Source: Acorus gramineus
Taxonomy: Eukaryota; Streptophyta; Magnoliopsida; Acorales; Acoraceae
Reading direction: 5' to 3'
Assembly: GCA_030737835.1 (NCBI GenBank)
Contig: CM060855.1
Span: 17,417,278 to 17,481,277 of the forward strand
DNA length: 64,000 nt
The notes beneath the pieces are model-generated. The model saw nothing but the letters and a program-made list of their open reading frames with translations, had not been told where the DNA came from and made no database searches. This document shows positions 1-64,000 of this stretch, one piece after another; within the stretch, counting starts at the first letter, position 1; each line of letters starts with the position of its first letter. The position numbers and the translations under genes are program-made.

Positions 1-702
1 TCGTTGTCTAGGATATATTATTGTATGTATATGTTCTCATTTCGATCTGTATACTTTAGAAATGAAACAAATTTTCTTTTTGTGTTTATCTTTTTAAGTT
101 ATTATATAATTTGAGTTCAGATGTGATGGAAATTTGTGGTCCTATTCTTACTGATCTCTGTATCATAATTCTTTTATGTTGTCCTTATGTGATGTTCTTT
201 AATTTTTTAAATGCATGCCAGATAAAACATTTATGCATTATAATCATTGAAAAGATATGCATAAATTACTTTGCTTTTTATATCCTTTCTATTTCCTGGA
301 AAACCTTTTTTTCTGTCAAAATTGTAGTTTGGATATTATTTTGCACTAATATCTTTTTGTGCTTTTCAAGCCTTGATAATTATACATCTCTCTCTCTTTG
401 TCTCTCTCTCGTGATTAGATTCCTTGTTGGATCCTTATGAATTTTTTTACTCATGCCATGAAGCTTATTTTCTTTTCTTCCATTCCATGTTGGAATTGAA
501 GTAGTGTCATGTCCCCTTTGTTTTCACATTTTTGCATCTCTTTTTAATGTATAATGGTTTTGTATTTTCCGTATTAATGTATATTGATTTTGTTTTTCTA
601 AAATTTGAAGTTGATCTAATGCAGCATGTTGTAGAACTTTATTGCATTTGTTTGTTTATGATAAATAGAATTTAATGTAATTTTGAATATATTTTTGCAC
701 AG
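1..702. other. AT-rich left margin, probably intron or upstream of the PMD gene
   Basis: No convincing coding exon is visible. There is a short CT/TC microsatellite around 389-411. The stretch ends in a pyrimidine-rich tract and an AG at 701-702, which serves as acceptor for the first visible PMD exon. It is therefore read as the intron before that exon; the gene's true first exon probably lies left of the window. Confidence 0.5.
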
Positions 703-2403
703 GAGCGTTCCGTGTTGAGATGTCGACAGCCTGTTACCCAATTGGATAGTTGGAGTTTGGATGACGAGTCCATTGAATTCATGAATATAATCAGGGGGAG
801 TGGTCTCCTACCATTGGTTCAATGGAGCTTCAAAACAGTAAATTGTCATTTAATTTCTGCAATGGTTGAGAGGTGGCACCCAGAAACAAACACATTCCAT
901 CTACCATTCGGGGAAATGGGCATCTCCTTGGACGATGTAGATCAGATCGTAGGTATTCCAGTAATGGGTCGTGCAGTGTCCAAGCCAGTCATTATAAAGA
1001 CAGAAGAAGTTGTGAAATTAGTTCACAGAGCACTTCACCTCAATCCCACTGACATTTCTGTTGAATTGGAAACATTCAATGGAAGATCAGTCAGATTGTC
1101 TTGGCTGAAGGACAATCTGGCTAAGAAGACCAGTTCAATGCCCACGCATAGCATTGAGTGTGCTGTTCGAGGATATCTCTTATATCTATTGGGTTGCACC
1201 ATTTTTGCTGATAAGACTGGCACATATGTCTCTGTGGAGTATCTTCAGTATCTTGAGGATCTAGACAAGGTAAAGGAATATGCTTGGGGCGCAGCTACTT
1301 TAGTTCACTTGTATCGTCAACTCGGGATGGCATCAAGGGCAAAGTGCAAATCAATTTCTGGTTACCTCACTTTAATTCAGGTATTATTAACTTATATCTT
1401 AAATTTCTATAACAACATTATATTAACATAAATGATCATTTGCGTAATTGATTTCATGAATATAGGCATGGGTGTACGAACACTTTCCTGTTCTCAGGCC
1501 AGGAGATGAGATTCGTGTACAGGGAATTGCCTCGAATGGCTCTATGGAAGGACTGTAGAAATAATCCTGGATTGCAGAAGAACAACGTTGTTCTCATAAG
1601 GGAAATGTTTGATTCATTGGAAGCAGAACAGGTATTATATTTTATTGTAAATGCAAAATAAAAGTGGGTAGTTATTATTTCTTTAACTTCCCCAATTTTA
1701 TACATTTCGTAGATTGATTTCAATCCATACCTGCCCACACGTGATCGTTCTCCATTACAAGATTTTGCGTTCTTCAAAGGTTGTCTGGTCGCCAATAGGA
1801 TTTCTGAGCCATATATGCCAGATAGATACCTCCGACAGCTTGGTCATGTCCAATCCATCCCAGGAGAGCCGATTCAACCCATTGGAAAGACAAGAAGATC
1901 ACGCTTAGCTAGCAGTTACCGAGTGACATATGGAAGTAATGTCACTCAAATGGAGCAGTGGGAGGACGTACTTTTAGGTCTGAGAACAAGAGGCCACCAG
2001 AATATCAAGCAATGGGACACAGTGTCAAATTATATGGGGTGGTTCAGAAGAGTTAGCCACCCTTCTATATCAAAGCCAGAGAGTAGAAAATTTTTTAGGT
2101 ATAGTGGGAATTTGGGTTCTACCACACCACAAGAGGATTGGGTAAGTATGATTCTCATTTATAAATAAATGATAAAATCTAATAGCTTTATTAACGCATT
2201 AATGTTTCTTTCTTGTGTAGCGAACTCATATATCACAATACTTGCAACCACTCGCACAAGGTCGACATACAGCGAATGTTTGGCAAAGGCACATGCAAAA
2301 TGTATTGGATTATTGTCAAGACAATGTACCACTTCCGTCGTCGTCAGGTCCCCCAAAGTCACCGACTAGAGATCGTCGTTCTAAGAGGTTGAACGACAAT
2401 TGA
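703..2403 (+). CDS. Plant mobile domain (PMD) protein, MAIN-like, 5'-partial, with a probable frameshift
   Basis: Four exons can be read: 703-1380, 1466-1631, 1713-2141 and 2221-2403, all with GT-AG borders and a TGA stop at 2401-2403. The first visible exon follows an AG acceptor and opens with ERSVLRCRQPV, so the start codon is probably upstream and outside the window. Family marks are LDSWSLDDESIEFMNIIRGSG, then HLPFGEMGISLDDV (the aminotransferase-like PMD core), then AWVYEHFPVLRPGDE and later VTQMEQWEDVL. These are typical of plant-mobile-domain proteins (MAIN/MAIL1 and transposon-borne relatives), a family tied to silencing and to MULEs. Exon 2 is 166 nt where neighbours need a multiple of three. 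The frame reading AWVYEHFPVLRPGDE must shift to reach RFVYRELPRMALWKDC, which points to an indel near 1505-1515. The C-terminus is basic (SPTRDRRSKRLNDN). The gene faces the MULE-OTU gene. The family call is firm; integrity is doubtful. Confidence 0.8.
1505..1520 (+). other. Frameshift site in PMD exon 2
   Basis: The sequence reads GGAGATGAGATTCGTG. The upstream frame gives PGDEIRV and soon hits a stop; the downstream frame gives RFVYRELPRM. A tandem GATGA (PGDEMRFVY) would restore the frame, so loss of one 5-bp GATGA unit by slippage is the simplest explanation. A sequencing error is the other possibility. Confidence 0.55.
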
Positions 2404-2560
2404 TATATAATTGGAGCTTATAGATTCAACAAATCATTTTGCTTTTTCATCGATTTGTTGAAATGGATGTTTATTTAAGTAACAACAATGAACAAATCAG
2501 TTGTGTATTATATGGTTTTTGTAGGATCACTTGTTCAAAGTGAATAACTATCTTAGATTA

Positions 2561-2812
2561 AACAGTGTGGATGTTTATTTGAATGGTGGTATCTATGGTT
2601 TTGAATGCAAGTATCTTATTAAAAACAGTGTGGATGTTTATTTGAATGGTGGTATTGATGGTTTTGAATGCAAGTATTTTACTTTAAACAGTGTGGATGT
2701 TTATTTGAATGGTGGTATTGATGGTTTTGGATGCAAGTATCTTACTTTAAACAGTGGACTTGTTTATTTGAATGGTGGTATCGATGGTTTCCATTGCAAG
2801 TATATCATTGAT
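2561..2812 (+). repeat. 63-bp tandem repeat, four copies
   Basis: Units start at about 2561, 2624, 2687 and 2750, each opening AACAGTGTGGATGTTTATTT or a close variant. The unit length is a multiple of three, so an open frame of 21-residue repeats (core VDVYLNGG) runs through 2531-2845. It lies just after the PMD stop, has no splice link to it and shows no other coding sign, so it is treated as a minisatellite. It merges on the right into the ~90-bp palindrome array. Confidence 0.85.
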
Positions 2813-4250
2813 TTTTCTGTTTCCATCGACTTGAGTATTGTCTAGGAAGTTTAAAAAGTTAGACACTGAATATGTCTAACCCATTTCAGAAAGTATGTCA
2901 TTGATTTTTCTATTTCCATCGACTTGCGTATTGTCTAGGAAACATAAAAACTTAGACACTGAATATGTCAAACCCATTCCAGAACCTATGGCATATTTTT
3001 CTGTTTCCATCGACTTGAGTATTGTCTAGGAAGTTTAAAAAGTTAGACACTGAATATGTCTAACCCATTCCAGAAAGTATGTCATTGATTTTTCTGTTTC
3101 CATCGACTTGCGTTGTCTAGGAAAGTTTAAAACTTAGACACTGAATATGTCTAACCCATTCCAGAACCTATGGATTATTTTTCTGTTTCCATAGACAAAA
3201 GCATTGTCTAGAAAAAAACTTAGACACTGAATATGTCTAACCCATTCCAGAACCTATGGAATTTTTCTGTTTTCATAGACAATATTGTCTAGAAATTTAA
3301 ACTTAGACACTAAATATGTCTAACCCATTCCAGAACCTATGGAATATTTTTCTGTTTCCATAGACAGAACCATTGTCTAGTAAAGTTCTAAACTTAGACA
3401 CTGAATATGTCTAATCCATTCCAGAACCTATGGATTATTTTTCTGTTTTCATAGACAAAATAATTGTCTATAATATTTGAAAACTTAGACATTATATATG
3501 TCTAACCGGTTCCAGAACCTATAGATTCTTTTTCTGTTTCTATAGACAAAATATTTGTCTAGGATATTTGCAAAATTAGACACTGAATATGTCTAACTCA
3601 TTCCAGAACCTATGAATTATTTTTCTGTTTCTATAGACATCAGAATTGTCTAGTAAATTTGTAAATTTAGACACGAAATATGTCTAACCCATTCCAGAAC
3701 CTATGGATTGATTCTTCTGTTTTCTTAGACAGAATCATTGTCTAAAAAATGTGAAAACATAGACAGTTAATATGTCTAACCCATTCCAGAACCAATAGAT
3801 TATTTTTCAGTTTCCATAGACATAAATATTGTCTAGTAAATGTGACATATTAGACATTTCGTATGTCTAACCCATTCCAGAATGTGATGGATTATTTTTC
3901 TGTTTTCATAGACATAAAAATTGTCTAGTGTATCCACCAAACATAGACAACGCGTATGTCTAACCCATTCCAGAACCTATGGATTTATTTTTCTGTTTCT
4001 GTAGACAGGATGATTGTCTAAAATATGTAACAACCTAGACATTGTGTTTGTCTAACCCATTCCAGAACCTATGGATTTTCATACTTTTTCCATCGACAAT
4101 CATAGTGTATATCTTTTAATAATTCATAGACAGTATGGGTGTCTAACTCATTCCAGAACCTATGGATTAATTCTTCTGTTCTCCTCGACATAAGGGATGT
4201 CTAGTAAATATTATACGTGTAGACATTCAGTGTGTCTACACGTCCAGAAA
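2813..4250. repeat. Array of ~16 units of ~90 bp, each with two TAGACA-N7-TGTCTA palindromes
   Basis: Each unit contains CCATTCCAGAACCTATGGAT, a T-rich stretch (TTTTTCTGTTTCCA), palindrome 1 (TAGACA-N7-TGTCTA), about 10-15 variable bases, and palindrome 2 (again TAGACA-N7-TGTCTA). The hexamer arms and the 7-nt spacing stay fixed while spacer bases change from unit to unit; palindrome 2 spacers include CTGAATA, TTATATA, CGAAATA, TTTCGTA, ACGCGTA and TTGTGTT. One palindrome 1 has a 4-nt spacer. The first four units have a diverged left arm (TCGACT) in palindrome 1. Centres alternate at roughly 34 and 57 bp. The array lies between the 3' ends of the convergent PMD and MULE-OTU genes. The pattern suits a protein-binding array, possibly for the transposase, but that is inference. 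Confidence 0.9.
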
Positions 4251-4572
4251 TATAGGTTTGTGTGTCTTTAGAGATAACTTTTTCTTTCATTAATGCAATG
4301 GAGTCAATGTCAAATTCCCACCATAATATAACATCAAACACAAATTCCCAAACTTTCTACTATAAGATATTCAGAACAGTGGGCAGACCTTACCCACCTA
4401 TTACATACAAAATGAACACTTTCTAATTTGGAGCTAACCTACCTATTACATACAAAATGAATGACTGTTGTCATATACAAAAGATATACAGCTCCACAAT
4501 ATAAACACAAACATCTCTATGTAAGACTTAACAAAAATACGGTCTTACACAAAATGTGATGGTTTTTTGTAG
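4251..4572 (-). other. 3' flank of the MULE-OTU gene
   Basis: AT-rich sequence between the palindrome array and the MULE stop codon, probably 3' untranslated region on the minus strand. It contains a small direct repeat, ACCTATTACATACAAAATGAA, near 4398 and again near 4439. No coding frame is seen. Confidence 0.5.
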
Positions 4573-7484
4573 CTAAACAAGGTCCACGACGTCGACCAAA
4601 GCAACATTGCTACCAGCTAGACTTCTGAATACCTCCATTCGACTGATGTACGGCGTCACCCAAGAGCTCGCGCTGTCCAAATGGAATCTTTCCCAAGTCG
4701 TTGTAACTGGAGGTAAAGGAGCATCCGGAGTTAACTCCAAACCTTGAAAATGGCAGCCTCCAACATAACCAATACATAGGATCCGGTGTGAAGATGCAGG
4801 AGGTGGAGGATCTCTTATTGGAAAAAAAGTCAAACATTGATTCATAGATATGAGTACAACTACAATTTTGTAATATGATGAGATGACATAACCCATTTCG
4901 GGCATTGTCATCCAGTGCTCCCTGCCTGCAATTGAAGTTTGACATCGTAGACTCCTCTTTACCTCCTCTACACGGTCCAACCCATAGAACACTAAGTTGT
5001 ATTCATCTGGGTGTTGCTCAATCTCCAAAAGAAGATCATTCCTGACATCACGCCAACCTTCATTCGACATCCCCAGAAATGCAGCAACCACTCGATACCC
5101 GCAGTGGCCATCTCCGGGTACGTCACGAATGTCAACTATAAAAGGAGACAAGAAATCTGGAAATTCATTCTTATATTTATTGCACCCGATGAACCGATGA
5201 CAAAGAAGTCTTGATCGTTGCACATCTATCTTGGATTGCTTAGTAAGTGGTCGATTCTTCATTTGCGAGTGTGCAGGAGGAAACGCTTCTGAAGCAATGG
5301 ATCTCTCAACTGATTGAAGAACATATTCAAAACCACTTGGATTTCTCTTGGTTGACTCCTCTTCGATGGCCTTAGCCCTTTTCTTTCCATTTTTCTTACG
5401 GCCCCTAGTGTTCACTTTGACAGTGGGCTCTAATAAGAGTGTCGCAGCCGGGTCACTCAACTTTTTTAGACTTTTTTTTATTTCCTTTCTTTGGACCATA
5501 TTCCCAGTTGTGAACCGTTTCATGAGTAGTTCAATCTCTGGCGCAATATCAACCACATCGGAATAGTCTTCAATGAATGGAGTCATACAGAGTTTACGCC
5601 AAAATGGATGGATGACCGATAGAGGAATTGGACAACTCTTATGCCTGTATTCAGCAATCTTGTGTGCACATGGTAGACCACAAGTTGTATGGATCACATG
5701 GTTGCATATATTATTGTTCGGACCAACCCCATCACTAGCATGCACCTCATGCTCGATCTTTTGAAGGGCGTATATGGAAACCACACCAATGAGATCCTGA
5801 AACAGGAAGCCTCGATACTTATGGGGAATCTTCGTAAGGCTCTCCTCGAGCGAGGCACGAATGTCAGAAATCTGTAACTCCAACAAGTTGTGAATTGTCT
5901 GCCATGAATTTACAAAATTCTGAATAGATGTGCCCAAATACTTCTTTAGCTTTGCATGATGACCCTCAACACGATTAGTGGTACTGTTATCGAGGTGCAT
6001 GTGTCTATTAGTCCATGCAGACACAAATCTTTCTTTATGCTTGTCCAACCACGTGGCCCGAATGTAGGAGATAACATGTGGATAATTTTCAAACTCATTT
6101 GCAAAAAAAGTCAATTTTCTTGTGTAATCTTCTTCGCTTGAAGCCCTCATCACTTGGGACCATGCATCCATAAAGTTTTTCCATGCTTCTTCGGAGAATG
6201 CTTTTTTGCAATTTTTCACAATGTTCTTCTCAATATGCCAACGACATAAGAAATTCATAGTGTTTGGAAAGACTACAGAAATAGCCTTCATCAGTCCGAG
6301 CTCGTGGTCAGTGATTATGACCTTTGGAGGGGGGGATTCATCAAAAAGTGTTTTGAAGCACTCCAACGCCCATGCGAAGTTATCTTCTTTCTCCGCTCTC
6401 AAGTATACAAAGGCGGCAGCAAACGTCTTCCCAGTCGATGTGATTCCAACTATTTCGAGGAGGGGCAATCTATATCGGTTTGTCTTGTAAGTGCAATCCA
6501 TTATAAAGACAAGCGGAAATGCTCTAATAAGCTGTATGGATGTAGGATGAGCAAAAAAAATGTCAGACACCACCTCACCCTCTGCCTCCATTCGATGTCG
6601 CTCAATATACCCATGCTCGTATATCAACTTCATCAGTTGTTGCATGTTTGTACGACCACAAGTTTCTTGAATACGCAACTTCGTCCGTGCATTATATATG
6701 TTTCTTATTGAGCTAACATTAGTAGGATCTCGACTCTTCAAGTGGGTTAGGATGTCCCGAGGACGCATGCCACTCACAGACATGCCTTGTAATACAGAAT
6801 ACTCTTCGTCTAGCAATTTTCCAGCATATGAATGACCCTCAAAATCCTGGATGAGGGGGTGATTGTGTATACCACAAATGACTCTTGAAAACCATTTCCC
6901 AGAATTTTCAATTGCCCTCAATTTAAATGGACACCCACATTTTTTTGATCCGGTTTGACGCTTCACTATGATTTTTTTGTCTACAAATCTGATCCTTGGT
7001 CGCGTGTCAAACTTGCCCCCTCTTTCACATATTAAATCAACGCGTGCTGGCCTACGATGACTTGTAACTTCTGAGCGGCCAATCACCACAATCACCCCAA
7101 CATTCCTGCCGATTCTCTTCATCCAATCGATTAATTCCGTTCGATTATCAAACCCCTAAAAAAAAAAGAAGATGATCGTTAGTGTCTTTACCCTAAAGAC
7201 TGTATATGTACATTTGAGGAGAATATGAGACTACATAATTAAATGACACAAATTACCATAGATGTTGTGAAAGGTTCCGTGGTGTCTACATTGGGATTAG
7301 CCTCGGCCGGGATGACCTCTTTGATGGGGATACTCTCCTCCTCCCCCGGAATGTAATCATCTACATTTAAATTTAATTGTACTATTGACCTCTGCACATA
7401 TAATACACATATTAACATATAAATATTTCATCAAATATATGTAACTATACATTTAGAAGCACAAAGACTGACCTCACTGCTCAT
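4573..7484 (-). CDS. Mutator-like transposase with C-terminal OTU cysteine-protease domain
   Basis: Three coding exons on the minus strand: 7484-7473 (MSSE), 7391-7257 (45 codons, acidic, includes DDYIPGEEES) and 7155-4573. All junctions are GT-AG in phase 0, giving 909 aa. Order of domains: FAR1/GCM-like zinc region (about residues 121-150, KKCGCPFKLRA ... GIHNHPL); MULE transposase core with DDE candidates D269 (MDCTYKTN), D332 (ITDHELGL) and E446 (RVEGHH), plus the CRWHIEKN motif; SWIM-like zinc finger at about 533-547 (CNHVIHTTCGLPCAH, with His or Cys481-equivalent in place of the usual second Cys); basic linker (GRKKNGKKRAK); and an OTU domain at about 725-865 with DVPGDGHCGYR (Asp/Cys pair) and the His in GGCHFQGLEL. 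The DDE core would act on DNA in the nucleus. OTU enzymes cleave ubiquitin-like modifiers; its role in plant MULEs is unclear. No stop or frameshift is seen. A domesticated FAR1-like regulator cannot be excluded. Confidence 0.9.
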
Positions 7485-8214
7485 TCCTATATAGTTGAAG
7501 ATATTTGAAAAAAAACTTTCTGATGCTACCAAATCGAATGGAATACCTATAACAATATTGAGTTAGTAAACATAGTAATTTATGCTAATAAAAACAACAA
7601 TGATGAAAATCAAACAAATATATACTTTAAAAAACCAAACGGTCACCACCATCCCCCAAATCATCACCAACAATACATACCACAACTAACCCTAGAAGAA
7701 CCCACAACTTTGTTCATCACCACAAAGTCACAATTCTCACCAACACCACCAACAACAAGCACACTTTGAAATGTATCACAACGATAAACAAAACAAATTT
7801 TAAAAAAATTACCATTATGAACAATAAACCCTAAATATACCAACACTACATCAATCAATACAATAACCATGATCAATGCCACCTGACAAACACAAGAAAA
7901 AAAAGAAGAAGCAAAGATTCAAAAGAAGAATGGATTATCACCTTTTTTGGAGTGAAATCTTTTCTTTGAGCTAAGGCATCATAAACTAACTCAATGAAGA
8001 TGACGATCGTTGCCGGAGTGTCGTTGGAGGTGGAACAAACGGTGAGTCTCAGCTGATTATTGAGAAAACCGGGCGCAATTGCCGCACAAGGTGGTATGAA
8101 CGCGAGAAGAGAGAAAGGGCGGGTAAGGATTATGTGTGTTTTGATTTGGGTAGTGGGCTTGTCCAAGCTAAATTGATAGGGTGGTGGCAGATAGAAGGTG
8201 GTGCTCTTAATCAT
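7485..8214 (-). promoter_or_regulatory. 5' leader and promoter region of the MULE-OTU gene
   Basis: The coding start exon extends upstream as leader to about 7546, after an AG acceptor. A donor (AAG|GTGATA) at 7941/7940 suggests a further leader exon from about 8200 to 7942. That exon is open (residues such as TPATIVIFIELVYDALAQRK), but its phase does not match the next exon, so I treat it as untranslated. No TATA box was fixed. Confidence 0.4.
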
Positions 8215-8315
8215 TATTTTTTAGAAATGTTTGAATACCTTTGGTTAGAGGAGGTGGTGCCTAAAGTATCTTAGGTGGTGGCAATATCTTTGCCCAAAGT
8301 GAAAATTACCCTTAA
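8215..8315. mobile_element. Possible right terminus of the MULE
   Basis: Read on the minus strand from about 8315, the sequence contains GGGTAATTTTCACTTTGGGC followed by GATATTGCCACCACC and more GGTGG/CCACC motifs. Many plant DNA elements begin with GGG and an A/T run, and MuDR-type promoters lie next to the termini. The matching left end would be outside the window, so no inverted repeat or target duplication can be shown. Confidence 0.25.
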
Positions 8316-9280
8316 ATTTATTATCATCCAATTTTTTTTTAAAAAAAGTAAAAATAATATTTTTTTATTGGAGTAAAATTAAGAAGTTAAATAACAAAGA
8401 TGAAGATTTAAAAAAGAAGATTATTTTTTTTAATTCAACTAAAAGTTGGAGTTGGAGGAAAAAAAATATCATATTAGAAGGAAATATTGAGATAAAGGAA
8501 AAAAAGAGATGTTAAAAATTTGGGTAAATATTTAAGTCTTCTATGATTTGAGTAAGATATTCGAGATGGGTTACGTTTGTGTTCCCAAAAGCATATATTT
8601 GAGGCATTGGGGATCTCTACAAAAATACTTTGTCACAGCAAGCACATGCGGCTGATGTCCTCAACGCGAAGAGTTATTTGGATTTGGGTTCTCGTGTTTT
8701 GCTGCATTGACGTCACATATGCAGAAAGAAAGGCCATCTAAACGGACCCTTAATATAAATTCTAAGACCAATGCCAACCTTTCTCTGAAAAAACAAAATC
8801 AGAAGAAAAATATAGGTTTAAGATACGATGAGTTTTAATAATTTTAAGGATAAAAATTATAAAAACACTTAAGAAAGATTAAAAAACACTCATAATTAAA
8901 AATATATTAATTTTCATCCACGCACCTGTAAATAAAGTTTTATTTGAACCGGTTTTCTTAAACAACACTCTCATTTTTTTCAATTCATTTATATGCGTTA
9001 TAATATGTCATATTATATAATGAAAATAATAATATTATAAAATAAATCTTTAATAAAATTTGTTTTGGAATTACAATTTAAAAGAATATGTTACAAATAA
9101 AAAAAAGGATTAAAAGACAACATCCTTTTGAGGGGCATATTAAAAATAACAAATCCTTGAAATATTTGGACAAAACATGATTATTTTAGGGTATGTATGA
9201 CAAAAAAAAAAAAAAAAAAAAAATTATATTAAAAAATATTTTATGAGACTGAGTGAATATAAATATGATATTATCTAATT

Positions 9281-9311
<31 letters not shown>

Positions 9312-9380
9312 GCATGCACGGATATACATACGGAGAAAAAAATATTGGTTTTCAAATTAATTAAAGGATAAAAATGTAGA
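8316..9380. other. AT-rich intergenic stretch
   Basis: No gene seen. It includes a perfect TGACGTCA palindrome (bZIP-type box) at 8708-8715, a poly(A) run near 9200-9222 and a TA microsatellite. It may hold the promoter of the kinase gene starting at 9542. Confidence 0.5.
9281..9306. repeat. (TA)n microsatellite
   Basis: Thirteen uninterrupted TA units; simple sequence only. Confidence 0.95.
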
Positions 9381-9440
9381 GTTGTGCTGTCCGTCCGACC
9401 CATTTATAAATCGCCTCAATATGCTCTCGGCCTATAAAAC

Positions 9441-9500
9441 TCTCTCTCTCCCCCTCTCTCCCTCTCCTCCCATCCCCCCGCTTCTCTCTCTCTCTCGATC
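9441..9500 (+). repeat. CT-rich leader tract upstream of kinase exon 1
   Basis: Nearly pure CT/CCT repeats followed by the ATG of exon 1 at 9542. Such CT tracts are common in plant 5' untranslated regions, so transcription probably starts close by. Confidence 0.7.
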
Positions 9501-9541
9501 GACTGTTTTTGAGAGCTTCGGAGCAAAAAAGATCAAATACA

Positions 9542-9593
9542 ATGGGGATTTCACTATCTCAGAAGGGGTTGTATTGGTGCTGTTCTTCAACAG
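9542..9593 (+). pseudogene. Exon 1 of the P-loop kinase gene (transit peptide start)
   Basis: The ATG at 9542 opens MGISLSQKGLYWCCSSTG with a donor at 9594 (ACAG|GTATT), phase 1. It splices in frame to exon 2 (12513-12637 or its copy at 15770-15894), which continues LSNPKRKRHVNIRC. The joined N-terminus is rich in Ser, Arg and Lys and lacks acids, as in plastid transit peptides. Only the last ~22 bases of this exon were carried into the second copy of the 3.7-kb duplication, so there is one ATG for the whole locus. Confidence 0.6.
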
Positions 9594-10085
9594 GTATTAA
9601 AAACACGTACAATTTTTTCTTCTTTATATTTATTTTTTCATTTCATGTCTGACATAAAACCATTCTAGCATCGATTATTGGTGTTGTTATTGTTATATGT
9701 TTTTTTCTTTTTTTCTTTTTTGATGGTTTGTGTGAAACCATAAAAAAAAAAAAAAAATTGAATCTTTTTGTATTTGAAGGTGATCTCGTTCAATAATTCA
9801 CTCACAATATGAACATATTTGGGTGGATGGTGCTTCTGTTCGTCAACTTAAATCTCCACTCACATTCGTGTTAGGGATTAGAAAACTAGATCTTTCTTTC
9901 TCGTTTGTTGACTTAGCGAAACTAAGAATATTTCATCCCATAGTTGCATTCAATGTCAACCCATTGTTTATAGAAACCCAAAAAATGGATCAGGTTTGAA
10001 TGAAACAAAGGTAAAAAGGAAGAGAAGCAATTGTGAAAAGTCAGGTATTGCTTACCCCATTTTTTTTAAAATTTAGCATTATTTT

Positions 10086-11890
10086 GTTGGTTTTTTTTTT
10101 TTTTTTTTTGGAACGAAAAGGTTGGAGCAATCTATTAAAAAGAGTTGCTCCTTGAACAAGTGGAGATGAGGGATCTTCGATTAAAAAAAAAAAGAAGAAG
10201 AAAAGAAAAAAAAAATACAAGGGCCATCCCATGGGCCATTACTAGTCCAAACAACAGCACCCCCTCCCCCCCCCCTCCCCCCAAATACTTTTATCCCCTA
10301 CGTCACTTTTCAATTATTTGAAGGTGAATCCTCTCCAAGAACTACCACCCTAGTTCAAAGATTAGCTGTAATAGCTGCCCTAGTATTCTCCAGGTAAGTT
10401 CTTTTCCTAAAAGATTGTTGAACTCATACCGAGTGCCGTGAGCTAAATCAATTTTCCCCATATTTGACCACTAAATGGGCATCTAAATTCTAGAGGAGAT
10501 ATGCTCTCTAGATCTCTCTTCTCCTCCAAAGGGAACATACAATATCTCTGTCATTCGACCATTTCAAGTCTGATTTAGTGAGGACCTTCTCATGTGATAA
10601 CAAATCAAACTTTCGATAGAGACCATGCACCCTTTATCAAACTGGGCGGCAGGAGGATCCAAGGATGAGTTTTCATTGAGGCTCTTGTAGAAAGATTTCA
10701 CTTCCAAACCATTTTGTGGAGATCTCTTCTAGTGTACAGTATCCTCTTCTTTTAGATCCATGCATAGCTCTTGTAGAGCTGCCAATAGGGATGTAACTAC
10801 CAATGCCTCCGTATCATTGAGATTCATACGGAAGGGGGGGACACAAAATGATGGTCTTCTTTCAACACATGAATACATCCCGAATGAGGTTATCTTGTTA
10901 GCCGCCACTCTAAAAAGAGGAGGAAAGAGGATTGCTTGAGAGGATTCCCCAAGCCAATTATCTTTCCAAAAATGGATTACAACACCACTCTCGGGATCGA
11001 AATGAAGCCCCTCCTTTCATCTCATTGGACAAGCTAAGAATATTTTTCCAAATCAATGAGATACGAACCCTTGTAATGGGTTCTATGTTAATCTTTGAAA
11101 ACCCATATAATAATTTTCCTGAATGGTTCTTGGCCATAATGATTCTGGTCCTTCAAGAAACCTTCATAACCATCTGCCCAAAAGAGTTTTGTTCTTTTTG
11201 TCAAGGTCTAACACCCCCAAATCCCCTTCCTCCTTGTTACAAAATACATGTTTCCACTTCACCAAATGACGGCTTCTCTCGTTCTCCTTGTTGCTGGACT
11301 CCTGATGGCCTCCATCTTGTCAAAACACCGCGAGGGACCTTAGATATTGACAAGAAGAAGGGAGGAAGGCTTGTAAGCATTGTCTTCAATAGGACAAGGC
11401 AGCCATCTGTTCCCATCTATCTACCTTTTCATCTATCTAACTTCTTGTTGAATCTCTGTATTAACAGGCCCAATCTCTCTTCTCAATATGGAGTGGACAT
11501 CCAAGGTATTTGATGGGAAAGATCTCGCTGTACTTCCATTTTCCTCTCTCGTTCAATCACTTCCGCTTGAGGCATGTTGATCCCAATCAAGCTTCTTTTA
11601 GAAAAGTTCACCTTCAAACGTGAACCAATTTGACGTATTTGACCACAAACTTCATCCCATCTAGATTTCCGTCCTGGCGATTGCATAGAAGAAGTGTATC
11701 ATCGACATATTGAATGTGAGACACTCGAGAGCCTCCTCTTGTTACTTCCAAACCTCTTAACCAACTTTGAGCCACCCCCTTCTGCATCATCTGTTAATGC
11801 ATTTAATACGAGGATGAGTATGAAAGGCAAAGAGGGTCCCCTTGGTGGAGGCTTCTTCCCTTATTATTGGATTATCTTGAAGTTAAATAT
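10086..11890 (-). mobile_element. 5'-truncated L1-type LINE fragment (copy in A1)
   Basis: Minus strand, poly(A) end seen as T-run near 10086-10109. The reverse transcriptase catalytic box appears as VSHIQYVDDTLLLCN near 11640-11710, followed after a frameshift by KVNFSKRSLIGINMPQAEV. Nearer the 3' end is the zf-RVT lead-in EEDTVHWKRSPQ near 10740. Motif B upstream is degenerate. The fragment is broken by frameshifts and a large internal deletion and cannot make a protein. It sits in intron 1 of the kinase gene and was duplicated with it. Confidence 0.75.
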
Positions 11891-12512
11891 GTACTTTTTC
11901 CTTCTTTAAACATTATTAGCGGTTATGTAGGTTGATCACCTTGTCATTAGAACATAGTAGACTCTGATTGTTGAAGGAAAATACTTGTGGTATTCTTTTC
12001 CACTTTAATATTTAAACATGGTGGTTTACACATCTCCTAAATCCACACCAACTTTTATATGATTTTATCTGATAATCTGTTGATGTAATGGAAAATGTCT
12101 GATAGTAAGTGGGATTTTTTAATGTCCAACTATTATGCAAAATAAATTGCAAAGGATCATATTCATCCCACCCCTATTCTCACCCAACACCATATTATGT
12201 GCGGCACAACTCTGGGTGATGACCTTCTTTTACTAACATTAACTTGTAACCATGTAAATATTGCATTTCTGCAATACAAATACTTTATATGAAATATTTT
12301 CTTTTTCTTATTCTTACTATAGAAGATTTTGTTCTTAATTTTATGCATTTTTTAATGTCTTTGTATGATGAATCTGAATATTCTTCTTACTTTTCTTTTG
12401 ATAATTTCTGATTTGTCTTGGTTTACGTCAAAGAAAACCAATCTTAATAGCAATTGATGATGTTGAAGCTTCATGGTTTTGGACACTCACATCTATGTTC
12501 TTCTTTATCCAG

Positions 12513-12764
12513 GTTTATCAAATCCCAAAAGGAAAAGACATGTGAATATCAGGTGTCGTCCTCTCTTCATTTCTCCAACCAGATTAACCATACAAACTCT
12601 ACAATGTCAAACGGGATCTTGCTTGTCAAAGCAGAAGGTATGGAAGGTTCCTTTTTGTTTTTATAATCTAATTGAATCCTCCTGGGGGTTTGGCAATAGT
12701 ACATTTTTTCCCATATGCAGGTAATATCTTGTCATAGCAGGGAAGCTTCTGTGCTAGAGGCGAG
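12513..12764 (+). pseudogene. Kinase exons 2 and 3, copy A1
   Basis: Exon 2 is 12513-12637 (125 nt) after TTTATCCAG; exon 3 is 12721-12764 (44 nt) after CATATGCAG, giving VISCHSREASVLEA. Phases fit exon 1 and the later exon 4 (RSIEEVYEAL). No exon 4 follows in this copy before the duplication junction, so these are surplus transit-peptide exons. Confidence 0.65.
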
Positions 12765-13094
12765 GTGAGGCATCTTTTTATCAGAAGAGCAATTCATGTG
12801 CCATATTTGATCAAAGGGAGCATATGTACTAGTGTACAGAGTTATATGCCCTCAGTTTCTTTTTCATTTTGCTTTGTTCAAAGACACTTTATACATACCT
12901 AGTTCATAAGAGTGGAAAGCATTATTACAAAATATTATTTTAGTGTTGGAGTAAAGCATTATTTTGAAATACCTAGTTCATCTTTGCAGGGACGGTGATC
13001 CGAGCTTTGGTTAGCCGGTTAGCGGGGATGTGAATAGGATTTTTGTCATCATGTCTAGGTTTATTAATTTTCAGCTCTGAACATTACTTTTATG

Positions 13095-13235
13095 ATTTTT
13101 TTGGGAGAAGATTGGAGCAATCTTATTAACGAAAGTTGCCCCTGAACATTAAGGAGAAGACGGATCTGTGAACAAAAGAGCCCAAGGTCTCCACAACCAC
13201 AACGTGGACTCACCACTAAAATACAGCCATTTCAT
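13095..13235 (-). mobile_element. LINE 3'-end fragment (A1)
   Basis: Contains GGAGCAATCTTATTAACG and TTGCCCCTGAACATTAAGGA, a diverged match to the 3' terminus of the LINE at 10.1 kb (GGAGCAATCTATTAAAAAGA). No coding capacity. Repeated at about 16355-16490 and 26412-26545. Confidence 0.5.
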
Positions 13236-13394
13236 TTTTTTAGATAGATAACAAAATTATTGGTGTTGTTCTTCAACAGGTATTAAAAACACGTACAATT
13301 TTTTTCTTCTTTATATTTTTTTTTTCATTTCATGTCTGACATAAAACCATTCAAGCATCGATTAGTCATTGTTATATGTTTTTTTTTTTGTGGA

Positions 13395-15190
13395 ACGAAA
13401 AGATTGGAGCAATTTATTAAAAAGAGTTGGTCCTCGAACAAGTGGAGATAAGGGATCTCTGATTAACAAAAAAGAAAAAGTAAAGAAAAAAAATAAATAC
13501 AAGGGTCATCCCATGGGCCATTACTAGTCCAAACAACAGCACCCCCTCCCCCCCAAAATACTTTTATCCCCTACGTCACTTTTCAATTATTTGAAGGTGA
13601 ATCCTCTCCAAGAACTACCACCCAAGTTCGAAGATTAGCCGTAATAGCCGCCCTAGTATTCTCCATGTAAGTTCTTTTCCTAAAGATTGTTGAACTCATA
13701 CCGAGTGCCATGAGCTAAATCAATTTTCCCCATATTTGACCACTAAATGGGCATCTAAATTCTAGAGGAGATATGCTCTCTAGATCTCTCTTCCCCTCCA
13801 AAGGGAACATGCAATATCTCTGTCATTCAACCATTTCAAGTTTGATTTAGTGAGGACCATCTCATGTGATAACAAATCAAACTTTCAATAGAGACCATGC
13901 ACCCTTTATCAAACTAGGTGGTGGGAGGATCTAAGGATGAGTTTCCATTGAGGCTCTTGTAGAAAGCTTTCACTTCCAAACCTTTTTGTGGAGATCTCTT
14001 CCAGTGTACAGTATCCTCTTCTTTTAGATCCATGCATAACTCTTGTAGAGTTGCCAATAGGGATGTAATTGCCAATGCCTCCGTATTATCGAGGTTCATG
14101 CGGAAGGTGGGACACAAAATGAAGGTCTTTTTTCCACACATGAATACATCCCGAATGAGGTTATCTTGTTAGCCACCACTCTAAAAAGAGGAGAAAAGAG
14201 GATGGCTACAGAGGATTCCCCAAGCCAATTATCTTTCCAAAAATGGATTACAACACCACTCTCGGGATCGAAATGAAGCCCCTCCTTTCATCTCATTGGA
14301 CAAGCTAAGAATATTTTTCCAAATCAATGAGATACGAACCCTTGTAATGGGTTCTATGTTAATCTTTCAAAACCCACATAATAATTTTCCTGAATGGTTC
14401 TTGGCCATAATGATTCTGGTCCTTCAAGAAACCTTCATAACCATTTGCCCAAAAGAGTTCTGTCCTTTTTATCAAGGTTTAGCACCCCAAATCCCCTTCC
14501 TCCTTGTTACAAAATACATGTTTCCACTTCACCAAATGACGGCTTCTCTCGTTCTCCTTGTTGCTGGACTCCTAATGGCCTCCATCTTGTCAAAATACCG
14601 CGAGGGACCTTAGATATTGACAAGAAAAAGGGAGGAAGGCTTGTAAGCATCATCTTCAATAGGACAAGGCAGCCATCTGTTCCCATCTATCTACCTTTCA
14701 ACTATCTAGCTTCTTGTTGAATCTCTGTATTAACAGGCCCAATCTCTCTTCTGAATATGGAGTGGACATCCAAGGTATTTGATGGGAAAGATCTCGCTGT
14801 ACTTCCATTTTCCTTGCTCGTTCAATCACTTCCGCTTGAGGCATGTTGATCCCACTCAAGCTTCTTTTAGAAAAGTTCACATTCAAACGTGAACCAATTT
14901 GACATATTTGACCACAAACTTCATCCCTTCTAGTTTTCCTTCCTGACGATTGCATAGAAGAAGTGTATCATCAACATATTGAATGTGCAACACTCGAGAG
15001 CCTCCTCTTGTTATTTCCAAACCTCTTAACCAACTTTGAGCCAACCGCTTGTGCATCATCTGTTAATGCATTTGATACGAGGATGAGTATGAAAGGCAAA
15101 AGAGGATCCCCTTGGCGAAGGCTTCTTCCCATATTATTGGATTATCTTGAAGTTAAATATGTACTTTTTCCTTCTTTAAACATTATTAGC
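13395..15190 (-). mobile_element. L1-type LINE fragment (copy in A2)
   Basis: Same fragment as at 10.1-11.9 kb: a poly(A) end seen as a T-run near 13383-13395, the EEDTVHWKRSPQKG lead-in near 13990-14030, and the NVNFSKRSLSGINMPQAEV segment near 14810-14890. It shares the same breaks, so it was copied as part of duplication A and did not insert independently. Confidence 0.75.
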
Positions 15191-16354
15191 GGTTATGTAG
15201 GTTGATCACCTTGTCATTAGAACATAGTAGACTCTGATTGTTGAAGGAAAGTACTTGTGGTTAAGATCTAAAAATGGTGGTTTACACATCTCCTAAATCC
15301 ACATCAAATTTTATATGATTTTATCTAATAATCCGTTGATGTAACGGAAAATTTCTGATAGGAAGTGGGATTTTTTAATGTCCAACTATTATGCAAAATA
15401 AATTGCAAAGGATCATATTCATCCCACCCTCATTCCCACCAAACACCATGTTATATGCGGCACAACTCTGGGTGATGACCTCCTTTTACTAACATTAACT
15501 TGTAACCATGTAAATATTGCATTCCTGCAATACAAATACTTATATGAAATATTTTCTTTTTCTTATTCTTACTATAGAAGATTTTGTAATTAATTTTATG
15601 CATTTTTTTAATGTCTTTATATGATGAAATCTGAATATCCTCCTTACTTTTCTTTTGATAATTTCTGATTTGTCTTGGTTTACATCAAAGAAAACCAATT
15701 TTAATAGCCATTGATGATGTTGAAGCTTCATGGTTTTGGACAATTGCATCTATGTTCTTCTTTATCCAGATTTATCAAATCCCAAAAGGAAAAGGCATGT
15801 GAATATCAGGTGTCGTTCTCTCTTCATTTCTCCAACCAGATTAACCATACAAACTCTACAATGTCAAACGAGGCCCCGCTTGTCAAAGCAGAAGGTACCG
15901 AAAGTTCCTTTTTGTTTTTATAATCTAATTGAATTCTCTTGGGGGTTTGGCAATTATACATTTTTTCCCATATGCAGGTAATATCTTGTCATAGCAGGGA
16001 AGCTCCTGTGCTAGCGGCGAGGTGAGGCATCTTTTTGTCAGAAGAGCAATTCATGTGCCATATTTGAACAAAGGGAACATGTGTACTAGTGTACAGAGTC
16101 ATATGCCCTCAGTTTCTTTTTCATTTTGCTTTGTTCAAAGACATTTTATACATACCTAGTTCATAAGAGTGGAAAGCTGTATTAAAAAATATTCTTCAAG
16201 TGTTGGAGTAAAGCATTATTTTGAAATACTGGTCCATCTTTGCGGGGATGGTGATCCGAGCTTTGGTTAGCCGGTTAGCGAGGATATGAATAGGATTTTT
16301 GTCATCATGTCTAGGATATTAATTTTCAGCTCTGAACTTTACTTTTATGATTTT

Positions 16355-16490
16355 TTTGGGAGAAGATTGGAGCAATCTTATTAATGAAAGTTGCCCCTGA
16401 ACATTAAGGAGAGGATGGATCTCTGAACAAAAGAACCCAAGGTCTCCACAATCACAACGTGGACTCACAACTAAAATACAGCCATTTCAT
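16355..16490 (-). mobile_element. LINE 3'-end fragment (A2/B1)
   Basis: Same ~130-bp fragment as at 13.1 kb, in kinase intron 3. No coding capacity. Confidence 0.5.
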
Positions 16491-17363
16491 TTTTTTTATA
16501 TAGATAACAAAATTATTGTTGTTTTCTTTTAAAAAAACAAAATTATCAATTTTTTTAGAAAAAGCACAGAGTTCTAAAAAATTTGAACTTGCAACAATCC
16601 AAAGGCAGATCATGAACATTACTTTTCATGATTGATCTTAATGATCTTTCTAGTTTTCCTGTTTTCCTTCTTCATTGATAAGTTGACATTGAAACATCAA
16701 CCCCATGTTAAGGGAATGGCCATGATATAAAATGCTCTATTGACGGCCTGTCGGCTTGAGTATGTTCTAATGGGGGATGGGCTTCAAGATGATGATGCTA
16801 AACTAACTACAACCATCATTTAGCTCAATAGATTGACTTTATGGATGTGTGTTCGATATGAATGTTTTTTTTTTTTTTTGGCTGAGACGTATAAAGAGTA
16901 GTGAGTTTCTGTTGGTTGTGCTATGATTTATGGGCTGCACATGGTCGTTTCATGGAAAGAAGTGTGAAGATAATTTCTTTGCCCAGCTGGAAATGACCTT
17001 GAGTACGAGTAATATAGTCAGAGATATAAATTCCATCTTAGCCATCAACAACAAAAGAGAAGTCTTTCTCCATAACTTTGTCATGGAGGAAGAAAATTGA
17101 GAGCGTATAGTTTCACTACTAATGCGGTCACCATGTTATAAATAATACTGTAAATAAAGATAAATATATTAAATAATTGGTTGTGCTGAAATTGTTGGTG
17201 AGATTTGGTATTTAAAATTTAAACAAGAAACTTGTGAGACTGGAAGAGAGCCTTTCTGACTGGACTTACTTTGATTGAGAGCCATCCTATGTTTATGATC
17301 TAACAATTTTTTTTTTAATCGTCATAATATTTGTATTTTAATTGTAAATAAATTTGACTTTAT

Positions 17364-17407
17364 CGTCATCTCACTATTGCAGTGTCTATGAAGGATTCAA
17401 AGTCAAA
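17364..17407 (+). other. 42-bp deletion at kinase exon 4, copy 1
   Basis: B2 reads TTTATCCTTCTAGGTCCATTG...ACTAATCGTC at this point, whereas B1 reads TTTATCGTCATCTC. The missing 42 bp include the acceptor AG and the first half of exon 4. The breakpoints share ATC, as expected for microhomology-mediated loss. Confidence 0.85.
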
Positions 17408-20400
17408 GTAAATCCCAATAACCTTGTCTATTTTGCTGTAATGATTTTCTGTTTTTTTTCTTCCATCTGCGTACTTGTTCTTTATTTATTTACAATGCTT
17501 GCATTGGTATTAACTTTTTATTCTGGTCTGATCAGTTTAGAAAAAAAAAATGATCAAGTCAGAAACCTTTGAACTTTGTGGAGAAGAGTGTGACAAACTT
17601 AAGAATTCATATACAAATTATTTAGAAAAAAATACTTTTTATAAAAATTTTGGTGCTGATGATGAATTTTTGATGAAAATAATATCTCATTATGAATATA
17701 TAAGTACCAATCATGGAGTAAGAATATGCATATGTCACACTCTATATATTGCATAGGATATGCTGTCTATAATACTTCTATGGTTTGACATCAATCGGTA
17801 AAGTGCTGCACATAAAGTCTATGACAGTGCTTTGCATTTATTATATGTTGAAAACTCTTGTTGTATTCCATGCTGTTTCATATGCTGTAACTTTTATCCA
17901 ATATATTCAATTTATTAGTTTAGTTTAAAACTAATATTGCATGTCCCCTGAACAATATCCAAGCACAAATGCATGCCATAGATACATGTATTGCATGCAA
18001 ATTGTGTAACAGAAGAATTTGTAAAAATCTATATTTCATAGGTAACTTATCTGCTTCTTCACTTAGTGGCTGCTAGTTTCAGTTCAATGTTCGGCTTGTA
18101 ATTGCTCTGAAATGGATGAAGGCTATTAAATCATACTTCAATCCAAATATTTGTCGAGTTTGTACCGTTGATCTAAGCTTCTCAATTATCTGAAAAGTTT
18201 CGGCGCCGTATTCAAAAAATCAGAAATTAACTATCATATCAATGTTTCCGCTCTGAAAAATATATGAATCTGACATATATTATAAAATTATATATGTGAG
18301 TATTATGTATTGTTCAACTTTGATTATCCTACATAATTCATTATGATCTTAAAAACTTAAATAACTATTGTATTCTCTTTGTGTGATATCTGAAGGAGAT
18401 GAGAACCTTGAAGTCTCGATTTAAATTCTCCTGTCTCTCTAACATGTCTCTCTAACATGTTAGTTATCATCTAAACTAGTGTCCATGTTTAGATATGTAA
18501 ACTATCCAAAAAATTATTAATATATGCTCCAAATCCAAAGTGATCCAAATGTGAATATTAATATCCTCATCTGAATGATTTAGGATTGGATATGTATATT
18601 AATTTGCCCGATCTGTTTCTGATTCACTAATAGGCTTACCGTGATCATTATTTGAAGTCGTCATTTCTTCTTAGTTCCGTCAATCTTATATGTGCCGTAT
18701 GTGTTATGCTTCAATATCCTTTTGAAATATGCTTGTAGATACATAGTGGGAGTTGCTGGACCTCCTGGTGCGGGAAAATCTACTGTTGCATCTGAAGTAG
18801 TTCGCCGCTTGAACATGCGCAGGCCCGGATGAGAATTAATAACAAATTACATAGAAAAACCTTCCGAAATCGCCACTATTGTTCCCATGGATGGATTTCA
18901 TCTTTATCGTTCTCAGTTGGATGCCATGGAGGTTTGTCTTTGTCACGATTGTTTGCATGAATGCAAATTGCATCACATCTTTAGCTATCTCCATTTTTTC
19001 ATCGATATAGAATTTTCTGCTTGTCTTGGGCTCATGTAGGGTCCAAAGGAAGCACATGCAAGAAGAGGAGGGTGAGGCTTTTCAATTTTTGTGTAAAATT
19101 TAACAACCTTGATAATCAGCAATAATATTTACTTAAAATTAATATATCCATCCCCATGGACATTTGATCTTGCTCTGTTACTCAAGTGTCTCAACACCTT
19201 ACAAAGTCATGTAACTTTCAGTCATATGGTCTTATGGAGTTTTTTTTTTTTTTAAGTTAATTTGATTCATTTTACTATGAGGAAAGAAATATGGGAGTGT
19301 TACATGTTTTACCTTTGAGTGGTAATAATTGTCTCAGGGATTTGTTTATGCACCATCCTTTGATCATGGTGTTGGAGATCCGGTAGAAGATGACATCTTT
19401 GTGAACCATCGTTTAGCCTACTTCATACTTTGTTCACTGTGATATACATACATATGCATATTTGACTATATGTTTCTTCCTTCTTTTTATTTTTATTTTT
19501 TTTATTTTTTTTTTTGTAACGAAACTATTGAATTGCTGGCTTTCTGCTCTCAAGTAAATATAAAATAAAAAAAATGTTTGTGCATCAGTTTAACTTATAT
19601 TGCCCTCTTCTGCTTATGAGACCACTGAATTTCTGCTGTGAAGTTTCCACTATTAATTCTTATATTAGTAATAATTTTTCAATATTTTTCGATCATCAAT
19701 CGAATTTGAGCATAGGTAATTGTTATGCTTCTTGAGTTGCATTAGAACTTGTGTAATTTTATAGCTTAGGCAAATTTGTCATTATATTAATATCTTTCAT
19801 CTTAGAATGAATCTCCTTTTGTAGATGATACCATAACATGAAGTTTTGTGGCCCACCTTTAGTATGTTATGCCATGCATCTATCATTTGTGTAGATTGGC
19901 ATGGTTTCCATGGCAAAGTGTCATGCTTTTGCATAGTTTTTTGGTTTATTGTTATCTTCGGTTTGACTGTCGATATCTCTCGCGTTAAAGAATGGAAGAT
20001 TTGGGTTCATAGGTTTATTTTTGACTTTCCATCTTTTGAATCTGTCAATCTTCCCTTCCCTTCATAAACTCGAGAACCTTCTAAGATTATTTTGTTCTCT
20101 AGTTGATCCTTTCTGTTAGTTGCCCAAGAATACTTTCTTTTCTGTTAATACATGACAATTACACTTCACATCCAGATGTTGAAGCCCAATCCAACACACT
20201 ATATCTATGTCATAGATAGATACTCGTATGCAATGTTTCAATTGTATCACTTCATAAATGCCTCTGTAGGTGCAGTGTCAGATACCAGTCTCCACCTCCA
20301 ACACCTCCTTTGTGATATTGTTATATATGATGTTTTGGGTGTTAGAAGAATTTTAATCCATAGATTGATTGTTTCTCAGTTGATTTTGGAAGTCATAAAT

Positions 20401-20517
20401 TGGTGATAGTAGAGGGGAATTACTTGCTACTGGATGGAGGAGTCTGGAGGGAAGTATCTTCCGTCTTCAATGAGAAATGGCAACTCCTGAGTTCGACCCG
20501 ATTAGTTTCTTCCCTTT

Positions 20518-20522
20518 GTTGG
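20518..20522. repeat. Target-site duplication GTTGG, left
   Basis: GTTGG at 20518-20522 and again at 23907-23911 flank the inserted element. The uninterrupted site is preserved in the paralogous copy near 30577 (CCCTTTGTTGGCATATG). Confidence 0.92.
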
Positions 20523-21049
20523 TGTCACGCCCCAGGGCGGCCGTCCCCGGGACGCGGCAGGTGTATATATCATATCAGAAACCTACACATGAGGTCAAAT
20601 ACATATACTCCAAACAACAGATAAAAATGACAACACAGATCAAACATGGCTGACATAATATATACACATATAGCGGAAGCTAATAACTGAGACTGTAATT
20701 CAAAACACATTACAGACTCGATACAAAATCAAATGTCCTGTGAGAGCCAATATACACGAATATATCCAAATATATACAACACGTGCCCAAGCACGGAAAT
20801 ACAATACATACTCAAGAAGGGATGCTGATAGCCTCTAACACTCGCGGGATGTAGCGCTGCTCCGCTACTGAAGAAATCCCTCGGGGAGCTCCTCTAGATC
20901 CGACTCGGATGGCACTGGAGAAAAATATGCGAGGGGTGAGCCACACGCTCAGTGAACAGCACAACCCATGCATCACGATATATTAACCACCAGATATTAT
21001 TAACATTAATCCACAGTCACATTATTAGAAGCCACAAAATGGCAACAAC

Positions 21050-21232
21050 TAAACAATCCAGTGGGTCGCTATCGCCAACCCACTACACGCTCACCCTCAC
21101 CCTTCAATGGGTGACAAAGGATATCGGGACTGACTAATCCTCCATACACAAAACCAGTGGGTCGCTCATCGCCAACCCACTACACCCTCACCCTCACCCT
21201 CACCGGGTGACATAGGCTCTTGGGACTGACTA
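21050..21232 (+). repeat. Internal tandem duplication in the LTR
   Basis: CCAGTGGGTCGCT-ATCGCCAACCCACTAC followed by CTCACCCTCACC and GGGACTGACTA occurs twice, from about 21058 and from about 21153. Noncoding. Confidence 0.8.
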
Positions 21233-21559
21233 GGCTGTTGGTCTCCCTTGGTCCACCGATAGTCTCTCCCCACTCCGTAGGTCGTTTGGCCACTCCCACA
21301 TTCAGCACAGTCCATCTACCAAATCAAGAGGTGCCTACTGATGGGAGGCCCTGCGCAGGACGACCTTTCTAACGCCGAGGTAGTCTCTACACGGATCCAA
21401 TGAAGGGAACAGAACAGCCTATCCATACGCATATGATCCACTCGGATCTGCCGACTACACATCTCTACAACTCTAATGCCATGAATTCCTCAGAATTCCT
21501 CCAGGGCGCATAACCAAGATGCGGGGAACACGTACCATAATTAGCAAGGTTGGAATATC

Positions 21560-21870
21560 ATTGGGGGAAAGAAACTTGGGAGGGCAGCGTGAGTTCCCGA
21601 TATAGGACACCCCGACAACCAAACAAAGAACACGGAGTACCCTAGCACGGGTCTCACCGCTGTCCTCGCAAGGCCCCTCCCCTACAATATTCACTAAATA
21701 AGCTAATATTCATACAACTGGTATAATCATTACTTATAATATTATTGGGACTAGAAACCTTGGGAGGGCAGCATGAGGTCCCGATACAGGACATCCCGAC
21801 AACCAAACAAGGAACACGGAGTACCCTAACACGGGTCTCAATGTTGACCTCACAAGGCTCCTCCTTATAA
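21560..21870 (+). repeat. Second internal duplication in the LTR (~190-bp period)
   Basis: CTTGGGAGGGCAGCGTGAG, then CCCGATATAGGACACC, CAACCAAACAAAGAACACGG and CACGGGTCTCA appear near 21569-21680. They recur with small changes near 21759-21870. Noncoding. Confidence 0.8.
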
Positions 21871-22169
21871 TATTATCTAAGGCATGCAATTTATCATACA
21901 CTAGCATTTAATTTAATAAATAAACTAGTAGGACGCATGCATAGGCCGAGGTTTCCTAGCATGAAAACAGGGGGCATGATGCATGGCTCTTACACATATC
22001 CTAAGGGTGTAAGTCCCTAACATGCAAAGTCTAGGGTAGCATGCATTCTACATTTAAATCATGTTCGCATCCAATACACCTTACAATAGGTTAATATAAA
22101 TCCATGGTGCCCCAGGAGAGGTCGGTATACGCCCAAGTGCGTATAACGCCTCTCTACTCGGTTGGATTG

Positions 22170-23270
22170 TCCCACTCACCGGTATCTGGGTCGTCGCGCG
22201 ACCGTCCGTCCAGATCTGCAAGACAGGCATTCAATACGGTGAGTACAAATACATAAATACACCAAAAATACTCTAAAATACCCAACACTCGGACAAACGT
22301 ACATACGGCACGTACGCACGCGTATCCGAGCGTCCCGACTCACTCCATAACCCACCGGGCAGCCGCACGCACGGCCACCCGCCTCGGGCGCACAGTCGAA
22401 CCCCGGCCCGCGCGCCAAGGTGCCCGGCCGAACCCAGTCCGCACTCCCGGACAGCCTGCCGAGCATCTGCCCGCAAGCCCGGACACACCGCACGCCCGGG
22501 CGCACGCACGCGCACCGCACGCCCGCGCGCACCGCGCGTCCAGCCCCGGGTGCACCCGCGTGCACTGCGCCCCAGCGCAGCACCCACCCGCACACCTGCC
22601 CGCACTACGCCCCAGCGCAGCGCCCAGCACTCCCTGCCGGATTCCCGCGTGCACTGCGCCCCACGCGCAGCACCCGCGCACGCCCTGCCCGCACGGCGCC
22701 CAGCGCTCAGCGCCCAGCGCCCGGGGCCCTCGCCCAGCCTCCGCGACCCAGTGCCCAGCGCCCAGCACCCGGGACCATCACCCAGCACCCACGCGCACGC
22801 CCGCGCAGCACGCGCCTGGCAGCACGCGCCCAGCGCGCTTGCCAGCCTGTCCGTGCAGCACGCTCGCGCTGCCTGCCTGCGCGCATCGCCGAGTGGCCCG
22901 AGCACCGCTCGCCAGCCTGCCCGGCACTGTCCGCCTGATGCCCGAGCACCCCCTGCCCTGCTCGCACAGCCCGAAGCCATCCTACCCGAGCTAGACCTCC
23001 CCCTGCCTACCCAGCGCGCCCAGCACGCTCAGCAACCCAACCCCAGCGCACGCCCGCGCGCACGTCCGCGCGCATGCGCGCGCGCGCCCGGCCACCAGCG
23101 GCCCACGCTGCCATCCCTCCCGGGACAGCCGACCATCCTGCCCGGGACTGCCCAACACCCAACCCGAGCAACTAACCTCCACCACCGGCCACCCCAAGGC
23201 CTCCGACCACCACCACAGCCTTCCGACGGCCACCCACCGCCGCCGACCGCCTTCCAACCTCAAATCTACC
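22170..23270. repeat. GC- and CpG-rich low-complexity block
   Basis: Dense short repeats such as GCGCCCAGC, GCCCGCACTGCGCCCC and runs of CGCGCG. Frames stay open on several strands because stop codons are rare at this composition. No conserved motif is seen in any frame. Confidence 0.85.
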
Positions 23271-25859
23271 CTCCTAACATACATCTAAGCCAAAAAGGAG
23301 AGGAAAAAGGGCTTACCAAGGAGAGGAAGGGAAGTCCGGATGCTCTCCGCGCCCCGAAACCTTTCCCCAAAGGCCTCCAACGCCCGGATCTATCTTGGCC
23401 CTCGAAATGGCCCAAAACAGAGGAGAAGAGAGGGGAGATGGAGGGGTTAAACTTGCCGGAATCCGGATTTGAAAGCACCGGGGTGTAGATCGGGACCCGA
23501 TCTACACTTCCTATGCTTTAGGTTTTAAGCTTTGGGGACTCTAGGGGGCTCAAAAGCTTGAAAAGGAGAGAGGGGAGAGAGAAAATCAAGTTGGGGGAGA
23601 AGATGAATAGTGCCAACCCCTTTTCTCACCCCACTTATAAAGTCAACCCACTTAAAAACCCACATACGCCCCGGAACTGCGAAATTTCGGAAATGTTACC
23701 GGAATTCGACAAAACTTTCGTGAGAGGCCTAAAATGGCATCAGGACACCAAATATGCAGTTATATTTTCAATCGGAGTCCTCTAGCTCAGGACGATAGCT
23801 AACAGTCCAAAAATTTAACGGTTCCGATCGAAAACCGGAAAAACCGAAAAACTGTCAGAATGCTCTAACGGTTACCAGCATGCTTAAAAGTGACACATAT
23901 ATAACAGTTGGCATATGTATGGTTTTTATAATGCACCATTGAAGGCATGTAGTTTAGAACCTTATGAAAGTTTTGGTTTGTGTCATCATGATCTCCTCCT
24001 TCTTTTGAATGTTTATTGATATCGAGATAAATAAAGCGATGCAACGGGTTTTGAAAAGACATATATCAACAGGTCAGTTTGTTTGCTCCAATGTCCAAAG
24101 AAAAAAGTCCACTTCACTCTCTTCTCATTTCTACTTGATATTTATGACAGGAAAAACACCAGATATTGCTTCATGGCGGGTAAGTTCCTCATCCTCTCAC
24201 TCTCTCTCTTTCTCATGAGCAACATTATATATTATTTTTAGGATAGAAATATTAATATTTTCAAATTGGGACCCCTTACTTCCTGATTATCGTCTTAGAT
24301 GTGGGCCTTGCATTGAATGACCAACAGTGACCTCTTGATCAAGCTTGTCGATGGATTGAATTCGAATGGATATGCCCATATCCAAATCTGCACCTGAATT
24401 AGTTACTGATTATCCAGATCCGTATTCAAATGAAATATTTGGTATCAAACTAATTAAAATCATTATTTATAATTTATTGCTATCAAATAGTAAAAAAATA
24501 TTACCAAGCAAAAAAAAATAAAAAATATTTATTATAAATATATCCCAATTTGTGAATACGTATCTGAATCCATTCAGATGTAACATATGATATCTGAATC
24601 TTTATCCAAATCTGAAGTTCGGATAATTCTTTGGATAATTGACAGGATCAATCTTGATGTTGGTTCCTGGTTGCATGAAGTTCTGCATATTGCTTATTGT
24701 ATGTTTCCTGACCTCGCAACCAATCTTGGCCAAGGACTTCATGGCGGGCCCCTTGGTTACCCACTAAACTAGCTTGAGGAATTTAATATCACATATAAAA
24801 ATCTTAAATGTAGGGCCGACAATTAATTATGAAATCTTTATGTTCTCTATTTACAGGCACACCAGTAGACATTGTTTAGGAATTTAAATATACATGTTTT
24901 TGCAATCAAATGTGACTGTTTGCTTCTTTTTTGGGGCTGTTAGTTGAGATGCTAGAATTGAATATGCAGCTCCACCTTGGGCTATTGTCAGAGGCTTGAG
25001 TCATTTCACAGAGACATCTTTGGAATGGTAGCCAATTTCAAAGTTGAATTTGTTCTTTTGGAATATCGGTCCTTTTATACTCATTTAATTTGCTTTCCTT
25101 TCTTATAAGTCAAACAAAAAAAAATGCTTTCCTTTCTCTATTTTTTTTATTCCTTTCTATCATCACTTAAGTCCCATGCCATAGGTTCGATCCTGTCAAA
25201 TCTGTCCCAATTTGTTATCGAGCTAAGGATACAAAATATATCAGACCGATTTTTGGATGAAAAAGTACCATGTTAAATCCTCGATTTTTTCCCCCTCTTC
25301 CTGTATACCAATCCTTTATGTACAATATTTGAATTAATAGAATGCCCTTTCAAGATGATTGTTCAAGATAGTTGTTCCTTGATTTTTATTTCATTTCTCT
25401 GATATAACATGTCACCCTTAAAATTTTTTGGGATTTTGTTACTCATTGTATTATCATTATTGCTTCTTTAATTTCCTTTTTAATCTTCTGGTCTTCCCGG
25501 TGCTAAATTCATATATTTTCTTGGTGCTTCAATCCCATTTTATGTTGAATATAACGACCGCCCAAACGCCGAATTTATCATGACATCAAAGAAGAATGCC
25601 GACCTTGTGATAAGGTCAGTAGATTTGTTGATCGTGTTAGTTTATTTAAGCTATTTAAGATTGTGAATTAAGAATAAGGTAATAAAGGAGAGGCAGCCAT
25701 GGAGATAACATTCTGGTTTCACTTATGCCCGTCTATTTACTTGTCCAATGATCAGTCTACCAAGAGTTTATTAAACTATTTGGTTCACCAATGAATTCAT
25801 ATCCATATTCATTATTTGGTTGGCCCAGGAAAAATGATATGAGAATTTGATTTAAAATA

Positions 25860-28800
25860 GGTGTCGTCCTCTCTTCATTTCTCCAACCAGATTAACCATA
25901 CAAACTCTACAATGTCAAACGAGGCCCCGCTTGTCAAAGCAGAAGGTACCGAAAGTTCCTTTTTGTTTTTATAATCTAATTGAATTCTCTTGGGGGTTTG
26001 GCAATTATACATTTTTTCCCATATGCAGGTAATATCTTGTCATACCAGGGAAGCTCCTGTGCTAGCGGCGAGGTGAGGCATCTTTTTGTCAGAAGAGCAA
26101 TTCATGTGCCATATTTGAACAAAGGGAACACGTGGACTAGTGTACAGAGTCATATGTCCTCAGTTTCTTTTTCATTTTGCTTTGTTCAAAGACATTTTAA
26201 TATTTTATACATACCTAGTTCATAAGAGTGGAAAGCTGTATTACCAAATATTCTTCAGGTGTTGGAGTAAAGCATTATTTTGAAATACCTAGTTCATCTT
26301 TGCGGGGATGGTGATCCAAGCTTTTGTTAGCCGGTTAGCGGGGATATGAATAGGATTTTTGTCATCATGTCTAGGATATTAATTTTCAGCTCTGAACTTT
26401 ACTTTTATGATTTTTTTGGGAGAAGATTGGAGCAATCTTATTAATGAAAGTTGCCCCTGAACATTAAGCAGAGGATGGATCTCTGAACAAAAGAACCCAA
26501 GGTCTCCACAATCACAACATGGACTCACAACTAAAATACAGCCATTTCATTTTTTTATATAGATAACAAAATTATTGTTGTTTTCTTTCAAAAAAACAAA
26601 ATTATCATTTTTTATAGAAAAAGCACAAAGTTCTAAAAAAATTGAACTTGCAACAATCCAAAGCCAGATCATGAACATTACTTTTCATGATTGATCTTAA
26701 TGATCTTTCTAGTTTTCCTCTTTTCCTTCTTCATTGATAAGTTGACATGGAAACATCATCCCCATGTTAAGGGAATGGCCATGATATAAAATGCTCTATT
26801 GACGGCCTGTCGGCTTGAGTATATTCTAATGGGGGATGGGCTTCAAGACGATGATGCTAAACTAACTACAACCATCATTTAGCTCAATAGATTGACTTTA
26901 TGGATGTGTGTTCGATATGAATGATTTATTTTTGCTGAGACATATAAAGAGTAGTGAGTTTCTGTTGGTTGTGCTATGATTTATGGGCTGCACATGGTGG
27001 TTTCATGGAAAGAAGTGTGAAGAGAATTTCTTTGCCCAGCTGGAAATGACCTTGAGTACAGAGTAATATAGTCAAAGATATAAATTCCATCTTAGCCATC
27101 AACAACAAAAGAGAAGTCTTTCTCCATAACTTTGTCATGGAGGAAGAAAATTGAGAGCGTATAGTTTCAATACTAATGCGGTCACCATGTTATAAATAAT
27201 ATTGTAAATAAAGATAAATATATTAAATAATTGGTTGTGCTGAAATTGTTGGTGAGATTTGGTATTTAAAATTTAAACAGGAAACTTGTGAGACTGGAAG
27301 AGAAGCTTTCTGACTGTACTTACTTTGATTGAGAGCCATCCTATGTTTATGATCTAACAATTTTTTTTTAATCGTCATAATATTTGTATTTTCATTGTAA
27401 ATAAATTTGACTTTATCCTTCTAGGTCCATTGAAGAGGTGTATGAAGCTCTAACTAATCGTCTTCTCACTATTGCTGTGTCTATGAAGGATTCAAAGTCA
27501 AAGTAAATCCCAATAACCTTGTCTATTTTGCTGTAATGATTTTCTGTTTTTTTTTCTTCCATCTGCGTACTTGTTCTTTATTTATTTACAATGCTTGCAT
27601 TGGTATTAACTTTTTATTCTGGTCAGATCAGTTTAGAAAAAAAAATGATCAAGTCAGAAACCCTTGAACTTTGTGGATAAGAGTGTGACAAACTTAAGAA
27701 TTCATATGCAAATTATTTAGAAAACAATACTTTTTAAAGAATTTTTGGTGCTAATGATAAATTTTTTATAAAAATAATATCTCATTATGAATATATAAGT
27801 ACCAATCATGGAGTAAGAATATGCATGTCACACTCTATGTGTTGCATAGGATATGCTGTCTATAATACTTCTATGGTGTGACATCAATCGGTAAAGTGTT
27901 GCACATAAAGTCTATGACAGTGCTTTGCATTTATTATATGTTGAAAACTCTTTTTGTATTCCATGCTGCTTCATATGCTGTAACTTTTATGCAATATATT
28001 CAATTTATTAGTTTAGTTTAAAACTAATATTGCATGTCCCCTGAACAATATCCAAGCACAAATGCATGCCATAGATACATGTATTGCATGCAAATTGTGT
28101 AACAGAAGAATTTGTAAAAATCTATATTTCATAGGTAACTTATCTGCTTCTTCACTTAGTGGCTGCTAGTTTCATTTCAATGTTCGGCTTGTAATTGCTC
28201 TGAAATGGATGAAGGCTATTAAATCATACTTCAATCCAAATATTTGTTGAGTTTGTACCTTTGATCTAAGCTTCTCAATTATCTGAAGAGTTTTGGAACC
28301 GTAAAAAATCAGAAATTAACTGTCATATCAATGTTTCCGCTCTGAAAAATATATGAATCTGACATATATTATAAAATTATATATGTGAGTATTATGTATT
28401 GTTCAACTTTGATTATCCTACATAATTCATTATGATCTTAAAAACTTAAATAACTATTGTAATCTCTTTGTATGATATTTGAAGGAGATGAGAACCTTGA
28501 AGTCTCGATTTTAATTCTCCTGTCTCTCTAACACGTTAGTTATCATCTAAACTAGTGTTCATATTTAGATATGTAAACTATCCAAAAAATTATTTATAGA
28601 TGCTCCAAATCCAAAGTGATCCGAATGTGAATATTGATATCCACATCTGAATGATTTAGGATTGGATATGGATATTAATTTGCCCGATCTGTTTCTTATT
28701 CACTGATAGGCTTACCGTGATCATTATTTGAGTCATCATTTCTTCTTAATTCCGTCAATCTTATATGTGCTGTATGTGTTATGCTTCAATATCCTTTTGA

Positions 28801-31800
28801 AATATGCTTGTAGATACATCGTGGGAGTTGATGAACCTCCTGGTGCGGGAAAATCTACTGTTGCATCTGAAGTAGTTCGTCGCTTGAACATGCGCTGGCC
28901 CGAACGAGAATTAATGACAAATTACATGGAAAAACCTGCCGAAATCGCCACTATTGTTCCCATGGATGGATTTCATATTTATCGTTCTCAGTTGGATGCC
29001 ATGGAGGTTTGTCCTTGTCACGTTTGTTTGCATGAATGCAAATTGCATCACATCTTTAGCTATCTCCATTTTTTCATCGATATAGAATTTTCTGCTTGTC
29101 TTGGGCTCATGTAGGATCCAAAGGAAGCACATGCAAGAAGAGGAGGTGAGGCTTTTCAATTTTTGTGTAAAATTTAACAACCTTGATAATCAGCAATAAT
29201 ATTTACTTAAAATTAATATATCCATCCCCATGGACATTTGATCCTGCTCTGTTACTCAAGTGTCTCAACACCTTACAAAGTCAGGTAACTTTCAATCATA
29301 TGGTCTTATGGAGTTTTTTTTCTTCTTTAAGTTAATTTGATTCATTTTACTATGATGAAAGAAATATGGGAGTGTTACATGCTTTACCTTTGAGTGGTAA
29401 TAATTGTCTCAGGGATTTGTCCTTTGATCATGGTGTTGGAGATCCAGTAGAAGATGACATCTTTGTGAACCATCGGTTAGCCTACTTCATACTTTGTTCA
29501 CTGTGATATATATATATATGGATATTTGACTATATGTTTCTTCCTTCTTTTTAGTTTTTTATTTTTTATTTTTTTTCGTAACGAAACTATTGAATTGCTG
29601 GCTTTCTGCTCTCAAGTAAATATCTTTTATTGAAAATAAAAAAAAATGTGTGTGCATCAATTTAACTTATATTGCCCTCTTCTGCTTATGAGACCACTGA
29701 ATTTCTGCTGTGAAGTTCCAAGATTAATTCATATATTAGTTATAATATTTCAATATTATTCTACCATCAACCGAAATTGAGCATAGGTAATTGTTATGCT
29801 TCTTGAGTTGCATTAGAACTTGTATAATTTTATAGCTTAGGCAAATTTGTCATTATATTAATATCATTCATCTGTCTTAGAATGAATCTCCTTTTGTAGA
29901 TGATACCATAACATGAAGTTTTGTGGCCCACCTTTAGTATGTTATGCCATCTGTCATTTGTGTAGATTGGCATGGTTTCCATGGCAAAGTGTCATGCTTT
30001 TGCATAGTTTTTTGGTTTATTGTTATCTCTGGTTTGACTGTCGATATCTCTCGCGTTAAAGAATGGAAGATTTGGGTTCATAGGTTTATTTTTGACTTTC
30101 CATCTTTTGAATCTGTCAATCTTCCCTTCATAAACTCGAGAACCTTCTAAGATTATTTTGTTCTCTAGTTGATCCTTGCTGTTAGTTGCCCAAGAGTACC
30201 TTCTTTTCTGTTAATACATGACAATTACACTTCACATTCAGATGTTGGAGTCCAATCCAACAAACTATATCTATGTCATATATAGATACTCACATGCAAT
30301 GTTTCAATTGTATCACTTCATAAATGCCTCTGTAGGTTCAGTGTCAGATACCAGTCTCCACCTCCAACACCGCCTTTGTGATATTGTTATATATGATCTT
30401 TTGGGTGTTACAAGAATTTTAATCCATAGATTGATTGTTTCTCAGTTGATTTTGGCAGTCATAAATTTGTGATAGTAGAGGGGAATTACTTGCTACTGGA
30501 TGAAAGAGTCTGAAGGGAAGTATCTTCCGTCTTTAATGAGAAATGGTAACTCTTGAGTTTGACCCGATGAGTTTCTTCCCTTTGTTGGCATATGTATGAT
30601 TTTTATAATGCACCATTGAAGGCAGTTTAGAACCTTATGAAAGTTTTGGTTTGTGCCATCATCGTCTCCTCCTCCTTTTGAAGGTTTATATCGAGATAGA
30701 TAAGGCGATGCAACGGGTTTTGAAAAGACATATATCATCAGGTCAGTTTGTTTGCTCCAATGTCCAAAGAAAAAAGTCCACTTCATTCTCTTCTCATTTC
30801 TACTTGATATTTATGACAGGAAAAACACCAGATATTGCTTCATGGCCTCAGCCTCTCACTCTCTTTCTCATGAGCAACATTATATATTATTTTTAGGATA
30901 GAAATATCAATAATTTCAAATGGGGACCCCCTACTTCCTGATTATCGTCTTAGATGTGGGCCTAGCATTGAATGACCAACAGTGACCTCTTGATCAAGCT
31001 TGTCGATGGATCGAATTCGAAATGGATATGCCCATATCCAAATCTGCATCTGAATTAGTTACTGATTATCCAGATCCGTATTCAAATGAAATATTTGGTA
31101 TGAAACTAATTAAAATCATTATTTATAATTTATTGCTATCAAATAGTAAAAAAAATATTACCAAGCAAAAAAAATAAAAAAATATTTATTATAAATATAT
31201 CCCAATTTGTGAATATGTATTTGAATCCATTCAGATGTAACATATGATATCTGAATCTTTATCCAAATCCGAAATTCGGATAATTCTTTGGATAATTGAC
31301 AGGATCAATCTTGATGTTGGTTCCTGGTTGCATGAAGTTCTGCATATTGCTTATTGTATGTTTACTGACCTCGCAACCCCTTGATTACCCACTAAACTAG
31401 CTTGAGGAATTTAATATCACATATAAAAATCTTAAATGTAGGGCCGACAACTAATTATAAAATCTTTATGTTCTCTATATACAGGCACACCAGCAGACAT
31501 TGTTTAGGAATTTAAATATACATGTTTTTGCAATCAAATGTGACTGTTTGCTTCTTTTTTGGGCTGTTAGTTGAGATGCTAGAATTGAATATTCAGCTCC
31601 ACCGTGGGCTATTGTCAGAGGCTTGAGTCATTTCAACAAAGACTTATCTTTGGAATGGTAGCCAATTTCAAAGTTGAATTTGTTCTTTTGGAATATCGGT
31701 CCTTTTATACTCATTTAATTTGCTTTCCTTTCTTATAAGTCAAACAAAAAAAAATGCTTTCCTTTCTCTATTTTTTTTATTCCTTTCTATCATCACTTAA

Positions 31801-32260
31801 GTCCCATGCCATAGGTTCGATCCTGTCAAATCTGTCCCAATTTGTTATCGAGCTAAGGATACAAAATATATCAGACCGATTTTTGGATGAAAAAGTACCA
31901 TGTTAAATCCTCGATTTTTTCCCCCTCTTCCTGTATACCAATCCTTTATGTACAATGTTTGAATTAATAGAATGCCCTTTCAAGATGATTGTTCGAGGCA
32001 GTTGTTCCTTGATTTTTATTTCATTTCTCTGATATAACATGTCACCCTTAAGATTTTTTGGGATTTTGTTACTCATTGTATTATCATTATTGCTTCTTTA
32101 ATTTCCTTTTTAATCTTCTAGTCTTCCCGGTGCTAAATTCATATATTTTCTTGGTGCTTCAATCCCATTTTATGTTGAATATAATGACCGCCCAAACGCC
32201 GAATTTATCATGACATCAAAGAAGAATGCCGACCTTGTGATAAGGTCAGTAGATTTGTAG
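25860..32260 (+). pseudogene. P-loop kinase, copy 2, disrupted
   Basis: Exons: 2 (partial, 25860-25945), 3 (26029-26072), 4 (27425-27502, SIEEVYEALTNRLLTIAVSM), 5 (28814-29006), 6 (29115-29145), 7 (~29228-29284), 8 (29413-29475), 9 (~30459-30548), 10 (30684-30741), 11 (30820-~30847) and 12 (~32174-32260, stop TAG after IRSVDL). Exon 4 is complete here, unlike copy 1. Lesions: the first Walker A glycine is Glu (GVDEPPGAGKS, codon at 28833); an 11-bp deletion in exon 8 removes the VYAP codons and shifts the frame; TGG to TGA at 30511 in exon 9; a 4-bp deletion near 30690 in exon 10; and the exon 11 donor is deleted. There is no exon 1 or transit-peptide start. In both copies exons 7 and 12 lack an AG where an acceptor is expected, so some decay may predate the duplication. 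Confidence 0.8.
26412..26545 (-). mobile_element. LINE 3'-end fragment (B2)
   Basis: Third copy of the ~130-bp LINE end, in kinase intron 3 of copy 2. Confidence 0.5.
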
Positions 32261-32490
32261 ATCTTGTTAGTTTATTTAAGCTATTTAAGATTGTGAATTA
32301 AGAATAAGGTAATAAAGGAGAGGCAGCCATGGAGATAACATTCTGGTTTCACTTATGCCCTGTCTATTTTTTTGTCCAATGATCATTCTACCAAGAGTTG
32401 ATTAGACTATTTGGTTCACCAATGAATTCATATCCATATTCATTATTTGGTTGGCCCAGGAAAAATGATACGAGAATTTGATTTAAATAT

Positions 32491-34610
32491 GTAGAATACT
32501 CACTAATAGTCTTCTGCATTTACTTTTTTTTTTTTTTTTGAATGACTCCGTCAGCATTTACTTGCAAAATCTCCCATTGGAGACTCATACGAGATGCTGT
32601 TGAATTTTGGATCAATAAATCACGTACCCATCTGGAAGGAAGAAATGCCAAAAAGCATTAGGGGAGGTGGGATCTACACAAAGATCTACACTCTAGGAAT
32701 GACCCAAAGACAGGCATTGTACACATTCAACAGTGATAGCGAGTTTAGAAGCCACGTAAAAGAAACCCCTTCGCAAAGTTTGAAGTTATTTTTGTTTAAT
32801 TTTTTTCACTCAATGGAGATGAACCATTTAATTTTTTTGTATATGTGCTATATAAAAGAAAGAAACATGTTACTGTTATTTGATCACATCCCATCTTTTG
32901 TGTCTATTATTCACGTTTCTGACTCATATTGTCAGCCAAAAAAACTTTAAATTGAATGAATTGATGTTTATCTTGAATATACTTAAAGTTAATTCAAGCA
33001 GCAGCAAAAGCACTGTTTGATACACCGACTTTATCTAACAAGAAATTCCATGTAGGTCATATCATTGCAAAGATGAAGTAAGTTTTAGAGGCAATTGATC
33101 AGGTTTTACTTGTACATAAAAACTTTAATTGAATGAACTGATGTTCATCTTGAATAGACTTGAAGTTAAGTCAAGCAGCAGCAACAAGTTCAATTATTAC
33201 AAGAAATTCAAAATGTAGACTTCAGACATGAGAGTCACTTATAAAATCACCAACTTCTGGACCTGAAACAGAGTGAACAGGGAGAGCTAATAAAATAAAT
33301 TCTGGACCTGAAGCATAGTAGTGAACAGAGAGTACAGAAGCAAAATGCAAAGTAGGTCATATCATTGCAGAGATGAAGTAAGTTTTAGAGGCAATTGATC
33401 ATGTTTTACTTTTACATAAATACAGATGGGAACATAAATAAATGGGAGGTGTACCTGGTGTGTGCTACTATGCACGACAAGGTACTGTGATAATTCTTAC
33501 AAGTCGAGTAACTACTATGCAGGACAAGATACTTATCTAACACCATTTATTCAACCCATCTTTGAACATAAAAATTGTTGACTTCATTGAGCCTATTACA
33601 GACATGGTTTGCTATTCAATATCATTGCCACCATGATTTTATTATCTTCAATATTACCACAAAGACGCACAATCACACCCCACGAATCATTGAACAAAAA
33701 AAAAAATTGACACATAAAAATTCAAACTTATATATAAAAAAAAATTCAAAAATAAACATCTAGCCAAGAATAATATACAGAATGTAGTAAAATTCTTGCA
33801 GTCCAACTTGGGGCATTCATCATGTCTTCTTTATATATTTAACTTTGACACATTGCAATACTAAAAGCATAATGTAGTTTGCAAAGATCATGTATATATC
33901 AAAGAAGCAACAATAAAAAAAATTTATGTATTAGAGGGTTTGACAGATTGCTCCAAATTACTGAAGCAAATATGAACCAGGTTTACAAGGATTACTTAAG
34001 CAAGTTTGAGCCTGATCTATGTATGTATTTTGGGTGGTAGGGATACAAGGTGACTCTGGTTTCACCTCTCTCTTATCATTCTAATTACATTTCACTTGGT
34101 CCATCATCTTTTTGTATATCTTTTGAAATTTCACAATAATTCAATTTTTAATTACCAATAAAGAAAAAATAACATTCACTGCCAATAATTTATGGAGTGG
34201 CATGAGGCTCTTGTAAGAAAAAAAAGTAGCATGAGGCTCTTGATATGATTTTATCTAGGCCAGGCTATAAATGATGAAATGCAAGAACTGAAACTTCAAC
34301 AAAATTTTAGAGACTTTCATGATATTAGACTAATATATACTTCCATCAAACATTTGTTGAACAACATGTTGAGGTGACATTATTTAAATTACTGAAAGGA
34401 ATATATTGAACTAGAATATATATTATATATGTAAAATACAATGCACATTTATGAAACAACAAAAGCACATTTGTGACATGATCCACCCCAATCACATACA
34501 CCACCCCATTTACACCTAGCATGAACATTGATTTTTATTAAAACAAAAATTATGTGAAAGGTTGTGATCATATACCACACGTTCTTCATTAAATTTTTCC
34601 AGTCAAGCCT
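32491..34610. other. Intergenic, with a small local duplication
   Basis: No convincing gene. TTGAATGAATTGATGTTTAT...TCAAGCAGCAGCAA near 32953-33010 recurs near 33128-33190. AGGTCATATCATTGCA near 33054 recurs near 33354. A 118-codon open frame at 32594-32950 has no family motif or splice support and was not called. Confidence 0.5.
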
Positions 34611-36238
34611 CTAAACCTCGTATTTATCGGTCTGTAGGGAGAACGGAAAAAAAAATCAGAAGTCTAATGCATTTAAAAAGTCAAACAAGAAAAAGAAAAA
34701 AAAAACACTTACTTTACTCATTAGTTGGTGTAGGCTGTCAGTATCCATCTTATAAAAGCTCAAAAATTTAGCAACTTTGTATATTAATTGAGAAAGAGAA
34801 CCATGCTCGTCTCCTCTCAAACACAAAAAGACATCATCCTGTGCAGAGGGTAGTGAAGCAGTTGTTTGAGGGTCTGAAAATAAAACAAATTGCATGTTAC
34901 TTAGTCTATGAATAATTTGACAAAAAAAAAAATAGTTAATAGAAAAAAAAAATACCTAATTCCATGTGGTTGTCGGCAGTCAAAATATCTTTCATTTGTA
35001 ATTTTTCATAAACAGATTTTTGAATAAGAAAGGTGAACGAATCAGCTTTTGTAGGAATAACAAAATTATGAAAAAAATGCATCACGTATGATGCAGTATC
35101 TTCTTCATGGTGACTATCACGCCGCGGAGGTTCATTGAACTTCCCCATTAGTATCACCTTGCAAAAAAAAATGAAACACTTAGCCCATGTTTAGATGGAG
35201 AATAAAACTATAATACAAGTGGATAAGAGAGTATAAGGCTAAAAAGTATGTTTGGATGGGTAAAATAACTTGTATTGGTATGCCAGAATAAGATGGAATA
35301 AATGGGTATTGATATTCCAGGTAACCCTGGAGTTACCCTATTCCAAGGAGCTGGATAAATGGGGCCCACAGTTTTTTCAGCTTTTTTACATTTCACTGCC
35401 CTTCCCTTCCCCACCCCCCCTTTTTTTTATTTATGAATCATGTCCTCCCCTGCATCAGCTCCTTCACCTCGGAAGTCGGAACACTGAAACCCACTCCACC
35501 ATGTCCGGCACCACCACAGACTCTTCCTCCTCCTCCACCATCTGTTTACCCACACCAGCACCTCCACACTGACCACCACACCACCGGCACCAAAACCACC
35601 ACCAACTTAAACCACCAGCATGTACCGTACCATCTTCCACGGTCATCTTCCACCATCTTCAACCGTGCACCACTTATTCCACCACCTTCCACTGTTGAAG
35701 CATGGGGCAGAGGAGGTAGAAGAAGCACATTTTATGTCTTTTTAAATTTAAACTTACATGATATAATTGAATGTATGAGGGGTAAAAAATGTTAATATAA
35801 AGATTATATCTTTATCCAAATCTCATTCCCGATTTATTCACAAGTAATTCTTGATCAACCAAACATCAAAAACTCATTATTATGTTTTTCAATAAAAATA
35901 ATTAAAAATACAATCAAACAAAAAATGTTTTTTTTTTATATCTATAATAGTATAGTTATCTATCTCAAATCACTTAACTCATCTACTCAACTGGTGAGAA
36001 ACCCACGTAATTTTTTTTTTTTTTTTTTTAGTAAGAGATTTCTTAAGACAAGAATTAAAAAACATACCACTGCCGGTTTCTTATTCACGTCAACCATTCT
36101 GCGAATGTACATTTCTCTATTGCAATTTTTATGGAGATAATTAAAAACATGTGGGCCGATCACAACCCCGGTTGGTATGAGAAATTTGTAACACCAGTGA
36201 TCCATTATGCGAACCAACCTGTCCCTCTCAGAGGCCAT
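34611..36238 (-). CDS. Four-exon gene, protein of unknown function (184 aa)
   Basis: Exons on the minus strand: 36238-36068 (57 codons, opening MASERDRLVRIMDHWCYKF), 35157-34956, 34873-34713 and 34631-34611 (ending TDKYEV and stop TAG). Donors are GTATGT, GTATTT and GTAAGT. Acceptors are GCAAG, TTTTCAG and CCCTACAG. Phases are 0, 1 and 0 and all match, which is unlikely by chance over four exons. An in-frame upstream ATG at 36298 would add 20 residues; I chose MASERD because it gives a more usual start. The protein is mixed-charge and shows no signal peptide, membrane segment or catalytic motif I recognise. Visible phrases include VVIGPHVFNYLHKNCNREMY, DTASYVMHFFHNFVIPTK and LCLRGDEHGSLSQLI. 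Intron 1 is about 910 bp and seems to hold a transposon insertion. It could be a host gene or a gene borne by an unrecognised element. Confidence 0.55.
35180..35890. mobile_element. Probable MITE or short element within intron 1 of the unknown gene
   Basis: The left side reads AGCCCATGTTTAGATGG and the right side, reversed, reads GTTTGGTTGATCAAGAATTA and GAGATTTGGATAAAGA. These are the '...TGTTTGG' type ends common in plant hAT/PIF MITEs. The centre is a Pro/Ser/Thr-codon-rich CCACCAC block near 35490-35700. A target duplication was not identified. Confidence 0.3.
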
Positions 36239-36645
36239 GTTAATTTGAAAGAGTGGTAGAGAATGCAACACTATAATTTTGGATGAGGGATTCACCACTA
36301 TTTATCATGGAAAATGGAGGATGAGTGAAGAGATGAAAAAGAATGGAGGATGTCTCATAAACTATACCCCATTAATAATTGTTTACAGACTGATTTATTG
36401 TCTTTTTTTTATATAAATTATATCCCATGAAGTTCCATTTGCATAAATGTGGTACTAGATTGATTTTCTTTCAATATTTTTCTTTTGCTTTCAATCTTCT
36501 TCCTCGGGACTTTAAGTCTTCAACTTTCTCTTTGTATGTACATTTTGTAACTTATATAGAAATAGAAACAAAGAAAACTATTTATCAAGTAAAAGAAAAA
36601 AAACTTTCCCTTTGTATGAAGATGGGAAACATGTAACGTGATATG

Positions 36646-37411
36646 GTAGACATGTATAATAATGACTCACCCTTTTTGCATGAATATGGTAGATGTAAAA
36701 TAATAATGACTTTCTCTTGTCCTTTTAGGTTTCGATTGGTAACTCACTCATGAAATTTAAAAAAAAAAAAATTTCCACTTACATATATATTATAATAAAT
36801 AAGACCAACATGTGATGTGAGCATTGTCTTTTTTTTTTTTTTTTCTCGGACACTCTATCACAATGTATATTTTATTTCGCATATATCAATATGCACTTTT
36901 ATGGTAGACATGTATAATAATGACTCACCCTTTTTGCATGAATATGATAGATGTAAAATAATAATGACTTTCTCTTGTCCTTTTAGGTTTCAATTGGTAA
37001 CTCACTCATGAAATTTAAAAAAAAAAAATTTCAACTTACATATATATTATAATAAATATGACCAACATGTGATGTGAGCATTGTCTTTTTTTTTTTTTTT
37101 CTCAGACACACTCTATACCAATGTATATTTTATTTCGCATATATCAATATGCACTTTTATGGTAGACATGTATAATAATGACTCACCTTTTTTGCATGAA
37201 TATGGTAGATGTAAAATAATAATGACTTTCTCTTGTCCTTTTAGGTTTCGATTGGTAACTCACTCATAAAATTAAAAAAAAAAAAATTAACTTACATATA
37301 TATTATAATAAATAAGACCAACATGTGATGTGAGCATTATCTTTCTTTTTTTTTTTTTTTTCTAAGACACTCTATCCCAATGTATATTTTATTTCGTATA
37401 TATCAATATTT
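36646..37411. repeat. 258-bp tandem repeat, three copies
   Basis: Units open GTAGACATGTATAATAATGA at 36646, 36904 and 37162, each followed by CTCTTGTCCTTTTAGGTTTC, an A-run, CCAACATGTGATGTGAGCAT and a T-run. Noncoding; copies are very similar, so the array is fairly young. Confidence 0.9.
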
Positions 37412-38842
37412 ACTTAAAAGGGAGAATTAATTTTTAAAAAATAAAAAAATTGTGTGGACTACAAATAGGAATGGGCGAAGGGCCTGACATATCATTTCTC
37501 TTTATGGTACCAGCTTTTAAAATTTGTCATATACTCGACTCTATCATAGTCTTGGACCAGGGGCAGATATTAGTGTTGGCTGGGCAGGCTATAGATTTTG
37601 TTGAAATAGGAATAAACTGGCTTGGTTATTTCTTTTTAAAAAAAATTTGTGAAGAGAACAGCACCCCACCACACAAAGATATAAAATAAAATAAAAATAT
37701 ATATACAGAGACCACACAGAAAATGAAAAAATAAAATAAAAACAAGATAAAATATATAGAGACCACACAAAGATCATGGATTAGTGAACCGTTTTTTTCC
37801 TAAAAAGAATGAATGTAGGTTGATGAAAATAATCTTATTATACCATATCTAATCCTAAATTAATATTTATCGACCTTTCTTTGTTTTTTCATGTTTGCAA
37901 CTCTTTTTTATGTATCATGTTTGGGATATAATTTAATTTTTTTTTAAATACTTTTTTTTTATAGATTTTTTTAATATTTATTGTTTTTATATCTTTTATC
38001 TACTTTTGTTTCTGAGTGGAATTTTAATATTTTATGTCATGTGTGCTTCTATTTCTTTTCATTTTTAATTTTGTTTTGGAAATTTTTTAAATATTTATTG
38101 TTTTTATATTTATCTAGTTTTACTTTGGAAAAGTGCAATTTTAATATTAGAAGATATGTTCTTTTGGGGTCTGACATCACTTAAGATAAGTTTTAAAAAT
38201 ATGTAATATTTTTCAAATATATCATAAACTATTAGTTGTATAAATGTCATATTTTTTTTTAGTCCATCATTTGTCTATCAAAATAAAAAAATATTTAATA
38301 TCAAATATCATATCAGCCCACCTTGAAATAGAGTTTTGGATCCGCCCTGAGCTGAACCCAAATAACAAGTAGATGAGCTAATTTGAGCTAAGTGAAAGTA
38401 GTTGTCACCACTCAATTTTTTTAATCGGATGATATGGTGGTTTGTTTTGATTAAAAAAATAAATTGATGGATTTTAATAAGTCGTTATATAGTAACAATT
38501 AGTTTTATTTTTAATTGTTGATTAAATATTTGATTTTCGTATTTATGAGAGTAGTATGTAGGGTTACAGGAGAATTATTGATATTCTTTTACTTGTTTGA
38601 TTCTTTTTGTCTTTTGTTTTTGTCCTATAAGATTTCTCTCCTATTTTTCCACTTATTGGAACTATATATGATTCTCCTCTATTGTATTCTTTTAAAATGT
38701 CTAGAATAGTAATAGAAGATGTAATCAACATTTTTCTTGTCTTTTTTATGCACCTTGTGTTACCATGCTGCCTCCGGCTCTCTCTTTGTATTTAACAAAA
38801 ATCTAGGGTATGCAAGAGACTTTATTAAACTGATCTAATCAA
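37412..38842. other. AT-rich stretch without a gene
   Basis: Only short open frames rich in Phe/Leu/Tyr from T-rich sequence. GGACCAGGGGCAGATATT near 37554 and, reversed, CAGGGCGGATCCAAAACTC near 38348 may be the diverged ends of an old ~800-bp element. I cannot support it further. Confidence 0.4.
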
Positions 38843-39610
38843 GGGAAAATGACTAAAAAAGTATGTCAAAATGTAGAAATATCCAAATTAGCCATTTTTA
38901 AAAATTATATCTAAAAAAGTCTCATTTTACAATTTTGGAAACACAAAAGAATAATCAACCTTTATATAATTAGATCCTTAATACATTCCATATCTCTTAA
39001 ATTTGTTAAAATATTTCACCCTCTTAATTTTATTAATATATTTAACACATTTTCATGTAGATCAATTTTTTTTATTGTAAATTCTTTGTAATTAGGTGGA
39101 TTTTGTGAAATATGTACCAATATAATTTGAGTTTTTAATGATGAACTCCATTAAATGTTGATGTTTTTTTTTTAAATGGATATGTACTAATCATATCATA
39201 AAAATATGTAAATAGCAAAAAAATAAAAATATGAATAAAGATTTAGAATACTAAAATATCATCTGTTGCATTGAGGCACAATACATTTTAAATTAAAATT
39301 ATGATTATACACAGTGAAAAATGATAAACAATATCATGTAAGATATATATAAGAAACACAAAATATGATATATAATAACAAAACCTCTAAGAGGATTGAT
39401 TTTCATCATGTATAGAGAAATTGTTGTTTTGCAGGAAAAATAGACTTTTAGTGTGGAATAAAGAGGGGATATTAAAGATTTAATTACATAAGGTCAGATT
39501 AGTCTTTTGTGTTTTCAAAACTGTGAAATGAGATTTTTTTAGGTATAATTTTTAAAAATGGTTCATTTGGGTATTTCAAACTCTTAGGAGATTTTTTTAG
39601 TCATTTTCCC
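38843..39610. mobile_element. 768-bp MULE-type element with ~125-bp terminal inverted repeats
   Basis: The left end GGGAAAATGACTAAAAAA and the right end, reversed, GGGAAAATGACTAAAAAAAT pair. Similarity continues through CCATTTTTAAAAATTATA and ACACAAAAGA on both sides. Flanks TCTAATCAA and TATAATCAA form a 9-bp target duplication with one mismatch. No transposase, so non-autonomous. Confidence 0.85.
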
Positions 39611-40192
39611 TATAATCAATGGCATAGTTAGGGTTTTACAATAGTGGTGGCAAAATAATAGAAGCTCTAATGTAAAAACAGATAATAATTAAAATCCCAA
39701 ATTGATTGCACACAAAATCAATGAATCACTTAATAAATAAAAACATAGAATCCATATCACATAAAATCCTAATTTTTTTTTATATAAAATCAATAAATTC
39801 TAAAATATATAAAAATAAATAATTCATGCAAAATAAAGTTATGATTGATTGCACACAAATAAATCAAAATTTAAAATTTCAAGCTTATTGGCTATCTCGC
39901 AAGAAGAGGAATCCCCAAAATTTGTTTATGTAATCTTCTTCTGAAATATAAAATAAATGGAAATAAAATTCCAGAATAAAATTACAAAAAATAATGTCAT
40001 CTAAATTAAACTACTAAAATCTAGTAGAGATGAGAAAGGATTTACTTATGTAGTTGTAGTCGTGTCTTTGGGACAATGATAATGAGACACTTTTTTATCT
40101 GAAGGATGATGCAATAGATGCAGAAAAAAAAAGTTAATTATTTTTAAAGATACAACTAGAGCCCAGGAGGGAGGAAAAGATAAAAAAAACAA
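39611..40192. other. AT-rich spacer
   Basis: No gene or clear element ends seen between two MULE-type elements. Confidence 0.5.
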
Positions 40193-40659
40193 GGGAAAAA
40201 TCCATACAACCCCCAAAAATCTGATTAAAATCCATATAACCCCTGAAAACACCTAAATAAATCCAAATAACACCCTGAATAAAATCTCTGTTACAAGATA
40301 ATGAATATTTTATTTGATCAAACCTGACTAAAAACACAATATACCAAAAAATCCCTACAATGTGTTCAAAATGCGAAAGATTCTATGAAAATGATGATTT
40401 TACTATCTCTGGATATATTATAAAACCCTATCTGGAGAGGTAAAATCGTCACTTACATATGATTTTTCATATTTTTTAACACATTCTAGGATTGTTTTGG
40501 TAATCTATGTTATCTATCGGGGTTAACCAAATATAATATGCACAAAATATTCATCATTTGTAAACTATAATTTTATTAAGAGGGTTAGGGATTTACTAGG
40601 TATTTTCAAGGGATTATATGAATTTTAAGAAAAGTTAGGGGGTTATATGGATTTTTCCC
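40193..40659. mobile_element. 467-bp MITE of the ATCCATATAACCCC MULE family
   Basis: Ends are GGGAAAAATCCATACAACCC and, reversed, GGGAAAAATCCATATAACCC. Flanks AAAAAACAA and AAAAAATAA make a 9-bp target duplication with one change. Inside the ends the motif ATCCAxATAACxCC recurs two or three times. Central palindromic sequence, no gene. Confidence 0.88.
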
Positions 40660-40782
40660 AAAAAATAATTGTGAGGTTTTGATGTTCATACAAACTTGTG
40701 ACTATTATTTTTTAAAAGATTTTAATTTGAAATCTTATTCTTTCATAGCATGTACAATTATGAGATGTACATTAGTCAACAA

Positions 40783-42070
40783 CTAGTATTTTACCACGCA
40801 CGATGTGCGGTTAAAATTAAAAAAAATATTTTAAAAATGATGCCCACAACCAATAACCCAAATTTTTTTCAATTCATTATAATGAAAATTTTAATAATAA
40901 TTAAATAAATCATTTGTAAAATTTATTATAAAATTACACATAAATGAGATATATCATTATTGAAAATTAGTTTTTTGCATGTATACCCCTCAACCAACCC
41001 CATATATGTTGTAAAAATACCCCATTTGAAACTCTCAAACTAAAAAAAAAGGATTAAATTATTCTCAAAATTCATTAAAAATTCATAAAATTTTAAATAA
41101 AGCTCTGATTGATGCAATCAATAGCTCATTGGAAAAAGATTTTCAATATATACTTCGTTTATGAAATATATTTTTCTTAAAAATGACTATTTCATTATGA
41201 AAAGTGAGCTCAAACGTTGAAACTCATATTTGACCTAAATTTTTTTATTTATCAACCTATATTCCATGATTATCTCTATCTAAATCTAATAAAAATAATA
41301 ATAATGATAAAATATGATTACGTGGCATGATCACCACCATTCATTCATATAGATAGATATTAAAAAGATAAATTTGATGAATATCTCATACCATCCATTA
41401 AAAAATTAAAATATATTTTTCATTCTTACCCTTTAATATAAAATCAAATATCATAAATAGGTAAGGGTAAAATTGAAAAATGAAAATGTTACACACACAC
41501 AAAGGAACAAACATGATAACTTAAACACTTTTGTTATAAGAATACCCCATTTGAAACTCTCAACCTAAAAAAAAAAGGATTAAATTATTATCAAAATTAT
41601 TTAAAAATTCATAACTTTTTAAATATAGCTCTGATTGGTGCAATCAATAGCTCGTTGGAAAGAGATTTTCAATATATACTTACGGCTATGAAATATATTT
41701 TTCTTAAAAATAACTATTTCATGATGAAAACTGAGTTCAAACATTGAAACTAATATTTGAGAAATTTTTTATTTTATCAACCTATATTCCATGATTATCT
41801 CTATCTAAATCTAATAAAAATAATAATAATTATAAAATATAATTATGTGGCATGATCACCACCATTTATTCATATAGATAGATATTAAAAAGATAAATTT
41901 GATGAATATCACATATCATCCATTAAAAAACTAAAATATATTTCTCATTCTTACCCTTTAATCTAAAATCAAATATCATAAATAGGTAAGGGTAAAATTG
42001 AAAAATGAAAATGTTACACACACAAAGGAACAAACATGATAACTTAAACACTTTTGGTTAGTAATATAGA
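40783..42070 (-). mobile_element. Non-autonomous Helitron, 1,288 bp
   Basis: On the minus strand the element starts TCTATATTACTAACCAAAAG after a host A and ends CTAG before a host T, as Helitrons do (insertion between A and T, 5' TC, 3' CTRR). About 10 nt before CTAG is a hairpin, CCGCAC-atc-GTGCGTGG. No Rep/helicase is present and there is no target duplication. Confidence 0.75.
41018..42056. repeat. Tandem duplication of ~524 bp inside the Helitron
   Basis: ATACCCCATTTGAAACTCTC at 41018 recurs at 41542. Both units run through TGATTGxTGCAATCAATAGCT, the CATGATCACCACCATT segment and ACATGATAACTTAAACACTT. Confidence 0.9.
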
Positions 42071-42389
42071 TAGATTATAGGAAGTATATGGGGACCATGT
42101 TATGGATTTGAATTTCTTTTTCTTTTACCTGCAGTGAAGTTCCACTTGTTACATTGATTTGATGCAAATGATGCAGTGAAAATCTCGTGTAATGTATTAA
42201 GGTATTGGAGGTGACTAAAGTCTTCCAACTAAGCTTGTTAGAAGTTAGAACTTAATCTATTAATAGTTTGTGAATAATGTGATAAGGAAATATAGCCGTT
42301 AATCATTTGGTTTGTGTTGTTTTTAATTGGGGTTTGGAGATTGATAATATATGATGAGTATTTTGTGAATAATATGTTTGTTTACTGAT
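42071..42389. other. AT-rich spacer
   Basis: No gene or element ends seen. Confidence 0.5.
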
Positions 42390-42711
42390 AGAGAACACAA
42401 TATACCCAAAAAATCCTACAATGTGTTAAAAATACGTAAATCCTCTATACCCCTTTAGATTGGGTTTTATAATATATATCAAGGAATGGTAAAATCATCA
42501 TTTTCATTGGATTTTTTGCATTTTTAACACATTATAGGTTTTTTTTTATATATATTGTGCTTTCAGCCAAGGTTAACCAAACAAGATATTCGTAAAATAT
42601 TAATTATCTATCAACGGATATTTTATTCACGGGGTTATTTGGATTTATTAAGTGTTTTCAGAGGGTTATATGGATTTCAATCAGATTTGAGGAGGCTGTA
42701 TGGATTTTTCC
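42390..42711. mobile_element. Left-truncated copy of the 40.2-kb MITE
   Basis: Matches the interior and right end of the 40193-40659 element: ACACAATATACCCAAAAAAT, CTACAATGTGTTAAAAATA, AGGGTTATATGGATTT and the terminal TGTATGGATTTTTCCC. The left end is missing. Confidence 0.75.
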
Positions 42712-42779
42712 CTATATATTTTAAACCCCCATTTGTGTTCCAAAATAAATGGAGAATGCGGTAGAATAACCCTTATTTA

Positions 42780-43105
42780 ATGTTTGTTTTGCACGGATAA
42801 ACTCTGATAGCTATGCTTGGATAAGCTAAGATAAAACCTGACATTAATTCCAATGAAAAGTGAGAATTGTTTATCAGAGCTTATCTATCAGAGGGAATAA
42901 AAATACTCTTCTTCGCCATTTTAAATTTTTTATCTCTCCTAATACTCTCTCACACATATTTAAAAAATTGTTACATCTAATAAATTAGTTACACATCTCT
43001 CACACTTCTTCAAGGGCATAGTTGTAATCAAAAGTCAAACTCTTATATATCCCTTATCCACAATTCTTTATCACTTTATCTAAGATGAACAAAACAATAA
43101 AAATG
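42780..43105. mobile_element. Possible MITE
   Basis: Left TGTTTGTTTTGCACGGATAA and right, reversed, TTGTTTTGTTCATCTTAGAT share the first 11 or so positions. GATAAGCT-type motifs recur inside. No target duplication fixed. Confidence 0.3.
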
Positions 43106-43630
43106 TCACATTATGTTTTCTGATGAGAATAATAGAAAATACAAATAAACAAAAATTTATTTATTTAATATAGATTGTTATCAATTCTGATATAGCTATC
43201 AGGGTTGAATAATCTCATGTCACTTTTGGGGTAAATGGTTTAATTTAAATTCTTATTCTTTTGTGAGGGACATCAAATGGACATCGGAGAGAATAATTAT
43301 TTTTTGTCTTTTAATGAGATGTGATTTGGTTAGACAAGTAATAATTTTCTTGGTAAGGGGATTCTTTTTCCGCTCGTCCTAAAATGTTTAAGATCCATGT
43401 AATTCGTATAACAATACTTATACCCTCTGTTTTTATGGTAAAGTAGAGGGAGAAAAAGTAAGGAATATGAGGAGAATAAATATAAAAAAATTATTTTGTT
43501 TTTATAAGAGGAGAATAAATATAAAAAACTTATTTTGGAAAGATAAATTTTTGGATGAATTGTTCAAATACCCCTTGACCAACTCTCTTAATTTTTTTTA
43601 TCCCTAAATTTTTTTATATTTTTTATTTAT

Positions 43631-43905
43631 GGGTTTTTTAGTTTTCAGTCCCTGTAAACATATCTATTTAAGGATCGATCTCTCACTTCTTCATATTTTG
43701 ATTTTAGTCCATAGATTTAAACGATATGTTCCTTTTTAGTCCCTCATAGGGACTAAAAATAAAACTAAATAATTTAGGGATAGGTCCCTCCCAGGGATTA
43801 AAAAAGAACATATATTTTAAATCTGGGGACTAAAATCAAAATATGAAGAATTGAAGGACCGATCACTAAATCATATGGTTTATGGGGACTTAAAAATAAA
43901 AATCT
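43631..43905. mobile_element. Fold-back MITE, ~275 bp
   Basis: Arms pair over most of the length: TCTTCATATTTTGATTTTAG on the left and CTAAAATCAAAATATGAAGA on the right. The outer ends pair GTTTTCAGTCCC with GGGGACTTAAAAA. A central small palindrome is TTTTTAGTCCCTCATAGGGACTAAAAA split about 43745. A relative lies at 51.5 kb. Confidence 0.75.
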
Positions 43906-44528
43906 CTTTATTTATACCTGTAGAGTTATCTCATTGGGTTTTTTTTATCCTTCACCCTTGCTACATCATATTTGTTACCTAAACTATCCTCTCCACCGTA
44001 TTTTTACCCCAAAATCTTTGCAACTTCCCCCAAAATCCTCACTCCTTCAATCCCTCTCTCTACCCCCACCTGATATTCCGTGAACTCCCATAAGCAATTG
44101 GAGGGATTTGTGTAATTAAAGCTCAGAGCGTGTCGACGATCATCTTGACACTCTCCTCTGCCACTGACTTCGACTCATGCCATGCTCATCTAGGCTGCCT
44201 GCTGCCCTCGAGAGCTTCGCATGTGGCGTTGACACCAGAGCTCGAGCGGTGCTCGACGGTGGCGTCGTGCCGATCCTCTGACGCCGCTCTCCAACCGCAA
44301 CAAGAAGGACCAGTATTCCGCTTTATATGATTTTTGATGTAAAAGTAGGGGTTTTTTCTTATAAGGTTTTTTTTGGATCGTGAACTGTGTTATTAGTTTT
44401 TGCTTGATGGTAAAAGAAAAATGTGTTTTTTCTAATGAAAAAATTTATTCTTTGATGATATGTTGTGATTAATTATAAAAAAAAAATAATGAGGTTTTGC
44501 ATTCTTTTGTTTCTCCTTTTTTTTTTAT
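43906..44528. other. Spacer with a small GC-richer patch
   Basis: The 44130-44330 segment is GC-richer (GTCGACGATC, GAGCTCGAGCGG) and open for 66 codons, but shows no family motif. It may be a trapped gene scrap. Confidence 0.35.
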
Positions 44529-45235
44529 GGGAAAAATTCATATAACCCCCTGTAATCTTTCATATATCCATATGACCCCCTGACTTTTTGGTAAATCCAT
44601 ATTACCCCCTGTAAACACACTCAAAATCCATTTAACCCCCCGAGTTAAAACTCTGTTAACAGTTTTGGAATATTCTTCAAATATTCCGTCTGTTAAACTC
44701 TTATTTAAAAGTATGTATTCATTTTACACCCTACAAACAAAGAAAAATTCAAAACACCCCCTCATAATGACTATTTTACCCCTCCCATTATTCACCCCCT
44801 GCAACCTAACGCGCTGAAAACCTCGACCGTTGCGTTCCTGACTGTTGCCACCTCGAGAGCTGACAACCCGACCGTTGCCACCTCGAGCACGTTGACAACC
44901 CGACTGTTGCTCCATCTCCTTACATAAGTGTTGCCATCTCTCCTCCACTAGTCGAGAAACCCCCAGCACCTCCTCCACTAAACAAACTGGCAGCACCGCC
45001 TCCACCTCCTCCAACAGTGGACTCCTACATTGTTGTGAATCCGTGACGGCAATGTTGGAAATGGTAAGACATGTAATCTCATGCATTTAATGTGCTTGAT
45101 AGAATGCTTCAACAAAGTATTTGTGATGGACCAACACTAAAAACTTTTTTTTTTTTTTTTGCAACTACACCATAGTCATCTAGCTCGTATGGCAGTTATC
45201 TTAGGCCACGTCACGCGTTTGTTTCTGCACGAGAA

Positions 45236-45475
45236 TGCCGATGTAAGAAGGGTGAATGTTTGATTCTCACTTCCCATCAAGAACACAGTAAAGGTTGAAG
45301 GTTCTATTGCTACCCGTTCAATAGGGTGCGTATCATTCTCGAGTATAAGACATGAATGTGCTTTTGATTTTACTGAGTAAAAGTTGAATGTCGCGAATCT
45401 TCTTATTTATTCGGTTTTCATATTTCAGACTCCTCAAGATTACAAGTTCTTTGAATGGATTGATGAGTCAAGCCA
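45236..45475 (+). pseudogene. GRF zinc-finger gene fragment captured in the MULE
   Basis: Exon a, from 45236, reads CRCKKGECLILTSHQEHSKG, then TGA at 45296, then RFYCYPFNRV. Exon b follows an acceptor TTTCAG at 45423-45428 and reads TPQDYKFFEWIDES. Plant GRF zinc fingers have C-x-C ... TS ... GRRFYxCP ... CKFFxWxDE. The TGA replaces the first Arg of GRRFY (CGA to TGA) and the Cys of exon b is Tyr. The domain binds nucleic acid in other proteins; this copy is broken. Confidence 0.6.
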
Positions 45476-45619
45476 CTCTACACTTAATTTGAAATATCAA
45501 ATTATCGGTTTGGAGTTATCAATGGAGAAAGAAGTTTACGATGTTGAAGAATATGCTCACAATTGTAGTTGTGTTATTGTTTGTTATATGTGGGACTCAA
45601 TGTTATCAATGCTTCAAAT

Positions 45620-45800
45620 CAATGTATGAAAAATGAGGTTGTGGAATGTATTCGGTGTGACTGCTTCAAATCAATGTTCTATGCACTGTTTTTGTGCTTC
45701 AATGAAAATCAAACTGCTTTTGGAATGTGTTTTAGGGTGCCTTCTTCAAATCAAAGTTCTATACACTGTTCATGTGCTTCAATAGATATCAATATTAATC
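45620..45800 (+). repeat. Two ~80-bp direct repeats
   Basis: GACTGCTTCAAATCAATGTT with ATGCACTGTTTTTGTGCTTC is followed by CCTTCTTCAAATCAAAGTTC with ATACACTGTTCATGTGCTTC. Inside the MULE; noncoding. Confidence 0.7.
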
Positions 45801-46259
45801 AATGCTGCTGTGAATGTTGAGGTATATTAATATTGACTTTGAACAATGCAGTATGATACACTTCGAAGAAAATCTCACAATTTTATTCAATATGGATGTC
45901 AAAGTTCATGACATCTTCCATCTCCACAATGTGAACTACAATGTTGAAAAAAAAATTTCAGAACACTTGGTTCCTCTGACCCTTCTTGTATCATCTATTG
46001 TTCATACTTGACCCTTCTTGTATCATCTATTGTTCATACTTGGTTGTTTGGTTTCTTGTTGGTTGCTTGCTACTTGATTTTTTGTTGCTCTTCTAGTGCT
46101 TGTGAACCTGGCCTAAACTGCTCCACCCCAACTGCTACTGAACCTGGGTTGAACTGCTAACATAGATGGAATGAACTACTATTGCTCCAAGTCAGTCCTT
46201 TAACCTGCTGCTGCAGTTCCAATTCAATGATCTTCATTTGCTCCAGGTGTTGGTGTGGA

Positions 46260-46510
46260 ATGACCCGTATTCAAATAAACTAGAATGAAATAATTTGGAA
46301 TGGAATAACTTGGAATGAGATCATTTCGACTGAAATAACCTGGAATGAGAAAATTTGGTCTCAAATAACCTACAAGATTAATTTAGAATGAAACAGATGG
46401 ACTAACCCCTGGAATGCTCTTTAAAATGCAGTTTAATTTGAATGCAAATTAATTTAGAATGCAATTTAATTTGAATGAATTAACCTAGAATGAAATAACT
46501 ATCTCCCATT
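46260..46510 (+). repeat. Short degenerate repeat of TGGAATGAAATAAC type
   Basis: About ten imperfect ~15-bp units such as GGAATGGAATAACTT, GGAATGAGATCATTT and AGAATGAAATAACTA. Noncoding. Confidence 0.7.
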
Positions 46511-46684
46511 TGAAATTGTATGGATACAGATATACACAATTGTACAGAAAAAATTAAATTACATCTTGTACATAACACAATGCTCTTTTTAATTTGACCA
46601 ACAGCTCATGGTAGCAAAGTTATGTCCAGGTCCTCTGTCTGCCACCTACACTCCATGTCCAGGTCCAAGTCAATTTGTAGTCCA

Positions 46685-46875
46685 ACCTACTACACTGAAG
46701 CTCCAAGCCAGTCCTCTGTCATACATGCAAGGTCAATGCAATTCACAGGGTATAATAAAAGCATATAACCTGTTAAAACCTGTTGCACTGAAAGTCCAGG
46801 TCAGTCATCTGTCATACATGCAGGGTTAATGCAATTCATAGTGTATAATAAAAGCATATAACATGTTCAAACCTG
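46685..46875 (+). repeat. ~105-bp direct duplication
   Basis: CTGTCATACATGCAAGGTCA with TATAATAAAAGCATATAACC recurs as CTGTCATACATGCAGGGTTA with TATAATAAAAGCATATAACA. Inside the MULE. Confidence 0.8.
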
Positions 46876-47811
46876 CTGCACTATCAATGTTAATATATAT
46901 GGATCCACCTGCATACTATCCAAGCATTCAATCCAATCATACAAACCTAACTTAGAATATAAGGGATAGAATATGACCTTATATAAGATGTCTTCATCCA
47001 TAGCTCTATATAAGGTGTCTTCATCCATAGCTCTATATACCAAACAAAAAACACAATTTTGGCTGATAAGAATTTTTTAGAATGAGAAAGTCCAGTACAT
47101 TCATATTGAACTTACACAAAAAAATTCAGAAAAATTAAAAAAATGAAATAAATGAAAATCCACAAATCACATAATCACATCCATGAAATAAACCTATTAT
47201 TTATTCAAAGTGTTTCACAACAGCAATCAAAACCCACTGTTCACATAAATGAAAGATGCTTGATCAAGCCAAAATCACATACGAAAAAACTCTTCCCAAT
47301 TCACAAATAATACAATGAAAAAAATTCAAATATAAATCAAAGGACCAGAAAATAGTGTGTACCAAATGAGGGGGGAGCTTCACGGGTTGGAGTGCTTGAC
47401 GGTGCTTGCAGAGGGTGGAGACGGTCGACGAGATCCACGACAACTTGGAGAGGTTTCTGGCTCTTGCAATGGTGGCAGGCGACGAGATCCACGACAACAC
47501 CAAAGGCCTCCTCTTATTCGAGCTCGGGATCAGACAATGACAACATAGATCGACAGATCCTCCAAAAAAAAAAAAAAAGGAACCCTAGATGAAGCAATAT
47601 GAGTGAAAGGGAAAGTTTACATAACTCAGACGCGGTAAAACAGAAAAATCCAATGTGGAGTTAAAGATTGGTTAAGTATTGGTTAACTTAACTGACAGAA
47701 GGGGGTAAATGGATTTTGAGTGTGTTTACAGGGGGTTATATGGATTTATCAAAAAGTCAGGGGGTTATATGGATATATGGAAGATTACAGGGGGTTATAT
47801 GAATTTTTCCC

Positions 47812-49125
47812 TTTTTTTTATTTGAGATTGTTTGAAATGTGGATATTAATGTCTCAATTATTTGTTTTTTTTTTTTTTTTTTTTGATTTAAAGGGATGAG
47901 CTTTTACATTTTCTTTGGGGTTGACTTTTGCATGATTATTTTATCTGATTATACAGAGAAAATGGAATGTTCTATAATTGGTTATTTACGTATATGTAAA
48001 TTGATATTATATTTCTGTATTTGTTATTACAATTTTGTAATTAAGCATTATATTGTAGTTTCTAGACTTATTCAAACATGCTCTATAATTCAAGTTGTTG
48101 ATTTATGAAAACCACTTTATTCGTGATTGTTGTAGTATTGTTGGAGCTCAAATTAACAATTATTAAATCGGCCTAGTAAGTTATGTTAAAGTTGTTACAT
48201 TGCATATATTTATCATGTTGTAGTTATTATTGTAGTTCATGTTTTGTATATGGTAGCATATGCTGACGGTTCATGATACGTAGTTTGTCTGAAATTCTTT
48301 AAATGATGGATTCAATTCTGTAATTGGTTATACACATTATGTAATTAGTAATTACCCTTATGTATGTTTTCATTACAATCACTAGTATATACTATAAAAA
48401 AATGTTTTTTTATGCAATGTCATCACTTATATATATTTTTATTTTTGTATGTTATGTAATCCTATATGTTGCTATATCTATCACATTATAATATTATCGA
48501 AGCTCTTTAACAATATGACAAATTTTTCTTTTATTTGAGTACATCTATTAATTAATATAACCAGTACACATTTCTGTAGCTGTATCAATATCTATGTAAA
48601 CTGATATATCTTATTAACTTTGAATGCATCATTAGGTGGACTCGGAAATGATTATTGGTCAGAGAGGTTGAGGAGCGTCTATTCAAGCCCCATGAAACCA
48701 AGTTGGTTGCCGAACACCTCAAGATGCGTGTCATTCAACAAAAGAGAAAGGAAGAGGGAATGAATCTGATGAAGGCAAGAGAAAAATGGTAGAGAAAAAA
48801 GAAATATGCGAAGAGAGGCAGGGATAGAAGATGCGAGAGGGACAAAAGACAAATAAAGAAGTGTCGGAGTGGATTGCTGGTGAAATCAAAACAAAACTCA
48901 TTAAACCAAAAAAAGTCCAATCATGTTTTAAAAATGGTTAAACCCACATATACAAAAAAATATTTACATTAAATGTTTGAATTACTATATTGTACGCCTA
49001 TAGTCTTTGCAAGGAGGAACATATGGTCTACATTGGGTCTGACCATGGCAAACATGTCTCCGAAATATTTTATGTAACTCTTGTGATGGACCTCCTTTTG
49101 TATAAGATATATACACATCAGATTA
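47812..49125 (+). other. AT-rich stretch with one exon-like segment
   Basis: Mostly AT-rich. Near 48665-48792 a charged open segment reads EVEERLFKPHETKLVAEHLK and ends MNLMKAREKW before TAG. It could be the last exon of a gene or a captured scrap. No upstream exon or family match was seen. Confidence 0.3.
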
Positions 49126-50310
49126 GTATAAAATTATAATGCTCAATCACATAAATATAATTATAACTTACATAATTGTATTAATAAATTGCATAAAATA
49201 CAATTTACATAACATAAACTTTAACTTAACATAACCAAAACTATGATTTACATAGCATAAATAATCTAATTATAAAGATTACTAAGGACATAAACTATCA
49301 ATTACAAAAACTACAAACATTACATATCGAATGTAACAACTAAAACTACCAAAATAATGCCCAATTACAATAGAAACTATCATTCACATAATGTAATGCC
49401 ACAACTAGAACACAATTACAGAAAAGACATAAATTTTAAATGCCCAAACTACAAAATTGAGATATACAATTTTATGGAATTAAACTAATGCTCAAATTAC
49501 AACACAATTACTTGCCCCTGCTTTTCTGTTCCCTTGTTTTTGTACCCATGCTGTTGGCACCTCACAACCACCTCACATTTTCCTACCACTTCTACCCGTC
49601 CCTCCCATTTCTCCCTTGGATTAGTACAAAACTGTCATGTTCAATCACAAAAATATAATTACAACTTAGAGAACTGTACTAATAAATTACAGAAATTACC
49701 ATTTACAGAACATAAACTACTATTTACATGACATAAATTATCATTTACAGAACTGAAACATATCCAATTACAAAGACTACCAAGAACTGAAATTATCAAT
49801 TACAAAAACTACTAACATTACATATCCAATGTAACAATTACAACATAACAACTAAAACTACCAATGTAATGCCCAATTATAATAGAAACTGTCATTCACA
49901 TAATGTAATACCGCAACTACAACACAGTTACATTAAAGACATCATGTAATGCCCAAACTACAAAATAGAGATATATCAGTTTATAGAATTCAACTAATGC
50001 CCAAACTACAACATAATTACATAATGTAATGCTCAATGTAACAATTACAACATAACAATTACTAATGTAATACCATCTATCATTCACATAACAATTACAA
50101 CATAATTACATAATGTAATGCTCAATGTAACAACTAGAATCAATACCCAACTACAAAATTAAACTAATCATTTACAGATATGTAAAAGATAGAGATTTAC
50201 ACAAATTTATATAAATGTAATAATCATGTACAAATATAAAATGCCTAATTACAAAAACTTGATAAACATTCACATAACAACACTTAACAAAATAGAATGT
50301 AAAGCAAACC
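49126..50310 (-). repeat. Degenerate repeats rich in TTACAxAAxTAxAA
   Basis: Imperfect repeats of phrases such as AATGCCCAATTACAATAGAA, CATTCACATAATGTAATGC and TACAACATAACAAxTA. The reversed phrases occur at 62.55-62.9 kb (TTGTAATTGGGTATTACATT), so both are parts of one dispersed repeat family. No gene. Confidence 0.65.
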
Positions 50311-50535
50311 AAGGAGTATAAACCTTGAACAACAAAGTATATTAGTTACCCTCTCTCAAAGTTTTTCTAAATCATCCTCAAATGACATACACTCATCAAA
50401 GAATGAACATCAACAGAAACTGATTCAAGTGGCATTGACAAATTATGTAAAGCAAATCGAGGAGCATAAACCCTGATAAGAAAATATATTAGTTTCTCTC
50501 TCTCATAAATTTTCTAAGCTATCCTCAAATATGAA
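50311..50535. repeat. ~145-bp direct duplication
   Basis: AGTATATTAGTTACCCTCTC followed by ATCATCCTCAAAT recurs as AAATATATTAGTTTCTCTCT followed by CTATCCTCAAAT. Noncoding. Confidence 0.65.
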
Positions 50536-51540
50536 CTCCTTTGCTATCTTCAACTCTCATTCAAGTTGATTCTATTGAATGATTGATCTAAACTCAATGA
50601 TCAATTCCATATATCATCTACTTATTAAAAAAAAAAAGACCCCAAGTTAATCAACACACATTTTAAGATTAATAGAACCCAAAAGAAAATGAAATTAAAA
50701 CAGGACAGGATTTTTTAGGATAATAGGAAATGGGTTCTCCGAATTTCTTTGATTTTTTAATCGGTGCATATTTCCATTGGTTTAATGATAGTTTGGAAGT
50801 TGTTTTAGTGTTCAATATCAACTTGTGGGAACTTTATTTTTGGAAGGTCAAATTCGTGGTTTCGTGCTTATTGAGTTCTGTTTTTTTGTTTTATGTTTGA
50901 AATTGACAGTCTAAAAGGTTGTGGAGAAGAATCTTTTTTTTTTCAATCAGGTACTTTTGTTATTTTTTTATGTTCATTTGAGGGGCATTCCATGTTACCA
51001 TAGCTTGAATTTGTATGGTGAGAATGAGATTTACTTTCTTAATCACATTATAAAGCAAATAATAATATGATGATATGATAGATTGGGAATGATCTTGGTC
51101 TATTAATTATTTAGATTGTTGTAAAGTATATTATAATGGTCATAGTTTTGTAATATTCCTCAGGATATGTGTAGTAACCTGATGAAATTTGCATCTACTA
51201 ATTAATTTTATAGTATTTTTTTTAATTTGATAAATGAGGTGCAGTGGTGAATTTAGTGAAGATATCTAATGGATCATGCTATATATTATTTTTTAGACAT
51301 CTTTGTAGTTGTGCTTGATAATGATGCTTACGAAATGGCAACAGTGACCAGGGCAAGCTAATGGATTTTTTGATAGTATGAGAATTCTTTGATGTGCTTT
51401 GAGATTTTTTTTTTCTTTGTGCGTCCTCTTATTTACACAATCTAGTTTATATTTCTAGATTGATTATGAGAATAAAAATGGACCTAACCGTAGGTTGTTC
51501 AACTACTCACTGATCTGAATCTTGTTGTGACAAAATGATT
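50536..51540. other. AT-rich stretch without a gene
   Basis: Nothing recognised beyond homopolymer runs. Confidence 0.5.
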
Positions 51541-51790
51541 AGTTCCTCCCTTCTTCATATTTTACAGGGACTAATCACTAAATAATATAGTTTGCAGGGA
51601 CTGATCACTAAATAACATAGTTTATAGGGACTTAAAAATAAAATCACATTTCACAAATTAACGGTGTATGGACGGACGTTTGACGGAGGGACTAAAAATC
51701 AAATAGGCGGTTGAATATGAGGACTAAAAAAGAAATATGAAGAAGTAAGAAACCGATCCCTAAATAGACAAGTTTACATGGACTTAAAAT
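51541..51790. mobile_element. MITE related to the fold-back element at 43.6 kb
   Basis: Shares CTTCTTCATATTTTAC, AGGGACTAATCACTAAATAA, ATAGGGACTTAAAAATAAA, GAGGACTAAAAAAGAAATAT and CGATCCCTAAATAGACAAGT with it. Ends are less clear. Confidence 0.6.
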
Positions 51791-52270
51791 TAAAAAAAAA
51801 AAAAAAGAAGAAGAAGGATGTTTTTGCTGAAAGTGTTATAGAAACTTATTCTGAACCCTAACAAGGTATGATGAGGCCAACTACGGTGACAATTCAATTC
51901 TAAAGAGATTATTTTGTAGTTTTTTATTTTTTGTTATTATTTGTTTAATGAACTTATTTTTTGAATAGTGTGTATCACAGACAAACCATGCATTGATGAT
52001 GGGATGATCGAGTATCTTTAACTATTTCAACTCTAAGTGCAAGTAACATCTCTTGATGAAATGGTAAGCCATCACCTTTTTATAATGAAAAGGGGTCGAG
52101 CCCAAAGATACAAAGCGAGAACAAACAAGCAAACCAAAAGAGGAAAGAGGTGCTTTTACTGTAGACGAGAGATCTACAGTAAGAACCTCTCCAAACATAA
52201 GAAACTACTCCTGGATACAAAGACGACCATTTGTAAGGGAGACCGCACTCGCTCCCACGCAGAATCTACC

Positions 52271-53500
52271 CTAGTCCCGAATGCATCTAAGAGATAATTC
52301 ACAAATGTTTTCTACGTATGGCGTGCATCCCCTAAACAACGTAGCATTGCGTTCCCTCCATATCGACCACACCACCGTCGGGACAAAACATTGAGAAACT
52401 TTTCCCTGACAACTCCTATCACCTCGACCTCGTAGTCGCTTCCCCGCCCTCAACATATCTTCAATAGACATGAAGGAGGACGCCATACCTGTCTTGCGAC
52501 CCAGCCAGCTCCAGACCTCACGAACTAGGAGACAAGTAACAAAGAGGTGCGAAATCGATTCATCCGCCTCACCACAAAAAACACACCGAGGATCTTGGTT
52601 TTCCACCAACTGAGCCCTTTTGTCTTTTGTTACGAGCTTTCCCAAATACAGAAGCAAAAGAAACGCTTTAACTTTAAGAGGGAATTTGCCACCCCAAATC
52701 TCCCTATGCTTTGGAGCCGTCTGTACTGACACAGCAAGGTCCTGGCGAAGCCACTTGTAATAGCTGTGAATGCAGAACCCTTCGCACGGTTTGGGAATCC
52801 AAATCAACACATCCGGCCGATCCAGAAAAAGAGAAGTACCCTGTAGTACCTCGAGCAATGAAACAAACGTATCAGCCTCTGCTCCTCTCAAGTTGCGCCA
52901 CACCACAACGTCCCAAAAATCAGAGTCTCTCAGAGTGGCCCAGAACTCTTGAATTACCCCCACCTTATTCACAGCCAAGCGAAACACCCTTGGAAATCTA
53001 GACATGAGGGTAGAATCTCCCAACCACACATCTTGCCAAAATCTCACTACCGCGCCCGAGCTGACCTCCCAACGAATTGCCTCCGAAAAAATTTCAAAAC
53101 AAGATAGCATACCACACCAGATCCTAGAGAGCCTCGCTGATCTTCTCAGAAACCGGTCATGATGGATGTCTGGGCGGCAATAGCTCTCCCTAACCAGCTT
53201 ACGCCACAATAGATCCGGGAAAGAAAGCAAACACCAAAGCCATTTACAAAAGAGGGCCCTGTTCATGTCATCAAGGTTGATCAACCCTGCACCACCTTTT
53301 CGCTTCTCCGAGCACACCACCTCCCATCTAGCCAAATGGGGTATGTGCCTTGCATCATCGGGCCCTTTCCATAGGAACTGACGTCGAATCCCATTAAGCT
53401 TGTTGAGGATACCCTTGGGGATCTTAAATAGAGAGAGAAAATATATAGGAATATTAAAAAGGACTACTTGTTTCAATATGAGTTTACCCCCGAGGCTCAA
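52271..53500 (-). pseudogene. LINE ORF2 C-terminal part (RT thumb and zf-RVT)
   Basis: The longest surviving LINE frame, 409 codons. The Cys/His cluster CVFCGEADESISHLFVTC is the zf-RVT signature found in plant LINE ORF2. It is a remnant, without its own start. Confidence 0.85.
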
Positions 53501-54434
53501 CAGCCATCCCTTCTACCCCCCTAAGCGCCTCTTGAACCGACTTACCAGTGGCAACCAATCAGCATTAGACAGCCGCCCCACATGGAGAGGGAGACCTAGA
53601 TGAAAAAAAGGAAAGGACTGCACCACACACCCCAAATGGCAGCAAAACGGCTGGTCTCCGATGGGTCAAGGTTTTTCCAATCAAGGAGCTCTTGGAGTAA
53701 TTGATCTTCAGCCCCGATAATAGTTCATAGCACCAATCAAGGATCACATACTCATTGGCGGCGCTACAGACGATGCTGTCTTCTGCATACTGAACATGCG
53801 AGATAGGAGTGTCATTGGGAACACATCGGAGACCCACCACCAACCCCCCCTTCTTCGGCCATCTTCATCAATCGGCTGAAAGCATTGACTACAATAACGA
53901 ATAGAAGAGGTGAAAGGGGGTCCCCTTACCTAAGCCCTTTGTTGATGCGGAAGAAGCCACAAGGATTCCCATTAACCAATACTGATACTTTGGCCAACAA
54001 AACACAAGCCCTCACCATCCGGATCCGGATCCAATTGGGTTCAAACCCATGACAACTAAGCAAGTGGAATAGGGAATCCTAGTTAACATTGTTGTAGGAT
54101 TTCGCAAAGTCAAGCTTGATCATCACCCCTTCCCTTTTATCTTTTTGAGTTGCCGTGATGCATTCTTGGAAAGTCATAAACCCATCCTGGAGGAGGCGTC
54201 CTGGTATGAAGGCAGATTGAAAATCTTCCACCAGGAACCCAACCACTGCTTTAAGCCTGTTCGCCAGAAGCTTAGCAATGATTTTATAACAGGCATTCAC
54301 GAGGCTGATGGGCCTGTCATCACCTATCTCCTTTGCGCCCACCCTTTTCGGGATCGAAGAGAGGAGCATCGCATTCATTTTACCAATGCTGGCTGAAGAG
54401 ATGAAGAACCAGGTCATATCCAACACATTCTCCT

Positions 54435-55484
54435 TCACCAACTACCAAAATTCCAGGAAGAAGCGCAACCCAAAGCCGTCCAGACCAGGGGCCTTGTCAG
54501 CCTGAACACCACAGCTTTTACTTCCTCTTCCATAAAATCTGCTTCCAGACTACCCAGGCAATGGTCTGATAGTCTTCGCAAGTCCTCATCCACCCATAAG
54601 GGACTCCAGCCCCTATGACGCCCAAAGTCTTGGGTGAAGTGGGACACTAAGGCACCCTCTATGTTTTGTGGCAGCATCAGCTCTCTGTTATCAACCTTCA
54701 GACTTGCTATCTTGTTGACCCTGTATCTCTGGTTAGCAATTTTGTGGAAGAGCTTAGTGTTCGCGTCACCTTCTTTAAGCCAAATCGCCCTTGATCTTTG
54801 CCACCATTCCATTTCCTCTATCCTAATAATCTCCAGCCAAGAGCACTTCAAACGACCGCGAGACTCCCTGTCCTCCTCTGTAAGAAAGCCCGCCTCCTCC
54901 CAAGCATCCAAGAGAGACAACTGCGATTCGATCTCCCATTTCTGAGCCCTTCTGCGAATCCTTTCCTGCCTGTTCCAACTCTTTAAACACAGCTTCAGCC
55001 TTTTGAGTTTAAACACAAGCTTGGCTGCTCCCATTAATTTGGGAACCACTCTCCGCCATGAGGAATTCACCAAATCCACAAAACCATGACAAAGAAGCCA
55101 CCAGTTTTCAAAACGAAAGTGCACAGGCTTACAAAACTCTCTACCAGCCTCCAACAACAGAGGTGAACGATCCGAACAAATATGTGGCAAGCTGCGCAAG
55201 GAACAAGCCAGAAATGTCTTCTCCCACTCCGAATCAATGAAGACCCGATCGAGCCTTGCCAAAGACGGTGTCTCCCTGAGTTTACTCCATGTAAAGGATT
55301 GGTTAGAGATGTCCAAGTCGAGCAACCCTTCAGAAGCCACCCAATCCGCAAAAGCCACCATAGATGGGGTGATCGACCCACCGCTGTTTCGATCCTCCAG
55401 ATACCTCGTGATGTTGAAATCACCAAGCAAACACCACGGCAGGGACCAAGTCTGTCTGACAGCACTCAGCTCCTCCAATAGCAC
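54435..55484 (-). pseudogene. LINE ORF2 endonuclease C-terminal part
   Basis: Contains GDFNITRYLEDR and LDRVFIDSEWE of the apurinic-type endonuclease fold, then a long helical linker (WWQRSRAIWLKEGDANTKLF) that precedes RT in plant L1s. The catalytic His motif reads SDRSP, with Arg in place of His. Confidence 0.85.
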
Positions 55485-56018
55485 TCTCCTTGCCGCTTAC
55501 TCCTGCGGCCCATACACAGACAAGCACACCCACAGCCAACCTGAGGCCAAGTTTTCCAGAGCCACGGACACCGAGTGCACGTACTCTAGCATTCCAACAT
55601 ATGAGAATCCCTCCCAATGCACCAATAGTCGGATTAAAGACAAACTCGGAAAGATTACCACCCCCAATAGCACTTATATCCCCTAGCGAGAAGCTCGCCA
55701 TCTTCATTTCCTGAATACAAATAATATCAATGCCATGCGCAAAAATAAGATCCTTGATTGCTGCTTTCTTCCACCCATCATTCAACCCTCTGATATTCCA
55801 ACTAAGGCTTCTAAACATGAACAACCAATATTAACCCAGCCTCCTCAACCCCCCCAAAATTGCGGTCAATCGTTACCACTCCAACCCACCCTCCAACATA
55901 GACTCACTGTCCTCAGCAATAGTGTCCTCTGAGGTATTACAAATGATTTTTATTTTTTATTCATAATATCTCTGTTTTTGCAGTAATCTGATTTTTTTTA
56001 TTACTATTACTATTGCAG

Positions 56019-56099
56019 GTTATATTCTACTATCCAAAGCATCCAATGACAACAAAGGAATTGGTGGCGACTCAGCTGTTAGTTTTGACTTCGACCCAG
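56019..56099 (+). other. Orphan exon candidate, 81 nt
   Basis: Flanked by TATTGCAG and GTTAAT. Two frames are fully open: GYILLSKASNDNKGIGGDSA... (27 codons) and VIFYYPKHPMTTKELVATQ.... The length is a multiple of three. The product is not recognised and no partner exon was found nearby; the LINE next door may interrupt the host gene. Confidence 0.3.
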
Positions 56100-56329
56100 G
56101 TTAATTTTTTAAAATTTTAAAATCTGATTTGGTAAACATATAATTTAAAACATTAATATCAGCTAGCTTCATAGAAAAAGATAAATATTTTGATTAAATT
56201 AATGAATTAATGAACATTATGTTTTTTTTATATTTGAAGTCATAATTATAAAGATGTTATTGTAACTAAATTATTTGATATGAATACTACGTTAGACTTT
56301 ATCTATATACATTTGCACAAACATAGGCG

Positions 56330-57385
56330 GAATTAGTAGTAGGCTTGGACGGGCTGTAGGCCGCCTCAAAATTTTGATTTTTTTTTTTTAAAATATGCCC
56401 CAATCTGAGACTCCTGAATAAAAATCTCAATCCAACCCAGCCCAATCCAACCAGACAACATGGAAATCCATGCCCAATTTCCCAAATACAACACTAATCA
56501 TACAAAAAAAAAAAAACTTTGATTGAAACCTAAAAACCCTTTCCTTCCTTCCACCATTCTGCTGCAAGCCTGAGCTAAGCCGCTGACGGACGGCGATCGG
56601 GCGAATAGGCGATGACGAGGAGGACCACGGAAGTAGGTGCGAATTGTTTTCTCTGTTGATCCCTCTTTTTCTCCCTTGTCTGGTTGTCCTTGGTGGACGT
56701 TGACCATGTTTTATTTAGAACTCTGTTTTGTTTATTGAATTATTGCGGTTTTATAAAGCTGGACTGCCTAGACAGCCCTGTAGCCTGTAGGTCCTTGTGG
56801 GGACTGTGGAGCAATGGTTTATTATTTATATAATATAATATTATTTGAATAGTTGATATTTAGATTTTTAAGTCTATGTTTTTCTGCTTCTAGTTCGTAC
56901 TAGAATTGTAGAATGGTTTTTTTAGATTAAAAAAATTCATGTCAAAGATTAGTTACAACAAGAAAGTCAAATATTTATACTTTAATTGATAAATTGATTC
57001 GTCTTGTGTTGACTCTTCATGTTTCTATGTCAACTACAGAATGTATATTTTCAACTGTGAAGCTTGTTGAAACAACACACGAAGATGAGTGATGATTTTC
57101 TTATAGATTCTATGATTATCTACATTGAAAAAAAAATTTGCTGAAAATATTGACTCAGATTCAATGATAGATTATTTCTATTATTCGAATGACCGTCGGG
57201 CACAACTTCAATAATGTATTCTCGAAAAAAAAAATTGATCTTTTGTTTTATTTTGAATTTTTTACTTATGCACGGCAAAAATTATTAGATATGACTTATG
57301 AACTCATTTAGTTTATATTAAATTGAAATTGTTTATTAGATTTTAAATTCATGTTATAAAATCCTGGTTTTGCCCTTGGTACTTG
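56330..57385 (+). mobile_element. hAT-derived fragment, left arm of a large inverted repeat
   Basis: Contains TTECIFSTVKLVETTHEDE and, in the next frame, MSDDFLIDSMIIYIEKK near 57020-57140. These resemble the C-terminal dimerisation region of plant hAT (TTF/ZMYM1-like) transposases (ERxFSxMKxVKTRLR, DDFLxDSxxVYIE). It is frameshifted and fragmentary. The same sequence lies in reverse at 60.0-61.25 kb. Confidence 0.65.
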
Positions 57386-57734
57386 GGCCCTAAGGGACAT
57401 CTCAATTTTGTGAAGAGTGCTGTTACGGTTAGTTTTTTCTCAGTCCAAAACACAGACCTACATAACTCGTTGTAGATTCATTGAAGCATATATCTTATTA
57501 GATGATTTATATACCTACTAAATTTTTCTTACACTTATTAAAAATGGGTTCATTCAACTCGAAATGGAGCAATATGCATTTTTTGTCAAAGCATATACCT
57601 CACGAGATGAAGTTTATTATTTTTAAAAGAATAATAAAAACATGTGAGGTTTGAGTTTTAGTTAGTGAATGTGACTAAGTGTATCATTTTTCTTTTGTGA
57701 GTGGGGAAAGACTAAGTGGGGGGGTAGTCGATAC

Positions 57735-58020
57735 AGACTTTGATGGATTTCTGTGGACATTATTTAAGTGATGGACTTTTGTAGACTTTGCAGACTTTTG
57801 CAGACTTTCACAAATTGACTCTTATGGACTTTCACAGACTTTTGCAGACTTTCACAACCTGACTCTCATGGACTTTCACTTACTTTCACAGACATTTGCA
57901 GACTTTCACATATTGACTCTTATGAATTTTTATGGATTTTCATAGACTTTCACAGACTTTTGTAGACTTTCACAAATCACTCTCATAGACTTTTACAGAC
58001 TTTCAGAGATTGACTCTTTT
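57735..58020 (+). repeat. Degenerate repeat of CAGACTTTCACAGACTTTTG
   Basis: About a dozen CAGACTTT/GGACTTTC-type units at 11-22 bp spacing. Subterminal position within the element. Confidence 0.8.
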
Positions 58021-59110
58021 CACATGTCGATTTCTATTAATAAACACAAAAATATTTTTAGAATTTTAAAATATATAATGGACCACCAAACAGAAAGTAT
58101 CATAAACATGTATAATGTACCGTATATATCAACACAAGAACAATATGCTTCAATTTGAAAAAAAAATAGTGGATGATATAGGTATATATTATATATTATA
58201 CACAGTATTAAAAAATAATCTATTGCAACAAAAGCAAATCCATAATTCTTAGATATTAGTTAAATATATGAGTAGATATCAATATTTCGTGCATATTCAC
58301 ATTCATAAAAAATTCTTCTTCATTAAAAACAATCAATCTAATAAAATAACAAAGAGAAAAAAAATACATTCTATTGAGAAAAATTCACAATGAGCCAACT
58401 TTTTTTTGGAGAGAAAAAATCATAAGGTTTTATAGAGGGGAGGGATGAGTTTTTAATTAGGAAGATAATAAAATAAGGAAATATATATATTATATAAAAA
58501 TTATATATTAGATCTCTTCAAATATAATGAAATAAAATCATAAATTATATTACTTAAAATAAAATAAAATAAAAGTAGTCATTATATTACTTTAAATAAA
58601 AAATAAAATAAAAGCAATCAGTATATTTTATATATGTAAATATATCTTTTTACTTTTATATATGTTTAAACATTATAAAAAATATATATATGCATCTATA
58701 TTGTACAATAATATAAACATCTTCAAGGAAAATCAAATCAAACATTATATATATAATGAAATATATGATAAATCTATATTTTAAAAAATAATTGGGGATG
58801 ATCTAGGCATATATAATATAATCTACCATTCTCATATATTCATCAAACATATGAGTTGATATGAATATTTTCATACATATGAACATTCATAAAAAAAAAA
58901 AAAGATGATAAATAAAGAAAAAAAATGTGAATAAAAATATGAAAGACATGTGATAAAAATCATAAAGTAGATTTGTTAAAAGAAAAAAAGAAGAAATATT
59001 CACAATGCTAGAATAAAAGTCCATGAGAATCTCATCCATTTTGGTAGGATTTTGAAATGACTTTTTCCTTTATATTTCTCTCTTTAAATTCCACAAGAAT
59101 CCATCACTTA
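58021..59110. other. AT-rich core of the element
   Basis: Long AT stretches, no gene. Confidence 0.5.
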
Positions 59111-59180
59111 TGAAAGTCTTCACAAATCCTGTTTAAATTGAATAACACATGACAAAATGTCTACTATGAGGAGTGTCAAT

Positions 59181-59558
59181 CGAATAACGCTAGACTTTTT
59201 GTCCATGAAATAATGTCTTAATTGAATAACACTGGACTTTATGTCCACGAAATAATGTCTTAATTGAATAACGCTAGACTTTATGTCCACGAAATAATGT
59301 CTCAATCGAATAACGCTGAACTTTTTGTCAACGAAATAATGTCTTAATCGAATAACGCTGGACTTTATGTCTACGAAATAATGTCTCAATCGAATAACGC
59401 TGGACTTTTTGTCTATGAAATAATGTCTCAATCGAATAACGCTGGACTTTATGTTCACGAAATAATGTCTCAATCGAATAACGCTGGACGTTTTGTTTAT
59501 GAAATAATGTCTCAATCAAATAACGCTGGACTTTTTGTCTACGAATCAAAGTCCTGAT
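59181..59558. repeat. 42-bp minisatellite, nine copies
   Basis: Units start CGAATAACGCTGGACTTT or a variant at 59181, 59223, 59265, 59307, 59349, 59391, 59433, 59475 and 59517. A length of 42 is a multiple of three, so minus-strand frames stay open (RHYFVDIKSSVIR repeats). This is a by-product and not a gene. Confidence 0.93.
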
Positions 59559-60034
59559 TGAAAAACACAAGATTTACAAATCCACGAGCATTAACATTTT
59601 ATCCATGAAAATTCTAATTGACTACCCCCTATAACATCGTGGTATGCTTTGCCTAAAAATACAAATGCGCTCACACCCCACCCGATTAATATGCTTCGCG
59701 TGTGTGTTAAGATAAATTTTGGACAAAATTTATTTATTTTTTGGTCTAAATTTTTTTTTTAGGCCCCTGAAAACTACACGCACTATCTAAACACTGTTTA
59801 AATGTGGTTTAAAGAGGTTCTTCAAGAGGTCCTCAGGCTGTGGAGTTGTAAATATCGTTTATAAATGGTGGGTTTGACACATAAATTGGGCCTAAAGGGC
59901 ACCCCACTTTCTTCGACGGTAAGAGCTACATGGTCGAGGGCTTGGCCCAAAAACACACACAAGTGCTCATGCGCTCAACCTAGTTAATTTGGTTCGCTTG
60001 TGTTCAATTTTTTTTTTTGTAGATAACTAGTTAT

Positions 60035-61255
60035 TACGTATGTGGGCGGAATCCGGATTTTGTATGGGGCTAACATGAATTTAAAATTTAATAAACAATT
60101 TTAATTCAATATAAATTAAACGAGTTCATAAGTCATATCTAATAATTTTTGCTATGCATAAGTAAAAAATTCAAAATAAAACAAAAGATCAAGTTTTTTT
60201 TCCTTGAAAATACATTATTGAAGTTGTGAACGACGATCATTCGGAGAGTAGAAATAATCTATTATTGAATCTGAGTCAATATTTTCAGTTAAAAAAATTT
60301 CAATATAGATAATTATAGAATCTATAAGAAAATCATCACTATCTTCGTGTGTTGTTTTAACAAGCTTCACAGTTGAAAATATACATTCAGTAGTTGACGT
60401 AAAACATGAAGAGTCAATTTATCAATTAAAATATAGACATTTGACTTTCTTGTTGTAACTAATCTTTGACACAAATTGATATTTAAATACACTTTAAATA
60501 TAATAATTTATCATCACACGTGAATTTTTTTAATCTAAATAAGCCATTCTACAATTCTAGAACGAACTAGAAGCAGAAAAACTTAGAATTAAAAATCTAA
60601 ATATCAACTATTCAAATAACATTATATTATATAAATAATAAGCCATTGCTCCACAGTCCCCACGAGGACCTACAGAGCTGTCTAGGCAGTCCAGCTTTAT
60701 AAAACCGCAATAATTCAATAAAACACAATAATTCAATAAACAAAATAGAGTTCTAGATAAAACATGGTCAAGGTCCACCAAATCCCCAAGTCCTAGTCGG
60801 CCAGTCATCGCCCATTCGCCCGATCGCCAACCATCTCGTCAGGGGGGGGGGGAGATGATCGCGGATCACCGTCCGTCTCGTGAGCGGGACAGGGGAAGAG
60901 AGGGGGAGAGAGAGAGAGAAAACCAGACAGGGGAGAAAAAGAGGGATCAACAGAGAAAACAATTCGCACGTACTTCTGTGGTCCTCCTCATCATCACCTA
61001 TTTGCCCGATCGTTGTCCGTCAGCGGCTTAGCTCAGGTTCGCCATTCTCAAGCTCGCAGCAGAATCGTGGGAGGAAGGAAAGGGTTTTTAGATTTCAATC
61101 AAATTTTTTTTTTTTAATTTGATATGATCAGTGTTGTCTTTGGGCAATTGGGCATGGATTTCCATGCTGGCTGGGCTGGGCTTGGTTGGATTAGGATTTT
61201 TAATCAGGAGTCTCATGGGTCATATTTTAAAACAAATTCAAAATTTTTGGGCGTG
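60035..61255 (-). mobile_element. hAT-derived fragment, right arm of the inverted repeat
   Basis: Reverse-orientation copy of 56330-57385: shared TTGCTCCACAGTCCCCAC, CTAGGCAGTCCAGCTTTATA, CAGAGAAAACAATTCGCAC and ATGGAAATCCATGCCCAATT (one strand against the other). A C/T-rich insertion near 60840-60930 and other differences show it has diverged by perhaps 10 percent or more. Confidence 0.7.
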
Positions 61256-62384
61256 GTACTTCCACAATCCACTCCTTTCTAGTTATAATTATATACTCTT
61301 CTATTAAAATATATATTGTTATATCGAATGAATGATATAATGACATACAATTGTGTATTTTATTTCTTTGAAAAAAAATTGTCACACACTTTGATAGAAT
61401 TAAGTGTATCACCGCTGTATAAACACACCATATCTTTTTCAAAATTCCAACGTGGGACCATTACTTTTTCCCCGAACTACATTCATCATGTTTCTCATTA
61501 TGTTAAACTTTTCGATCAGTAAAACACAATCAAATAGTATTACACTTTAAATAATGGAAACCACACTTATTTTGTTTCAAAATATACTTGATCAAAACCA
61601 AGTTTCTTCTAACATGACATGTATAAAATAAAGTAACAACAGTAAATATTTTCACTGTGGAAAATGTTAGACTCAGTCACATTTATCATCCAAAACTCAG
61701 ATCTCACATGTTTACATTTTTAAAAAAATGGTCAATATCATGTAATGAGATATATGCTTTAATAAAAAGAGCATATCACTCCATTTTGAATTGAATGAAT
61801 CATTTTTAGTGTGTAAGAAAATATCTAATGTGGTATATACAATATCTATCGAAGTATATGTTTCACTAGATTTCTAATATGAGAGAGCATATCTCTCCCA
61901 TTCAAAGCTAGTTGTCATGGGGCCTCTCAGTAGTCACAATACATTATGTTTTCATGTTTTAACAAATGAAATGGAAAACCCTAATCACTGCCATTGGCAG
62001 AGCAGAGTGTGAGGTACATTAAATTATTTAGCCCATTGGTATAATAATTTATTCTTAGAATGGTCATAAACCTCATAATACCTTATGCCTCTATCTTAAC
62101 GGCACATATGTTTATATCATATCCTAAATAGGTATAGAAGTACTTTACAAAAATAAAATCGATTGCGTGACTTCAGAGACAATAAAGACCAAAATCTCAA
62201 CTTTGCATAAACTTATATCATAAGAACAACAATATGCTATCATGGAATCCATACATGTAAATATTATCATAATCCAACATAAAAGAGTTCGACTTGTTAC
62301 AATTATTATTTTAAATAATGAGATTTGTAATAAATATATTTGTCTATAAATGACAAAAGCTCATAAAAATTTATTGGGTGAATT
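61256..62384. other. AT-rich stretch without a gene
   Basis: No coding frame, element ends or repeats recognised. Confidence 0.5.
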
Positions 62385-62905
62385 GTTCAGATGCTCCTTG
62401 ACTAAGGGTCTAATTTTTTTTCCTACCCCTAGACTTTTTTTTATTTATTTACCCCTGAAATCTGATTCTATTTTTTTTTCTGCCCCTGACCTTTGTCATA
62501 TCATTTTTTATACCTAAACTACCCCCATATGTAAATTGGCATTATACTTCTATAATTGATCGTTACATTTATGTAAGTAGTCAATACATTTATATAACTT
62601 GTATGTCCTTAGTTTAGTTCCATATATGATATTACATATCTGTTATGTAAATTATGGTTTTTGTAATTTCTGTTGTAATTGTAATAAAAATGATAGATGA
62701 TATATTTCTGTTCTGTAAATGGTAGTTTATGTCATTGGGCATTACATTGGTAGTTTTTGTTGTAATTGTTAAATTAATGATAGTGTCTGTTGTAATTGGG
62801 TATTACATTAGTAGTTGTTATGTTGTAGTTGTTACATTGGTATATATTATGTAAATATGTAGTTCCTGTTGCATTGTTGTTATATTAATGATTCATGCAA
62901 ATTAT
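62385..62905 (+). repeat. Dispersed repeat related to 43.55 kb and 49-50 kb
   Basis: GAATTGTTCAGATGCTCCTTGAC matches GAATTGTTCAAATACCCCTTGACC near 43557 in part. The TGTAATTGGxxATTACATT phrases match, reversed, the block at 49.1-50.3 kb. It is cut on the right by the LTR at 62909. Confidence 0.5.
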
Positions 62906-62908
62906 TTA

Positions 62909-63740
62909 TGTGGGAGACCAAATTAATCAAAGTCGAATAAGGATAGAATTGTATAAGTGCAGGGATTGAACAAAGATTAGTTCATATTGATAAAAATATG
63001 GGCCAAAGGATGGAAAGCCCATGGGCCCAAAATTCTATTACGGTCTAACAAAGCCCCCTTCCCTCGAAGGTCGGGCAAACGATTATGCCCGACCAGGATA
63101 AGACGGTCATATGCTGTTGGTTTGGGGATGGGAGTAAAACATTGCCCGACCTTAAGATTAGGCCGTCCAGAGGGCAATGCCCGAGTGAAAAGGCAGGTCA
63201 GCCATAAGGCCCTCCCCTACTAAAAGACGGTTAACAAAGGGAATATTCCGTGACACTAGAAAAGTACAGAACGTCAGAAAAATAGTTATAGGATAATGAT
63301 GATCCCTAGGTGCCACATGTCCACAGATCCTGAGGCCTCGTGGAGATTCCATATCATGATATTATCACCCTGCAAGGCCAAGTTCAGCATGCCCCTGTTG
63401 AGTATAAAAGGAGGGACTTCACCTCCCCCTTGAGGTATGCGAACACTGACTCTCTCTCATGTAAAAACTCAAGAATTCTAAGTTCTTCTTTTCCTTCTTG
63501 AGAGGAAGGGGTTACTGACTTGAGCGTCGGAGGGGCGTTAGCCGGCACCACACTAGTGTGAGTTTCAGGTACTTGAAGACAAAAGGAAAAGGAGGAAGAG
63601 GCAGACGACAACAGAGATCGAAGGCTGGTGGTGGACCGACGCAAGGAGAAGGACGAGCTCACACCATCTCGGGTCTACATCCAAAGCCCGGATCAGCGAA
63701 GATCCGGCCCTAGAGGGTAGAGCCAGATTTCTCCCCCACA
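62909..63740 (+). mobile_element. 5' LTR of a Ty3/gypsy element (832 bp)
   Basis: Begins TGTGGGAGACC and ends CTCCCCCACA, so the TG...CA ends form a short inverted repeat. A TATA box lies at about 63399. It is followed at once by a primer-binding-site-like sequence and a gag start, which fixes it as the 5' LTR on +. The rest lies beyond the right edge. GCCCGACC motifs repeat in the U3 part. Confidence 0.85.
63396..63410 (+). promoter_or_regulatory. TATA box in the LTR
   Basis: GAGTATAAAAGGAGG, about 340 bp before the LTR end, is a good plant TATA match. Transcripts would start about 30 bp downstream, marking the U3/R border. Confidence 0.75.
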
Positions 63741-63741
63741 A

Positions 63742-63760
63742 ATTGGCACTGTCTGTGGAC
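63742..63760 (+). other. Primer-binding-site region
   Basis: ATTGGCACTGTCTGTGGAC directly after the LTR resembles the TTGGCGCCGTCTGTGGG sequence found at this point in many plant gypsy elements. The matching tRNA was not determined. Confidence 0.65.
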
Positions 63761-63805
63761 TGTGGGACATGAGCAAGAAGCCGTCCCAAACTTCGACCTA
63801 AGAAG

Positions 63806-64000
63806 ATGGTGTTGACGAGGACTCAATTGACGGTTCACGAGCAAGGTGGAGAAGAAGAACGCGTGAAGCCCAAAGACCCACCCATGCCGAAGGGCAAGAC
63901 AAAACCCAACCTCGGAAGCAGGCCGCGACTTCGCTAAGGAGCTCGAAGTAATGAACCAACAGTATGACCACCTGGAGAGCTTGATGGAGGAATTCCTGAA
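63806..64000 (+). pseudogene. gag start of the gypsy element, frameshifted, cut by the window edge
   Basis: The ATG at 63806 opens MVLTRTQLTVHEQGGEEERV and reaches TAA at 63935. Other frames take over: GPTHAEGQDKTQPRKQAAT, then AKELEVMNQQYDHLESLMEE, open to the edge. The last segment looks like the coiled-coil start of plant gypsy Gag proteins. At least one frameshift is present, so this copy is probably not autonomous. Confidence 0.55.

Follow-up and report, generated by a model that had tools for sequence, protein, structure and literature searches.

Between the 3' ends of two transposon-type genes of Acorus gramineus lies an array of short palindromes whose arms recur almost unchanged while the bases between them vary, and the question is what keeps these arms and which protein, if any, reads them. 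An earlier note, made from the sequence alone, had proposed selection for a dimeric DNA-binding site. Here the array was analysed in the window (the whole stretch of 64,000 nucleotides), in copies of the surrounding element and across the genome.

A palindrome array with conserved arms

The following arrays were recognized in the window.

2813..4250, no strand: main array, 16 units of about 91 bp, with 31 palindromes TAGACA-N7-TGTCTA and near variants at 2826-4238
2549..2803, no strand: side array, 63 bp x 4 with TAAACA-N7-TGTTTA, which has the geometry of the main array with both arms changed symmetrically

The earlier estimate of about 30 palindromes was accurate: of the 31 sites in the main array, 24 are exact, six have one or two arm mismatches, and one (at 3276) has exact arms around a spacer of 4 nt. 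The 16 units had also been described, with two palindromes in each; this does not hold for unit u04, in which the second site alone is recognizable. The site-to-site steps alternate between 34-35 and 57-59 bp, much as had been noted (about 34 and 57 bp), except for shorter steps of 28, 29 and 55 bp and a single step of 91 bp near units 4-6. With up to two mismatches allowed, TAGACA-N7-TGTCTA has 33 matches in the window (30 inside the array and three shortly ahead of it), whereas 100 shuffled versions of the window gave 3.15 on average and 12 at most.

In an alignment of the 16 units, mean column diversity is 0.085 in the arms and 0.521 in the spacer of the first site (A), 0.010 and 0.423 in those of the second (B), and 0.291 in the backbone. 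The arms are less diverse than the spacers (p = 2.5e-7) and the backbone (p = 1.0e-7), these p values being indicative because columns and units are not independent. Equal substitution rates in arms and spacers had been named beforehand as a result that would speak against selection, and the diversity of the two differs strongly. The description of fixed arms, a 7-nt spacing and free spacers is borne out by this contrast; it is too strict for the TCGAC arms at the array edges, for the one 4-nt spacer and for part of the backbone, which is likewise well kept around CCATTCCAGAACC and TTCTG. In the array-bearing stretches of contig C1, which were themselves picked with N7, this spacing occurs in 56 of the 58 exact arm pairs at spacings of 0-20. 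The arm and spacer contrast, the varied spacers genome-wide and the GAC-N9-GTC geometry of related elements (see below) support the proposal that the sites are a candidate dimeric DNA-binding site under selection.

TCGAC left arms exist at five array-edge sites (2826, 2919, 3010, 4093 and 4185). Because the edge units retain them, the sequence suggests that TCGACA was the earlier arm and that TAGACA later swept the middle of the array. TTCTG constitutes a second kept motif of the window units, 15 bp ahead of the start of the next site in 15 of 19 occurrences (in the transposase-side reading), and is less clear in two related copies (L029 and L030). Between 2800 and 4260 of the window, 15 CG dinucleotides are observed versus 37 expected; TAGACA contains no CG and TCGACA contains one, and a link between CG scarcity in the array and methylation is possible.

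The two flanking genes

The array had been placed between the 3' ends of two transposon-type genes, and these are a PMD gene and a MULE transposase gene.

L005 about 9554-9893: likely upstream PMD exon, an open frame
676..1431, plus strand: frame with the first part of the PMD domain (PF10536, Pfam E = 1.7e-45)
1452..1659, plus strand: probable further PMD exon, a frame resembling the relatives P0002 and P0004 by eye
1713..2168, plus strand: later part of the PMD domain (PF10536, E = 4.8e-7, under the curated cut-off)
2221..2401, plus strand: possible last PMD exon with a basic C-terminus, an open frame resembling P0002 by eye
4573..7155, minus strand: MULE transposase gene, 860 codons open (PF10551, E = 4.4e-23), with an N-terminal FAR1-type zinc-finger region and a weak C-terminal OTU-like part

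Judged from its sequence, the plus-strand gene is a multi-exon gene for a PMD protein, of which the exon model is approximate. The predicted fold of this protein matches VANC21 (structure model and fold comparison; 9lnj is identified by its title line), and no VANC was found among the matches of the PMD sequence profiles against PDB. DUF1985 matches the window PMD with an E-value of 2.1e-4 (21.7 bits, where the cut-off is 35.1) and reaches an E-value of 0.01 or better in 15 of 51 PMD relatives; the PMD alignments omitted seven of the 57 relatives. One relative, P0001, is 99% identical over 62% of the query.

The second gene had been called MULE-OTU. The MULE transposase is clear and the OTU label is weak: a Pfam search gave nothing in the C-terminal 229 residues, and a PDB sequence search of this part gave matches at E-values of 0.53-0.89 and no better, to proteins which we take to be OTU-type proteases. 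The FAR1 match in the N-terminus has an E-value of 0.0026, below the cut-off.

The genome contains 53 loci of the transposase (56 matches, merged). Copies that are 99-100% identical, with no stops within the match, are found on contigs C5, C8, C97 and C11, and since such copies exist, their sequences point to recent activity of the element. A convergent PMD match lies up to 16 kb downstream of the transposase in 47 of the 53 loci (in 30 of these 47, at 2.7-4.5 kb) and on the 5' side in none of the 53; both counts could shift a little, as 113 of the 152 PMD matches were used and those dropped were mostly of 39% identity or less. The order of transposase, array and PMD gene is thus conserved.

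The element and its ends

Both genes and the array belong to one MULE element, the ends of which could be determined.

1..8295 of the window, 10,913 bp overall, no strand: MULE element, with the left end 2617 bp before the window (L005:7383) and the right end at 8295
8274..8295, minus strand: right terminal inverted repeat (TIR), from the end comparison
8296..8304, no strand: right copy of the 9-bp target-site duplication AAAGTGAAA, which is present at both sides of the element

The ends are 22 bp long (GGGCAGAGATACTCCCACCACC and GGGCAAAGATATTGCCACCACC) and match at 19 of the 22 positions, and the 9-bp duplication falls within the 8-11 bp by which MULEs are recognized. This type of end, GGGNNGNGATAYTCCCACCACC, was recognized first in gene-less copies on contig C1. 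In the full element the array lies internally, and the repeats at the element ends are different ones (CACCACC). When 20 kb upstream and 25 kb of the window were compared with themselves, no long TIRs bounding the array were found, nor was an end of the window type found up to 1.4 kb before the transposase start in three sister families. A 3.4-kb inverted repeat (89.5% identity) flanks the region, at 20523-23906 of the window and 9.6-13 kb before it; further pieces lie nearby, and it is another repeat family.

Half-sites differ between related elements

Arrays were read at 11 of the 53 loci, namely the window and 10 of the 52 others, chosen non-randomly for a spread of transposase identity (100 to 63%). 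Palindromes were found in the same interval, the 3' flank of the transposase, in nine of the ten other copies; L036 (63% identity, six stops) showed none there. GAC-N9-GTC occurs 29 times in the window, 5 in L027, 19 in L028, 12 in L029, 21 in L031, 26 in L032, 29 in both L033 and L034, and 12 in L035, whereas 200 shuffles per locus gave means of 0.84 or less and maxima of 4 or less. L030 has no GAC-N9-GTC and 25 copies of GAC-N8-GTC (the shuffle control being run at N9). In L027, the transposase of which is 100% identical, six sites are present in the 3 kb read before the match to the window ends, and its PMD lies at a distance of 9.5 kb, so an insertion may interrupt this array. Secondary symmetric arrangements exist in L028 (GAC-N28-GTC 20 times, N9 19 times) and in L033 and L034 (10 and 8 at N8).

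The base outside GAC is A in 53 of the 58 window half-sites, C in L028 (35/38), L029 (22/24), L030 (48/50), L032 (41/52), L033 (51/58) and L034 (48/58), and T in L031 (36/42) and L035 (22/24), the tables being conditioned on GAC/GTC and informative for the flanks alone. Three half-site classes, TAGAC, TCGAC and GTGAC, are thus present among the related elements. Steps of 33-35 bp were found in each of the nine arrays measured, and steps of 54-58 bp as well, although just once in L035. The consensus backbones, in contrast, agree at only 22-46% of positions between families of different class (L030 left out); agreement is higher within a class (54% for L031-L035 and 74-87% for L032-L034). Because the geometry is kept while the sequence has changed, a protein that reads paired dimers is hard to avoid.

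The same observations bear on an array without any reader, in which unequal exchange would have amplified and homogenized the palindromes. Turnover does occur, as the near-identity of units u01-u03 at the left edge shows; however, arm and spacer diversity differ about fivefold or more within the units, spacers are varied genome-wide, and geometry persists across backbones that have diverged this far, so that we regard an unselected array as extremely improbable.

A host auxin response factor (ARF) could in principle drive the element by reading the array as an everted TGTC repeat with 7-bp spacing (ER7). The TGTC core is present in 55 of the 58 window half-sites, and ARF dimers bind TGTCNN repeats, ER motifs being bound in vitro with family-specific spacing (PMC10690724, in part). 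However, TGTC is not the conserved core, because sister families vary in the inner base beside GAC (A 20, T 12, C 9 and G 1 in L031; T 27, C 20, G 2 and A 1 in L030). Nor would a host factor common to all families be expected to favour outer bases that differ from one family to the next, and no functional ER sites in vivo were known to the review cited. We consider an ARF reader quite improbable.

The transposase is another candidate, which would read the array through its N-terminal FAR1/WRKY-GCM1-like zinc finger for synapsis, excision or self-regulation of transposition. A FAR1-like region is present in it, gene-less copies retain the array as they would a transposase site, and the half-site core GAC is reminiscent of the W-box, TTGAC. 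Subterminal repeats are also known in other MULEs, such as Muta1 (PMC5225508, in part). However, families share 68-81% identity in the zinc-finger region, including families whose half-sites differ, and the internal position of the array leaves the element ends to the CACCACC repeats. A transposase reader therefore seems unlikely to us, yet deserves more weight than the preceding alternatives.

Gene-less copies retain the array

In the whole genome, TAGACA-N7-TGTCTA occurs 1142 times (59 for the reversed control), TCGACA-N7-TGTCGA 1488 times (control, 4) and TGGACA-N7-TGTCCA 140 times (control, 12), with 35, 45 and 17 distinct spacers, respectively, among the first 50 places listed. For TGGACA, 40 of the first 50 spacers listed differ by at most two bases from ATCAAAT or from its complement (for example, G000:C1:581969), and these sites are probably another, hairpin-bearing repeat family.

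Among 19 stretches of 10 kb on contig C1 that hold a site, 18 lack a transposase or PMD match at an E-value of 1e-4 (genes beyond about 5 kb being missed), and L023 has a PMD fragment. Three of the 19 (L009-L011, G000:C1:4470800-4500799) are near copies of each other, 96-98% identical over kilobases, and represent a local tandem duplication with TAGACA arrays. When GGG...CCC pairs flanked by a 9-bp duplication were sought, with one mismatch allowed, the array proved to be enclosed by such ends in the window and in six of the 19 stretches (L007 with one mismatch, L012, L021, L022, L023 and L025); none were found in the other 13, of which L020 has a 10-bp duplication by eye. The earlier note had held that a genome-wide satellite without these genes would speak against its reading. 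The arrays are indeed genome-wide and often gene-less; however, because of these ends and target duplications, the copies in these six stretches and in L020 look like gene-less MULEs and not like a satellite of long tandem blocks untied to a transposon. In the window and six of the 19 stretches, short arrays lie in duplication-flanked elements, and for 12 stretches no ends were found. Gene-less MULE copies thus retain the array. L021:4570-6183 is a 1614-bp element with different TIRs (GGGTCCGGCTATTTGCATCCCT) and the duplication TTTTTCATT, also with TAGACA palindromes, and L024:3062-6494 and L025:4669-8149 are 97.6% identical copies of a gene-less element that spans about 3.5 kb and contains two arrays.

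This retention also bears on a role as terminator or insulator between convergent genes, in which the palindromes would act as RNA hairpins or be recognized by a chromatin protein. The position between two 3' ends, with a convergent PMD match at most loci, would suit such a role. However, six-base arms are expected to give weak hairpins, the conserved sequence beyond the pairing and the family-specific outer bases point to reading by a protein, and copies without genes keep the array, so we hold this role to be highly improbable.

Comparison with known systems

An array of this kind had been thought undescribed, which is half right: PMD-MULE site arrays were not found in the open-licence literature searched, and the VANDAL/VANC system is a close described parallel. 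According to the parts of the sources used here, VANC21 binds a 9-mer that is clustered in the non-coding parts of VANDAL21, and reduces methylation at these places and further away (Hosaka 2017, PMC5735166), and related VANDALs have other motifs, evolving through tandem repeats (PMC5735166; PMC10398659). Shared with the present element are a MULE with a second protein, a short motif repeated densely in tandem outside the coding parts, the difference of this motif between related elements, a protein more variable than the transposase, and the VANC21 fold as predicted for the window PMD. The situation is different in that the sites here are palindromic with fixed and paired spacing, whereas VANC motifs are same-orientation 9-mers; in that 22-bp TIRs are present, whereas VANDALs are non-TIR elements or have a short, degenerate TIR; and in that the protein is a PMD with a sub-threshold DUF1985 and a putative VANC-like function. 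The VANC21 and VANC6 motifs (YAGTATTAY and AGTTGT[CA]C) match the whole element zero and two times, both strands included, and are not enriched. For these reasons (palindromic paired sites, TIRs, a PMD in place of a recognized VANC, and VANC motifs not enriched), we call the system VANC-like and not a VANDAL.

Other MULEs also encode a PMD, fused to the transposase in grasses and Amborella, whereas the present PMD has a convergent gene of its own, accompanied by a site array; an anti-silencing use of MULE PMDs was guessed there (Ikeda 2017, PMC5418596, in part). Muta1 of Aedes likewise retains short tandem repeats in non-autonomous copies; as described in part of PMC5225508, however, these are of 9-15 bp and lie in the TIRs, whereas the units here are of 91 bp and internal. 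MAIN and MAIL1 are PMD proteins tied to transposon silencing and a DNA motif (DOWN), and are, in contrast, host genes; in the part of Nicolau 2020 (PMC7156037) used here, direct binding of a DNA motif by the MAIN/MAIL1/PP7L complex was left open by the authors. In a 2021 review (PMC8616336, in part), the PMD is a domain of unknown function and the anti-silencing guess is repeated.

A proposed role and its meaning

We consider it probable that the array is a cis-acting target of the element's own PMD protein in a VANC-like anti-silencing; binding to the sites, binding as a dimer and the anti-silencing outcome are what we infer from the evidence above. A PMD dimer would recognize two xGAC half-sites facing away from each other's centre with 9 bp between them, which in the window family is TAGACA-N7-TGTCTA, and dimers would sit in pairs 34 bp apart. 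The protein would settle on the array between the convergent genes, as VANC21 does on its own motif arrays, and would remove silencing marks there and beyond, so that the element and its gene-less derivatives could be expressed and moved. Through tandem turnover, a new half-site could sweep the array, and families would diverge in specificity jointly with their fast-changing PMD protein.

More broadly, though at somewhat less than even odds in our judgement, the PMD may be a sequence-specific DNA-binding fold shared with VANC, and PMD-MULEs a separate anti-silencing system, perhaps older and wider, in which paired dimers read palindromic GAC-N9-GTC arrays and the half-site specificity is re-set in each family. 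For such a system, the present locus provides an exact candidate target, a predicted fold and several naturally occurring specificity variants. If this is true, MAIN and MAIL1 of the host would likewise read DNA with this fold, and both sides of the arms race would use one domain. Sequence-specific anti-silencing would then not be peculiar to the VANDALs of Brassicaceae, and the PMD family would offer new sequence-directed tools for epigenome editing.
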